This document shows positions 1 to 64,000 of a stretch of 64,000 bases of DNA, piece after piece. A model generated the notes under the pieces. It did not search any database. It was given only the letters and a program-made list of their open reading frames with translations, and had not been told where the DNA came from. Origin of the DNA: Chaetoceros tenuissimus (taxonomy: Eukaryota; Bacillariophyta; Thalassiosirophyceae; Chaetocerotales; Chaetocerotaceae); contig BLLK01000047.1 of the NCBI GenBank assembly GCA_021927905.1, positions 1,984,001 to 2,048,000 of the forward strand. Direction: 5' to 3'. Made by a program: the position numbers and the translations under genes. The first letter of the stretch is position 1. Each line of letters begins with the position of its first letter.

Positions 1-1230
1 GATCTCCATACATGCATTACTTGTGACACAACCATTACTCATCCTCAATTCCCAAACATGCCATGCGACGCATGCTGCATCATTACTATCATGCTTCAAA
101 ATAATCCCTCCTCCACATGGTTCCGGCTAACCAAGCGAACTACTCCCTCTGTCATCTCACATGTTCACACCACTCCAATACGCTTCCTACCTGATCCATT
201 ACAACAGCCTCCCTCTCACTATCCTCTCCCTTCGACAGACATCTTCATTCCAACCACAGTCAATCCTCCGGAGGAAATATATCCTTTCACTACGGATCCA
301 GACTTTCTGTTTCAAGACTTTCCCGAGGAAGAAACTTTCCTCACGCATCGGATCTTTCCTCCGAGACCACCACCAATGCCTTTCCCTACAACCTATACGA
401 GCCTTGCCACCAGATCTCACAACATTCCAAATGTGTACAGATATTCGCATCAAGCTTTATTCAGCTACCCTGGATCTGTCTATCTAACATATACCAGACC
501 AGCTTTCCCCTTTATTGACGGAATCCGTGCACCAGAATTTGGACATTATCCTGAAGCCCACTTTGATGACAATCTTCCAAATCTGGATCGATCACTGCCC
601 CATGTGGACATTGTACCAGTTACTATATATCAACATCATCCCATGAGAGAATACATGTCTGGTCTAACAGGCCGCCTGACAATCACCTGGAGCTTCCATT
701 CCCATGATAAACGCGATCCAAACCAATCACTAGGACAAACACCTGAAACCTTTATTTTAACCTTTTATCCTCCTCTCTCAATGAACCCCCCTTTCCAATT
801 TAGACTTCTTTTTTACGAAGGACGTCATCTTGATGAACTCCCGGACCCAACTTTGGATGAGACAGATGTACTCCAGTTCACTGCCAACAAAGCAAATGAA
901 ACACCAACCATCTATGTACTTGCCATAATATATCTCATGGCAACTCTACCACCTGAGTTCGTAACAAACAGAACACTTTACCATTACAGACTTCTCCTCC
1001 CGAAAAACCTCCGTAAGCTCAGCAATGAAATGGTATACCTTCATGCCATACTAAATGACGAAAATCATGCTGTCCTCCTCAGATCAATCACATCCCCGTG
1101 GACACTCACATACAATAAACCACAACCACCATACACAGCAACCATACAATATCGAGAAAATCCAACACGTCGTAATCACTACAAACGCCATCATGAAATA
1201 CTTGACTCCCAAATCAACAATACAACATGA
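1..1230 (+). CDS. Unknown open frame, 5' end outside window
   Basis: The frame is open from the first base of the window to a TGA at 1228-1230. The ATG at 58 is therefore probably internal and this is the C-terminal part of something longer. Near the visible start there are two Cys pairs (CITC and CDAC, about 15 residues apart), which could bind zinc. The rest is rich in Pro, Thr, His and Tyr, with no signal peptide, membrane span or family motif that I recognise. The coding strand is strikingly C-rich and G-poor, unlike any host gene in this window. That bias and the GC-rich tail after it hint at a mobile element rather than a host gene, but no reverse transcriptase, transposase or integrase motif is visible in this part. 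Function unknown. Confidence 0.45.
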   Translation, partial: DLHTCITCDTTITHPQFPNMPCDACCIITIMLQNNPSSTWFRLTKRTTPSVISHVHTTPIRFLPDPLQQPPSHYPLPSTDIFIPTTVNPPEEIYPFTTDPDFLFQDFPEEETFLTHRIFPPRPPPMPFPTTYTSLATRSHNIPNVYRYSHQALFSYPGSVYLTYTRPAFPFIDGIRAPEFGHYPEAHFDDNLPNLDRSLPHVDIVPVTIYQHHPMREYMSGLTGRLTITWSFHSHDKRDPNQSLGQTPETFILTFYPPLSMNPPFQFRLLFYEGRHLDELPDPTLDETDVLQFTANKANETPTIYVLAIIYLMATLPPEFVTNRTLYHYRLLLPKNLRKLSNEMVYLHAILNDENHAVLLRSITSPWTLTYNKPQPPYTATIQYRENPTRRNHYKRHHEILDSQINNTT

Positions 1231-1590
1231 CACAGGTAAAAGGAATAGCCTGGGTATATATCGAACCAGTGGAGCAGCTGCCTTGGCAGCAACTCCACAA
1301 ATTGGTGGTGGATTGGTGACCTACCCCTAGGAGTACTCCTCGCCTGGAGGACTCCTTTGTAACCGGGGCATGGATAGGAGCACATTTCTCCGTCAGTGTC
1401 CCCGATCTCGTCTAAAGGAGGATGGGTGCACGCGGCACGCAAAGTGACGTGCGGCACACATCATCCTATGTGATCATGGTCCCGAGGCGTGCTACAAAAC
1501 ATCTTTTAACACTGTCCTCCCCAGTGGAGTGGCGTCATAGTGGGACCGGTGGTAGCAAGCTCAAGTGTAATAGAACGATAACCTAAACCT
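1231..1590 (+). other. GC-rich hairpin tail ending in CCTAAA repeats
   Basis: After the open frame the composition jumps to GC-rich. At 1329-1340 there is a perfect 12-bp palindrome (AGGAGTACTCCT), with a further copy of ACTCCT at 1351-1356 that could pair with the same left arm. The stretch 1420-1460 holds several GCACGC/GTGCGGCAC elements in both orientations. The segment ends near 1571-1588 with AACCTAAACCTAAACT, a short CCTAAA tandem. Structured GC-rich 3' ends finished by a short simple repeat are known from non-LTR retrotransposons. That reading is an inference only. Confidence 0.35.
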
Positions 1591-3495
1591 AAACTATAAT
1601 CATGTATTCACAAAAGCACTAAATCTTCAGGATATTGACATGGTGATTCGATGCACTTTGCCTCAGTTTTCGTATTTGTACATTTCTTTCTAACTCAATT
1701 GTTTTTACATTCCACGATGGATCAAGATTTGATGTTGTAGACCTATCCATGTACGTTTTGGTTGGATCATAATGTTACATTATTTCCTCATTCTACTGAT
1801 TCTATTATGATCAAATGTTTTTGAAATGCTATATGATTGCTTGCCTGATATTGTTCGAGCTATGGATTATCACGGCTGGAATAGATTTACCTCGTCCGAG
1901 TTGTAAATCTGAGGACAGTAATGGTGATCCATGCAAATCAAAGGAGTGGTACCAATTGAGTAGACATTGGAAGTGTCTTCTGGAGACGTCAGAAGAAGAA
2001 GAAAATGTGCAAAAATATTTCGAAGTGATAGATTTGATTGTGTATTTAGTTGTACATTTCCTACTTGCCATACATGTGTTGTTGTTTTTTCAGGTATTTT
2101 CTTGGGCATGCCATGTACGCGTATGGAAAAGGTAAGCGGACTATTGTTAGTAGAATACATCATCCTTCCCCTACTATTCCTATACTTATACAATCAAGAA
2201 CCAACATTGTCAGTCCTACTCAGAATAGAAATCCAAGGCAAGACTAGGGTATAGATTACCATAGTCTCATTATCATCACATTAAGGCAAAGAGTTTCAAT
2301 GAAAGTTACGGACTTATAATCTTACTGGCGAGATCCTCTCACTCGTAGTTGTCACTGTATCCCTAACAGCCATCAAAAACTATATAACTTCAGCCTACGA
2401 GGAAGTACATCTATCCTATTCTTACCTCGCTCTTCCTAGAAAGACACCTTTCTTCTCTCTTTTCCATTCGAGTTGCACAGACTTTATCCAAAGAAGATTG
2501 TTCATTTCAAGCAATTATGACATTGGACATCTTTCTTTTCTTTTTCAACGAGATTGTCAACGAAGCAAATAAAAAGTTTCGAGTCTATCTGTGTATTCCT
2601 CAACTGCCATGACAGCAAAAGGATACAATGTAGTGATAGAAGGGTTCTCTTGAATATGGTAATCATTCAAATTTGTAAAGAGCAGCTCAAGTTCATCATC
2701 GCACTCGGTTCAGCTACCAAAAGAATATACCGGAAAGAGTGCTTGGTGAGATTTCGAAGGTTACCAGCCTAAGGAAACTTGTCACAAATTTTGATAATCT
2801 TTTGTACGTGAAAAATATGAAAGAGTCCAGTGACATATTTTATGCCACAAGTGATCTAGTGCCTTCATCATTCTCCATGAAGAGCAACACCATTCTGAGG
2901 ATGATATTTAAAGCCAGCATCGAGAAGTGTAATTTTCAATTACCCCTGTCTTTGGACTTTCTTTTTGGTCTACTGTACAAATGCAACGAATGAATAAAAA
3001 CTCGTTATCATACTGTGTATTCAACAAAGTATTCATCTAGATCCTAATGTACAGATTCAAAAACTATCATGATGAAGTGACGTGAAAGTTGATAAGAGTA
3101 CATCCCTTTTCACAGCGCTTTCAATATAGTCAGCCTTGCTGTTTTATTTGAATGTCCAGTGTTCCATAAGACCCAGTCAGAAAGTGAAAGTAGCTCCTCG
3201 AGACAAGAGTGTCAGTGCTTCCTATTCAGGAAGTGATTATTAACGACCTTCAGTTGCTGCTCTACTTCTGTAGCTTCTTCGATGGGAACCGTGTTAGCAC
3301 ATTTCAAACCCCAGCTCTGTTTCGGCAATTGGCTTCTTCTTCCTGCAAAGTAGGGGGAGTCCTATCAAATACTATGCATATTCTTACTGTCAATTTCGAA
3401 GGTAAGAGTAGAAAAACTCTATTTCAATTTGCAATTTGCTAATGTAATTTTTAATAAATTAAATGAGAGCAAAGGAAAGCATTGATAAAATTAAT
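1591..3495. other. About 1.9 kb without a supported gene
   Basis: Only short open frames occur (up to 107 residues) and none shows a family motif. One at 1815-2135 has a hydrophobic start and a second hydrophobic stretch, and possible splice sites lie near 2092 and 2132. I could not build a convincing spliced protein from it. The stretch may hold the 3' flank of the element at the left edge and the 3' end region of the Pol III gene. Confidence 0.4.
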
Positions 3496-6400
3496 CTACA
3501 CATCTTTCAAACGTAGCTTTGGGAGAACGTTCATGGACTGAAGTTCTTGGAATAAAAGTTTGCAAGCGTAAGGCATTCGGATATCTGCCACTCTTTCACC
3601 ACTTCGACAATATTGACACCAATTTTGATATTGAAGAAGACCGCATGTTAGACAAACATTAGCTGAGAATCCATCAGATGAATGCATAAGACGTTCCATG
3701 ATGAGATTGCTTGCTCCATAAGCAATCAAACAATCACGTTCCATTTCTCCTAGACGAAGTCCTCCATCACGTGATCTACCTTCTGTAGGTTGGCGTGTTA
3801 GAACTGCTCTTGGCCCTCTAGCACGAGCATGCATTTTGTCAAGAACCATATGTTTCAATTTCTGATAAAATACTGGACCAGAAAAGATATATGCGTCTAA
3901 AGGCTCTCCATTTGTTCCACTATAGAACAAGTCCTTTCCGACATAATTGATACCATTTCTAATCAATGCTTCCGATGCTACAGCGGGAGTATCTGTCGAA
4001 GCAAATTCTTCACCAAACGCTGAGGCATATGCTTGACGTCCCTCATATACTCCTGCCTTACCTACAAGTAATTCGATCAACTTTCCTACGGTCATACGGG
4101 AAGGAAATCCATGAGGATTCATGATTAAGTCAGGAGGATGCCCCATTTCGTTAAATGGCATATCAGCTTGCGGCACGATCAAACCACAAACTCCTTTTTG
4201 ACCGTGACGGGATGCAAACTTGTCCCCGACCTCAGGTCGTCTCACTTGCCTGACCATAACCTTGATGAGAAAGTTTTCGTGCTCATTCGATGTAATGAGA
4301 ACCTTGTCTACATAGGATGGAGCTGAACTCTTGTATGACATGCCTGAATATTTGTATTCCATCTGAGATAGAGCATTCAAATTGCCACTGAAATCACTTC
4401 CTCCAAAGTTTGTAGAAGTGTCCGCTGGAGATTCTTTGTTCACCATGATGGATCCACTATCCATTTGCTCCCCAACCATACAGATACCATCCTTATCAAT
4501 AGCACTATATCTCGCATATCTTTTATCTTCTAATCCATTAGGAAAGTTACTTGCATCTGGAGGGCCACAGGTCCTGTCCATTGCACCATTAGCGTATCGG
4601 CGAACACTAGTTTGGTGCTTTCTCAGTACCATACATCGTCCAAAGCCTCGATCAATCGATGCTTTATTAAGAACTACAGCATCCTCAATATCATATCCAC
4701 TATAAGCCATCACAGCAATACATGCATTTTGACCTCCAGGGAGCTGGTCGAAGTTAATTATATCAATAGTTCTTGTTTTGACCATTGGTTTCATTGGATA
4801 GATCATCGTATAAATTAACCCATCCATTCTCACATATTCATTCAAACCAATTGCACCAATTGCCTGTTTTCCCATCGCAGACTGATAGGTATTACGCGGT
4901 GACTGGTTGTGGTGAGGATTTGGAATCAATCCAGCTACTACACCTAAAAGAGTAAGTGGGTCAATTTCAAGATGGGTATATGCCATTTTCCGATTATGAA
5001 GACCTGCGTTTCTCGCTACTTCAAGTTCACGTTCTGTGACCGCAATCAAGCAGTTATTTTCCTCGTTTACGTCCACATATTCCACGACTCCTTGCTTGAG
5101 CAAATCGCGAATAGTGATTGTACCTGCAACAACTCCTTCAATATGTGATTGCTTAAGTCTTGGCATTGCAGTGTTTTCATCAACAAGAATCAATGGTCTA
5201 CAGACTCTACCACCATCAGTTGAGATATGAATTGCTCGTTGACCTTGGTTTAGGTATAACGACACAAATTCTCCTGCTTGACCTTGTCGTCGCATAGTTC
5301 GAAGCATTTTAACCAAATATCGAGGTCGTGTATGAGCTCCAAGGATGATACCATTCAGAAAAACAAGATAGGCTCCACTGGAATTGATTTCATTTCCAGT
5401 AAGCATGTCCACGTCTTCTACACCTAGATCTCTACAGAGACGTTCAATAGGCGCGGGCTCTTCGTCTGTAGTAATATGTGCGAGCAAAGCTAGATTTTTC
5501 ACCAAACCGCAAGCCTCTCCTTCTGGAGTATCAGCAGGACAAAGCATCCCCCATTGCGATGGTTGCAAAGATCTTGGTCCTGAAACTTTTCGTGTTTTTT
5601 CAAACTGACTATTAACTCTTGTCATCATTCCCAGAGCAGAAATGTATGAAAGACGAGAGAGCACTTGAGTCACTCCTGCGCGGTCCATTCTGAAACGCTT
5701 AAGTACCCAGTTCCCCGATGAAATAGCCGAAATCATTCCATGTGTGATAGTATCAGGTCGAATACATTTGACGACATCAAATGCTTGTGCTCTGTTTGCC
5801 TTCGAGAGTACCATATCGGCTTGTCTCTTCAAATCTTTGTTGAAAATTTTAAACAAATCTTCGAACAGCAAAGAAAGCAAACTCCCAGCTAGTTCTAGAC
5901 GTTTATTACCGTAGTAATCTTTGTCATCCAATGGTTCTCTTCCAATTTGAACCATGACAATTCTTCTCACAATATGCCCAATATAGATGCACTTTGCTCT
6001 GAAGTCAAAATTATTTACAGGGATGTGACTGATGGTAACATTTGCCAAAACATCTCTTGCCTCATCTTCTAGAGATTGTGGCTTTTTGTACGAAGTATAC
6101 ATAGAACTCGCCTGTTTGTTTCTTATCTTTTGACCAATGTAACGCAATGCCTGCATTTGAGTCAAAATTCCAAGTTTTACAGGTTCCTCTAAAGAATTAG
6201 CCAAAAAGTTCACAATTTCAGGATCGCTTCCAACAAGCTGAACAAGTTCCATATCACTCTCAACCCCCATAGCCTTTAAGCAGATTGCGATAGGAATATC
6301 ATCGCCAAGAGTATTATGTTTCATATAAATCTTTCCATTTTTTATCAAGATATATCCCTTTGACTTTCTCTCACGAGTACTTGAAGTAATACTTGCACAA

Positions 6401-7576
6401 GGGTTTCCCTTTGAATCTTCTTCAATAATAACACGATTTTTGGACAATTGTTCTTGAATCAAGATTGCCTTCTCTACCCCTTTCACAACAAAATATCCAC
6501 CAGGATCATTTGGACATTCACGCATTGCTGCCAATTCCCTATCAGTTTTCCCACTCAAAAGGCACTTCGATGATCGAAGCATGATAGGTATCCTACCCAC
6601 GACAACCTGTTTACATTACAGTTTGAGATATTATTTTTCCCGGAGTTCATAGTGAAAATTTCTTTCTACGTACCTTCTTCTTGATAACAATTTGCCTTCC
6701 TCTAGTGTATCTGATATTGACATAGATAGGTGCAGAATAAGTCAAGTCTCGTAGTCTACATTGATTTGGTGTAGCTTGAGTTGTAGCATGACTATCTTCT
6801 TCTACACTCGGTTCTCCTACCCAACAATCAGTGTATCTCAAATAAAATTTTGGGTCATGTTCACTGCGAATTTCGCAAGCACTCGGTGACTGTACAATTT
6901 CCTTCATTTCAGTGTTGACAAAGTAATCAAAGGAATCAATATGTTGCCGCATTAAAGATCTCACTTGCAGAAAGTGAGGCAAAACTCTCCATTTGTCTTT
7001 GAGTGAACCAATTGGAGCATCTAATGGAGTTTTGAAACTACCATATTCTCTACCAGCCTCCGGATCGACGTCATTATCTTCTAAACCTGGTCCAACTTGC
7101 GCAGCTATAGCAGCTGCTTCAGCTCCATAATCTTCTTGTATATCAATTTGTTCCTTGCCATAGATATGATTAAAACCCTCCACAGGAAATTCAAGCTTAT
7201 CAAAATTCTTTTCTCGCCACTCACTCCATTTTTCCGTCAATATCTTTTCATCTTTTTTGGATTCTGAAGTGGATGCGATCCCTCCACCGATATTTTGGAG
7301 ACAGGCTCCATACGGCGTCCCTCGAACTTTGCCATATATAACATCTTGATTTGTCCTTTCTAAAGTTGTTGGAGCTTTCACTTTCGAATATGATTCCAAA
7401 GTCTTATTTGCTTCAATCTTTTTGTGCTTAAGTGCATTATTAATCATAGCTTCGTACTGCTGTTTCTGTAGAAGAAGCGATGTTTCTCTATCATAGTCTT
7501 TTGACTTTTTGAAGTCTCCATTTGAATGTATAGTTGAAGTATCTGGCTTTGCCTCTTTAAATTCTTCCTGCATCAT
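3496..7576 (-). CDS. RPC2: RNA polymerase III second-largest subunit (RPC2/POLR3B)
   Basis: Beta-like subunit of Pol III, which makes tRNA, 5S rRNA and other small RNAs in the nucleus. Two exons: 6674-7576 and 3496-6606, with a 67-bp GT-AG intron at 6607-6673. The junction restores the conserved run ...[15 protein letters not shown]. Further family landmarks are the [11 protein letters not shown] start of the conserved body, [29 protein letters not shown], the catalytic-core [23 protein letters not shown], and a C-terminal zinc site CLTCG...CQYC. The product is about 1337 residues, longer than yeast or human (about 1130-1150). The extra length is an N-terminal extension of roughly 190 residues, Lys/Glu-rich and poorly conserved. 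The gene is head-to-head with the cystinosin gene (334 bp between ATGs). Family assignment is firm. The extreme N-terminus is less certain. Confidence 0.97.
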
Positions 7577-7910
7577 GATGATTTTTTCATTTATTTAAAT
7601 ACTGTATAGCTGTGCGAGGCACAAGTTGAAATATACTCGTAGGTGGAATCTAATTGCAATTCTTTTGATAACTTCTACAGAAATTCCAATGAACAAAAAA
7701 GCAAGGAATGAATGGGCAGGGAGGGGCATCTTTCAAGAGTTAGATAACAACCGCTTTGGGTTGGGTTATTTCTAGCGGACCGTAGACGGATCCTACATCA
7801 CAGATTAGTGTCAAATTTCAAACGCCAACTTGGAGAAGCTTTCACTCCATTTTGGATTGCTTTATCTTTTATCTTCACACAATATATCTTCTTTCTAAAC
7901 AACATAAAAA
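7577..7910. promoter_or_regulatory. Divergent promoter region, RPC2 / cystinosin
   Basis: These 334 bp separate two outward-facing start codons, so both promoters must lie here or overlap the genes. I see no clear TATA box and no repeat. The region is AT-rich next to both ATGs. Confidence 0.5.
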
Positions 7911-9036
7911 ATGGAAGGAGGTGGAACCAGCGCAAGTTCTGAGCCTTTGCTCCCAAGTTCGAGTGCACCTGCTCAGAATTTAACTTTGCGGCGATCGAAC
8001 TCAGACGTTTCTTCAAATGTGTCCAACAGGAGTGAAACAACAGAAGAATCATCTATCCGTAGACCTTCTCCACTATCAAGAAGAATTCTAGTTGCTACAA
8101 GGAATAAAAAGGTACCTCTTTCAACAGGTATTGGTATTCTTTTGAGTGGTATTATTTTAGGATGTGTAGTCCCAAAGAACAGCAGTCTACCAACTCCAAA
8201 GCAACAATACCTATCGTCTGTAATAGGTTGGATTTATTTTCTCTGTTGGACGGTGTCCTTCATACCGCAAATTATTTTGAATAAAAACAGAAGATCGACA
8301 ACTGGGCTAAGTGTAGACTTTTCCGTCTTGAATGTTGTAGGATTTTTCTGTTATACAATCTATACCTGTGCTTTCTTTTACAGCAAAGAGATACAACATC
8401 AATATCAAAAAAGATTTGAAAACGGAGACAACAGTGTTCAAAGCAATGATGTCTTTTTTGCAATATTTGCTTTGAGTATGAGTGTGATTCAGGTTGGACA
8501 GATTATTTTCTATACTCAAAATTTTAGTTTTAGTAGAGCATTGGAGAAATGGACAAGGATATTTCTCTTTACGTGTGTCACCATCTACACCATTTTTGGT
8601 TATCTGGTCTACTTTGATATTCATGGATTCAAGGCCATTGACTTTTTGTATCTCCTATCATCGACGAAACTGGTCATTACAATCATCAAATATGTTCCGC
8701 AAGTTATTCTAAATTACAATCGCAAATCGACAATTGGTTGGAACATATGGAATATTTTGCTCGACTTTAGTGGAGGAACATTGTCAGTTGCGCAAATTAT
8801 CATAGACTCTCTAGCGATGAACGACTTTTCGGCAATTACTGGAAACTATGTTAAGTTTGGACTAGGTAAGCCCCAAAATCAAACTTTGCTGTACAAACAT
8901 ACTTCGTTCATTCACCCATTCTTTGGTAGGCTTTGTTAGCATATTTTTTGACATAATTTTTATGGTACAACATTATTTTCTATTTCCTTCAAATCCCAAT
9001 AACATTGCATATAGTACAGTTGAAAACAATGTGTAG
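7911..9036 (+). CDS. CTNS: Cystinosin-type PQ-loop transporter
   Basis: Lysosomal/vacuolar cystine-proton symporter family. Two exons: 7911-8865 and 8930-9036, intron 8866-8929 (64 bp). Splicing gives GLG-FVSIFFDIIFMVQHY, matching the family's last helix, and a 353-residue protein ending at TAG 9034-9036. The N-terminal ~60 residues are Ser-rich and probably cytosolic or lumenal. Seven hydrophobic segments follow. Both PQ-loops are visible: FIPQIILNKNRRSTTGLS near residue 120 and YVPQVILNYNRKSTIGWN near residue 263. The second PQ-loop is followed by LLDFSGGTLSVAQ, a cystinosin signature with the proton-coupling Asp. Other PQ-loop proteins are possible, but the YVKFGLG motif supports cystinosin. 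Confidence 0.93.
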
Positions 9037-9075
9037 GCACCAAATATTCCAATTAATATATATAATTAAAGTTAG

Positions 9076-10751
9076 CTAAGACTCTTTCTCTTTCTCATCG
9101 TCATTTCTCAATAGCCTGAATACCCCTGTCTTTGACTCTACACGTGCTACTCCAGCAAAGACTTGTGTTCCCATAAATGCTGCTAATGCCCACCAAACTT
9201 TATTCAAAGTCATTACTCCACCAAACTTAATCATACCAACACATACAAAATTTGCTACCCACATTGCAATCATTGTGAACTTCCAATCTAAGCCACCCAT
9301 ACTGATTCCATTCACTGGGTAAGCCAGTCCCTTCAAAACCTGTGTCGCAAGAACAGCAGGGAAAATTGCCAAAGCTGCTTCACGAACAGCAGGATTGGAA
9401 GTCAGACCATTCATCACGGATACGCGTTGAATGTAAGTAACAAGAGATAGAATAGTCGCAACACCTCCGCCAATCAGGATAGAGCCATTGATCAAGTGAC
9501 GAACTGCAATACGTCGAAGCTTTGGACGGGACTTGTCATCTGAGATTTCACGTGCCAACAATGTCTGTACAGCCACCGCCACAGATTCACAAATCTGAGT
9601 TGTTGCGAAACCAAGTTGGAAGGTGAGATTATATGCTGCTGCTGCCACTGGTCCAAGCAATGCAGTTTCTCTTGCACATACAGAATACGCCAATACCTTT
9701 CCTAGAGTCCTGAACAAAACGTAAGAACCAGCTTCAAGATATGCCACAAGAGTTGACTTCAACTCTTTCAGCTGACCGAAAAGATCTATCTTGACTTTGC
9801 GATTTAATGCCATTACAAGTGGAACCACAGCAATATATTGTGCGATCAAAGTTCCAAGAGCCGCTCCACTTGCACCAAATCCAAATGTGAAAATGAATAA
9901 AGGATCTAATGCAGCATTCATTGCTGTGAATGCAAGAGAATAAATCAATGGTGTGCGAGTATCTCCCAATCCACGAAAAATCCCTACAATCAAATGTGAG
10001 AATGATCACCTTAATAAAAAAGACAAGATGTCATGTCATTGCTGATCTTACCATTAGTCACAAGCCAAAGTGTGGCCGCTGGAGTTCCAAATGCTCTCAT
10101 ACGAAGGTATGACACTGCAGAAAACCACATTGGACTATCAGCAGTCACGCCCATTCCTTTGATGATACCTGATGCTAGACCAGCATAGATTACAAGCTGA
10201 ATAACTCCAACCGAAAGTGCTAGTAACAAGGCGCTGCTCACAGCTATTGATAATTCTTTACTTCCCTCTTCTTCACTTTTTTCTCCATCGCTACTCCTTG
10301 CTTTACCATCTTGAGAAGCTACTAAAGATATGCTTGTGCGAAGTAGAGGATCATTGTAAAGCTTCGAGACCGCATACTGGGCTGAGATCGCAACTCCAGC
10401 TCCTCCCAATACTTCTGGCCCCAACCTTCCAAGATACGCAGTATCGACAAGTGACGCTAACGGTTCAGCACACAACTGGAAAAAAGCCGGAACTGCTATT
10501 GTGAAGAATTCTTTCGTCAGCTTTGACTTGATTTCTTTGACTTCTTCTCCATCATCGGGTATTTCCACAGGTGCATCTGCTATGGCCTCCATCGACACAT
10601 TTCCACGCCGCCGTGGCAATGATACTCCACCTTGAATAAGCAGTGGTGAAACTGATTTCTCACTTTTAGTGATGCGGTTTTGACTTGTAGGAATAGTAAA
10701 TGCTTTTGCAGCTATTGGAAGGAGGATCAATTTACTGAGAATAACCTTCAT
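9076..10751 (-). CDS. MATE-family transporter with plastid-type leader
   Basis: Multidrug and toxin extrusion (MATE/DinF-like) family, 12-helix antiporters, closest in style to plant plastid MATEs of the EDS5 group. Exons 10052-10751 and 9076-9983, intron 9984-10051 (68 bp). The junction gives LVTN-GIFRGLGDTRTPL, the conserved MATE loop after helix 4 (the 'GxxRGxxDTRTP' signature). About 535 residues. The N-terminus is a short hydrophobic leader ending LLPIAAKA-FTIPTSQ, with an Ala-Phe junction of the diatom plastid (ASAFAP) type and a Ser/Arg-rich stretch after it, so a plastid envelope location is inferred. A Lys/Glu cluster precedes the first helix (TKEFFTIAVPAFFQLCAEPL). Substrate cannot be told from sequence. 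Confidence 0.92.
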
Positions 10752-11481
10752 ATTTGCACTTTCCTAACACAGTTAAGTTATTCAAATTTATCCAAGCGCT
10801 TAGTCTCAACACAAAAAAAGTATTTGAAAAGTAGGTGGTGGTAGTGAATGCCTACACTACTTGCCTTTGTGTTCCTTTATGGTGTGTGTGTGGTATGTGG
10901 TTGATGTCTATCACCTATCACCATAGCAATTTCAATTGGGACAATGATTGGTGCTGAAGATATGTTCAGTGATGTCATTGACATCGGATTTCTGGATAGC
11001 TATGTATGCATCATACACTAGCTAGCTGTTTGGCTTGTTCATTTTTTTTCGACCCATTTCGTCATTTTTTAATCTTTTTTGTCGAGCAAGAATTAAAATC
11101 TTTGCCTATATACTCTATACTGGAAAACATAGCGTTCTTAAAAGAGAAATACAAGTAGAAAGTGATTATACGAGATATTATAAAAATTAGAAAGAGATCA
11201 AGGTACGACGTACCATGACTTTGTTTTCGAAAAAATGGAAGATGAATATGAGTAATTCTAGTAACAAATCTAATGCCTTCTCTCAAGTCTTCCAAATTGT
11301 AGATAGATCGCTAAATCAATCTTCACTCTATGATAAAATGGTACTTTAAGTATTGATGTAGGCGTAAAACAAATATTATTATATATTATACATATCATTA
11401 CATTCTATAGAATAGCTACATCCGAAACCTGAAAACATTTATAATGATATTTACAAATCGAGCACAACAAAATACAGACAT
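10752..11481. other. Intergenic, no gene seen
   Basis: About 730 AT-rich bases between the 5' end of the MATE gene and the 3' end of the cyclin gene. The only open frame (11062-11295, minus) is short and low-complexity. No RNA gene recognised. Confidence 0.5.
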
Positions 11482-11677
11482 ACACATATTATAACACCCA
11501 TTTCAAATTGATTTCTTCTACAAATCATTCATTCACGGAGTTCTGGTGACACGAGACCCCATTTCTCTGTCAAATATAATACACATATTATAACACCCAT
11601 TTCAAATTGATTTCTTCTACAAATCATTCATTCATGGACTTCTGGTGACATGAGACCCCATTTCTCTGTCAAATATA
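11482..11677. repeat. Tandem duplication, unit ~99 bp, of the cyclin 3' end
   Basis: Two near-identical copies lie end to end: about 11482-11580 and 11581-11677. Each includes the string ATTATAACACCCATTTCAAA and the region coding the last residues and stop of the cyclin. The copy nearer the gene body (11581-11677) carries the real stop. The outer copy repeats the coding tail and stop in the 3' UTR with a few substitutions. A local duplication that spans the stop codon explains it. Confidence 0.9.
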
Positions 11678-13386
11678 GAAAGTGTGAAACCGCTGTGCTG
11701 AAAAGATTTCTTGAGGCGATCCATGCAGGCATAGACTTCTGGAGTGTACGGTTCAAGGCCGGTTAGACGGCGTACAGTATCGACGAAAAAGACTCTATCT
11801 TTCTCACGTACAACAGTAGGGCCGATTACATCAAACGCACTCAGAATAGCAGCAAGAGCTACAGTTGATTCTTTTTTCGATACAAAGAAATAATCGCATA
11901 CACTAATTTCTGTCATGAAACGTGCGATTTCCATGATATCTGGTCTACGTGGCACATGTTTAGGAAGACAGAACATGAGATGCTTGCTTTGTACAAGTGC
12001 AATTGGTGGATGCATTCTCCAATCAAGAGTCCTATACAAGCAGTGATGGTTAATTGGTAAATTTATGGGCGGTCGATTTGTGCAACAAGAAGATACTTAC
12101 CTGAACATGATGTGTTCCATCTTCAATACATGGTCCGCTTCGAAATAACCTCTACTGAGGTTGAGGAAAGCATTCAAGCTGAGAGCTCTTTTTTCGTTCA
12201 GTTTGATAGCGATAAATAGCGATGTCATAGCGGCAAGTTGAAATATCTTTCTATTTACAGCTTTCTTTGACAAATAGCGGTCTAAAAAGTTGAGTGCAAT
12301 GGCGACCACCTGTCTATTGTAATCAAAATGGTCTACAACCTGATAGCACCATTCGCAAATCTTGTCTCTCCAAACTTCATTTATTGCAGTAAATGATGAG
12401 GATGTTGAGTCTCCAGAGAGAAGGTATAGATTAGGAGTATCTGCTTCAAGTTTTTCTTGGTAGTCATCGTCAAGGTAATCTGCACTCTGATATTGTTCAT
12501 CTTGCTTCTTGAATACGTGGAATATTTCTGGCAATTCTTCAATATATGATTCTGGAGAACGAGCACGGGCCAGTACTTTTTTACTCAAAACCCTATCATG
12601 TTTGATCACAGAAACTTCACTAGCAGGTACCTCCAGTGAAATACTTCTTGCATGATTTTGTGCCACACTAGAAGATAAATCAGAAGGTGTTTCTCTTACT
12701 GGTCGAACTGATTCATCAATACTTTCTTCTGCTTCACTTTGTTGACTTTCGCTAATAGAAGATGATTCTCGCATCGGTGCCTCCTCGACATTTGTTTCGT
12801 CATCATTCACTGGAGCGATCGAGTCTTCATCGCTTATCTCCTCATCCATCTCCTCACCTAGGAGATTATATTCATCCTCATTCTCCCTATGATTTTCTAC
12901 ATCGCATTGCTGCATCTCCTGTTTCGCAATCCGCCAATGGACCGGTCCAACTAAGGTCTTCAAAGACAACTCTATCTTTTGAAGAATAGCTATTTCCGTC
13001 AAACCATGAATCTCTTGGTATTTTTTTATGATCCGCAATGCATGTTTATATAAAGCAATCTTAGCTCCCTTTAGATGCTTCAGAAGAGATTTGGTGAAGC
13101 GGAAAAAATGCTTTCGACACAGGATTTTTGGACACGATCGACTTTCTTTACTCGCACCCTTACTTGTTTCTGCTTCATCTTGAAGTTCCTTATAGCCATC
13201 ACTATGCATATTTGTGTCTATCTTCTTTTGATCGAGTCGAGCTGTTCGCTGGAGTTGTTGTTGTCTATGCTGGATTGAATCTTGGCACTTCCCTCCAGCT
13301 GCTTGCCTAGGACGAGTACAAGCTTCTTCCTTCCTAGCTTGCTTCACGCCGTTACCATCCCTTGAGTTCATATGCACTCTCTTCAT
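11632..13386 (-). CDS. Cyclin (diatom-type, N- and C-terminal cyclin folds)
   Basis: Regulatory partner of cyclin-dependent kinases. Exons 12101-13386 and 11632-12031, intron 12032-12100 (69 bp). The splice gives MEHIMF-RTLDWRMHPP, the conserved end of the first cyclin box. About 561 residues. Residues 1-330 are low complexity, acidic and Ser-rich. The cyclin N-box starts near residue 340 (REKICEW-like DKICEWCYQVVDHF, then VAIALNFLDRYLS and AAMTSLFIAIKLNEK). The C-terminal fold follows (LDWRMHPPIALVQ ... VALAAILSAFD). This arrangement resembles the many diatom-specific cyclins used for cell-cycle entry signals. Exact class is not certain. The 3' end is duplicated (see the repeat at 11482) and an AAACCCTAA box lies 55 bp upstream of the ATG. 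Confidence 0.88.
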
Positions 13387-13440
13387 GATTCCTATTTGAT
13401 TCCTATTATATACTAAATATATACCTAGCTAGAAAAACCT

Positions 13441-13449
13441 AAACCCTAA
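13441..13449 (+). promoter_or_regulatory. Telo-box-like AAACCCTAA upstream of cyclin
   Basis: The nonamer AAACCCTAA, preceded by CCT, lies 55 bp from the cyclin start. In plants this 'telo box' sits near the starts of cycling and ribosomal genes. Whether diatoms use it is not known to me, so the regulatory reading is an inference. Confidence 0.3.
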
Positions 13450-13606
13450 TTGAAAGATCCGATGATGAAGATATATGTTAAAAATGGATCTTCACTCTTC
13501 TTCGCCTACTTCCTTTCCTCTTGGCGGATGAGGGATGATAGAAACAAGAACAATGAGGAGTCTAGTCTTGTTGGTATCTATTCGGAAAAAAATAGCCTGA
13601 AGACAT

Positions 13607-13611
13607 CTGTG
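13607..13611. repeat. Target-site duplication CTGTG (left)
   Basis: CTGTG directly abuts the left LTR and recurs directly after the right LTR at 18912-18916. A 5-bp duplication is usual for Ty3/gypsy integration and fixes the element's ends. Confidence 0.85.
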
Positions 13612-13825
13612 TGATACAACGAAGGATTCAAAGTAATTAGATGGGAATTATGTTACTAATCGCTACCTAAAAGAATGTTTGTTCCGAATAAAAGAGACAG
13701 AATTCTTATCAGAATTCTGATGACGTAACGGAAGAAGAATAGAACCAAAGAATTCTGCCAATGCTAAACATAATCCATGTCAGGTCAGGATGCGTTATCC
13801 TAACCGTTAGCTACCATCTGTAGCA
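13612..13825 (-). repeat. 3' LTR of the Ty3/gypsy element
   Basis: Near-identical to 18696-18911. Contains the inverted pair around AGAATTCTTATCAGAATTCT and a TGACGTAA motif of the kind bound by bZIP factors. Confidence 0.93.
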
Positions 13826-13864
13826 CTCTTCTCCTCATGACTGACCAATGCTGGGCAGTCATCA

Positions 13865-16800
13865 CTATCTACGATATGGTCTTATTCTACGGATGTTCAC
13901 CCTTTCCAAAATGCCTGGTCTGCGACGAATGGTAACATTTCCATTAACATGAACTTGCGTTATCTGAAACGGACCCTCAAATCTTATATCCAATTTGCTT
14001 GTAGTTCGATATGAATCTGCAATTACCAATACCCAATTTCCAACTTGATAATTATAATCAATTCGGTTATCATTTTCTCTTTGATTGCTTCTATCAACTA
14101 TTTCTTGCCTCCTAGCTCTGAGATTATTCAAATCAACAATGAAAGGTAAATTCAAAATCATATTCCTTTGAAACGCTAATGCTCCTGGAGATGCATTCAT
14201 CGTCGAATGTACCGCAGTTCTCAATGCATAAACAGTATTGGCAAGTAAAGTATCTATTGCTTGAGTTGCTTCTGCTACTGTCTGTGGTGGATGCTGACGA
14301 AGTAAAGATCGAATTTGATTGAGCATTGTTTGATGCATTCGTTCACAAATACTATTACCCTGTGGATTTCTGGTAGTGATTTGTGCTGGTCTGATATTAA
14401 ACCTATTCAACATCTCCTGAAACTCTGATCCTGTAAATTCACCTCCTTGATCATGAATGCACTTAACCGGTCTAGGATACCTTGAAAGCCAATTATTTTC
14501 AAACAACGTTGCTATATGATTTGCATGTTTGTTTTGAATACGTACTGCTTCGACAAGGTTAGTATCTTGATCCACCATTGTCAAGGCATGAAATTCCACT
14601 GTTACTCCTTGCACTTTGAATTTCCATGGTCCAATTAGATCTACTGCTACCGTATGCCAAGGATTCATAGTAACTGTTCTTGGAGGTAAATGTCCATATT
14701 GAACACTAGCTGTCTTGTTTACTTGACATATTTCGCATTTAGAACAAATCTCCTTAATGGTTTCTGTAGCTCTGGGACTAAAGAAGTTTTCGTTGAAGGT
14801 TTTCTTCAATTTTTCTTCACCGCAATGATTAAGAGCATTATGATACCACCGCAAGATACGTACGGAATACTGCGTTGGTACAAATATCCTATCTTTGTAC
14901 ATCACGAGTTGCACTTGAGGATTCATCTGTCGTAAAGAGTAATCAGCTGGGCTTCTCTGTCTTAGTTGCGCTAATTGCATATCCTGTTGTTGTGCTAAGG
15001 CTATTCTGTTGTAATCCAAAGGAAAAATAGCGTTTTCAGCGACATTAATAAACATTTCAGACAAAGGTAAATTTGCAAAACATTCTGCTAACCGAAGATC
15101 ATCAAAAATTAAATCCTGAAAGAAAGATTCTTCCAAGTTTCTTTTTGTACTAGGACCATTACTCTTCTCCTCAAGAATCTTACTGTCAACTTCCATACGT
15201 GAGAAATAATCTGCACAAGTATTGACTTCGCCCGGAATAAAATGTAATTGAGGTCCGAATTCCTCTATGTACATTCTCCAGCGTAGCATTCGTTGGGATG
15301 ATATATTCTTGTATGTAAGATTTTTATGATCAGTGTAAATGTGGATTTGAGCACCTAGAAGCATAGTACGGTAAGTTTTTAATGTCTCGAAGATCGACAA
15401 AAATTCCTTTTCACCAGTAGGATAATTTCGTTGAGCTGCATTAAGCTTCTTTGAAAAGAAGGCCACTGGTCGAAGATTTCCATCAGCATCATGCTGAGCC
15501 AGTGTAGCTCCCAACTGATAGTCCGAGCTGTCGGTATAGATAAAAAAAGGTTGGTTATGATCAGGATAAAAAAGAAGAACGTCTTTCGCCATTGTTGCTT
15601 TAATTTGCTCAAACGCTTGCTGCTGTTCTGTGCCCCAGTGGAAGTTGTTTGTCTTTAAAAGATCTGTTAGCGGCTTCTGCAAATGAGCTCTACGTTGCCA
15701 CATATCTTTATAAAAATTTACAGCCCCTATGAAACTGCGTACTTGCTTCACATTTTTAGGAGGTTGCATGGCCAAAAGCGGTTTGATCTTCTTGGACCAA
15801 GGTTTTAGTCCACTTGGAGTTAACCAATGTCCGAGCCAATCAGTTTCTTGTACGGCCCATTCACACTTGAGTGGATTCATAGTGAATCCGTGATCCTGCA
15901 GCTTTTTAAGTATACGCTGAATCTTACCAACATGTTCGTTCCAATCATCGGAGAAGATACCAATATCATCGATGTAGATTTCACAGTCCTCATCACGTAG
16001 CACATTTTCCATTATCTCTTGAGCAATGTCTGGAGATTCCAGAATCCCCATTGGCAGTCTGTTATACTTATACATACCAAATGGAGTAGTGATTGTGCAT
16101 AAGTTTTTGCTTTCCTCATCCAACTCGAAGGTGTAATATTGCATCGAAATATCAAGCTTGGTAAAAAATTTGTACCCTTTTCTCCTTTCGAGAATGTCTT
16201 TAATTCTTGGTAGCTCATACTGTTTTCGTTGCAAATTCTTATTTAGATACCGGAAATCGCTTACCCAGCGTACCCGACCGTCCTTCTTTGGAATAATGAA
16301 AGTTGGAGCAGTCCAGATGGATCGGTTAGCGGGAGAAAGAACACCTTGTTGCACCAAACGATCAAGTTCTTCCTTGAAAACTTTTTCGTGTGCATAAGGA
16401 ACCTTGTAAGGGCGACTCTGACGAGGCTGAGCATCAGGCTTGAGATGAAGATGAACCTTGCTATCAGGATATACTTTTAGTTGACCATCAAATAGCGTAG
16501 TGAACTCGTCCAGTACACGATGTAGATCTTTCCTCTGTTCTTCTGACAAGTGCTGCTGAGCATCTGCTACTTCTTTTCCTGAAACTTTGTCATACTTAGA
16601 CTCCAGAATAAAAGATTCATCTTGCTCCTCCACTTCATCATCATATCCATATTCAGTGAAGGCTAGCTGCACATTCGTACGGTTATTCCAATGACGACGA
16701 GATTTCATGGAAACGGTGATGTCCATCCAAGACATTGTTTGGTCCTGGTAGTTCAGTACTAAGCCCATTGCTGCCAAAGTTCTCTGACCCAAGATGATAT

Positions 16801-17305
16801 CATGAGGACACACTCCATCATGTACAAGCGCAAAGATCTTTTCAATATTATGCTTTCTTCCAAACTCGGGCAATACGCTATTTTCTAGAATTACATATTG
16901 TTTGAAGTAGACAGTACCACCTATGCCAATAGACGGAGATGCCTCTGTTAAATCATAAACTGGACAATTCTTCGGTAAGGCACGTCGATGAATGATGTCA
17001 CAAGTTCCACCGGAATCAAATAGAGTTCTACATAACTTCGTATCGCGATGCCCATTAATAGTGCGAGGTTGCAATAATGAGACTGGAGCAGTTAATGGAT
17101 CCTTTTTCATTTGGTCGGCTTGCACACTGAGACTAGCTTCCACTTCAACGGGTGGAGAGGAAATAAAGTCATAGACATCCATTGGAATCGAAGTTGCGAA
17201 GTATTCTTCCCATAGGATTTCTTCCTCCTCTTGAGGAGTCTTCCAGAACTGTTGTTTTGCTTCTTGTTCCCAGAAGCATTCTCCAAGTTCCAAAGGTGAA
17301 TTCAT
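13865..17305 (-). CDS. pol: Pol polyprotein of the Ty3/gypsy element
   Basis: One frame of 1146 residues. An aspartic protease site is visible near residue 98 (LFDSGGTCDIIH). The reverse transcriptase has FTKLDISMQYYTFELDEES and the catalytic YIDDIGIFSDDW near residue 443. RNase H begins at FFIYTDSSDYQLGATLAQ near residue 587. The integrase has an HHCC zinc finger (HNALNH...CSKCEICQ, near 820-860) and a catalytic core with VDLIGPW, HDQGGEFTG near 950 and ERMHQTMLNQ. It ends with a GPY/F-type module (RFEGPFQI, near 1108), which is typical of Ty3/gypsy. No chromodomain is seen. The frame starts about 180 bp after the end of the gag frame. Confidence 0.95.
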   Translation of the reverse strand: MNSPLELGECFWEQEAKQQFWKTPQEEEEILWEEYFATSIPMDVYDFISSPPVEVEASLSVQADQMKKDPLTAPVSLLQPRTINGHRDTKLCRTLFDSGGTCDIIHRRALPKNCPVYDLTEASPSIGIGGTVYFKQYVILENSVLPEFGRKHNIEKIFALVHDGVCPHDIILGQRTLAAMGLVLNYQDQTMSWMDITVSMKSRRHWNNRTNVQLAFTEYGYDDEVEEQDESFILESKYDKVSGKEVADAQQHLSEEQRKDLHRVLDEFTTLFDGQLKVYPDSKVHLHLKPDAQPRQSRPYKVPYAHEKVFKEELDRLVQQGVLSPANRSIWTAPTFIIPKKDGRVRWVSDFRYLNKNLQRKQYELPRIKDILERRKGYKFFTKLDISMQYYTFELDEESKNLCTITTPFGMYKYNRLPMGILESPDIAQEIMENVLRDEDCEIYIDDIGIFSDDWNEHVGKIQRILKKLQDHGFTMNPLKCEWAVQETDWLGHWLTPSGLKPWSKKIKPLLAMQPPKNVKQVRSFIGAVNFYKDMWQRRAHLQKPLTDLLKTNNFHWGTEQQQAFEQIKATMAKDVLLFYPDHNQPFFIYTDSSDYQLGATLAQHDADGNLRPVAFFSKKLNAAQRNYPTGEKEFLSIFETLKTYRTMLLGAQIHIYTDHKNLTYKNISSQRMLRWRMYIEEFGPQLHFIPGEVNTCADYFSRMEVDSKILEEKSNGPSTKRNLEESFFQDLIFDDLRLAECFANLPLSEMFINVAENAIFPLDYNRIALAQQQDMQLAQLRQRSPADYSLRQMNPQVQLVMYKDRIFVPTQYSVRILRWYHNALNHCGEEKLKKTFNENFFSPRATETIKEICSKCEICQVNKTASVQYGHLPPRTVTMNPWHTVAVDLIGPWKFKVQGVTVEFHALTMVDQDTNLVEAVRIQNKHANHIATLFENNWLSRYPRPVKCIHDQGGEFTGSEFQEMLNRFNIRPAQITTRNPQGNSICERMHQTMLNQIRSLLRQHPPQTVAEATQAIDTLLANTVYALRTAVHSTMNASPGALAFQRNMILNLPFIVDLNNLRARRQEIVDRSNQRENDNRIDYNYQVGNWVLVIADSYRTTSKLDIRFEGPFQITQVHVNGNVTIRRRPGILERVNIRRIRPYRR

Positions 17306-17488
17306 GATGGATACAACTCCTGTTGATTAGTTAATAAAGAAAATAAAGAAAAAATTGGATGAGACAAATTGAAATTACATAAAATGGCTCACTTCGTGAG
17401 TACTTGTGATATTGAATATCCAGATGTGGAAATTTTCGTTTCCAACAAGTCCTCACGAAGCGGCCTTAAGCCTATTTAATCGTGGACC

Positions 17489-18676
17489 TTAATTGAACGC
17501 ACCATGATGTGCTCCCCAGACGTTGTTATTGTCCATGAGGAAGTGTTGTTCATTACTGCCATTCGAACCCTGCTGGTTTGAACCGTTTTCTGGATTGCTA
17601 CGAGTATTAGCATTGTTATTATTTTGAGTTCCTTGATAATTGTAGTTCTGATTCTGACCATGTCCTTGATTGTTACCGGAGTTATAGGACTGTCCTCCAT
17701 TATTGTTGTGGTTGGAGTGGTTATGATGACCTCTTCCTCCACCGTTACCACGGCCTCTGCCGCCATAACCATTGCCACGGCCTCTGCCTCCTCGGCCTCT
17801 GCTACCAGTATCACCACGGAAATTGGCACTTCTTGGATTAAGAATGCAGTCCTCCCATTCATGATTATTATGTGGAGGCTCATGTCTGGTACACTGGTTT
17901 CTGAAGCCACCAGTCTGACCGCGTCTGTTTCCTTTCTTACGCTGCTTGAACTTCTGATTCTTCAGATCTTGATGACGAGCACGCTTCTTGGAAGTATCAG
18001 CATCTGCAGTACTCTTCTGGCGTTCCATGTACTCACTAATCTCATTGATAGACTTTTCATGATACACAGCTCCTGAATTGGTGAAATTCAACTTCCATTG
18101 ATATGGGAAGGAATCAAAAACAAGCTTCTTCTCAAGGTTATCATCAGGTCTTGGCGCTACGATTCTCAAGAGTTCCTTGGCATATCCTACAAGAGTACAG
18201 AATCTCCCTACATGCTCCGCAACACTCTTGCTCTTTTCCTTTCTCACTTTATCAGAACGCAGGTACTCTAGAAGAGCATCTCCTCCAGAACGCCCTCCGC
18301 AGAACCTAATCATCATAAGGTTCACTGCAACTTGAAACTTGTCTGCATTTGCTGCTGCCACTACATCTGCATGGGTGGAAACAGTATCAGTCCAGTAGTG
18401 TTGCGCTACCCCTTTAAGCACATCCTCAAAGTTCTCGAACTTTTCTAGGTCGTCAAAGTTTAGCTTGCGGTTGCTGGCTGCGGAGATAAAGCGCTCACGT
18501 ACATAGAGAAAGGCTTCCGCGTTTCCAGTGCTTCCACCTTCTCCATCAAAGGTTGGCAAACTCTCTTTGCGATAGGAACCATCAGCAAAATCTTGCTGAA
18601 GCTTGATAGTTACGAAGTCTGCGTAATCAAGGGCTGGCCACATTTTGATTGGTGTATTTGCATTAGAATCACTCAT
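17489..18676 (-). CDS. gag: Gag-like protein of the Ty3/gypsy element
   Basis: 395 residues starting 19 bp inside the 5' LTR. The first ~220 residues are mostly helical and charged, as expected of a capsid-type domain. A basic stretch (KKRARHQDLKNQKFKQRKKG) and a Cys/His cluster CTRHEPPHNNHEWEDC, perhaps a variant zinc knuckle, follow. The tail is rich in RG/GRG then Asn/Gln, suitable for RNA binding. Assignment rests on position, composition and order relative to pol rather than a clear family motif. Confidence 0.85.
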   Translation of the reverse strand: MSDSNANTPIKMWPALDYADFVTIKLQQDFADGSYRKESLPTFDGEGGSTGNAEAFLYVRERFISAASNRKLNFDDLEKFENFEDVLKGVAQHYWTDTVSTHADVVAAANADKFQVAVNLMMIRFCGGRSGGDALLEYLRSDKVRKEKSKSVAEHVGRFCTLVGYAKELLRIVAPRPDDNLEKKLVFDSFPYQWKLNFTNSGAVYHEKSINEISEYMERQKSTADADTSKKRARHQDLKNQKFKQRKKGNRRGQTGGFRNQCTRHEPPHNNHEWEDCILNPRSANFRGDTGSRGRGGRGRGNGYGGRGRGNGGGRGHHNHSNHNNNGGQSYNSGNNQGHGQNQNYNYQGTQNNNNANTRSNPENGSNQQGSNGSNEQHFLMDNNNVWGAHHGAFN

Positions 18677-18695
18677 TGTGATTAGTAATTACTAG

Positions 18696-18911
18696 TGATA
18701 CAACGAAGGATTCAAAGTAATTAGATGGGAATTATGTTACTAATCGCTACCTAAAAGAATGTTTGTTCCGAATATAAAAGAGACAGAATTCTTATCAGAA
18801 TTCTGATGACGTAACGGAAGAAGAATAGAACCAAAGAATTCTGCCAATGCTAAACATAATCCATGTCAGGTCAGGATGCGTTATCCTAACCGTTAGCTAC
18901 CATCTGTAGCA
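18696..18911 (-). repeat. 5' LTR of the Ty3/gypsy element
   Basis: Upstream LTR in the element's own sense, near-identical to the 3' copy, bordered outside by CTGTG at 18912-18916. The leader between this LTR and the gag ATG is only about 19 bases and does not begin with the usual TGG of a tRNA primer site. Confidence 0.93.
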
Positions 18912-18937
18912 CTGTGAACAATTTTTTTATTTTAACG

Positions 18938-18945
18938 TATAAAAA
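18938..18945 (+). promoter_or_regulatory. TATA-like box upstream of pseudouridine synthase
   Basis: TATAAAAA lies about 150 bp before the ATG at 19090 and is followed by a pyrimidine-rich CTCTCTTCTCTCC stretch. It lies outside the LTR, in the original promoter DNA. Role inferred from sequence alone. Confidence 0.35.
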
Positions 18946-19089
18946 CGTCTCTCTTCTCTCCTCCACTCATCTTTCTATTCCATCGATCTTTTCTTTTCAA
19001 AGTCATTAGTAAGAAGTATTCTACGTACAATTGTGAATCCGATATACTTTTCCATATTGAAGATATTTTGATTCCTCACATAGATCAAC

Positions 19090-20571
19090 ATGATTTCAAG
19101 GGCATATATTCTCTATTTGACCATGGTGCCTTTATTTTCATCACAACTAAGGAGAGCAATTATGAGACCTATGTTTGTAAACGCTTTCACTGCACAAAGA
19201 ACATCGCTGATGGTACAAAAGTACTCGTATACCAGATGCAACTTTCCTGGGGCATTTAACAAAAGCCGTTTATATTCAACAAAAGAAGAAATTGAAATTG
19301 ACAAAGAGAATTTACACGAAAGTTTGAGGAAATATTTTATGGAAAGGGAAACCGATGGAATACTGCTTCTTGGTCCTTCTCTAATTAATGAATTTAATGC
19401 AGACGAAGTCATTTCATCAGTTCTGCAGGCTACAAACAATAACAAAGGACAAGCGGCCAGTATTCTAAATGCAGTAATTGCATCTTGCTCGCTAAATAGT
19501 AAGGATCAAGAATCTGCAGCCTCTTTTGCATGGGAGCTATATACATCATGGGAAGAATGTGCCGATGAATTGGGATTGAATCCTGACATGGTAACATTTT
19601 GCAGTACCTATAGTGCTCTTATGAGATATATAGATGAAATCGAGAATAAAGAATTCTTTTTAGATTGTGCTCAAGATGTTCTAGAACGAGCTCAAAGATA
19701 TACCAAGAAGATTGCAGGTTCGAAAAGGCGAAAATTATTGAATTCCATTTCAAGAAAGAGTGGTAGTACCCCAACAATGGCAAAAGATTGTTTAGATGAA
19801 CTGCAAGCTAACTATGGAGAAGACTTTGATGTCTTATTTGAAAATGACGAGGTTCTTGTGATAAATAAGCCTTCGGGAATGGTATGTTATCATACCAGGA
19901 AAACAACTGATGGCAAAATTGGGCGAAAGAAAAAATCTTCAAAAAAGAAGAAGAAAGGAGAAACTGGTGGTATAATAATGAGTGATATTTCCTTGGAAGA
20001 TGCTTTGATTGATATTGGTTGTTCGCTGTCAACACTGAATCCAGATGCTTTGGGAATTGTTCATAGAATTGATCGTGGTACAAGTGGTTGCCTGATACTG
20101 CCAAAGACAAATGATGCCCACGCCAGACTATTGACGCAATTTTTTACACGCCAAGCAAAGAAAGAGTATAAAGCTTTGGTTCGAAATGAATCTGTTGCTG
20201 CAAAGCAAATGGACTTGACCCAAGGAGTTATTGACGATAATGTCGGAGGTCGACCAGCTTTATCATTTTACCAAGTCGAGGAAGCAGTTGGCGAAAATGG
20301 ATATATTTTGAACGTAGAAACTAAAACTGGGAGGAAGCATCAAGTCCGAGCGCACTGTGCAGCATTAGGAATACCGATATTTCTTGATCCTTTATACGAT
20401 GATACCAAAAGCGAAAATTCTGAGGTTAACAAAGTTCTCAATACTATCAATGATGGGAGACGCTTTTTCCTTCATGCGTCTTCTTTGAGAATCCAAGACT
20501 TTAACATAGATGTGACTGCTCCAATACCACAGTGGTGGAAACCAATTATGAAAGATATAGCTAAATTATAA
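19090..20571 (+). CDS. RluA-family pseudouridine synthase with PPR-like N-terminal half
   Basis: Converts uridine to pseudouridine in structured RNA. 493 residues, no intron. The catalytic domain covers about residues 245-485: VLFENDEVLVINKPSGMV, the active-site motif HRIDRGTSGCLI with the catalytic Asp near residue 325, AKKEYKALV, TGRKHQVRAHCAALG and DPLYDD. Between residues ~115 and 175 there is a stretch like a pentatricopeptide repeat (ILNAVIASC ... LGLNPDMVTFCSTYSALM), unusual for RluA enzymes. The N-terminus is hydrophobic (ILYLTMVPLFSSQL) then basic with VNAFTAQ, so organelle import is likely. Plastid or mitochondrion cannot be settled. A Lys-rich insert (KKSSKKKKKG) splits the early catalytic domain. 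Its promoter lies next to the LTR element. Confidence 0.92.
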   Translation: MISRAYILYLTMVPLFSSQLRRAIMRPMFVNAFTAQRTSLMVQKYSYTRCNFPGAFNKSRLYSTKEEIEIDKENLHESLRKYFMERETDGILLLGPSLINEFNADEVISSVLQATNNNKGQAASILNAVIASCSLNSKDQESAASFAWELYTSWEECADELGLNPDMVTFCSTYSALMRYIDEIENKEFFLDCAQDVLERAQRYTKKIAGSKRRKLLNSISRKSGSTPTMAKDCLDELQANYGEDFDVLFENDEVLVINKPSGMVCYHTRKTTDGKIGRKKKSSKKKKKGETGGIIMSDISLEDALIDIGCSLSTLNPDALGIVHRIDRGTSGCLILPKTNDAHARLLTQFFTRQAKKEYKALVRNESVAAKQMDLTQGVIDDNVGGRPALSFYQVEEAVGENGYILNVETKTGRKHQVRAHCAALGIPIFLDPLYDDTKSENSEVNKVLNTINDGRRFFLHASSLRIQDFNIDVTAPIPQWWKPIMKDIAKL

Positions 20572-20597
20572 GATGAAAAAATATATTCTATTCCTAT

Positions 20598-21599
20598 TTA
20601 TATGAACGGCCCGTCCCCATAAGGCCCAAAACATTCGGAAAAATATCCAGAACCAATCTCAAGCTTAGGGGCATCTTCGCACAACGGAGATATTTGTCCC
20701 TTCGATCCAAATTCCCCAAGAAAAATGTTATACGTGAATGCAAGAGAAAGTATAAGCATACCACCAAAGACCAGAATCGCTGATGCTCCTTCTTGATCAT
20801 CTTCGTTTGGATCAATGTCTAAAACTCCTGTCCCAACAACATTGTTTAAAACTCTTGATCGAACGATACCTTCCCAATCTTCGCGAGACTTTCCTTTCGG
20901 CTTTCTACTCACGTCAAGCCAAGATGCAAACTCTTGTGCGGTTTTCCTATTCTGAAGCCTAGATAGGTCTACCTCTCTGATTAAATCATAGGATTCCTCT
21001 ATTGTAATTTTATCGTTTGTCAATTTTAACCGAGTGCTTCCCTCGACTTGCGCTATTGGCAATGTGATATTCCCAGTTTCGAATGCATTGGCAAATACAT
21101 TAAACACATTCTTCCAACTAAAAGTGACTATTGAAGATGAATCAGGTACAGCCTGAATCACATTTAATCCCATTAGATCTGCAAAGGTGTAAAGCCAGGC
21201 AGATGAACTCATTTGCCATGTAGCTTTCCATCGAAGCATGTACTCTTGACAAGAATTATCATATCCTAGCTGCTCACATCTCATCAGACTGGTGTCATAG
21301 CTATCAAACAAATCCAAACAAGCTTCATGGGCCTCAGATGCCATGGCAAGATATTGTTTGCAAGTGTATTTTTCATTTGCTTCACCAAAGTCTGATTTGT
21401 AAGTGATTGGTATCGATTCGAAATCATGCTGTAGACTTTTGAAAAGAGACTTTGGAATCCTGGTGTTATCGCTATTTGGGATGGATGCGTGACTCAGTAA
21501 CAATGATCTTACATCATTTGACGAGACAAGGTTAAATGCGAATGCCGATGTAACATTTACCACAATCAGGTATATAAAGATATTCAGTAGATATTGCAT
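20598..21599 (-). CDS. Unknown protein, plastid-type leader, one C-terminal membrane span
   Basis: 333 residues, no intron. The N-terminus is a clean signal peptide (YLLNIFIYLIVVNVTSAFA) whose end reads TSA-FAF, a strong diatom plastid-import junction. Residues 60-250 are soluble, with several Cys (KYTCKQYLAM, HEACLDLF, MRCEQLGYDNSCQEYM) and no family motif I recognise. One membrane span lies near residues 272-290 (ASAILVFGGMLILSLAF), followed by a Gly/Pro-rich tail ending GPYGDGPFI. The gene is tail-to-tail with the pseudouridine synthase, 26 bp apart. A thylakoid or inner plastid membrane protein is a fair inference. Function unknown. Confidence 0.75.
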   Translation of the reverse strand: MQYLLNIFIYLIVVNVTSAFAFNLVSSNDVRSLLLSHASIPNSDNTRIPKSLFKSLQHDFESIPITYKSDFGEANEKYTCKQYLAMASEAHEACLDLFDSYDTSLMRCEQLGYDNSCQEYMLRWKATWQMSSSAWLYTFADLMGLNVIQAVPDSSSIVTFSWKNVFNVFANAFETGNITLPIAQVEGSTRLKLTNDKITIEESYDLIREVDLSRLQNRKTAQEFASWLDVSRKPKGKSREDWEGIVRSRVLNNVVGTGVLDIDPNEDDQEGASAILVFGGMLILSLAFTYNIFLGEFGSKGQISPLCEDAPKLEIGSGYFSECFGPYGDGPFI

Positions 21600-21797
21600 A
21601 GTTGTATTAGAGGATATTATCTATGGTATATGGTATCATTTTAAAAGTAATCTAGGTAATGGCAAATGAATGAGAAAGGAGGGTAGGGAGAGAATTTCCT
21701 TTGTCGTCCGTCCCTCCTCGCACGTACAGTGGGTTGCAATCGTACGGGTTACTGCATGGAATGTCTTTTTGTTTAGAGTTTCCATTTTCAATTAAAA

Positions 21798-22863
21798 TTA
21801 TCCATTATTTTTAGTACGTTGTGCGGGCCACATTCCGCATATTTTACAGAAGTTTTCTTCCCCGATATCAAAGCAACAACCTGCACAGCCCTGACCTAGC
21901 GGCAACCTTTTATTATCCGGATGTATGATTCCACCAAAAACCTCACAATATGCTCTGAAATTAATCAAATGCTCTTTTGTTTGGATAACAATACCCTTCT
22001 GTTTCAAATCTAAAACTTCAGCTTTATACTCGTCATCCTTAATTCTTACGTTCCAGTATTCATCTTTTGAAATAATACATGCACCCGATCCCAATTCGAT
22101 TGGATCCTTTCTTCTCCAGCTCGCGCAAGTATCGAATGCTTCTCTTAAGATTACTTTCCCTACTTTGTGCATGATTGATTCTCCATGAAGAAGCAGTTTG
22201 ATTGGTTTTTCTCCTATAGTCTTTGCGATTGGTTGTCAATGCCCAAGCAACGAAGTCTTCGTCCATGAAAGGCTGGTGCGCAGTAATTTCATAAAAGTCT
22301 GCCAACTGTGATGTTGCAAAAGTCCAACTATGGCACATATCGTCTCTCTTTTTCTTCCAAAGTGTCAAGTCATCTTCACATCCCCACATGAATGAATATC
22401 CTCCAAATAATTCATCAGCCGCATCTCCAGTGATTACTTCTTTCATTCCCAACCTTTGTGCCTCCTTAAAAGCTGCAGAAATAACGAGTGAATTTCGCAA
22501 TGTCATTCCATCCCACGTTTTCAATAGACGGATTGTAGCTGGTAGATAGTCATTCACTAAATCATCGGCAGTGATTTGAAGTACATGATGCTCCAAGTTA
22601 TGTGCAGAGGCTGCATGTATAGCAAAGTCTTTGTCTGGACTTTCATCACCAATCACAACAGTTATTGCTAATGAAAATTTCAACCCTATCCATTTGGCAG
22701 CTTCTAAAATGGCACACGTATCCACACCACCTGATAAAATTATTGCAGTTTGTCTTGGATCTATTTGCTTGGATATTTTTTCCATTGACGTACATAGTCG
22801 ATCTCTACATTCTTTGCTTTGATCGTTCATTTTGTCGTGAAGAGTAAAACTGTTCTTTCCCAA
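21798..22863 (-). CDS. Asparagine-synthase-like ATP-PP enzyme, frame broken once
   Basis: The ATP-pyrophosphatase half of asparagine synthetase is present without the N-terminal glutaminase domain. Seen: ILSGGVDTCAIL (PP-loop), VITGDAADELFGGYSF, HQPFMDEDFVAWAL, then REAFDTCASWRRKDPIELGSG and a Cys-rich tail (QGCAGCCFDIGEENFCKICG). The first part reads 22863-22219. The conserved second part, from IGEKPIKLLL on, reads in the next frame from 22217 to the stop at 21798. One extra base near 22218 separates them. No GT-AG intron fits, because the conserved sequence is continuous across the break. Read across it the product would be about 354 residues. Possible causes are a recent inactivating change, a sequence error, or +1 translational frameshifting (the codon after the shift site is AGG). 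The gene is head-to-head with the carrier gene. Confidence 0.8.
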
Positions 22864-23253
22864 CGAAATGAAATATGAAAATCTTCCTTGTGATGATCAA
22901 AAAGTTGTTTTGGGTCTGAGATATCTGTTTTCAAACAGGTGTGGATGTTTTATTTGTGTTGAAAGAAGATGAAGATTGAAGATGCTTTCATCGTCATTGG
23001 ATAGAACGTGTCTCGTTTTGGCGCGCTTCATTTGAAACAATAGGTTATGGTCCTTTCTATTGGCGTCACGTTCATCATTGATGTGATGTCTTCAAAAAGC
23101 GTTCGGTGCCATCACCGCAATGACACGATTGGGGTGAAGTTTTGATACAGAGAACTCTCAAAAAAGAAAAGAAAGCCACGAACATGAACATTCTTCGCAT
23201 AAATCCAAAGAATATAGAAAAAGATAGCAGAAGACATCTGGACCAGAGAGAAA
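22864..23253. promoter_or_regulatory. Divergent intergenic region, Asn-synthase-like / carrier
   Basis: 390 bp between outward-facing starts. It contains a GGCGCGCC-like run (TTGGCGCGCTTC near 23019) and no clear TATA box. No gene recognised. Confidence 0.4.
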
Positions 23254-24364
23254 ATGGCAAAATCTACTAAGCAAGATAGCTCAACAACCCTAGCAACAAG
23301 TAGTGTTGGTAGTGGCTCTGGTAGTTCTAAAGCACGGTAGGTTTCACACATCATGATGAGCAGAACATATGTTTTAATTTTTCTTAACACTTTTTTTATA
23401 AAATATTCAAAATAGGATTGTAGGTTCTGCTGTTGCTGGGATTTCAGAGTTGGCTCTGTTTCATCCTGTTGATACCATTGCCAAGCGATTGATGAGCACT
23501 GAAACCAGACTCGTTGGTACTACAACGCTGGAAACAGGACACAACTTGAATCATGCCATCTTTAAAGAATCATGTAACAAAACTCCATTACAAAAGTTTG
23601 GAAGTTTGTTTCCAGGCATTGGTTTTGGTGCTGCATACAAAATTTGCCAGAGGGTGTACAAATTTGGAGGTCAACCGGTCGTAAGGGAAAAACTCAATGT
23701 AATGTATGGTGCCGAATTTGACAAGAAGTTTGGATCTAATGGAAAAACATTGATTTCAGCTATCAGTGGTAGCATTATTGGTATTGGCGAGGTGTTTCTC
23801 TTGCCACTTGATGTTTTGAAAGTAAAAGCTCAGACTGCACCAGAACAGTTGGCAGGGAGAGGCGTGATAGATATTTTTAGAAAGGAAGGATTAAAGCTTT
23901 ACTGTGGGGCAGGATGGACTGTAATGCGCAATGCTCCAGGATCCTTTGCTCTTTTCGGTGGAAATGCAATGGCTAAAACTTGGATGGGAATAGATGAAAG
24001 CCAGAGAGCTACTTGGGCTCAAGATGCATTGGCATCATCTGCTGGAGCAGTAGCTTCTATCAGTGTCGCACAACCATTGGATGTTATCAAGGTATGTTTT
24101 AGAAAACAGTCTCATTCACCTCATATTGTGCACGTTGGACTTACACTTTATTCTATCTAATTTTAGACGAGAGTCCAGAACAAGCCCTTCAACTCCCCAG
24201 AGTCCGGTGTAGACATCATCAAAAAACTATTGAAAAATGAAGGAATGGGAGGATTCTTCAAAGGTTTAACTCCTAAGCTCATGGTAGTTGGTCCGAAGTT
24301 GATCTTTTCATTTACAATTGCACAACACACGATTGCATACTTCAACAACAAATTTAGCCACTAG
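23254..24364 (+). CDS. Mitochondrial carrier family protein
   Basis: Solute carrier of the SLC25 type, inner mitochondrial membrane. Three exons: 23254-23336, 23416-24091, 24167-24364, with introns of 79 and 75 bp. Splicing gives SSKA-RIVGSAVAGISELALF and VAQPLDVIK-TRVQNKPF, both classic carrier junction sequences. About 318 residues. Carrier signatures are PxDxxxxR/K forms at HPVDTIAKRLMS (first repeat), LPLDVLKVKAQ (second) and QPLDVIKTRVQ (third), each opening one of the three two-helix repeats. The N-terminal 25 residues are Ser/Thr/Gly-rich. The substrate cannot be read from sequence. The long first repeat loop is unusual for ADP/ATP carriers. Relatives annotated as fungal-type 'Yhm2' or citrate carriers are candidates. 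Confidence 0.92.
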
Positions 24365-24468
24365 AGAATCCACACTGAAAATATCTGTAATGTAAACTTT
24401 TGAATTTTGAATGACAAAAGAGAGTCTCTAACTAGAGAAGGAAATTCTTAATTAGCGTGCCCATGTTA

Positions 24469-25704
24469 TTATGTATGTTTCCAAACAGTACTTGGTCTCC
24501 ATACAGCTTCTACTTGATCGGTTCTGAATCTTTGCGTGCACCACGTATCTTTCATGTCAGTTGTTATTCCATGTTGAAGAGCCATTATTCCTGCTTGTGC
24601 AATCATAGCACCATTATCAATACAATACCTATGATCCATGGCGCACAAAGAGCCACCTCTTTGCTTTACCATCTCAGCCATCATTTCTTGCAAGCGTTTA
24701 TTGCAACCTACACCTCCTACAATCAATACTTGATTCTGACCACAGTGAGCCATAGCTCTCTCTGTTATTTCCACTAACATTGCAAATAAAGTTTCTTGCA
24801 AACTGAAGCACAGATCAGCTTTAGTTACTTGCCCCCCCTGAAGCTTATCTCTTGCTTCTTGTTCAACAAAGGTCAAAATACCACTAAATGATACATCCAT
24901 TCCCTTTACAACATAAGGAAATTCAAGAAATTTAGCCCCTGGAGCTTTTGCTTCTTGTTCAATATTATATCCAGGTGAAGGATCATTTGATAAACCAATT
25001 GCTCTTGCAAATCTATCCAAACAATTTCCAATCGCAATATCAATTCTAAATTGCATAAAAACTAAGACACCAGTACTCTTCCAATAAAAAATAATAAATT
25101 GCATCATCAGTGTAACTTACGTTTCACCAAATATTCTATATCTACCATCGCTAAAAGCAATAACTTGTGTATTTCCTCCAGAAACATACAATACAACAGG
25201 ATCAGAAGCACCAGTCGCAACTCGCCCCATTTCAATGTGACCAACGCAATGATTGACTCCAACTAAAGGTACATTCCATATTTTTGCCAAAGTTCGAGCT
25301 GCAATAGCACAAGATCTTAAAGGACCACCCATTCCAGGGCCTTTTGTGAAACAAATTGCAGATATTTCAGATGATGGGTCTTTGACATTTGGGAATGCCT
25401 CCGACAAAGCACTTCTTACTAGAGCCACAATGTGGTTTTGATGATGCCATGATGTCTCTTTAGGAAGAAATCCTTGACCAGTTGGTGGCACATATGTTTT
25501 TCTTGGATTGGAGAGTGTTTCATATGATTTTGTATGAGGACAGTAACGTAACACACCCACTCCTACTTTATTTGCAGATCCTTCGATTCCAATCACTATT
25601 GTCTGTCCTTTATTATTTGTGCGAATGTTATATGCCGAGGGAGGAGGGACTGGTAAGTTTCCGATTACATCGGGGCATGCTTTATCGCTTGCGGTTGACA
25701 CCAT
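24469..25704 (-). CDS. OSGEP: Kae1/OSGEP, tRNA threonylcarbamoyladenosine transferase
   Basis: Catalytic subunit of the KEOPS complex, which transfers threonylcarbamoyl to A37 of ANN-decoding tRNAs. Exons 25121-25704 and 24469-25045, intron 25046-25120 (75 bp). The junction reads [20 protein letters not shown], as in the family. 386 residues against about 335-385 for eukaryotic relatives. Motifs: [10 protein letters not shown] at the start of the fold, [11 protein letters not shown], the metal-binding [24 protein letters not shown], and [14 protein letters not shown]. No organelle leader, so the cytosolic/nuclear Kae1 rather than the mitochondrial Qri7 form. Tail-to-tail with the carrier gene. 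Confidence 0.96.
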
Positions 25705-26047
25705 TTCTAAGTTCTTATCTTATATTTGAGATAGAAAACACGGAGTCTAATGCAACCTAATGAAATAAGAGACCCAGTAAGATACTCCCGTTCATTTTTG
25801 AGCTGTTGATGAGTGGTCGCTATCGATAATGTCGTCCAAAAGGATGGATAACCTAATATGTGATATATGTATGATTGATCCAATGACGCTTACTATCCAT
25901 AGATGACGTAGGAGTATCACAAATATCATCCTTTTTTATTCATACTTCTACAATTTCCTAAAGATTCGAAACAATAATATTGGAAATAATTATCATTTGA
26001 CTAGCTTACAAAACTTCAGTAGAAAAATAGGTAGTCTAAAGTAAATC
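25705..26047. other. Intergenic, possible CRE half sites
   Basis: 343 bp upstream of Kae1 and downstream of the WD40 gene. TGACGC (near 25884) and TGACGTAG (near 25904) resemble bZIP/CRE half sites. No gene seen. Confidence 0.35.
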
Positions 26048-27484
26048 CTAATCTAACAATTCGTAGCTACCATTCGACCAAACTATTGCCTCTCCGTCAT
26101 AGCTTCCACTCAATATGACCTATTGAAACGCATAGGATTAGCATATGTTTAGCGAGAAGTAAAAAATCAAGACATTCAATTCAAGGTATAAACTTACAGA
26201 GCTATGATCTAAACTTGGATGACAAGCGACGGAGCAAGTTGCTCTGTCATGACCTATCAATCGCTGCACTACCCTTTTACTCATGAAATCATAAATTACA
26301 ATAGATCCATCTTCAGAGCCCGATATTATTGAATTATCATCTGGTGACACGTCACAGTTTAAGGAATATCGACCAGCCTTATGCCCTCCGTACATTGTAT
26401 TCAGTAAGCTTCCACTGGATCTCTCTGTGATATGAATAGCTCCGTTGAGGCAAGAAATGACACTGCACCTTGCGTCAGATGTAAATGCTATATTTGTTAG
26501 AGACATCTGTTCTCCGAGATCATCTTCGCTCATGACACCACGGCGGAGATCATATGTTCTCATTTTTCCATCAATAGACGCAGTCACTATTTCCTTGGAA
26601 CCAGAAACATCATCGTCTATGATCTTCACACAAGACACTGAATCTTTGGCATCTGAAAGCACCTGAATTGGAGTCGAGCTGAAGGATCTTCCATCCCATA
26701 TTCGAACAGATCCATCGTAACTCGCACTAATTACGACACTTCCATCTTTGGAGCATGACACAGAATTCACTCTGCCTGTATGTCCTTGAAATCTACGTTT
26801 CATTTTTCGTGTAATGACATCTGTCACAATTACATTCTTATCACTAGCTGAGACAAGGGTGGTCGATGAATAGTCAATATCAATAGCTGAGACAGGATAA
26901 TTATGTCCATCTTCATATGATTGAATAGGGAGTGCATGGGGAAGCGATGAAATCTCTCTTTTGTTTGACAAGTTTGCCATTTCATGATTGAAAGAGGCAC
27001 TATGAGCTGGATCTCTTCTCATAGGATTAAATAGACGCACTGTTCGGTCATGACCAGCAGTCAAGCAGTATTTCCCATCTGCAGTGAATTTGACAGTCCG
27101 TATTGGTCCCTCATGGCCCACGAGTCTTGCACTTGCAACTGATGGTAAGTTTCTGCCACATTCAATATTTGAGCATTCGAAGACTGTATCCAGAAGAAAG
27201 TGCAAAGAATAGTCCACGTTAGATCGAAATTGATTAAAAATGAAACATCCAAAACAGAAAAAGTTTATTTTCAGATTAATTGACAGAATTTCTCGTTCAA
27301 GAGTACATGGAAAGTGCCCGAAGACATCCAAGGTAACTACTCCCCGGCAATCCAAGTATTCTTTCAGTAGCCAAGCGTTCTGTTCGTATCATCATTAACA
27401 GGAATATTAATCTTTTCAGTTCAAGACTCTAGAAAACTCACCTTTGCCCGTGGCTTCCATATCTTCACCTCTTTTTTCAAGCAT
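26048..27484 (-). CDS. WDR83: WD40 protein, WDR83/MORG1-like
   Basis: Seven-bladed WD40 propeller of the MORG1 type, a MAPK scaffold and spliceosome-associated factor. The secure part runs from about 27170 down: ARLVGHEGPIRTVKF, CLTAGHDRTVRLFNP, GHTGRVNSVSCSKDGSVV, SASYDGSVRIWDGRS, SASIDGKMRTYDLRRG, ISGSEDGSIVIYDF. An intron at 26120-26196 (77 bp) joins LDHSS to VILSGSYDGEAIVWSNG and the stop at 26048-26050. The 5' end is unresolved. A short first exon 27442-27484 (ATG 27484) and an exon starting at 27379 after a 62-bp intron fit well, but more than one donor/acceptor pair could link them to the WD40 part (acceptors near 27193 or 27165). Order and motif spacing match MORG1 better than other WD40 proteins. 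Confidence 0.85.
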
Positions 27485-27727
27485 CTACAACGTAACCATA
27501 GCTCCGCAGTTTCTGATCACGATGTATCTCATTATGTGTGCCACACAGTCCTTTGCAATCTCAAAAGTAGCTGCAAAATAAACAGATCCAACACAGTGTT
27601 CAAGAAATTCAAAAAATGAGTGATGACCTGCTACTGCAGCAGCACCAGCAGCAAACAAACAAGAGGCAACGCTCATAACCAAATAGCCACGTGTTTCTTT
27701 CTCTATTTGGCTATATGAAAGTCTCAT
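27485..27727 (-). CDS. Small predicted membrane protein, 80 residues
   Basis: Open frame with one hydrophobic segment (GYLVMSVASCLFAAGAAAVAG) and a polar start (RLSYSQIEKETR). An in-frame stretch ending TTTATTTTGCAG could be an intron of a multiple of three bases, so its presence would not change the frame. The stop TAG at 27485-27487 is followed at once by the candidate ATG of the WD40 gene (TAGATG). Either this is a short separate gene, an upstream frame on the WD40 transcript, or chance. Only 91 bp separate its ATG from the divergent VOC gene. Confidence 0.4.
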   Translation of the reverse strand: MRLSYSQIEKETRGYLVMSVASCLFAAGAAAVAGHHSFFEFLEHCVGSVYFAATFEIAKDCVAHIMRYIVIRNCGAMVTL

Positions 27728-27818
27728 TATTCTTTCCTTTCTTCAACACCTTATTTATTTACACAAGGTAACATTTGGTTTTGTTGATTTCTTCTATTTG
27801 AAAAAGTAAAGAGAGCAA

Positions 27819-28244
27819 ATGAGTTCTATGTTAGCATCGTCGGGTATAAGATTTGGAAGAGCCTTGTTGATGGTACGAGGAGCCGAAGGCGTTGCGCAAT
27901 CTGTGAACTTTTATCAAAATGCATTGGGAATGCAAGTCGTCAGACATACAGATGACTGGGCAGAGCTTGCTTGTCCAGTAGCGTCTAATGCAGCAAGCGG
28001 AATGTCAACTGATTCTTCAAATTTTCGGTTGAGCATAAAGGCGGTTGAAAGTGAAGCTCAATTGTCAGTAGGTTACTCACCTTTCCTATCCTTCGATGTT
28101 GATGATATGGATAGTATTATTGCAAGGTGTGCACAATTAGGTGGAAAGATTGATGGCCCGATTCAATATCCTGCACATGGCAAAGTTGCAACTTTGAGGG
28201 CACCAGATGGACAAATGATTGGATTATATGAACCTGCAATATGA
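27819..28244 (+). CDS. VOC-fold (glyoxalase/dioxygenase superfamily) protein
   Basis: 141 residues, one vicinal-oxygen-chelate unit: GRALLMVRGAEGVAQSVNFYQNALGM (first beta-alpha unit), then DVDDMDSIIARCAQLGGKIDGP and KVATLRAPDGQMIGLYEP (second unit). The final E of LYEP is at the usual metal-ligand position, but the first metal ligand (usually H/E in the opening strand) is not obvious. So it may be a binding protein rather than an enzyme. No targeting peptide. Confidence 0.82.
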   Translation: MSSMLASSGIRFGRALLMVRGAEGVAQSVNFYQNALGMQVVRHTDDWAELACPVASNAASGMSTDSSNFRLSIKAVESEAQLSVGYSPFLSFDVDDMDSIIARCAQLGGKIDGPIQYPAHGKVATLRAPDGQMIGLYEPAI

Positions 28245-28324
28245 TGAATATGTCTAAATACAAAAACCCTCAAAAGGTATCTTTATATTTTCAAGTGACT
28301 TGTTACAATTGAGGTAAAATTACG

Positions 28325-29689
28325 CTAGGCTTCGTTTCCATCTAAATGGACAGTCCAGTCAACTTCTTTCCAACGTTTCAAAAAGTCAAGTACTGCACCA
28401 CGGTCAAAGTCTGCTGATTTTTGTTTCCTATTGAAACGCATTGGGTCCAACTCCATCATCCCGGCAATGGTATCTAAGCCGAAATCTTTAGGAAATTTGT
28501 TGCTCTCAATAATTTGTGCAAAGCCACCATCATCCCATTCAATATTAAAGTAAGAAAACCCTTTCGGAATCGTCCTACGTAGGCCTTTCCCGGTAGTTGA
28601 TAGGATCTTGTTATGAGTACCCCATTCTTCTGCTTGTTCTGTCATTGCGCTTTTGAAAAAAATCTGTGCATCCTGTTCGACAATAGTTGGTACTGGAATA
28701 CAATCCATTCTTGCCTGCCAAAGACCTTTCGTTGGTAAAACTGTTTCCGCAAATAAAACTGATTTTCCTTCCTTCGCAAACATTTTGCGTAAGGACGTTC
28801 GGAAGCGATGCACTTCTTCCCATACTTCGTCTTCACATGAAGCAAATGATTCAGCGTGTTGAACGGGAACGAGATAACATTGAGATTCAACCAAAGCGTT
28901 GTGACTTGGTACAAGCACCAACGACACGTAATCCCCGAGGGATATTAATCTGTGTTTCTGAAAATTACTACTTTCCATCCACCACCAACACCTACTGGTA
29001 ATCTTTTCTTCTTTCTTGGCTTTAGCTACCTGTCTTGACTTTTCCCTATTGAAACGAGCAGCTTCAGTCAATCTATTTTCATTCGATGTAAACATTTTCA
29101 TATCTATGCCGCCATCCCCAGCCATATCATCTTCATCAGCACCAGCTGATGCACCAGCAACTACCTTGAATTCATTCCCCTTATATCTAGAACCAAGACG
29201 TGAAATATTCCTCGCAAAAACTTCGTCCATACTTTGATGCTCTTGTTGTTGACTCTGTTTTTCTTCAGCAACTAATTCCGCAACTGTCTTATCTGCATCA
29301 GAATGGAAATAATCATTCTTCTCCTTTAATTTCCCCTTTCTTGCCCCACTCTTAAAATCTTCTTTCCGAAGTGTTCCTGTAGTTTCTGAGTTCATCATAA
29401 TTAAAGATGATGAAGCTTTTTCTTTTTCGTCAAATGCATTTGCTAGTATACCTCTCCTCTGTTCAAATCGTTCAAGGACACTTGGCCCCGATACATGTTG
29501 CTGATCCATGGCATCTCTTTTCACTGGTATAGGCTTACTCCCAGATGATAACATTCGTCGAAGTTCGTCTGCCGCATTATGATTATCATTTGCTGTATTT
29601 TCACTCTTCTTTACCTTGGATGACGATTGAGATGAAGAATCATCTCCGGTCTTCCTTTTCCGTTTCCCTTTCTTTATTCCTGCGAGCAT
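28325..29689 (-). CDS. CWF19L2: CWF19-like splicing/debranching factor
   Basis: Cwf19/Drn1 family, associated with late spliceosomes and lariat turnover. 454 residues, no intron. Residues 1-260 are charged, Lys/Ser-rich and disordered. The C-terminal half holds CwfJ domain 1 (CWWWMESSNFQKHRLISLGD ... SQCYLVPVQHAES ... EVWEEVHRFRTSLRKMF) and domain 2 (GKGLRRTIPKGFSYFNIEWDDGGFAQII ... MELDPMRFNRKQ). The zinc/HIT landmarks are changed: the usual CxxC at the start reads CWWW, and the usual GHC reads SQC, while QHAES keeps one His. This suggests a structural rather than catalytic role. CWF19L2-type order is the best fit. Confidence 0.9.
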   Translation of the reverse strand: MLAGIKKGKRKRKTGDDSSSQSSSKVKKSENTANDNHNAADELRRMLSSGSKPIPVKRDAMDQQHVSGPSVLERFEQRRGILANAFDEKEKASSSLIMMNSETTGTLRKEDFKSGARKGKLKEKNDYFHSDADKTVAELVAEEKQSQQQEHQSMDEVFARNISRLGSRYKGNEFKVVAGASAGADEDDMAGDGGIDMKMFTSNENRLTEAARFNREKSRQVAKAKKEEKITSRCWWWMESSNFQKHRLISLGDYVSLVLVPSHNALVESQCYLVPVQHAESFASCEDEVWEEVHRFRTSLRKMFAKEGKSVLFAETVLPTKGLWQARMDCIPVPTIVEQDAQIFFKSAMTEQAEEWGTHNKILSTTGKGLRRTIPKGFSYFNIEWDDGGFAQIIESNKFPKDFGLDTIAGMMELDPMRFNRKQKSADFDRGAVLDFLKRWKEVDWTVHLDGNEA

Positions 29690-30538
29690 GTGAGACTATG
29701 TATGGCTATTTATAGTATTTATTGTATTGTACGAAACTGAATCTGTTAGATGATAGAATTAAGATAAGATTGGATCAGTACCAACACCATCGTTGTTTGT
29801 TAGGTGCAGAGTTCTTTATGAAAGCGCCCCAATGTCGGAAGGCTGAAGGTCAATGACGTCATCATGAGATGAAGAAGTGAAAATAAAAACAATCATTACC
29901 AATGGATCTCTCATAAGTTCAAGTGGAAGTCTAGATTATATTTTCAACTAATTTTTACTTTAAAGTTTGCTTTTGTCTGTAAATAAAGGATCGTACCCAA
30001 TGATATCTTATTGAGCATTATTGCTACAACACACTTCTAGGAAGATATATGGTAAAATTATGATTATTCTAATCTAAAGGATCAGTTTGTTTTATGCAAA
30101 GATAAACAAAGAGTTATCTTTAATTTCTACTTCTTCAGTGTGATGGCAAGAATGGAACTAGTGGACCAATAACATAGGTACCTACTCGAAATAAAGAAAT
30201 AATAACATTTTCATTTTAAATGATGTACCAACCCTGTTGTGAAAGGAGAAGAACTGGGACCCTCTTTGTATTTTTTTGCGCGAAAAAGCTGACGCTTCAC
30301 TCCAATTGTTCTGTTGCATGTTATTGGCTCGTCAGACGCTATCTCAACCAATCAACTTCGGCTCACTCCAACTACGTACGTACGTACTGTCCATCTCCAA
30401 ATGCAGAGTTTTCATAGGAAATAAAATCGACACCGAGACAAGCACACAAATCTTTCCAATACACAAAGACCCAATTGAATGTCTCCCATCTATCGGATTG
30501 AAGAACAATTAAAATTTAAATTACAGTGAATATATACA
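29690..30538. other. Intergenic region with CRE palindrome and ACGT repeat
   Basis: 849 bp between two outward-facing genes. A perfect TGACGTCA lies at 29854-29861 and an alternating TACGTACGTACGTA run at 30373-30386. Short open frames at 30220-30512 show no family features. No RNA gene recognised. Confidence 0.5.
29854..29861. promoter_or_regulatory. CRE palindrome TGACGTCA upstream of CWF19-like gene
   Basis: A full 8-bp CRE sits 165 bp from the CWF19-like ATG. TGACGT/ACGTCA are the CO2/cAMP-responsive elements described in diatom promoters and are bound by bZIP factors. Function at this site is inferred. Confidence 0.35.
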
Positions 30539-31973
30539 ATGTGTTTAGCAGGAGAAACAAAGACCGGTGGAATCAAGCGTGAGCAATCGAGTAACACCAC
30601 AGCTTGTACAGCTTATTTTGAAGAAGTAAGTGTTTTTTTTTCGTTAGGCTTCTCGAAATTTAACTTCCAATGCCTATGTTCTAACAAATGTTCTTTAGGA
30701 AACTGTATCCAACCCAAAACTTTATGAAGAAGCATGTTGGGCACTCAAGACTGCAAAAGCTCAAGGAATGATTGATGCTGAAAAAGATACAGCAGTACTT
30801 TTTCACTCCATGAACACTCACAAGTCATACCTTGATCATCTGAAAAAGGACACTCAATTTTCTTTCCATCAAAATTCAAATCACGCAATTGCTATCAAGA
30901 CAAATCCCCATCTTGGAGTTCTGAAGCAGCTAGTTCAGTGGGGTTTCGGACTTGAAGCAGCGTCAATGGAAGAAGTAAAACTCGCAGTGAATGCTGGTTG
31001 TCCTACCTCAAAAATTGTTTTTGATAGCCCAGTGAAAACTCGTCGTGAGATTGCAATTTGCCACGAGAAACTTCCTGGAATGCTCCTTAATGTAAACTGT
31101 ATTGAGGAACTTGAGAGAATACCAGAAAATCCAAACTTTGTATTGGGACTGAGAATCAATCCTTTGGTTGATACTAAAACAGAAAAAATCTTCCATGTAT
31201 CCAACAACGAGTCTAAATTCGGTACACCAATCGTTGAGAAGAATGCAATATTGGAAGCAATTAGAAAATACCCAATCACTGCATTGCATGTGCATAGTGG
31301 TACAGCCATGGTTGACTTGGACTGTGCTGTATCTGCCATCAAGTCAGTTGTAAATGTTGCCAAAGACGCAAACAAATTTTTGGCTGCACAAGGTCTTGAC
31401 CGTCGCATTACCACTATTGACATTGGTGGTGGAGTAAGACCAGAAATTTTGAACAGCAAGCACGAATCAAGAATGCAAAACTATGCTGCAGCATTAAAAA
31501 GAAATGTTCCTGATCTATGGACAGATTTCAAGATGGTAACTGAGTTCGGACAGTGGTCCTACTTTTACTCTGGTTTCGCTGCTTCTCAAGTTGAATACGC
31601 CCTCCAACGTGGAGAAACAAGAATAGCATACCTTCATCTTGGTGCGGACTTCTTAATGCGTGATGTCTACAACAGAAAGCCTCGTGGAATTGATTTCATT
31701 CCAGCTGGAGAAGCTAGAAATAGACATCTCGTCCGCACTGATATTGCCGGACCACTGTGCTTCGCTGGCGATTACTTGGACAAACAAGTCATGCTTCCAA
31801 AACTGGAAGAAGGTGATGAGGTACTTCTACTTAATACTGGTTCCAATGCATACGGACTGTGGTCTCGCCATTGTAGCCGTTCTATCCCTCAAATGATTGG
31901 AGTGGATATGCAAAATGAATCCTTAAATCGCCTCAGCGAACGCTTCAATCCATTTGTTGACGACATGTGGTAA
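30539..31973 (+). CDS. PLP-dependent decarboxylase (ornithine/DAP/arginine type)
   Basis: Fold-type III PLP decarboxylase family. Exons 30539-30625 and 30699-31973, intron 30626-30698 (73 bp), joining AYFEE to ETVSNPKLYEEA in frame. 453 residues. Visible: the PLP lysine in HAIAIKTNPHLGVLK, HVHSGTAMVDL, the phosphate-binding IDIGGGVRPEIL, and a C-terminal GPLCFAGDYL with the Cys that completes the second active site in the dimer. The usual EPGR phosphate motif reads EFGQ (VTEFGQWSYFYSGF). That departure and the WSRHCSRSIPQ end mark a divergent subgroup. Substrate may not be ornithine or diaminopimelate. No targeting signal. Confidence 0.88.
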
Positions 31974-32253
31974 ACTTATTGCGTCGGCGGAATTGTATTT
32001 TCAATAGTTTGCACTACTAGTTTGTAGTGTAGTTGTTATTTTATGGACGCGAAGAAGTCTCCTGTATATTATTATTGCTAGCCCTCTAATATTTCATGAA
32101 AAACATATACCTTAATCTTAGTACAGTTTACACTCTTTGACTTTGCCAATATTGTAATCGTAAGAAGTTGTCATTGTTGTATTCGTTTTTGTGAAGATCC
32201 TTTACGACAGCTTAAAGTCTACGTACTTTTTTCCTCTCCTTAAAAATCGTCCT

Positions 32254-33025
32254 TTATTTTCTCCTCAAAATGTGGCCAGTTTGTTGCATAGGCATGGATA
32301 TGTCGTAAACAGCACCAAGTGCTTTGACATGTTCAAAAGAGTTGCCATAACTCGTTTCATCCATTATATCTTCCGCCAAGAGCGAAAAAGGAGGCCCCAT
32401 ATGCTTTGATTCTTCGTGATTATCTCTCAACTTGCACTCAAGATATACAGTCCCACCGCTTTTTACATATTCACTGATTCTTGTACAGTATCCCTTTCTC
32501 ATATCTTTTTGAAGAGCTCCAAAGCTATCTTTGTCGTAAACCGCATCAAAGTTGTTCTCTAACTCAGGACGACGTTGAAGCACGTCTCCGATCATCAATT
32601 TTACTCGACCGCTTTCATGTGACCAGATGATCGTGTTATCCTTTTCTTCCTTTGTCCAATCCGCTTCAGATCCAAATTGTTTCTTCATTTCTTCCACCGC
32701 AGCAGGAACAAGGTCTATTGTGGTCAAACTATATCCATTGTCAAAAAGAATTTTTACCATTGGATCATCACCTGCTAGTGGTACAAATATAGATGTATCT
32801 TTTGGATCCCCTCCTACATATTGTTTGAAAATTGCAAGAGCTTTTTCGTGTGCGTCGGTATTAGTAACTTTCCACCTTGGATTTCCTCCAGATATAATGT
32901 CATTCCTAGGATTCAATATTTATGAATACCAAAATGATGAGTTATTTATGTGTGAGTAAAGAGAAGATGAAGCTATATAGCAAAGATGAATTAAAAGCCC
33001 CTTACCAGGTATCGCTCCAGCCCAT
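32254..33025 (-). CDS. Thiopurine-S-methyltransferase-like SAM methyltransferase
   Basis: Class I SAM-dependent methyltransferase of the TPMT family. Exon 1 is only 20 bp (33006-33025, MGWSDT-W), intron 32906-33005 (100 bp), exon 2 32254-32905. The splice creates the start GWSDTWNDIISGGNPRWKV, similar to the TPMT opening. 223 residues. SAM site: IFVPLAGDDPMVKILFDNGYSLTTIDL. Later DVYDKDSFGAL-type motif (AVYDKDSFGALQ) and GGTVYLECKL. TPMT relatives in algae are linked to halide/thiol methylation, so that is a possible role. Substrate unknown. An intron in the seventh codon makes the ATG hard for gene finders to catch. Confidence 0.88.
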
Positions 33026-33624
33026 AATTTTTGTCGATGATTGGTAACTTCTTTGTTGGATATATCTACTGAAGGCAAGAGATCTTTGCGAAAATGAAAG
33101 CAAACAGACTAGATATGCGCCCTTTCTCATTTATGTATTATATGGCAGATCTTTAGCTGAAGGTAAAGAACAATAGTATCAATGGATCAGCTAAATGAGT
33201 TTTGAATACGTGTCGTACCAAGTAAGACCATGTATGACACTAGTACCAAGAACGGTACCACATCACAACACATCAATCATAAACGAAGACGGAAGATGCG
33301 AAATAGAAAAGTGAAAGAAAATTACACCGGATTAACCCCCATTTAACCATTTGATTTAACCATTTGATTTAACCGTCCTCTTTGGTTTCCTTTTGCAGGC
33401 TTGTGAGAGAGATGGTTGATGATGGTTGTTTCAGTTTGACTTGTGTAAATCGATGCCAAGAACAATAAACACTATGATCAATATGGAATGTCTGATCATT
33501 TACTTGTAGAAACCGATATTAATCTTCAGGATTCGGATCTCATAAAAGAAAAGATCAACTCGGCGACCCAGTCTAGTTCTATATATTTTTTTATTTATTA
33601 CACAATATTCATCTAGAAGAAAAT
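33026..33624. other. Intergenic with a 13-bp tandem repeat
   Basis: 599 bp between the 5' end of the TPMT-like gene and the 3' end of the DPxM-repeat gene. Holds 2.6 copies of ATTTAACCATTTG at 33341-33374. No gene recognised. Confidence 0.5.
33341..33374. repeat. 13-bp tandem repeat, 2.6 copies
   Basis: ATTTAACCATTTG is repeated twice exactly and then partly. Confidence 0.85.
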
Positions 33625-34352
33625 TTATAGTTCTGCTGCGAAAGCTTTCTTCATCTGCTCCATTTGAGCTGCCATAGCTGGATCACCCATCATTTTCTGC
33701 ATAGCCTCCATGTAGTTTTTCATCATTGGATCGTTTTGCATAGCTTGGATTTGTTGAAGGAATTTTGGATCTTTCATCATTTTCATAGCCTCAGCCATTA
33801 CTGCTGGATCATTCATTGATTGCATTGCCTGTGCCATACTATCCATTGCGCCAGCTTTCATTTGTTGCTGTCCTTGTTTAACCTTTGGTTGTCGAAACAT
33901 GCAAAAAGTTAGTGATAACACAAGATAACAGCGATCAAAACCCAAATGACCATTAAGGTCATTGAATTTATATATCCAAGCAAGTTACTTACCATATGTT
34001 CAGCTTGTGCTTGCATTCTAGCAGCTGTTTGTGGGTCGTTCATCATCTCTGTCATCTTTTTCTGTGATTCTTTGAATTCCTTACTCTTTTCGAATTGTTT
34101 CATCTGCTTCTTGAATTCGGGAGAATTCATCATTTGCTGAGCTTCAGCCATTAGTTCTGGATTCTTTAAATCTTCCATTAGCTGTGCCATCAACACTGGA
34201 TCCTTTGCAGCCTGTTGAAGTCCTTGGAATCCAGTTTGCATATCACGAATAGCGTCTGCTTGTGGATCTTCTCCCCTACGGTATCCATCTTGGGCATATG
34301 CAGAAGATGCGAAAAGAAGAGCAGTGGAGAGCAAAGTCTTGAAGAATTTCAT
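33625..34352 (-). CDS. Secreted/ER Met-rich protein with DPxxM (STI1-like) repeats
   Basis: Exons 33993-34352 and 33625-33882, intron 33883-33992 (110 bp), joining AEHM to VKQGQQQM. 205 residues. A clear signal peptide (MKFFKTLLSTALLFASSAYA) precedes a mature part made almost wholly of amphipathic helices with repeated units such as KDPVLMAQLMEDLKNPELM, NDPAVMAEAMKMMKDP, NDPMMKNYM and GDPAMAAQMEQM. Such DP-spaced, Met-rich helices resemble the STI1/DP domains of Hop, ubiquilin and Tic40, which cradle hydrophobic client segments. No HDEL signal, so secretion, the ER, or the plastid periphery are all possible. Function unproven. A chaperone-like role is inferred. Confidence 0.75.
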
Positions 34353-34835
34353 GATCTAATTGAGGATGATAAGTATAAAAATTATTGAATTGTGGAAAAG
34401 AGTTCTTGTGTACGTAGAGGTAAACTAGTGTGTGTTCCAAGTTGAAGTTGTTTTGATTGTGATGCATTCATCATTCCAGTTGGCAATGAAAAAACCGCGA
34501 AATGAAAATTATGAAACTAGCAGGTAGCCAAATAAGGTTAATCTATTCGGCTATCCATTACTCATGGAGGTGGGGGGGGAAGGAGGGCTTACTTTTTCTA
34601 GGAAACACGTTGTGAGTATTGTCATTTTTATACAAAAATCAATATCGAGGAGTTTTCTACGTATGATAAAAATGCCAAGTTTAGAACATAAGAACTGCAG
34701 CAACAATATGATCCTAAATATTTTCAAGTAAAATCCTCCTTGTGCTATTATCGTAAGGTTATGAAGGAGGGTGTTCTGTACTAGTTTGTCTTTTGCAGAT
34801 TTGAAATCTATGCCGTTCAGATATTATTTGAAACC
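34353..34835. other. Intergenic, G-rich tract
   Basis: 483 bp. Apart from a poly-G run (GGTGGGGGGGGAAGGAGGG, near 34570) nothing distinctive is seen. Confidence 0.5.
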
Positions 34836-36013
34836 TTATAGCTCATCGTGACCTTCTGACAAAATCTTTCGAATAGAATCCTTTTGCTTCTGACTCAAGG
34901 AATCTGGGAAATCAACCTCAAAAGTAATGTACAAGTCACCGAATCCACGGCCACTTCGTCTTGGCATACCCTTTGTTGGTACTCTCATTACGTGATCACA
35001 TTCTGTCACACCATCCACATCAACTGTAAATTTATGTCCATCTACATGGGTCAATTCCAATGAAAATCCAGTCTAACATTGACAAACATGTATGAGATGA
35101 AGCTAAAAATTAAAATAAACGTATTGAAGCAAAAAGTACTTACCAATGCGTCTACAAGAGGAATCTCCTTATTCATGTATAAATTATCGCCGTCTCTCTT
35201 GAACTCAGGATGTGGAATTTCCATCAAAACAAAGTGGAGATGACCAGGTTCAAAACCAGGCTTTTCATCTGTAACTCCTTCGAAAGTAATGCGCTCATTA
35301 GGTCTCATTCCCTTCGATACATCAATAGTCAATTCAATCTTTTCAGTTTCTGTTTTTTGTGGACAAGCTTTACAGTTATTTCTCCAAGACTTTCCACGAG
35401 CAATACAGCGTGGATCATTCATTTGAACTTGTTGAACAAATCCTGGAGCAATTTGCTGTCTAGCAACCTTGACTCCTGGTCCGGAACATTCTGGGTCTTT
35501 TCTCATACAATCCTCCCATCTCTTACAAAGCACTTCACGTACATACTCAACGTCAAGAGTCTCACCCAAATAAAATTGCTTCAAAGTCAATCTCAATGGA
35601 ATCTCTACAGAATCAGTTCTTCTCACTCCATCATCTCTTTGTCTTCGGCCACCAAAACCACCACCAAAGAATTCTTCAAAAGGGTCAAATCCACCACCGA
35701 AAGGATCACCTCCTCCACCACCACCACGCTCTTCATGCCGCTTCAATCCTTCTTCACCGCGAGTGTCATAAACTTCTTTGAGAGTTTCGTCACTAAGCAC
35801 TTCGTATGCTCTAGCAATCTCTGCGAACTTTTGAGCATCTCCGCCTTTGTCAGGATGATGTTCGAGGGACTTTTGTCGGTAAGCCTTTTTAATTTCCTTT
35901 GTAGTCGCACGACGCGAAATACCTAGCAGGGTATAAAAATCTTCCGCGATTGCGAGAGTAATGAGGGAGACTAGTTGAAACAACCTCAAGAGTCTAGAAT
36001 AGTTGTTTGGCAT
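34836..36013 (-). CDS. DNAJB11: ER-lumenal DnaJ (ERdj3/DNAJB11-like) with HDEL tail
   Basis: Co-chaperone of ER Hsp70 (BiP). Exons 35144-36013 and 34836-35072, intron 35073-35143 (71 bp), joining LVDAL to TGFSLELTHVDG. 368 residues. Signal peptide (RLLRLFQLVSLITLAIAED), J-domain at about 25-90 with HHPDKGG, a Gly/Phe-rich region (GGGGGDPFGGGFDPFEEFFGGG), a substrate domain with a Cys-bearing insert (CKRWEDC ... CSGPG ... DPRCIARGKSW ... CKACP), then the C-terminal beta domain. The last four residues are HDEL, the ER-retrieval signal, which fixes the location. The tail exon is easily missed without splicing. Confidence 0.95.
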
Positions 36014-36950
36014 TGTTGTTTTTTTTCAAAATATGAAAGTTATCACTCTCTTCTTTTTAACAGTAGATAATTTTTCAGGTGCTTCCAAATGACGCTAGTA
36101 GAAGGCTATATGATACCTTTTGTTGTTTTGAAGTGGCGCCTGCGTCGTGTTCAAGTAATGAGTTACTTTTCTTGCCCATGTATCCAAGGAGCCCAAGTAG
36201 CAGAGCATTTCTAGCTTATCCATAGAAAACTCAAAACTTTTCCCAGTTTAAAAATGACCGATAGGAAAGAGAAAGTAAGAAGGAATAAGATAGTTCCACG
36301 TGGAAGAAAAAATTAAATTTTGACACACGAGTACAGTAGTCTAGGAAAGGTAGGACGTCCGAGAATTGAATGAGAGAAGTTCGGACTTCGGAGACGAGTT
36401 GAAAGTTTCAAAGTGTAAAGTGGAAAACAGTTTTGATTTCATTATTAGGATAATAGTCTAGCTATCTGATCTGATCTCTCTTTGATACAATTACATGCAT
36501 CAGGGTATGAAAGAGCACTGTATGAATATATGAAAGGAATAAAGTGTAATTATTGATAAAGATTGATCTAAAATAAACATGTCTTCCCTCATTATAGATG
36601 CCAAGTTATTATTCCAAGAAGAGCAGGATCTTTTTAAATTTGCAAGTATCGCAGGATTCCTACTAGCATTTACCTGTTCATATGTATTCATACTTGTGAA
36701 AGGATGCAGATCTCTTGAGACAGATACAAATAGTTTTGGTGTATGGATTTGACTAAACAAAATCATATTTGTAAGATTTAACATAACATTCAAATAGACA
36801 AAGCGGATTGGGGGCTGACCGGAATTGTATTCATATTTTATAATCATAAATTTACTTTATGTAAATGTAATTATATCATTATTCATATATAATTAATATC
36901 AGAAGTTTATTATTGCATACAACAGACATGTGAGTGGAGGTAAAAATATG
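36014..36950. other. Intergenic, no supported gene
   Basis: 937 bp. A 115-residue minus-strand frame (36500-36847) has ordinary AT-rich content and no motif, so I do not call it a gene. Confidence 0.5.
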
Positions 36951-38129
36951 TTAAACGTCGGCAACAGCTTGTCTATTTTCCTCCCTTTCCTTGATTAAGT
37001 TCTTCAAAAAGAATTCGCCTGCCTTATAGCTACTTCTAACAAGTGGACCACTTGCGACATATTTGAAACCCATTCCTTCTGCTTCTTCTTGCCATTCCTG
37101 ATATTTTTCAGGAGTGACATACTCCTTCACTGGTAAATGTCGTTTGCTTGGTTGTAAATACTGTCCAAAGGTGACCACATCTACGTCTATGTTTCTCAAA
37201 TCTTGCAATGTTTGACGAATGTCGTCATCATTCTCGCCTAGTCCTAGCATGATTGATGTCTTTGTTAGTGCAATATCATTTACTTTCTTCACATGTTCAA
37301 GCACGGATAAGGATTGACTATATCCAGCCCTATGATCTCTTACTCGTCGTTGCAACCTTTCGACAGTCTCGATGTTATGAGCATAGACATCAAGTCCAGA
37401 TGTTGCAACATTTTCTACCAAGTTCAAATCACCGCGGAAGTCAGGTGTGAGGGCTTCTACTAATATGTTCTTGCCGACTGCTGCATGCTTTTCTTTCAAC
37501 TTCATTACAACCTTACGAAAGTGACCAGAACCTTGATCTTCCAAGTCATCTCTATCTACACTTGTAAGAACCACATAATCTAATCCCCACTTGCGAATTG
37601 CTTCTGCAACCTTTTCTGGTTCCTCTGGGTCTAGTGGACCAGGTTTTCTACTAGTCTTCACAGCACAAAATGAACATCCTCTCGTACAAGTATCTCCCAT
37701 AATCATTATAGTGGCTGTTGCAGCAGAATGTTCATCTCCCTCGCCGCCACCTCCCCAACACTCACCAATGTTGGGACATTTTGCTTCTTCGCACACTGTA
37801 GCTAGACCTAATTCTCGCACAGTTGATCTCAATGACAGATAATTTTCTGAAGTTGCTGGTTGTGCTTTCAACCATGATGGTTTGGGCAATATATTTGCTG
37901 GTCTAGGAGGTGCTTTACGTCTAACAATCTTATCCGATGCCATGTTGTCGTTATCAGAATCGTTTGTAAAATCATGAATATCAGAAGCATCATTAGCCAA
38001 TTGTGCTCGTAACGCTTCCAATCTAGGTTTCGTCTGAGTGACTGTTACTTCTTCGAGTTTTGCGCTGCTTTTATATCTACGCCCACAGCCAATTTGGTTT
38101 AGATTTCTTAAGAGACGTGTTGATATCAT
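36951..38129 (-). CDS. LIAS: Lipoyl synthase, probably mitochondrial
   Basis: Radical-SAM enzyme that inserts two sulfurs into protein-bound octanoate to make lipoyl groups. 392 residues, no intron. Two iron-sulfur sites are complete: the auxiliary cluster [12 protein letters not shown] and the radical-SAM CTRGCSFC. The auxiliary cluster's conserved serine lies in the C-terminal RSSYKAGEF. Other landmarks are [18 protein letters not shown] and [11 protein letters not shown]. The N-terminus ([20 protein letters not shown]) is Arg-rich, hydroxylated and without a signal peptide, so mitochondrial import fits better than plastid. A short Gly-rich insert follows the first cluster ([12 protein letters not shown]). 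Confidence 0.96.
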
Positions 38130-38623
38130 TTGAATCTTCTATTCCGATAATGGATTGAATTGGAATTAATTGTATTAAATGTATCTATTTCGTAGAAGTT
38201 CTTGTGTACTATGTATGCATTGAACTATTGCCTCCGGTGTGTGCGTTGTTTTTTCTCTTCTTTCTTGTGATAAGGATAATAATGACGGAGGGGGCATTAA
38301 ATAGCTAGGTAGGGACGATTAGCAAGCCGGCCGGTGGCCTCTTTTTTAAAGAAGAAAAGGGTGCAATAGTACTTACTCAACTCGTAGACAAAGATAGCTC
38401 ATTTTCTGTAGGATCTGGGTATAAAAGCTTGTGAATAGTTATGTTGTAAGTAAAAAATACAAGTTAGCTGATAATATTGAGTCATTTTCTGCGATTCCAG
38501 GTCTTCATGGATACAACGTCATTGTCAGATCTCGAGCCGAACACGTATGCAAAGTATTATTTAGGTCGCCGTCCATAAAGTAATTATCTTCTACGTTAAC
38601 TTTAGCTATTTAGAATCAAAGAA
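38130..38623. other. Intergenic, no gene seen
   Basis: 494 bp between the 5' end of the lipoyl synthase gene and the 3' end of the aminotransferase gene. Contains a GCCGGCCGG run near 38323. Nothing else recognised. Confidence 0.45.
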
Positions 38624-39945
38624 TCATTTCGCATTCTTCACTCGTTCAATCCAAGTTGGCCAGAATCTGCGAAATCTCTTCAATCCTTCTTTTGCAGTTT
38701 CCACTCCCCCTGCATATGATATCCTGAAACGGCGATCTCCAAGATCTCCAGCAGGATCCTCAAAATCAATACCGGGAGTAATAGCCACATATTCTTCTTC
38801 AAGAAGTGCTTTGCACATTGCCACGCTGCCAAAGCCCGGTGCAATATTCTCTTGCCCTAGATCAATGTAGATGTAAAAGCCTCCATCTGCTGGAGCAATG
38901 TTCTCAGACTTGATGTCAGGAATATGGGAGAGTTCTTCCAAAATGATTGATCTGGATTTTCTATACTTTTCCACGTGAGTTTCTAGTTCTTCAATCGTTT
39001 CGGAATCCCAGCACTTTAATGCTGCAGTTTGGGATATAGTTGGTGCATTGATAAACATATTTTGCTGCAAAGAGTTGATTGGTTCAACTAAGTGATCTGG
39101 TATGATCATCCAACCCAAACGCCATCCAGACACTGTAAATGATCATTGTAAGCCATGAAAAAATGAATGTATATCTGTAAAGATAATCACGTATACTTAC
39201 TTGAGTAGTACTTTGAGAAACTATTGATAATAATTGCATTTGATGAGTATTGCAACGCAGTAGCTTCTTCTTTTCCATAGGATATTCCGTGATAAATTTC
39301 ATCTGAAAGAAATTGGATACCTTCCTCATCACACAATTCACATAATCCCTTCAATTCTTCAGGTGTCAACATGGCGCCGGTAGGATTAGAAGGACTGCTC
39401 AAAATTAATCCATTGATTTTCTTTATGTTGTTTTCTCTTCTGTATTCTATTTCGGTCTTGAGTTCTTTAGCAGTGAGTTTGAACTCGGAATTTATTTTCA
39501 CATTTGCAATTTCCACACCTAATGCACCTGATATGTTTCTGTAACATGGATATCCTGATGATGCTACTGCAACAGTATCACCTACATCAAAACAAGCAGT
39601 GAAAACCAAAAGAAAAGCGCCGCTGCTACCTGTGGTCACAACTATCTTCTTTGTATCTACACTATCTGCTTGTATATCTTTATATTTGTTGATATAGTGC
39701 TGAGATATCTTTTCTCTCAATGGAATCAAACCAAATGCGTCTGTATAACCCATTACATTCCTCACAGAAAGAGATTCTCCAGCTGCAGCTGCTACAGTCT
39801 TCGGAGCACCTGATTCAGGCTGTCCCACCTCGCAATGAATGACATCTTTCCCCTCACTTTGAAGCTCATTGGCACGTTGTAAAACATCCATAACTTTGAA
39901 TGATGGCACAGAGGTTGCCCTCTTTGAAACCTTTGGAACGACCAT
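38624..39945 (-). CDS. Class I PLP aminotransferase
   Basis: Aspartate/alanine-type aminotransferase, fold-type I. Exons 39201-39945 and 38624-39132, intron 39133-39200 (68 bp), giving SFSKYYS-MSGWRLGWM, which holds the Schiff-base Lys of the family motif SxSKxxxxxGxRxGW. 417 residues. Other motifs: HCEVGQPESGAP, GYTDAFGLIPLREKI, SSPSNPTGAML, FLSDEIYHGISYG, and the C-terminal RFRISYAGG with the substrate-carboxylate Arg. The set resembles prokaryotic-style subfamily I gamma enzymes. No targeting peptide, so cytosolic. Amino-acid partner cannot be stated. Confidence 0.94.
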
Positions 39946-40258
39946 GATTCTTTATTTAATATTAATAAATTATGAAGGACTCGAAAGTGTGAAGTGTGGT
40001 AGTAGGTAGTAGCTAGACTACGAGAAAAAAGGAAGGAGGAGATTGGTTGTATGTGACTCTTTCGTCTGGCAATCGTCACGAAGGGGGCTTTGTATCAGAT
40101 TTCACCCCATTGATAGTAGGAAAATCACATCAAAAAATGACGGCGTCTAAAGAATAACAATAATATGAATAATGTATTCTATTCTTAGGAATGTAACTGA
40201 ATCATGCGTCTATGTCAAAACCTTTAGTTTTTATTTCTTATCATGTTAGGTAATTATT
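39946..40258. other. Intergenic, no gene seen
   Basis: 313 bp, AT-rich, between the 5' end of the aminotransferase and the 3' end of the cytochrome b5 fusion gene. Confidence 0.4.
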
Positions 40259-41959
40259 TTAGAGGCTTTTGTGGATTTGCCCATCTACCTTTTCTTCGAT
40301 CTGAACTCGCCACTTATCAGTGTACGAACGTAATGATAGTAGGAAACCTTCTGATGTTTTAATGTCGTTTCCTTTCAGAGATGGGATATCAGTAGGGCAC
40401 AATTCTCCAATGTAAAAAGATTTAAGATAAAGAAAAGATTGGCGAGAAACATGATACATTTCGAAGAAGCATGTGCAATCAATATTCAATGCTTGTGTAG
40501 GTATTATCCCCGCTCCACCGGGGTGCTGGTCTAGCCACCTTGTAATGTCCAATACCATTCCGTCTATGATGATTAGAATCTCATTATTACTTGGATTGTC
40601 ATTTCTAGCCTTGACTTCACTGTATCTGATGTACTTGTCTTTGCGAACTCTTGATTTGAATGATGCTTGTTGAGAGAGACATAAATCAGATAGTGATTGT
40701 AATCCAAGAATTTCTGCAGCATGCGACATTGCATTTGCTTCGGAGAGTTCCAAAGCAAATTTATATTCATCGGGATAAAGTTGACTCATGATAAACAGTA
40801 AGACTCTATCAAATGTACAACAGTCAATATCAACCATACAATGTATACCATCAGAAGGAGCATCTGGACTACGATCTGACTCTGGAAGATTAAAATCAAT
40901 GTTTGCATCTTTACTTCCATTTTCAGTTTCGTGAACTTTATATTTTCCCCTACCTGCTTGAACGTACTTTGTTAGATTAATACACGGAGCTAGTAACGTC
41001 CTTCTTACAGGGAACCACTCCTTATCATTGGTGGTAACATGAATGACATCTGATGGTAGTGCATCTTCTGGAAGACGCTGCCCTCCATCTATTCGAACAG
41101 TATCTGGATTCGACGCAGCGATAAAGAACTTTGTGTTTTCGCAAATTCTTCCACGAATAGGCTCATCAAGAAGAGCCTGGCCAGATGTAAGGTTAGCCTC
41201 GTCTTCTGGATCTGCTTCAATTTTGACTCTAGAAACACGACATACCAATTCCGACCCATCGAGTAATATGATTAAACATTCATTTGTTGTCACAATTGAT
41301 GATTTGATGTGTTGCAGTAACTTTTCAGAAATTTCTGCTGCTGAAAATATAATAGCACCATTGTCATTATCTTCACTGGTTGTATAACGCAAAAAGATCT
41401 CGAATTCGGCCGCAGAGAGATTTTCGTAATCATGAAGAGTAGATGTTTTATTCTCTACTTTCTCTATTCTAGAACAGCATGTTACATCATAAACAGCATC
41501 GACGCATATCTTGTTCACAAAGCAATGACATTGTGAGAGATAAATTGTATTCTTCTCTAAATTGCTTTTTTCGATAGGTATTGCTCGTAGAACAAAAACT
41601 GGAATTTCATGGAAATGAATGAGAATAGGATCTTTGCCATCGACCGATGTGTCTAAATTTGCTTCATCCTTCTGTCCAATTTGCTGCGTGTGTTGCTTTA
41701 CTAATTGAAGTCCAGAATCATCAGTACCTACACATGATTTGTCAACAGCAAATAAACATGAATTCCCAATATCTCCATTGAAAGAATCTAAAATATCTGG
41801 ATTTGATTGCAAAAGCTTCTCCAAAGATTTTACTTTGAAGCTGCCAGTGGAAGAATTGGTCTTTTCTATTGGCTTTACATTAGACTCGAAGTCAGATGCC
41901 AGTGTTCTATCACCGACTCTATTCTTTCTTCTGTTCGGTCCATTAATTGATGCCTTCAT
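40259..41959 (-). CDS. BTB/SKP1-like plus cytochrome b5 domain protein
   Basis: 566 residues, no intron. The C-terminal part is a cytochrome b5-type heme domain (about 440-525): YIRYSEVKARND, IIIDGMVLDITRWLDQHPGG at about 465-482 with the first heme His, and a second candidate His in EMYHVSRQ near 503, followed by YIGEL. The middle (about 300-430) resembles a SKP1/BTB fold: VIHVTTNDKEWFPVRRTLLAPC, then VDIDCCTFDRVLLFIMSQLYPDEYKF and ALELSEANAMSHAAEILGLQSLSDLC. The first ~290 residues are acidic with a beta-rich region and no motif I know. No membrane anchor. Heme binding plus a ubiquitin-ligase adaptor-like module suggests a sensor role, but that is inference. Confidence 0.8.
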   Translation of the reverse strand: MKASINGPNRRKNRVGDRTLASDFESNVKPIEKTNSSTGSFKVKSLEKLLQSNPDILDSFNGDIGNSCLFAVDKSCVGTDDSGLQLVKQHTQQIGQKDEANLDTSVDGKDPILIHFHEIPVFVLRAIPIEKSNLEKNTIYLSQCHCFVNKICVDAVYDVTCCSRIEKVENKTSTLHDYENLSAAEFEIFLRYTTSEDNDNGAIIFSAAEISEKLLQHIKSSIVTTNECLIILLDGSELVCRVSRVKIEADPEDEANLTSGQALLDEPIRGRICENTKFFIAASNPDTVRIDGGQRLPEDALPSDVIHVTTNDKEWFPVRRTLLAPCINLTKYVQAGRGKYKVHETENGSKDANIDFNLPESDRSPDAPSDGIHCMVDIDCCTFDRVLLFIMSQLYPDEYKFALELSEANAMSHAAEILGLQSLSDLCLSQQASFKSRVRKDKYIRYSEVKARNDNPSNNEILIIIDGMVLDITRWLDQHPGGAGIIPTQALNIDCTCFFEMYHVSRQSFLYLKSFYIGELCPTDIPSLKGNDIKTSEGFLLSLRSYTDKWRVQIEEKVDGQIHKSL

Positions 41960-42287
41960 TGTTCTACTGTTCTATCTCTTTGTGTGTATTTTACTGTAAA
42001 ATTTGGATACTGGATATATTATATTGATGGCTGATAGTTAAGAAAGGCAGTGAGGTTTACTTGGTGATTGATGTGGATCTAAATGTCAGTAATGTAATTA
42101 TTGACAGTTGTCATATGACGAGTCATAAAAAGCCTCATCGTCATTGTCTCAAGCGTTTTTCTCAAAACCTACTATGTTCACTGTGATATGATATTGAACA
42201 TCATTTCGCTATCTTCTGCATCATTATAAATCTGCACATACCAGTGAATACGTTGCTATGCTGAAGTAAAGAATTCTAATCAAATAT
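41960..42287. promoter_or_regulatory. Divergent intergenic region, b5 fusion / TrmB-like
   Basis: 328 bp between outward-facing starts. AT-rich, no clear TATA box or repeat recognised. Confidence 0.4.
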
Positions 42288-44208
42288 ATGGTTGTTAGTT
42301 TACGATATTTAGCCTTGGTTGCATTTTTTTCCATTATCTGCAGGGGTGATGCATTTATTAGTCATGGTGTATCAAGAAAGAATAGTCCATTATTGCAACG
42401 AACTATCTTTCGACACACTTCAAAGCAAGTAGAGAAATCAAATAATGCTCAAAATAAGAGTGATGGTATAAGGACTCTAAAAGATATTGATTTCGATGCC
42501 ATTGAAATTCCTGAATCTGCAGATGATATTTTGAAACATTTAATTAGTCCTGCGCCGGAGTCATATGTGATCATCAATGAGACTATGATGAGAATGAATG
42601 AATCTAAAAATGAAAGGGATTTTCATGATTGTATCATCGATCTAAAAGCTTTGTCTCATCAATTAGTAAAACGAGGCTTTGCTTTGGTCATTGAGAGAGA
42701 TGGAGGAGATAAGTCCAAGTGGTTATGGCACACAGCTGAAGCCGAAGCCGAAGTGAAGATCATTATAAAAGGTGATGATCGCGATATTCGTGCAGCTGAA
42801 GCAACATGGAAGAAATCCATGTCAAAGTATCAATCATTGACGGTGCTGGAACTTGCTCATTTAGCCAACTCACAAGATGTAAAAGAAACTACATCATTGA
42901 AACGAATCACACGCCATATTGAAGTAAGTTCACCATGAAAGAAATTGTAACATTCCTTAAAACTTCGGCTCTACCAATTATCTCACTTGTTCGCATTAGA
43001 AAAGAATGAGACTGACAATGGGTTCAGATCTTCGTGGCCGAACGTCGGCTGATGCAGCTTTCCAACTTGCATTATCAGGAGTTGAAGAGAACCATCAAGT
43101 TTTCGATTCCTTCATCGACATCGGCATCTATGAATTACTTCGAGTCGGTTCGCGATCATCATTTCAATCTAAATATATTCTTCAAATGGTTGAGAAATTT
43201 GCCGCTTCCGGTATAGAAAATACAAGGATAATGGGATTTTACAAAATTGCTGGTGAGCTATTGAAAGCGAAAAATTTTCGCGATAAGGATCTCATTGACA
43301 GTCTTCTCAATCAAAGGTTTGGAATGCATTGTGATCGACCTTTGTTATGGCTTTGGCGATATGCGGCAAGACAAGCAAAAATTTCATTCAAGATGATATC
43401 GACCACCAATCATCAAACTTATGAGTGGAAAAGCTATTTCAGATATTCAGAGAGAGACTTGGTTGTGGATGTTGGGTGCGGTATGTGTGCCTCCTTAATC
43501 AATCTCTCAACCAAATCCAAGTTATTCAATGAGGAGCCACCACACCCGCTACTATCTGGTATTGAATGGGAGACTTGTAATTTTGCTGGAACTGATCTCA
43601 ACCAGAAATTCATTGCATACGGAAAAGGAGTCATTTCTAGAAGAGGTCAAGATTGTAGGGATCGAGTTCATTTGTGCTCTGTTCCGGCTCTTGAGTTTCT
43701 CTCTGATTTACATTCTTACCCTGGAAAAGTGAAGTTGATATCAATACATTTCCCAACTCCTTATAAAATCGACAGTGCAGAAGGAAATCTGCAGCTGCCG
43801 GACAAGGAACATGGTGGATTCATGATAACACATGAAGTAGCAAATGAGATTGCTCTATTAATGAAGAAGCATGGGTCTATTGTCCTTTTCCAAACAAAGT
43901 GCGAAGATGTTGCCATCTACACAAAGAACCTCATGTCAAAAGTTGACAAGAATATAAGTTGTGTTCCTTGTCCGAACCACATCAAAAGTATAAATGAATT
44001 ATACCATAGCAACAATGGTGTACCGCAACGAGTTAAAAAATGGATGGCAAATATTGATGAAAGGGATATTGAAAGAGCTGAAGGAAACAATTGGAGTAGT
44101 ATATCTCTGTTACCGATTTTTGGAAGGCCTGAGACCGAGATCAATTGCGAGTACCAAAATACAGTCATCCATAGGTGTTTGTTTCAATATGATGATAATC
44201 AAATCTAA
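42288..44208 (+). CDS. TrmB-like SAM methyltransferase with plastid-type leader
   Basis: Exons 42288-42923 and 43000-44208, intron 42924-42999 (76 bp), joining RHIE to KRMRLTMGSDLRG in frame. 614 residues. The C-terminal half (about 345-600) is a class I methyltransferase: LVVDVGCGMCASL is the SAM loop, FAGTDLNQKFI the acidic loop, and LISIHFPTPYK resembles the catalytic motif of tRNA m7G46 methyltransferases. The N-terminus is a signal peptide (SLRYLALVAFFSIICRGDA) with an Ala-Phe junction (DA-FISHG), so plastid import is likely. Residues 60-340 match nothing I know and make it far longer than bacterial TrmB (about 240). Substrate may be plastid tRNA, but this is unproven. Confidence 0.82.
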
Positions 44209-44365
44209 AGAGCTACTCTAATAAATCAACGTCCATGTGCTATTAGTTAATGAATTATTATATATTCAAAATGTCATTACAAAGCACGTTCTCAATTACT
44301 AACACAAATATATACTTTCTACTATGGGGGGAATTTGATGATGATTTCTTTTGACTCTGCAAAAA

Positions 44366-45157
44366 TTATACAATTGGTTGAGGTCCTTTGTCTACTTTTG
44401 GTTTCTCATTCTCATGAGGGTTGATGTAAAACGCAAGACTGGCCTTGGGATGGTGTGGGTATGCACCATTTGAAATCATCTGAGTTGCCTTTTCTCTTGC
44501 CTTCTCCTCCTTCTCAATGTCAACATTTAGCTTCATACCAGGAACAGTTTCTGGATCTCTTACATCCTCAGGTGTCTTTTCCTTCTTTTGTCTAGAAGTC
44601 TCAGTTCTTCTGATGAGATGGAACAACCTTCTCTTTGACTTCATAGTTCTTTTGTTCATTAGAGTTCCATCACTATTCTTCACAATACCTTTCTTTTGCA
44701 AGATGTGTGAAGCCTGAGCAGAAGTCATTACTCCACCGCCTAACCCTAGTGGCCTTGGTACTGATGTATTTTTCTTTAAATCTCCAGTGTCAGTGTAGGT
44801 CTCGGATAAAAGGGTAGCTCTTGATCTTGCTCTTTCCTCTCTTTCGATATCTTTCAGAGACTTATTTTCCAAATTACTTGAAGCATAACTTCCTGTCATG
44901 GTTGACGCTCCCATCGATCTAGCATCACTTGCATATGAATACCCATCTTGTGACCAGCTCGTAACAGATCTTGAATCTACAGCTGCTTGAGAAGGTTGCA
45001 CTTGTTCTTGCTGCTGCCCAGGAGGAAGAACTCCAAATGGATTGTCCCAAGCAGAAGCCTTCTGGTTGTTCTCTTCGACTGGTTGCGTTGCTCCACCGAA
45101 AATATCATCGAATGGATTAGATGGTACACCGCAGCACATGTAGTTGTAGCTTGACAT
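44366..45157 (-). CDS. Disordered protein with NPF motifs
   Basis: 263 residues, no intron. Low-complexity, Ser/Gln/Lys-rich. Two NPF tripeptides (PSNPFDD, DNPFGV) near the start are the ligands of EH domains in endocytic proteins. Two similar charged helices, SLKDIEREERARSRAT and VDIEKEEKAREKATQM, may be a repeated unit. No enzyme motif, signal peptide or membrane span. A vesicle-traffic adaptor is the best guess, with modest support. Confidence 0.65.
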   Translation of the reverse strand: MSSYNYMCCGVPSNPFDDIFGGATQPVEENNQKASAWDNPFGVLPPGQQQEQVQPSQAAVDSRSVTSWSQDGYSYASDARSMGASTMTGSYASSNLENKSLKDIEREERARSRATLLSETYTDTGDLKKNTSVPRPLGLGGGVMTSAQASHILQKKGIVKNSDGTLMNKRTMKSKRRLFHLIRRTETSRQKKEKTPEDVRDPETVPGMKLNVDIEKEEKAREKATQMISNGAYPHHPKASLAFYINPHENEKPKVDKGPQPIV

Positions 45158-45563
45158 GATTGATTGTAGCTTTTTGAATTAATTTTTTTGTACCGGTGTT
45201 TGATGTGTGGTGTCTGGTGTAGTTTGCTTAAAGGGAGTAAAAAACGTGGAGAGAAAGCGATAATTCAGCGAAAAATGAGTTCAGGGGATGCGTTAGGATT
45301 TGATTTTTCAAAATTCTCTAAATTTTTAGTCACATCTCTACACAATAAGGGCTTTTCATGAGGCAGTCTTGTATTTTGACACCAGATAATTTAGTGTCAC
45401 ATCGTGCACTATCTGACGTCATCTCTACAGCAAGCTGGCCAGTGGCCAGTCGTCATTGGTTGAGAGTTGCAATGTAGGCAAAACAACTTTGATATTATAT
45501 TTGTGCTACTTATGCCGGTATGCATGAATTAGTAGAACTATACACTTTATACATTTAATAACA
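45158..45563. promoter_or_regulatory. Divergent intergenic region with full CRE
   Basis: 406 bp between outward-facing genes. Contains TGACGTCA at 45414-45421, and nothing else recognised. Confidence 0.45.
45414..45421. promoter_or_regulatory. CRE palindrome TGACGTCA, PGM-like promoter
   Basis: Lies 143 bp before the histidine-phosphatase ATG and about 257 bp before the divergent NPF-protein ATG. Same 8-mer as at 29854. bZIP binding is inferred. Confidence 0.35.
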
Positions 45564-46394
45564 ATGACTAAAGATGCAGTGGATGAAATAGCCCATGACG
45601 CAGTTACTCTTGCTCTTGCTAAAAAAGAAAGTGCGCATCACTATGAAGGAGTAGAGGAATTGTATGAGATCATGAGACAGAAGCCATTGACAGTAAAAGC
45701 ATATCAAATCAATGACAACAATGCTCCTTCACCTTCTAGTGCAAACGTGAAAGTATGTCACTTATTGAGACATGGACAGGGATTTCATAACCTCATGGCA
45801 GATATGTATGCAGCTCAAGGTAAAAATTGGACTCAATTTGTTAGGGATGAGAACAATCCATATGTTTTGCCTGAGATTTGCGATGCTCCTCTTACACAAA
45901 AGGGAAGGAATCAAGCAAGAGCTGTACAGCCAATCATAAAGGATCTTCCTTTTCAACCAGAATTAGTCGTGTTGAGTTCTCAATGTAGGGCCCTGTGCAC
46001 TGGATTAATTGCGTTTGAGCATCTAGTAGGAAAAGTTCCATTTATTGCTCATGAAAATGTGAGGGAACAAACAGGTGTTCACATATGCGATATGCGAAGA
46101 GGGAAATCCCAACAGATACTCGATTTTCCTCATGTAGATTTTTCACTCATTCAACATGAAGAGGATCAATTATTTTTGAACGACAGAAGAGAAACGAAAA
46201 TAGAAGTTGGTGAAAGGATACATGACTTTTTGACATGGTTGGAAGCCAGAGACGAAACTCATGTTGCAATTACTAGTCATAGTGGATGGCTAATGACACT
46301 GTTTAATGGTACAGTAGAATGTGATGATACATTGAAGGAATGGTTTCAAACTGGAGAACTAAGAAGTGTTATTTTGGAGTTTAACAAAGTTTAG
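45564..46394 (+). CDS. Histidine-phosphatase (phosphoglycerate-mutase-like) protein
   Basis: 276 residues, no intron. Catalytic signature HLLRHGQGFHN near residue 72 with the phospho-His, VLSSQCRALCTGL for the second phosphate Arg, a charged VREQTGVHICDMR, and SHSGW near residue 235 with the second His. The branch with RHGQGFHN is common in stramenopile and plant 'PGM-like' phosphatases of unknown substrate, not glycolytic mutases. No targeting peptide, so cytosolic. Confidence 0.9.
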   Translation: MTKDAVDEIAHDAVTLALAKKESAHHYEGVEELYEIMRQKPLTVKAYQINDNNAPSPSSANVKVCHLLRHGQGFHNLMADMYAAQGKNWTQFVRDENNPYVLPEICDAPLTQKGRNQARAVQPIIKDLPFQPELVVLSSQCRALCTGLIAFEHLVGKVPFIAHENVREQTGVHICDMRRGKSQQILDFPHVDFSLIQHEEDQLFLNDRRETKIEVGERIHDFLTWLEARDETHVAITSHSGWLMTLFNGTVECDDTLKEWFQTGELRSVILEFNKV

Positions 46395-46438
46395 AATAAG
46401 TAGCCAATTCATCTATTCGAATTCGTATTCTCACTTGT

Positions 46439-47605
46439 TTATCTTGCACTGAATATAGAATAGCCAGTAGCACCTAGTAACGCTAGTGTAATACCAATAT
46501 AGTTCAGAGATGAAAATGGTTCTCCTCCAAAGAAGGCTCTCCCTGCCACTATTATGCCCAATCTTCGGACTGCATCGCATGTTCCGTAGCTGATTGGTTG
46601 TACTAAATTCAAAAAGATGAATGAAAGTACATATTCATAATGATATGCCGCAGCAGCAGCGAGTGATAATGAAAATGGTGGTAGCGATGGTGGTACATTG
46701 CTCTTTGTAGATATTTCCGTGTCATCACCATCCGTGATCATTTTCAATTTCGATTTTATAGAAGTCTGTAGTGACATAAATATAGCAATAATAAATGCCA
46801 CTGACGCCATTGATCTTTGTGCATCCAAACCACTAATTTTAGTGTGAGATAGTGCTCTTTTACTACTCACATTTAATGCAGCTTGGGCAGTAGATGATAA
46901 CATGGCTGCTATAAATCCCTTTTTCTCAAATGTAGGAGAACTCCACGACGTTAGTGCTACTCCAGTCGCAATTGGTATCAACATAAGAAGCGCTGGTAAA
47001 CAAGGCAATGCTTTTAGCCCATCGACTGACACAGAAAGAAGGACTGTGATCAGAGGAATTATGCATTTACTAGTATATGTGAGTGATATGCCTATGCGAT
47101 CAAGTGCAATTGAATTGGAATAATTCGCAACAAATAAGAAAATAGCCGATAGTGCAAAATCTGGCATATATTTGATTGTATCTAGAAGACGCTGTTTCCA
47201 TGCAAAAACATTTGTATGGACAAAAATACCCATGAGTAAAGACCCTGAAAACCTGTATAAAGTCAAAAGCTGTGGGCGAGACAGGGATTTCAAAGCCTCC
47301 GATATCGCCTGTCTTTGTTTTTGTAATAATGGCCGCTTGTGTGTCTTCATGAATTCATGTTGTCTCAATATGAAATCATTGTTCAAATCTTTTATTTTGG
47401 AAGCCTGCCCATTCTCCTCATACTTGAGAAACTCAGTAGTGAAATAGGTGGAAAAGATTATGGACGAGAACATCCAACCCGATCCCATAACTGCAGAGTT
47501 TGACCATGCGGCTACCATCGGGCTCGCAATTGATGTTGACACATTTGACAATAGAGGAGATGCCATCATTCTTGTCTTATCAAATTTAAAGTCTATGTTT
47601 GTCAA
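46439..47605 (-). CDS. Nucleotide-sugar/triose-phosphate-type transporter (SLC35-like)
   Basis: 388 residues, about ten hydrophobic segments (for example LLMGIFVHTNVFAW, FALSAIFLFVANYSNSIAL, ALLMLIPIATGVAL, YIGITLALLGATGYSIF). The pair ISLTYTSKCIIPLITVLLS and the repeat near the C-terminus (VRRLGIIVAGRAFFGGEPFSSLNYIGI) match the DMT superfamily SLC35B/TPT layout. Lacks a plastid leader, so Golgi/ER is likelier. Substrate not readable. Tail-to-tail with the phosphatase gene (44 bp). Confidence 0.87.
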   Translation of the reverse strand: MTNIDFKFDKTRMMASPLLSNVSTSIASPMVAAWSNSAVMGSGWMFSSIIFSTYFTTEFLKYEENGQASKIKDLNNDFILRQHEFMKTHKRPLLQKQRQAISEALKSLSRPQLLTLYRFSGSLLMGIFVHTNVFAWKQRLLDTIKYMPDFALSAIFLFVANYSNSIALDRIGISLTYTSKCIIPLITVLLSVSVDGLKALPCLPALLMLIPIATGVALTSWSSPTFEKKGFIAAMLSSTAQAALNVSSKRALSHTKISGLDAQRSMASVAFIIAIFMSLQTSIKSKLKMITDGDDTEISTKSNVPPSLPPFSLSLAAAAAYHYEYVLSFIFLNLVQPISYGTCDAVRRLGIIVAGRAFFGGEPFSSLNYIGITLALLGATGYSIFSAR

Positions 47606-48013
47606 GGATTGAGTTCTTTAGATGTATTCATGAAGTTGTTTTCAAATGGGAAGGTGTTGCAGTGTTTGCAGTGTTTGAGTGTTTGTGTCAAAAAGTGACT
47701 CTGAAATTGGAAATCCAAATCCAAATCAACCGAACCGAAAGAAGAATCTTCTAGGTCGGGTGGGCGGACAGACCAATTATCTTCAGTGTAGGCCTTTTAT
47801 GTGGGACAAAGGGAAAGGGGCGGTCACCCGACACCAACACCCGACCCAAACGAGAAACAGAACGCAACACAGAACAAAATACAAAATGAAAAAGAAACAA
47901 ACACTTTACTTTCACTTACTTACGAGCACTTCTTGGGCACACTCTTTCTTCTGATAACAACATTACTTCTTTCCTTGATAGTTCTGAGTAATCAATAAAA
48001 TAGAAGTGAAAAT
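47606..48013. promoter_or_regulatory. Divergent intergenic region, transporter / prolyl hydroxylase
   Basis: 408 bp. A segment near 47740-47880 is GC-richer than its surroundings (GGGTGGGCGG, CACCCGACACC). No RNA gene or TATA box recognised. Confidence 0.4.
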
Positions 48014-49624
48014 ATGATGATGTTAGGAGGTAGAAAGAAGAAGATTGAGAACCCCTATCATCAAGACAATACCTTCCCAAATATTCCAAGGATACTCTTT
48101 ATATCTCTAATCTTTGGTGTTCCAATTATTTCTTTCCTAAACAGAGATTATATTGAAGCGGCTCTGTTTGGAATAAAATCAGAATATGCATTATCATCGA
48201 GATCTTTGCATGGACCATTGTCATCGCAATCTAGTTTCTCAAATGATGTAGATCCCAACCTCAAAACAATGACCTTCCAGTTTCCAGATGAAAACGAACC
48301 TAGAACATTTGATGCATATGTGCAACCAGATGTAGCTTCATTTTACAAAGGTAATCCTCCATCCACAACTATACAAGAACCTCGATTTAAAGGTCTTGCT
48401 GGTAAATTTGTTAACTTTAGTCCTGACCACTTGCAATTATACTGGGATGATGGGCGTGAGGGAATGCATATTGCAGATTTACCTCCTTTTCAGGCTGCGG
48501 GTACAGCAACGTTCCCAGTTCATAGGTTTTTCTTCAGTAAGCGAAATGGAGATAAAAAAGAAGTTGTTCATAGGGTACATATCCAACCTCATCAAAATTT
48601 GTATATCCATGACGCATTTGAAGAAGGACATGCCAAAGTCGAAGATTTAACAGGTGAATTGTTAGAATTGTACAATCTTCAAAAGAAGAATCTTTATTTC
48701 GCAAAGGAATATAGAAAATTTACAGGGAGAGACTGGCTATCTTTCTATCCAGCAACTAAGAAACCAATCTACAAAATGTGGAACGCTGATTATTTTGGAC
48801 AGCAGCATTGGGTCACTACAACTGAAACTCATTTTGTGCTGGAACCACCTGAAGATTTACTCACACAAATGACTCATGATGAAATGTTTCGGGATCGGAT
48901 ACAACACCCAGATATTAGAAATTTAACGGAATATAGGTCGAAGGAACCATTACTCAACATGACAATGACAGTGCTTTCTGTCTCCCCTCGTGTTTTCGAA
49001 GTGAAATCTTTCCTAAGTCAACAAGAAGTGGATCATATTGTTCACATGGCTACTGGAATGAAATTGTCTTTGTCAACTACAAGTGCAACCGATGGAAAGG
49101 ATGCAACGTCAAACTCAAAATCCAGAACTTCTCATAATTCATGGGTTGGAAGAGCAAGATCTCCCATCATGGATAGTATTTATGCAAGAGCAGCTGATTT
49201 AATGCGACTTGATGAGGCATTATTAAGGCAAAGGCACAAAGATGAAATTCCTGAAATTGATCATAGGTCTAGCAATGCTGAGGATTTGCAACTTGTTCAT
49301 TATGCAAGGTCTGAAGAATACACTGCACATCATGATTTCACATATCCTCCTATCCATTCAAGGGGACAGCCAGCTCGATGGTCAACTTTACTTTTATATC
49401 TGAATCAAGGTATGGAGGGAGGAGACACATGTTTTCCAAAATATGTCAATGCAGAGACTACCGGGAAACTCTGTGTCACACCTGAAATTGGTAAAGCAGT
49501 TCTATTCTATGACCAACTTCCTGATGGAAACATGGATGATTTCAGTCAGCATGCTGCAGAACCTGTTCGTAAAGGCGAAAAGTGGCTCATTAATTTGTGG
49601 ACATGGAATCCTCGATTTCGCTAG
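48014..49624 (+). CDS. Prolyl 4-hydroxylase-type dioxygenase, membrane anchored
   Basis: Fe(II)/2-oxoglutarate dioxygenase that hydroxylates proline in secretory proteins. 536 residues, no intron. A single hydrophobic segment at about 24-40 (IPRILFISLIFGVPIISFL) suggests a type II membrane protein of ER/Golgi. The catalytic core occupies residues ~325-535: FLSQQEVDHIVHMA, VHYARSEEYTAHHDF with the metal His and Asp (HxD), LLLYLNQGMEGGDTCFPK, then FSQHAAEPVRKGEKWLINLW with the second His and the Lys that binds 2-oxoglutarate. The ~280 residues between are unusual for P4H and hold a beta-rich region of unknown family. Confidence 0.93.
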   Translation: MMMLGGRKKKIENPYHQDNTFPNIPRILFISLIFGVPIISFLNRDYIEAALFGIKSEYALSSRSLHGPLSSQSSFSNDVDPNLKTMTFQFPDENEPRTFDAYVQPDVASFYKGNPPSTTIQEPRFKGLAGKFVNFSPDHLQLYWDDGREGMHIADLPPFQAAGTATFPVHRFFFSKRNGDKKEVVHRVHIQPHQNLYIHDAFEEGHAKVEDLTGELLELYNLQKKNLYFAKEYRKFTGRDWLSFYPATKKPIYKMWNADYFGQQHWVTTTETHFVLEPPEDLLTQMTHDEMFRDRIQHPDIRNLTEYRSKEPLLNMTMTVLSVSPRVFEVKSFLSQQEVDHIVHMATGMKLSLSTTSATDGKDATSNSKSRTSHNSWVGRARSPIMDSIYARAADLMRLDEALLRQRHKDEIPEIDHRSSNAEDLQLVHYARSEEYTAHHDFTYPPIHSRGQPARWSTLLLYLNQGMEGGDTCFPKYVNAETTGKLCVTPEIGKAVLFYDQLPDGNMDDFSQHAAEPVRKGEKWLINLWTWNPRFR

Positions 49625-50122
49625 AATATCAATCGTAAATGCTTAAAAGAATACCTGCATCATAAGCAGGTCACAATAATAAATCCCAATTTTTAGAAAA
49701 AAAAGAAAGAACCCTTTTTTGTCAACTTTTTGTCCAAATTTATTTGCCCCCCTGTCCTTGTGAAGGGACCATATCAATTTCTAAAATATGATCTTAAAAT
49801 GAGAAGCCTAGGTTATTATGTACGTACTACTGCAGTACTCTCTTCACGACCTAAGTTCTAAGATACAGTAGAGTGATATCGATAGAGTGCAACAGTGCCA
49901 GTGCAACGCAAAGAAGAGAGAGTTTTAAAGCTTTTACTACTCTATGCCCAATAAATAAAAACACAGCCACAGGGCGATTCCTATGTAGAAAGGGGCATCA
50001 CAATAGCAAACAATAGAGCTCGTACCAACAGCATAACCGAAACTGTATTCACGAACGGGCATCACAATAGCAAACAATAGAGCTCGTACCAACAGCAAAA
50101 CTGAAACTGTATTCACGCAGTC
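49625..50122. other. Intergenic and 5' leader with tandem duplication
   Basis: 498 bp between the prolyl hydroxylase stop and the SIR2 gene start. The last part holds the 64-bp tandem repeat described separately. Runs of A and C near 49695-49755. No gene seen. Confidence 0.5.
49993..50118. repeat. 64-bp tandem duplication just before the SIR2 gene ATG
   Basis: Copies at 49993-50056 and 50057-50118 share GGGCATCACAATAGCAAACA and GAAACTGTATTCACG with only a few differences. The second copy ends 4 bp before the ATG at 50123. The unit contains no ATG. Duplicated DNA at the very 5' end of the transcript could affect transcription start or translation. Confidence 0.9.
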
Positions 50123-53100
50123 ATGGCCAATAATCTGACAGCCTGCTTCAAAAGTGGCAAGTTCGTCGTGAAGTATGACTTGGACAATAGCCTCGAACTT
50201 GCCCTTTACGATCGTCTTGAAGTCAAGGAGATTTTTACTCATGAAGGAATGGAGGATAGTGAAGACAATCACATTACAACTGCAGTCCAGATAACTAGTT
50301 CCACTCTTCACACTGACGAGATTGTAGTAAAACCTTTAGCCCCACTAGGTCTTGGAACTGGCAAATATTACGTAAGGTTCATTTTATCTTCAGGAGATAA
50401 GGAAATAGCTAGATCTGAAGTTTTTGAAGCAGACCAAACAGCTAGTGATGACGATGACATATTAACAAAAGATAGCGATTCTTGTAAGATCGAAATTATA
50501 AAGATGCTGAAAGTGAAAGATAATGAAAAAGAGAATACAGAGGTTGAGTTGAGTTGGAAGTTTGAAGGAGAGCAAAGACAGATATTGGTCGATCATTTAT
50601 CTCATTCTGATTTCCTAGTTATAATGCCTAGTGATAAGACTGATGACATAAAATCAGAGTATGCACTGCATGCGTTTGCAATGGCATCGGGACAGCCAGA
50701 AGGCTCTGTAAAAATTCGAGTAGCTGGTCTTTGTAATGCGGAGGGAGAATATCAGGCGCTGTATTATGATAGTGATAAGTCAGTGTGCAGAGGAAAAAGT
50801 TCGCCATTTTGCATCGAGAAGGACTTATTGCCCAATGTTAACTATGAAGATGAAGAACTTCTTCAAAATCTCAAAAACGAATCGTCTCAGTTTAACACTA
50901 TGGCAGTTATGCAATACACAGTTCATGAACACATGCAGAAACTAAAAGCTTCAACAGATTACAATCCTCTCATCACAGCAACCATTGAGCAAAATAAATG
51001 GGATAAGATGATCGAGGATGATCGCAAAAAGTATGAAATGGTGGAAAAAGAAGTCGAGGAAGAGTTGGAAAAGGCAAAGAAGAATGATTCAGGCATGGCA
51101 GATGAGCAAAGCGATGAATTGATATCAGATGTCGAGACTGAGGCGATTCTTTATAAAGCTCTAGAAGAAAAACCTGCCTTTCTATATTGTGGAGCAGGAA
51201 TATCAATTTCGGCTCCATCTTCGTCGCCATCATGGTGGACTCTAATGTCCAATGTTCTAGAAGAGACTTTCAATGCAGTTCCTGAGGAGCATCAAAAAAT
51301 TGCAAAAAAGCTACGTACAAGCGACAATCATAGAAATCCCGAGGAAATTATGGAAACATATTATTTTGTCCTTCAAAAGAAATTGTTTTCCCTTTTTCAA
51401 CTTTTAAATGAAGGCGAGCCCAATGCAAATCATCGAATCATAGCAAAAATGGTGAAACATGGAAAGCTTCGCAGCATCTTGACAACAAATTTTGACGAGT
51501 TTATTGAACGTGCTCTAGATGTTGAAGGCATTGAATATAGAGTCATTTGCACTTCTGAAGAATTTCAGGAATATAAAAACTCTGGCTACAGTGGATTCAC
51601 CATCCTAAAAATTCATGGAACTGTCTCTCGACCAGAGACGATTGTTGCGGTAGCTAATCATTACAAGTCAGGAAAGGGTTTCGGTGGAGTGAAATCTACA
51701 GTGACAGCTCATTTCGTCAAAAATTATCCAACGGTATTTTTCGGCTACTCCGGATACGACTTTATACATGCCAACTACCAAGCTTTTTGGGAATCAGTGA
51801 AAGACTCTAAAGAAAAAGTGTACTTTATAAAATATAAAGGAAGTCGAGGAGGACCGTCAATTCAGAAATTGGTAGGAAGGCATATTGGAGGAAGGTTAGT
51901 TATTGGTGAAGCGATTCTACCTGACCTGGCAATCAAAGTGATGGAGAAATTTGACATCAATGATTCTAAGGAAGTTCTAGACTTTCATAGTTCTATTGAC
52001 TCTGCAGTTGGACAAGAGATAGCAAAGAAACAACGAGACTACGTCAAAAACTGGGTGGGAAAAATTTCCAAGGCAAGTTGTGCAGTATTGCTTCTTTAGA
52101 TTTCATATGCTACTTCTAATGAAACCCTTGAAAAATAGGTGGCTATCCTAGCAATTTTATGGACAGAATCCAGTTATCTAAATGAGTCCACTAACCTCAG
52201 AGAAGAAAAAATGAAAAAAATGAAGGGGGAGAGTGATGGAGCTGGTACAGATGCTGCGGGAGTGACTGCGTACATGTTGCAACTTTCTACTCAAGTTGGA
52301 CAAGGTATTATTACTCAAGAAGAGTATCTTCAAAAACAAAGAAGGGCAACAATGGAAATCACCTTTTCGTACGCTGCAATTCCTAAGAAACAAAAAGATG
52401 AACTAATTGAAATTTTACTTGCTGAGACAGAGACGAATTCATTGCTCAAAGGTCCAAACAGTGATGACATCCTTGCAATGTTTCCATCATATTTGATGAT
52501 GGCAGGAGATACTGCAAACGTCGATGCTTCCGCTCGAGAAATCTTTGATGATGTTTTGGAATATGTAAGAGACACTCTAAACCCTCTCTATGAAAAGAAA
52601 GAGAATGGAGATAAGAAAGCTGAAGTACTTTACAAATTTTATTATTCCCAATCCGGCTTCTTGAGAATTCGGAAAGAAGAGGATCGTGTTGAAGCTGAGG
52701 AAATTATAAATAAATATGCAGATGATGCAGTAGCCCGTGGACTGACTGAAGAAGAAGTCACAGATTTGGCCACTAAAGAAGTAGGCCCGACAATCACAAG
52801 AATTGCATATCAACAAATTGATATAAGAAGCTTGATCAAATCTCAAGGTGATGATATAGTTAAAACAAGTTCAAGTGGTGGAGCAACTATTGATGATATT
52901 TTGGAGTCTGCATTCATAATTGCGGTTACTCTACAACGACAGGCTGCGTTTAGAAGCAGTGATGCGTATCAGTCACCTGTTATGAATCAAATTGTCGGTA
53001 TGATCAGTCTCAATGAAGAAAAAGAAATACCAGCAGAGATGTTGAAAAGGCTCGAAGATGAATTGAGTAGTGACTTTCAACAAGTTATAGATATTGTTGA

Positions 53101-54335
53101 AAAGCTCGAAAGTAATGATGAAAGAGGAACTTACTTAACCCCCCGAGAGGTGTTGTCTACCTTTGTCTTGGCAAATGTGGAAGTCATCAAAGCGTGTTTA
53201 AAACACATTGGTGATAGTGCTCAAAAGCAAAGAATTAGAGAAAGTTGTGGATACTATCCAAAAGATCCAATACCACCAGCTGTAGCGTCGTATTTATCCA
53301 ACAGAATGGAGGAAGCCGCACATTATATAGAAGATGATAGAGCTGAACAGCCGGCTTTGGCTATGTTGGTTTCTCTTGGAGAGATCCAAGACAACATCCC
53401 GCAGATGCAGAAAGCAGTTGATACTTCTCTTGCGATCACTGAAGGAAAAGTGACTGAGCTTACACCTCCTCCGATACCAGAAGCCTTGGCTGCTGCGTAT
53501 CAAGCTCAAGGAAATTTTGATAAAGCAATGCATTATTACAAATTGGCATTAGATGGGATTCAGAGTAAGTAAAAAAACAACAAATTGACCAGAAGATTTA
53601 CTCTGTGTGACTCACTTGCATTCGAAAGCATTTGTAATCAGGCAAAAGACTGACAGTATCGTTCTTAATGCCTGTCTTGTAATTAATGAGCAAATCGGTA
53701 AAGAAGAAGCTCTGCGAACAGCATTTGATTACAGTCCGTACTTTACGGACAACCAGCTCAATATTTTGATCGGCCCTTCCAGAGGTCTCCTTGTACAACA
53801 GTGTGAAGCTTGGTCTAAAGAACTTGGATTTGATTCTCTTTATACAGCTAAAGAAACTCTTCTCAGATCTGATCCAGAGCAAAAGGGAAGTTCTGACAAT
53901 ACTTTTATTGTTACAGACAAGAAAGAAAATGAAGTGAAGGTAGTCAAAAGTAATACAGCTGGCGGTGTCCGTCAGGATGGTTCAGACTCCTTTGATCCGA
54001 AAGAAAAATCGCCAAAAATTGAAGCAAATCCTGACAGTACTGAAGTAGAAGAAACGTCGAATATTCCAGTCGTGGCAGTAGATGACTCAATTAGTAATAA
54101 TGAAAGAAACAGTCCGCTGGATCAAGGACAAACGACAGAGATGCCTCGTTCAGACCAACAAAATAATTCGCAAAAGATTTCTTCAGGCCCAACAGGCCCA
54201 ACCGAAGTGAATTCGTTGAGTTTCAAGCAGACTATGAAACTCATACACGAAGAAGATACAAAAGATAATGTGAAAAAAGTCAAAGCTGCTGCAGTACCAG
54301 GAAACAATAGTTGCGGATCTTGCATTGTCAGTTAA
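50123..54335 (+). CDS. SIR2-domain (NADase-type) protein with TPR-like tail and CaaX box
   Basis: Three exons: 50123-52072, 52139-53564, 53629-54335. The introns are 66 bp (GC-AG, AAG/GCAAGT) and 64 bp (GT-AG). Joins read KISK-VAILAILW and DGIQ-TFVIRQK, both in frame. About 1360 residues. Residues ~1-265 form two beta-rich segments, each ending in a similar motif (KYYVRFILSSGDKEIARSEVF and EYQALYYDSDKSVC), like Ig/SKICH-type sandwiches. Coiled coil at ~270-345. The SIR2 domain spans ~345-600: FLYCGAGISIS, LTTNFDEFIERA, ILKIHGTV (catalytic His) and FFGYSGYDF. No Cys pairs lie between IHG and GYSG, so the sirtuin zinc module is missing, as in prokaryotic defence SIR2 and FAM118 proteins. The rest is helical with a TPR-like ALAAAYQAQGNFDKAMHYY near 1100, then a disordered tail ending CGSCIVS, a CaaX box. 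Role unknown. NAD cleavage or binding is inferred. Confidence 0.88.
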
Positions 54336-54340
54336 TTTTC

Positions 54341-56708
54341 TTACTTAATTATATGTTTTTTATCGAAAATTTTCTTGAGGACTGATTTTAGATGATCTTC
54401 CTTGTTCTTTACAGGCCTGCCCCGCTGGAATTCCATTAGACCGCCCAATGCATCTGATGTTGATAAATTTGTCAAAAGCTTGCACGTCTCTATGCTAGGA
54501 AAGTAGTCCAAATGATTGGAAGAGATTAGATTCTTGATAATTAATCGTAACATGGATGGCAACTCATCAATACCTAAACTTTGTCTCGATGTAGAATGCT
54601 TGTCATCACTTTGGTTCATGGTATGTGTAGACAAAGGGATAGCAGGATTTTTTGAAATGATAGTATTTCCTTCAACAATTGATGAAATAGAAGTAGAAAT
54701 TGGAGTTGATCCGCCACGTGGAAGAGACTGCATTGATTTCTTCTTTCGTGGAATACGTGGGTTCTGTGAACCTTTAGTTTCATTGTGTAACATATTTGAA
54801 TCATGCACAATAGAGGGTTCAATGGGGGTATGTGATGTCGCCATATCCTTGTCAATAGTCTTGTTTGAAGATAAAGACAAGGAGGGACCTTCACTGGTGG
54901 TTATGTGGTCAATTGTCTTTGTTTCATTTCTACATGTCTTGATTCTATCGTCTCTCAAGTTTACCCAGTCTCTACCTACTAGAAAATCTAATTGTTCCTT
55001 CAACTCGCTTTTAACTTTTCCAGCGTGATATAGGCTGCATTGGATTTTGAGCCAGGGAGTAATATACAACTCTGCGCAAGCACCTCCAACAGCAATATCT
55101 TTCTACAAGTGTGAAGGAAAAGAAAAAATTACAAAAAGAAAACCAAAACTAATAAGAAGCTGCGAACTCGACTTACAAGTAACCCACACTTTCGCTTCAG
55201 TGCATTCAATACATGTTCTGTTTTGCAGAGCTGCCAATTAAATCCCAACTTCGTCAACTTTTCAATCCTAGAAAATGCAAGAGAACCATCTAAAATTGCC
55301 TGTCTTTGGGCTTTAGTCCACTCCACTAAATCTGCCGAAAACTCTGTCCTGAATTTCTCCTTGTTTGAGACGTGGCCGCTCCAAATTAGGTTTCTTCTCT
55401 TCATTTCTATTCTATATTCTACAAGGCGACGATACATTTTATCCCAGTCATCAGCTTGATGTCGAGATGATTCGCCCTTCATTTTTTGGAAAGATTCAGC
55501 CTCACGATGAACATATTTTTGAAGTGAAGCAACAAAGGCAGACTTCGAATTAGTTTTGTTTTCTTTTTCATGGAGGCATCTATCTCGAGATAACAGGGAC
55601 TTTTGTTTGGGCGTACTTTGTTTTTCAATTTGGCTGATTGTCCCTGGAGTCATTTGACAATCTCGTTCCCCCTTGGCCATGCCAATGACTTCGTTTTCGC
55701 ATTCATTACTCGTCTGTTCAGTAGTCTCTTTCTTTTCGCCTTTTCTCTTGGATTCTTCCTCGTAGTCTGAATCATCACTACTGTCATCAACCATAGCGCT
55801 ACTCTCAGACATGTAGTCTAAGCAAAGTTCTGCAGAGAGAGATAAGTTACCTTCCCATGGCTTTACTTTTCGTTGATTTAAATTTGTATATTCCTCGTCT
55901 CCATCATCATAGATTATATGATGAGGAGTATCGCAGTTGATAAGAATATTATTGATTGTGCCTGCAAAATACTGTTTTTCGTAGGGCCACCAGACTAATA
56001 CTCTACTGTGAAGAGCGAAATCATCCTTTGCTGCGACCTTTTGATCCTCTTCGCTTCTTGTAATTGTTTCTAATAAACTCCCGTCGACATGACATTGGGA
56101 AGTTATTCGTTTTCGTTTAGTTTCTTTGCCATTGTTGGATATACCAAAGAGTAAGTCAGTCTGTTTCTTGGTTTGTGTTGTGGACTCTGCTTCCACGTTT
56201 TTCCTCTTTCTGGAGACTTCAAGTTTTTGTTGCAAGTCAACTTCAGTTTCCGACTCGATATTTGTCGATTTACAATCTTTACAGTTCTGAACACTCGCAC
56301 ATATCTTACTTTGCTTCTCATCACTTGTAGAAGTATCTTTTCCTGAATGTATACACTCATCTTGAATCGAAGCTTGTACGAAAGCAATTACATTACTGAT
56401 TTTCTCAATCTATTTTAATCAGCATATATTTTCTCTCAAAATATCAAAAGACAAAATCGAAAGAATGTACTTACAATTCTATCAAATTGCTTATCTTGCC
56501 TTAACGTCCGATAGGTACTGATAGATAATCTACAGCTTGGGCATTCCTTTCTGCATGAACGAAGTGCCGTCTTTATGCAATCTCCACAAAAACGATGCCC
56601 ACAGTCTGGGTTTATATGTGTGTTGCTACAATTGTCCAAACAGATTGCACAGTCAAACTCTTCACGGAGAAGGTCCTTCAAGAGAACTTCAGTATGCTGC
56701 AAACCCAT
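54341..56708 (-). CDS. RING finger, Tudor-like and helicase-associated domain protein
   Basis: Exons 56475-56708, 55177-56409 and 54341-55102, introns of 65 and 74 bp. Joins: DRI-IEKISNVI and KCGLL-KDIAVGGACAEL, in frame. About 742 residues. A RING finger sits at ~19-60 (CAICLDNC...CGHRFCGDCI...CPSC), suggesting E3 ubiquitin ligase activity. A Tudor/PWWP-like strand set follows near 205-260 (HSRVLVWWPYEKQYFAGTI ... IIYDDGDEEYTNL). The helicase-associated (HA) motif near 400-460 (WDKMYRRLVEYR ... FSADLVEWTKAQR ... KLTKLGFNWQL) is greatly expanded in diatoms. The linkers are acidic and Lys-rich. The last exon (KDIAVGG... onward) is disordered apart from its ends. Likely a nuclear chromatin-linked ligase. 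That role is inferred. Tail-to-tail with the SIR2 gene (5 bp between stops). Confidence 0.85.
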
Positions 56709-57041
56709 TCTGCTCCGTGTATGTTCGGTTCACTGCTTCAAATCTGGATTTTAAAATCGTATACCTATGTGATTAGAACTTTTGTCTGCTTACTCGTCCA
56801 TTTGATTGTATGTGTTGATTGATTACACACTGAGTGGAAGATGGAGGATACGAGATACGAGATACGAGTGCACAAACAAAAATGGCGCGAGTATCTTTTA
56901 GGTACAATTGGGAGTTATACTATGGTCGAGTACGTACGCAAGTATTGAATTAATTCCAATGACCTCACCTGTATTTAAAACACAACATTGAATTTATATA
57001 TTCAATTATGCTACTTACTTTGAGAAGATTTCTCAAATTAT

Positions 57042-58832
57042 TTACTTTCCAATGCAAAAATCGCTGAATAGCACATCAAGAACATCTTCAACATCGACTG
57101 CTCCAGTTATTCTTCCCAATTCCGAAGCTGCAAGTCTAAGCTCCTCTGCAGCCAAATCCAATGCCATATATCCTTCAGCACTACGCATTCCAAATCGTCT
57201 CAAAGCATCAGCTGCAGATTCAACATGTCGTCGGTGACGTGCTCTTGTGATTACAGCACCTTCATCTTCGACTACCGAGTTTCCAGCTATGTCTCCTGAG
57301 ACACTGACTCTATCAAGTACTTTATTTGTTAGTGATTTGATGAAGCTGTCGACTCCTTTGCTAGTCTCGCAACTAATTTCAAATGTCTCACTTATTGACA
57401 CAGAAGAAATGCCTCTGTTGGTATTTGCACTATCTAACTCTTCCAAGAGATCTATCTTGTTCCTTACATAAACCACATTCTTCTTTTTGTCGTCCATGTT
57501 GATGTCTTTCAAAATGTCATCTATTGCTGCAATTCCTGCATCTTCGTCTGTAGAGTCAACCATACAGACAAGCACGTGTGCATCTTCTGCAGCTTTTCTA
57601 GCCCTTTTGATCCCCTCAATTTCAATGATATCATCTGTTGTTCCATCTTCCCTGACCCCAGCAGTATCACTTACAATACAGCGAACTCCACCCAGATCCA
57701 AGGTGACTTCTACAACATCTCTTGTTGTGCCAGCAATTGGACTTACAATCGCTGCATCTCGAGCGGCCAAAAGATTTATCAAGGAACTTTTGCCTGCATT
57801 TGGCACTCCGACAATAGCAACTTTAACACCATCCCTCAATATTTCCCCCCTTTGAGCATCTGATAAGTGCTTCTCCATTTTAAGTTGCAAGTCTTTCATT
57901 TTTGGTCTTATCTGGCCCCAAACCCCCATTTGCCCAGATTCCATATCATCCTCGAACCCAAGATCATCATCATCTAGGTCTTCGTCATCTCCAAAGTCAA
58001 TGACTGCCTCAGCATGAGCTAAGCCTTTTATGAGTTCTTTCCTCCAACCTTCGTAAAGGTCACTAAGTCGTCCATCCATCTGTCTTAAAGCTTGTAGTCT
58101 CTGGTAAGAGGTATCTGCAACGATCAAATCCGCAAGAGCTTCTACTTCCACCAAACCTAATTTTCCACTACCATATGCACGTTGAGTGAACTCTCCACGT
58201 TCTGCAGGGCGAATGTTCATGTTATATGGAGGAGATGCGAGTCTCTCCAAAGCAGATAGTACGCCTTGAACCACGGCTCTTGAACCATGGGAATGTATTT
58301 CAATCATATCTTCACCAGTAAAAGATTTTGGGCCATCAAATAGCAATACTAGAGATGAATCCAATGGATTTCGTTTCATACCTACATTGATGTCTACATC
58401 ATTTTCTGTTGAATCCTTTGGAGATGAAATTGGATCATACAACATTCTTAGAGCAGCATATCTTGCTTCGGGTAGCTTCATTTTTTCATAAGATTCCTTT
58501 TGTGTTTTTGATAATAGTGTTTGAAGAGCGAGATGTGATTCAGGACCAGTGATACGAACAACAGCTACAGCAGTAGCTGCTGCCCCACCTCCACTGGAAA
58601 GGGCGTATATTGTTTCTGGTCCGTTGATGCTTGAATTCAACATTGTAGATGGCCTGGATCTATTCAGGTGACATTTCTTGAATGTTCGTACATGCATGAC
58701 ATGCTGTTTATTTGATAGATGTGATTTTGATGCATATTGAGTGAAAGCATCTACAAAAGATGCTCTCTTGGATTTGAATGATAGAGATACAAAATTCAAT
58801 ATCATGATGATGATCGTGTTCCTTTTGAACAT
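57042..58832 (-). CDS. mnmE: tRNA modification GTPase MnmE/TrmE, plastid-type leader
   Basis: 596 residues, no intron. Partner of MnmG (GidA) in making the 5-carboxymethylaminomethyl wobble uridine of tRNA. Folate-binding N-domain from about 70 (TIYALSSGGGAAATAVAVVRITGP; FTGEDMIEIHSHGS; FTQRAYGSGKLGLVEVEALADLI). G-domain: GVPNAGKSSLINLL (G1), AGTTRDVVE (G2), DTAGVRE (G3). The fourth GTPase element reads NKID (VRNKIDLLEEL). The C-terminus ends FSDFCIGK, the MnmE signature with the catalytic Cys. N-terminal signal peptide-like segment (TIIIMILNFVSLSF) followed by VDA-FTQYASKSHL, a plastid Ala-Phe junction. A mitochondrial copy would normally lack this. Confidence 0.95.
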   Translation of the reverse strand: MFKRNTIIIMILNFVSLSFKSKRASFVDAFTQYASKSHLSNKQHVMHVRTFKKCHLNRSRPSTMLNSSINGPETIYALSSGGGAAATAVAVVRITGPESHLALQTLLSKTQKESYEKMKLPEARYAALRMLYDPISSPKDSTENDVDINVGMKRNPLDSSLVLLFDGPKSFTGEDMIEIHSHGSRAVVQGVLSALERLASPPYNMNIRPAERGEFTQRAYGSGKLGLVEVEALADLIVADTSYQRLQALRQMDGRLSDLYEGWRKELIKGLAHAEAVIDFGDDEDLDDDDLGFEDDMESGQMGVWGQIRPKMKDLQLKMEKHLSDAQRGEILRDGVKVAIVGVPNAGKSSLINLLAARDAAIVSPIAGTTRDVVEVTLDLGGVRCIVSDTAGVREDGTTDDIIEIEGIKRARKAAEDAHVLVCMVDSTDEDAGIAAIDDILKDINMDDKKKNVVYVRNKIDLLEELDSANTNRGISSVSISETFEISCETSKGVDSFIKSLTNKVLDRVSVSGDIAGNSVVEDEGAVITRARHRRHVESAADALRRFGMRSAEGYMALDLAAEELRLAASELGRITGAVDVEDVLDVLFSDFCIGK

Positions 58833-59329
58833 TTTCGCTTGGCTTTTTTAACCTACTAGAAAAGATCTCGACCAAATCGACTGCAATTCAATAAAATCTG
58901 TGATAGGAACCTTTGAATGGATGACGAGCTATGAAGTTGTACCTAACAAACAATTTGACACTAATTCAAATTTAGACCACACATCAAAAAATGAAAGAAA
59001 ATGAAATTGGAAATAATCAATCAAAGGTTCCAAGGTTACCTTGGTTCTCTTATCCCTATTCTAAATGGTTTAAGTCCCATATTTAGAGTCCTTTATTTAG
59101 CTATCTCTCTAGCTCTATGTCCACGGCATTGTAGAGCAGCGAGGCGAAAGGAAGAGGCACAGAAAAAGATGATCGTTTTAAAATTAGAAATTTGATTAAA
59201 ATACTCATTCGTACAAAACACTCGTGTCTTTGTAGTGCTTGCTTCTTCAACTAAAGATTTAGACGTATGCGTTGATTTTTTATGTCGGCGCGAAAAGAAG
59301 GGCAGGGTTCGCAGTAGTAACAAGTATAT
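58833..59329. promoter_or_regulatory. Divergent intergenic region, MnmE / PIG-L
   Basis: 497 bp between outward-facing starts. A 64-residue frame at 59001-59195 has no motif and I do not call it. TATATGATGAATG surrounds the PIG-L start. Confidence 0.4.
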
Positions 59330-60064
59330 ATGATGAATGACAAGCACTACTTGCTCCTCATAGCGCATCCTGATGATGAGAGCATGTTTTTCATACCTAC
59401 TTTGTTCAATTTGATAAAAGAAAGCACACCTGGATCAGTTCGGATTCTTTGTCTTTCAAATGGGAATTTTGATGGTTTGGGAAAAACACGAGAGAAGGAG
59501 TTGCATGCAGCTTCAGCCATTATCTCAGATAAAGTCCAAGTTTCTATTGCAAATTGCATTGACATTCAAGATGGGCCAAACGAGTGTTGGGACCCAAAGA
59601 TTATTGTATCGATTGTAGACAAGTATATCAGAAAGCACTGCTTGCAAGATGTGGTATTGATTACTTTCGATAAATATGGTGTATCTGGTCATAAGAATCA
59701 CATTGATACTCACTTCGCAGCCATGGAATACTATCAAATGAGAGAAAATAAGGAGATCAGAGAATTATGGACACTTTATTCAGTTCAGAGTGTGTTGAAA
59801 AAGTATATTCCAATAGTGCCAATACTGGAGCTCATCTTCATTTGGGTATTTAGTCTATTTCAAACAAATTCAAAAATGAGAAATATCAATACAGGAACAA
59901 GGCAATACATGATGTTGAATCCAATGCTTGTTTGGAAAGCTATGAAAGCACATACTTCGCAATTTGTATGGTATCGTCGTTTATTTGTAATATTTAGTCG
60001 ATACAGCTACGTCAATGATGTCAAAATCCACAAGAGAGTAAGCGATTCCAAAACGAAAACCTGA
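59330..60064 (+). CDS. PIGL: PIG-L-type N-acetylglucosaminyl deacetylase
   Basis: De-N-acetylates GlcNAc-phosphatidylinositol, the second step of GPI-anchor synthesis. 244 residues, no intron. The metal-binding signature AHPDDE occurs at residues 12-17, next LCLSNGNFDGLGKTREKEL, and HKNHIDTHFA near 125 with the third metal ligands. A hydrophobic stretch near 163-175 (PIVPILELIFIWVFSLF) may attach it to the ER membrane. The N-terminal membrane span found in mammals is missing. Assignment to PIG-L rather than bacterial LmbE relatives is supported by length and these motifs. Confidence 0.93.
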   Translation: MMNDKHYLLLIAHPDDESMFFIPTLFNLIKESTPGSVRILCLSNGNFDGLGKTREKELHAASAIISDKVQVSIANCIDIQDGPNECWDPKIIVSIVDKYIRKHCLQDVVLITFDKYGVSGHKNHIDTHFAAMEYYQMRENKEIRELWTLYSVQSVLKKYIPIVPILELIFIWVFSLFQTNSKMRNINTGTRQYMMLNPMLVWKAMKAHTSQFVWYRRLFVIFSRYSYVNDVKIHKRVSDSKTKT

Positions 60065-60140
60065 GAATGGATGGAGGCTACAATTTGTGCACCTTAATTT
60101 CGAGTTCATACTTCTATTATAGACTCATCTAGATCTAGAC

Positions 60141-60984
60141 TTATACACCATACCAAAGAATTGTGCTGGTAGAGTATGCTCCATCAATGACAACTATAGG
60201 ATCTGGGTCTCTTGGTCCATTGATCAAACAAGAAATTACTCCACCGCTTTTGCTTCCTCCTACTTGGAGACCATTCTCATTCGCTGACTTTTCGATTAAC
60301 ATACCATTTGCCACTGTGTCTTTGGACTTTATTGGAGGAATGATTACAACGTCATTGGGAGGGAGAGTTTTTATTGCATCTTTCAAGGAACCTTTGTATA
60401 TTGACAATCCAGGAATATCGCTGTAGAAATCAGCTGTGGCATCATCTAAAAGGAAATGTACATTTCCTGGAGTTACTCCTATTTGAAGTTATTTGTAAAA
60501 GGCATGAAAAATTTAAATGAAAAGAAGGAAAATAATCGAGAAACGAAAATAGTAAAAGCTTACCAGCACCTTCTCCAGACTTTCTTTTTACTGTCAAATC
60601 GAGTATTTCTTTTGTAGTTGCATAGGCTTTTTCTTCATCGCCTGAGTAAAACAAATGTAGGATGCGCGCATTTGTAAAGAATCTCGTAGCATCATTTTCT
60701 CGAATCGGTTTTACTGAGGCTTTATTGCTTGTTGAAGTGATGAAAGTATGTGCTACAGCAGTTACTTTGACAGCTTGTGTCACTTTATCAGGCACATCTG
60801 CTGCCTCTGCAGGAATTGAAAATGGTGCAAATGAAGACGATAAGACAGCTCCTGTAGCCGTATTCAAAATAGCACGTCTAGTGTTCTTCTTCAACTGCAC
60901 TGAGGATTTTTGCACCATGCTCAAAGCAAGTGTATGATGAAGAAGAAGTAAAAATGGTAATAAGGAACAATAAGGCAATTTCAT
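60141..60984 (-). CDS. Predicted thylakoid-lumen protein (Tat-type), unknown function
   Basis: Exons 60564-60984 and 60141-60478, intron 60479-60563 (85 bp), joining KSGEGA to GVTPGNVHFLLDD. 252 residues. The N-terminus has three parts: an ER signal peptide (LPYCSLLPFLLLLHHTLALS), a short plastid transit stretch, and a second hydrophobic signal with twin Arg (NTRRAILNTATGAVLSS) ending PAEAAD. Twin Arg plus an AxA site is the Tat route to the thylakoid lumen. The mature protein holds no Cys pairs and no family motif that I know. A hydrophobic loop (NDVVIIPPIKSKDTVANG) and Gly-rich stretches suggest a globular fold. Role unknown. Confidence 0.82.
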
Positions 60985-63900
60985 TTTAATTATGAATAGG
61001 TTCTATTCTCTTGGTATCTATCAGTGTAATTTGTGATTTTTGATACACCAATACATAATACTATTACGAGGAGTATCTGATGGCTCCCCCTATTAGTCCG
61101 TACGTACATTCTCAGTAGGCTACCTTTTTCCCATGTTTAAACAACATGGATGCTTTTTTATTTGACGGTAGACGGACTGACGATTTTCCGTTCTCTTTTT
61201 TCCCCCTTTTAATGGATTTGAGGCAAATAAACTTTCTTTTGTCTATTCGCTTGGTCTATTGTATTTTATGACCAAAATAAAGAACATTCCCAAATAAGAA
61301 TTGCTTCTAATGATGTTTCTCAATCAATTACTTCCGCAGCAATTTGATAGTTGCATGGTAGGTACCACGTATGAATGAATACCGTACAATATCATGAAGC
61401 GTCTACAGCCTACTCGTAGATCAGTTCGGAATTGAGTGAAAGTATTGTCAATATTAGTTAGAAAGAATTTTCTTGACACGCATCTTTTGAAACGCGTAAG
61501 CATAATCCAAGCTGATGCTTTTTTACAAAATTCAAGCTCATTGACGATGTATTAGCGTCTACATTAAGTCACCTACATGCGCCAATGACGACCGAAGGAC
61601 AGCATATTTTCCACAATTTTTCAGTACTATGTAGATTCATGCAACGCTCTCATTAAATTTCTTGATCTTGGTGATGATACATTCTGTTCGAAGAACCGAC
61701 TCGTCTATTTTTCCAACAGCTTGGGTATTGTCGTTTGGCACGTTGGGCAAGTTTCAAAGTTGGTTTGTTCCAGTTCTGACTACTTTCACTTTGGCTTAGT
61801 CAACTAAAAACAAGCTAGGTTTAACTGTTTTTGAAGTTCATTAATACGAAAATCATGTCTCATTTGATCTTCTCTCGGTGTGTGCTAAAGATATTTGTCT
61901 CCAGCGCTACATGTTAGATTAGTAAACATGTTGCTAGGTTCTAGCTCAAAAAAGTTTAGCTTTCTTTTACACATCGCTCCTTTGATTCTGTAATCTGTCA
62001 TGAACATCATAGTAGGCAACGCAATTTCTATTTGATTTATCCATCTTTCCTTGGTTCTGTCGATGGGATGATTTCCCTCGCCTAAAAATGGATTGAAGAA
62101 TGGGATGGGTAAACTGAGAAAATTATTCACTGTAAACACTAAGGTATCATATATATGATATGAATTATGGGTGTAACTAGCTGACAAGTAAAGGTCATAA
62201 TTTCATCTTTGGTGGTGGTTTCTTCTGACATGATAGTCTTCTTTCTGCTATCAAAATTGGTTCGGCTATGTCTTCTTCTTCCACTTGGAGATTTCATCAG
62301 TTATGAAACTTGGACATACTGGTAATATCTGGACCCTTCATTTTTGTTTCAATTACGAAGTAGGCACAATTATGATCATCATCGAAGATTATTAATGTAC
62401 CTTCAATCTGAAGGAACTGAATTGTATGTACCCTTGCGTTTTCTGTCTGTGAGAAAGAGGTGACTCGAGACCAAATGTGCCTTCTCTATAAGAACTCGAC
62501 TAGGAAGCATGGGGTCATTCAGCATAGCCCAACTGAGAGTATAGTGGAATCGTCACTACTGTAATAGGTAGCTCATACGATCTTCAATTAGAAGAAAGTC
62601 GATCGAATATGAAAATGCCTTAAGATGTCCTTGAAAATGATCTCGTAGCTTGGCAAGACAAACATTCACTTGAACTTTTGATGAGGTTCAAATAAAAGAT
62701 GTGGGAGAATAGAACCGTAAAGAGGATCCTCTTGAAAATACTGAAAATGTTTTAGAAAAGAGCAATCACTTGGACAATAGATATGTTGGGTTTAGTTGTA
62801 ATGAGAGAAGAGCTGGCGTTCGTAGAAAAGTGAGGAAGAGAGTTGGATTGGCATGAAATTGGTTCTCGCCCGTCCCGAAAAACCTCCATTTGACTTATCA
62901 GAAGTTGAAAGCTTTGAAGTGTAAAATTCAGATGTGGATTTCAACATAATGCACAACTCAACATGTGAATGTAGACATTGCACTTGAACCTTACGCCAAC
63001 TTGCGATTCCGCAAGAAATCTCATTCCATATCATGCAGTATACGATAGTTTTGGAAACTATACGTTACCTCGGCAGCAAATGGGAAATTGTTGACGAAAG
63101 ATAAAAGATCCAAGTGATCTGGTGAAGTACAAGGTATGCATTCTTCTTCCAATCTGCTGTGAACTTTTTATTGAATTCATTTCCGACCATTTATTATTTT
63201 TCATACAAAGGAGGTAGAACGAATGGTTTGATACTTTCATTCTCTTGCTTTTGATTCTGAAATCCAAATAGAATGTGTCCGATTGTAGCACGTCGTCCTG
63301 GCGTTCCAGTCCCTACTGCACCTGATTTTTCCGTTCTTACTTCATTTTCGCCAAACTATACTTTCATAAGTCTACAAGCAATATATATATTCTCAGATGT
63401 AGCAAAACACAGCTCTTCATAAAAATGGATTAAGTTCCAGAGGATCTGTAACACAATCAAAGAGAGCGATATAACTCCAGGTGCAATAAACAAGTTATGT
63501 GAAAGAATCAATGTTCTTGATATATGGCAAACCACTTTGAACTTCCTTACTATTTTTCCAGTTTGTATTCATTAGCAATTATTGATGAAGTACTCGTATG
63601 TTTGCAGCACATAGAAGTTGAAGCAGGAAGCTTAGGCTAACTCCCTTCCTACTCATGAATCAATATGAGTTTGTGCGATCCACCGTAAGTAATTAACCCT
63701 TTACCTATATGCATGACCCTTTACCTATGCTTGCATATACTTTCACATTTTGTTGATTCCGCGAACAGTTCTCAAAACTTCTCTCAATATTATTCTATTT
63801 TATCGCAAACTCAGCGATAATCTGAGTTATCTCATTGACCACAGAAGTACTCTTGCACATGTGAAAAGCTGACATCAATGTTTAATTGTATATAAGAAAC

Positions 63901-64000
63901 AATAATATTCGCTCACCTTGCTCTCACAATGAATTTTTGGTTGTCTTGATGTCTTTCGGTTCATGATGAAAAGGCTATTCCTCTCCCATTGCGTTTATTC
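60985..64000. other. 3 kb without a supported gene
   Basis: Only short frames occur (the longest, 61885-62187 minus, is 100 residues) and none shows a motif or a partner exon I could join. A short direct repeat ACCCTTTACCTAT occurs near 63696 and 63708. The right edge could hold the flank of a gene outside the window or old degenerated repeats. Confidence 0.45.

Follow-up and report, generated by a model that had tools for sequence, protein, structure and literature searches.

In prokaryotic immunity the SIR2 fold occurs joined to a variety of partners. ThsA, of the Thoeris system, carries a SLOG ligand-sensing domain. SPARSA SIR2-APAZ is described as acting with a short Argonaute. In the bacterial protein DSR2 the SIR2 domains, with catalytic residues N133, D135 and H171, are linked to helical repeats to which phage proteins bind (PMC11263360). 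SIR2_2 proteins are present in bacteria, archaea and eukaryotes, and FAM118A and FAM118B form a vertebrate-specific SIR2_2 clade, whose criterion of membership is an identity of 41% or more to the human protein (PMC12700824, whose main text contains neither 'Asgard' nor 'diatom' nor 'stramenopile'). The eukaryotic SAMD9 family is described as antiviral and as combining a variant Sir2-like domain with TPRs, alongside AlbA, STAND NTPase and OB-fold domains. Several eukaryotic immune modules have been traced to prokaryotes, with Asgard archaea studied as a source (PMC11291487, in whose main text SIR2 is not mentioned). Diatoms of the genus Chaetoceros have known ssRNA and ssDNA viruses; a study of C. 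tenuissimus infected with an RNA virus highlights autophagy and membranes, and SIR2 is absent from the main text of the infection RNA-seq paper.

Here we analyse a C. tenuissimus gene within a stretch of 64,000 nucleotides of contig BLLK01000047.1 (the window, whose coordinates are used throughout). By sequence, the closest relatives found along its whole SIR2 core and the region that follows are those of Asgard archaea, microbes regarded as nearest to the organism from which complex cells arose. These Asgard proteins, annotated 'SIR2 family protein' (P0064, P0075, P0080) and without a function in the literature searched, have the same SIR2 core, C-terminal region and presumed catalytic residues; unlike the diatom protein, they have no beta domains, tail or CaaX box in the rows seen. 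Like DSR2 the diatom protein has a long region behind SIR2, and its Asn456, Asp458 and His498 correspond to the catalytic residues described there; DSR2 is bacterial, its description includes neither beta domains nor CaaX, and no DSR2 chain was among 44 sequence matches. The SLOG domain of ThsA has no Pfam match in the diatom protein, and where SPARSA joins SIR2 to APAZ, PADLOC matches in the diatom protein cover the SIR2 part only. The solved chains of FAM118A and FAM118B are about 300 residues long and their fold matches the SIR2 core only, with 15-16% identity over 253-262 residues in what are structural, not sequence, alignments. SAMD9 resembles the diatom protein in being eukaryotic and in pairing a Sir2-like domain with TPRs, but none of its AlbA, STAND NTPase or OB-fold domains was matched. 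Pfam and PADLOC scans of the three exons found no SLOG, STAND, AlbA or APAZ-type partner domain.

Gene structure

The gene spans 50123..54335 of the forward strand, on which its parts given below and the direct repeats before it also lie, and is divided into three exons. Exon 1 (50123..52072, residues 1-650), defined by its open frame, homologues and an AlphaFold model, encodes two beta domains, a helical linker and the whole SIR2 core; exon 2 (52139..53564, residues 651-1125 plus one base) encodes a presumed helical C-terminal region, identified by homology to the Asgard C-terminal region; and exon 3 (53629..54335) supplies the end of this region, a low-complexity tail and the stop codon. Between them lie an in-frame GC-AG intron of 66 bp (52073..52138) and a GT-AG intron of 64 bp (53565..53628). 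Both joints are read unbroken (ISK/VSILAILW and DGIQ/TFVIRQKT) in P0001, a database protein of 89% identity whose contig, of 4157 bases, is most simply a cDNA, its source type being unstated. P0001 is 113 residues shorter, chiefly in the low-complexity tail, and keeps the CIVS end; P0022, 91% identical to exon 1, ends by running into the same intron 1. Alternative in-frame GT-AG pairs occur at 52077-52151 and 53569-53641; P0001 instead favours the GC-AG pair together with the GTAAGT donor. The frame, motifs, coordinates, domain order and two introns proposed in an earlier note on this DNA are all upheld: P0001 provides coding continuity over both joints and retains the CaaX end.

The gene is a single copy in the assembly, with no expansion or recent copies in the host genome. 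That genome also holds 63 matches to chlorophyll-binding proteins, some of them fragments, and a contig bearing psaA and psaB; its PsaB is nearest to the structures 6l4u and 6ly5, of Chaetoceros gracilis. Two 64-bp direct repeats (49990..50117), the second copy 95% identical, lie immediately upstream of the start codon. A frame further upstream in the window (47999-49624) resembles, on inspection by eye, a prolyl 4-hydroxylase. On the opposite strand an open frame ends six bases beyond the gene's stop.

Domain architecture

The AlphaFold model of exon 1 alone (650 aa, 44-row alignment) has a mean pLDDT of 87.1 and a pTM of 0.53, and the relative placement of its domains is therefore unreliable. 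Within it are two tandem seven-stranded domains, beta domain 1 (50132..50413, residues 4-97) and beta domain 2 (50483..50797, residues 121-225), as the earlier note had anticipated. Beta domain 1 has no Pfam match. Beta domain 2 is weakly SKICH-like, scoring 14.8 bits (E 0.041) against PF17751, and the best relative's beta domain reaches 21.6 bits (E 0.00032); both lie below the cut-off of 23.4. SKICH is the sole recurring Pfam family (4 of 11 beta domains, all below cut-off), hhalign against the SKICH domain of NDP52 gives a probability of 34% with an E of 0.00043 for the single pair, and a profile search of PDB sequences with the beta domains returned one match, at E 0.59. We take SKICH as a lead. 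Additional beta-domain copies are visible by eye in P0010 and P0021. The linker that follows (50852..51085) is modelled as long coiled-coil-like helices (244-277 and 292-321); these agree with the coiled coil previously proposed, at low confidence.

The SIR2 core, at about residues 336-608 of the model (51128..51946), was delimited by Pfam SIR2_2, the model and fold comparison. It contains GAGIS (51191..51205, residues 357-361), a presumed NAD-binding loop by analogy with sirtuins, TTNFD (51482..51496, residues 454-458) with the presumed catalytic Asn456 and Asp458, KIHG (51608..51619, residues 496-499) with the presumed catalytic His498, and GYSGYD (51743..51760, residues 541-546). Asn456 and Asp458 are kept in all 25 eukaryote-type and all 54 Asgard-type rows, and His498 and D546 each in 24 of the 25 and again in 54 of 54. 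The protein is a member of SIR2_2 (PF13289; E 3.4e-14, 53.6 bits against a cut-off of 24.5), and PADLOC matches, confined to the SIR2 part, include ThsA (E 6.3e-13, residues 343-515) and PDC-S65 (E 1.9e-19 over a 68-residue stretch). The zinc-binding Cys pairs of canonical deacetylase sirtuins (PF02146) are absent: core residues 345-605 hold two Cys (356 and 476), and no CxxC occurs at residues 495-605 in any of the 25 eukaryote-type or 54 Asgard-type rows. At the loop where canonical sirtuins carry GIPDFR, the diatom protein reads SPSWW. Its Trp371 stands, by motif position only, where FAM118B has W65 and SIRT1 has F273, residues described in PMC12700824.

Among the 50 fold matches listed, the highest scores belong to prokaryotic SPARSA (22.3), ThsA (20.0), KomBC (19.4), DSR2 (18.5), Avs5 (17.8), PsSIR2 (16.4) and SIR2/HerA (16.2), which account for every entry above FAM118B (15.0); the best deacetylase listed is Hst2 (14.0). 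This list consists of SIR2 matches and carries no information on the beta domains. The prediction points to a SIR2 fold without the zinc module. It agrees with the earlier proposal of a zinc-free core of immune rather than deacetylase pattern: the motifs are in place, SIR2_2 is over its cut-off and PF02146 under, and prokaryotic immune SIR2 proteins rank above FAM118B, and FAM118B above Hst2.

The C-terminal region is presumed, from the appearance of its sequence, to be long and helical. A TPR-like unit claimed within it (53486..53551, exon 2 residues 450-471) does match TPR_1 at E 0.001, a score below the Pfam cut-off. The last four residues, CIVS (54321..54332), form a predicted CaaX prenylation box, also foreseen in the earlier note. 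Of 23 relatives whose C-terminus is complete, 16 end in CaaX; this count leaves out P0034, whose truncated end matches the motif by chance, and includes P0017, judged complete by eye. CaaX and a long tail occur together: the 15 scored CaaX relatives end at least 69 residues past a conserved LLVQQ-type motif, and the other seven, without CaaX, 29-31 residues past it. In 15 of the 16 CaaX relatives a second Cys, possibly a palmitoylation site, precedes the CaaX Cys by two to three residues; the window protein ends CGSCIVS. The host genome has four matches to the prenyltransferase model PF00432 and five to the ICMT model PF04140, the latter a model that also scores in bacterial controls. The C-terminal Cys of the predicted box probably carries a lipid.

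Relatives in eukaryotes and Asgard archaea

A full-protein search gave 13 matches and an alignment search 44, the latter sorted as 34 eukaryote-type, four Asgard-type (P0035-P0038) and six other SIR2_2; the searches scored only the 8000 candidates with the most shared words, and the eukaryote/Asgard sorting is our own. Since 34 of the 44 matches are eukaryote-type relatives, the gene is not a product of chance. Named eukaryote members are few and mainly stramenopiles. P0025 comes from Paraphysomonas, a chrysophyte stramenopile, P0010, P0011 and P0021 come from EukProt or MMETSP, and P0023 is labelled Batrachochytrium salamandrivorans and may be contamination.

A contig scan of 84,980 species (one genome per species, relying on two short patterns) found 16 loci, ten Asgard and six bacterial. 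The bacterial loci match part of the SIR2 domain only. The Asgard loci are titled Lokiarchaeota, Sigynarchaeota, Prometheoarchaeum or Harpocratesius, all of which we take to be Asgard; eight match nearly the whole query and two are cut by contig ends. A third search returned 71 matches (59 Asgard-type, two eukaryote-type and ten other SIR2_2), with 19 of the 59 bearing an Asgard name and none another organism's. The family is found in Promethearchaeum syntrophicum (P0064) and twice in Lokiarchaeum ossiferum (P0075, P0080). The 54 Asgard-type rows carried into the comparisons comprise 16 that are Asgard-named, two from marine sediment metagenome and 36 without an organism name; no other organism is named.

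The kinship extends beyond the enzyme domain. A profile of the C-terminal region alone, built from 23 eukaryote-type rows only, matched the C-terminal regions of all 54 Asgard-type rows (worst E 3.6e-27, for a nominal database of one million) and none of 108 reversed or shuffled decoys; against the C-terminal parts of 14 other SIR2_2 proteins it gave two matches, with E values of 0.014 and 470. The Asgard rows came from whole-protein searches, and the profile is accordingly a test of the region, not of discovery. These sequence comparisons show that the SIR2 core and C-terminal region make up a family common to eukaryotes and Asgard archaea. The Asgard rows start just ahead of the SIR2 core. 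Among the proteins seen, the beta domains are limited to the eukaryote side, and the tail and CaaX to one eukaryotic clade.

Trees were built from proteins of the homologue searches plus two own-genome paralogues, a set without FAM118, ThsA or DSR2 sequences. The SIR2-only tree recovers eukaryotes (100/99) and Asgard archaea (89/96) each as one clade and unites the two, with 99/97, to the exclusion of 19 other SIR2_2 rows. Removing 12 of 98 rows (seven outgroup, two eukaryote-type and three Asgard-type) leaves the topology the same, with 99/99, 88/91 and 100/98; in both full and reduced trees the program warns of long outgroup branches meeting the family branch. Further trees, of the full body and of only its C-terminal part, drew on 77 of the 79 non-outgroup rows after two of eukaryote type were dropped for length. 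They too keep the eukaryote and Asgard groups separate, with the long row P0012 adjoining the Asgard side of the C-terminal tree under a program warning. As eukaryotes and Asgard archaea each form one clade, the trees do not separate descent from transfer; the narrow named eukaryote spread leans towards gene transfer, on poor sampling.

Possible function

By analogy with DSR2, we propose a trigger-gated NADase at a membrane. The protein would be an immune-type (SIR2_2) NAD-cleaving enzyme, held off or triggered by its large C-terminal arm. Its placement at a membrane would come from the pair of N-terminal beta domains, which may be SKICH-like, and from a farnesyl group on the Cys of the CaaX box. 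A trigger met by the arm or the beta domains would switch on the SIR2 domains and destroy NAD+, and the loss of NAD+ would arrest or kill the cell, perhaps in response to a virus. NAD cleavage itself is probable; gating by the arm and the existence of a trigger are suggested by the DSR2 analogy; a defence or cell-death role falls a little short of an even chance; and for the whole, a membrane-tethered, arm-gated SIR2 NADase that stops or kills the cell once activated, we consider the balance about even. The earlier reading of a defence-type NADase is supported in part, by the fold ranking and the catalytic residues; the Asgard neighbours, the lack of expansion in the host genome and the absence of SIR2 from the main text of the C. 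tenuissimus infection paper count against it. At seven of the ten Asgard loci one or two neighbouring genes could be read, and none of these ten matches PADLOC. They encode a PAS histidine kinase, an MFS transporter, a nucleoside hydrolase, ribosomal L16, CD36, a tRNA endonuclease (twice), an HDAC-like protein and two proteins without a Pfam match; several look like housekeeping genes, and the neighbourhood speaks against a typical defence island.

The same neighbourhood, with ribosomal L16, tRNA endonuclease and transporter genes adjoining, suits a resident NAD-dependent enzyme of signalling or metabolism, such as a stress-gated NAD glycohydrolase or cyclase, that serves physiology rather than defence. 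Conservation across the 34 eukaryote-type matches, the absence of recent host copies and the occurrence in P. syntrophicum and, twice, in L. ossiferum point the same way; yet every fold match listed above FAM118B is one of the seven prokaryotic systems named above, and we regard this alternative as rather unlikely. A classical protein deacylase of the sirtuin kind is very improbable: it can draw on the weak PF02146 match (16.9 bits against a cut-off of 24, E 0.0064), but the zinc Cys pairs are absent, SPSWW replaces GIPDFR, and the best deacetylase in the fold list ranks under FAM118B.

Four relatives bear altered catalytic motifs (GPGIS in P0016 and P0019, GDDVS with LRG and GCSG in P0017, GAEIS with GCTGWN in P0018), and catalysis is therefore not retained in every member; they share a seven-row clade with P0006, P0014 and P0015, whose checked motif positions are intact. 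Such changes would fit a scaffold or filament protein whose catalytic activity is of secondary importance or requires a partner, after the manner of FAM118A and FAM118B, for which FAM118B filaments and FAM118A/B synergy are described (PMC12700824). Against this, N456, D458 and H498 are kept in the window protein and in 54 of 54 Asgard-type rows, and a scaffold is an improbable reading, less so than a deacylase. The trigger-gated membrane NADase remains our preferred proposal.

Conclusions

The type of enzyme is already known; the order of its parts appears to be new, and the Asgard link is the main interest. Literature searches (titles and the starts of abstracts) found no description of this order of parts, in keeping with the earlier note, which knew of no such eukaryotic protein, nor of the full-length Asgard kinship. 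As a tentative and somewhat doubtful scenario, a cell-death or antiviral NADase, its enzyme and sensor body shared, within the reach of the searches, by Asgard archaea and mainly stramenopile eukaryotes, may have moved from an Asgard lineage into eukaryotes, through descent with losses or through transfer, and there have gained membrane-recruiting SKICH-like domains and a lipid anchor. With members of the family in P. syntrophicum, in L. ossiferum and in a diatom genus with known viruses, both sides of this kinship can be assayed.

Flanking DNA and related genes in the same genome

Immediately 5' of the start codon of the window gene lie two direct repeats of 64 bp, 95% identical to each other (window 49990-50117), while at its other end the gene converges on an open frame of the minus strand, the two stop codons standing about six bases apart (window 54335-54341). 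Given this spacing, the 3' ends of the two transcripts probably overlap, provided that the minus-strand frame is a gene. Elsewhere in the window, at 13865-18688, polyprotein and gag-like reading frames resemble, as judged by eye, a retrotransposon of the Ty3/gypsy type.

The C. tenuissimus genome (G000) carries further SIR2_2 genes at L002 (contig C34, near 2308881-2309531) and L003 (contig C54, near 92207-92662), and the window gene is distant from both. The L002 gene, whose tree partner is a protein from a Methanosaeta MAG, has a sub-threshold TPR match after its SIR2 core.

Relatives outside this genome

Next to the family SIR2 gene at two Asgard loci, following it on the same strand, is a tRNA intron endonuclease gene (L019:10788-11420 and L020:4654-5310); in a Lokiarchaeote the SIR2 gene is adjoined by a CD36-family protein (L018:10886-13396; PF01130, E 5.1e-69). 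Within the eukaryote clade of the family falls P0023, a protein labelled Batrachochytrium salamandrivorans, of which P0026, from a metagenome, is a near copy; contamination of the chytrid assembly behind P0023 is possible.

In four members of one seven-row clade of the family (P0016, P0017, P0018 and P0019) the SIR2 active-site motifs are altered, yet all four have kept their CaaX ends, and these proteins may be pseudo-enzyme partners.
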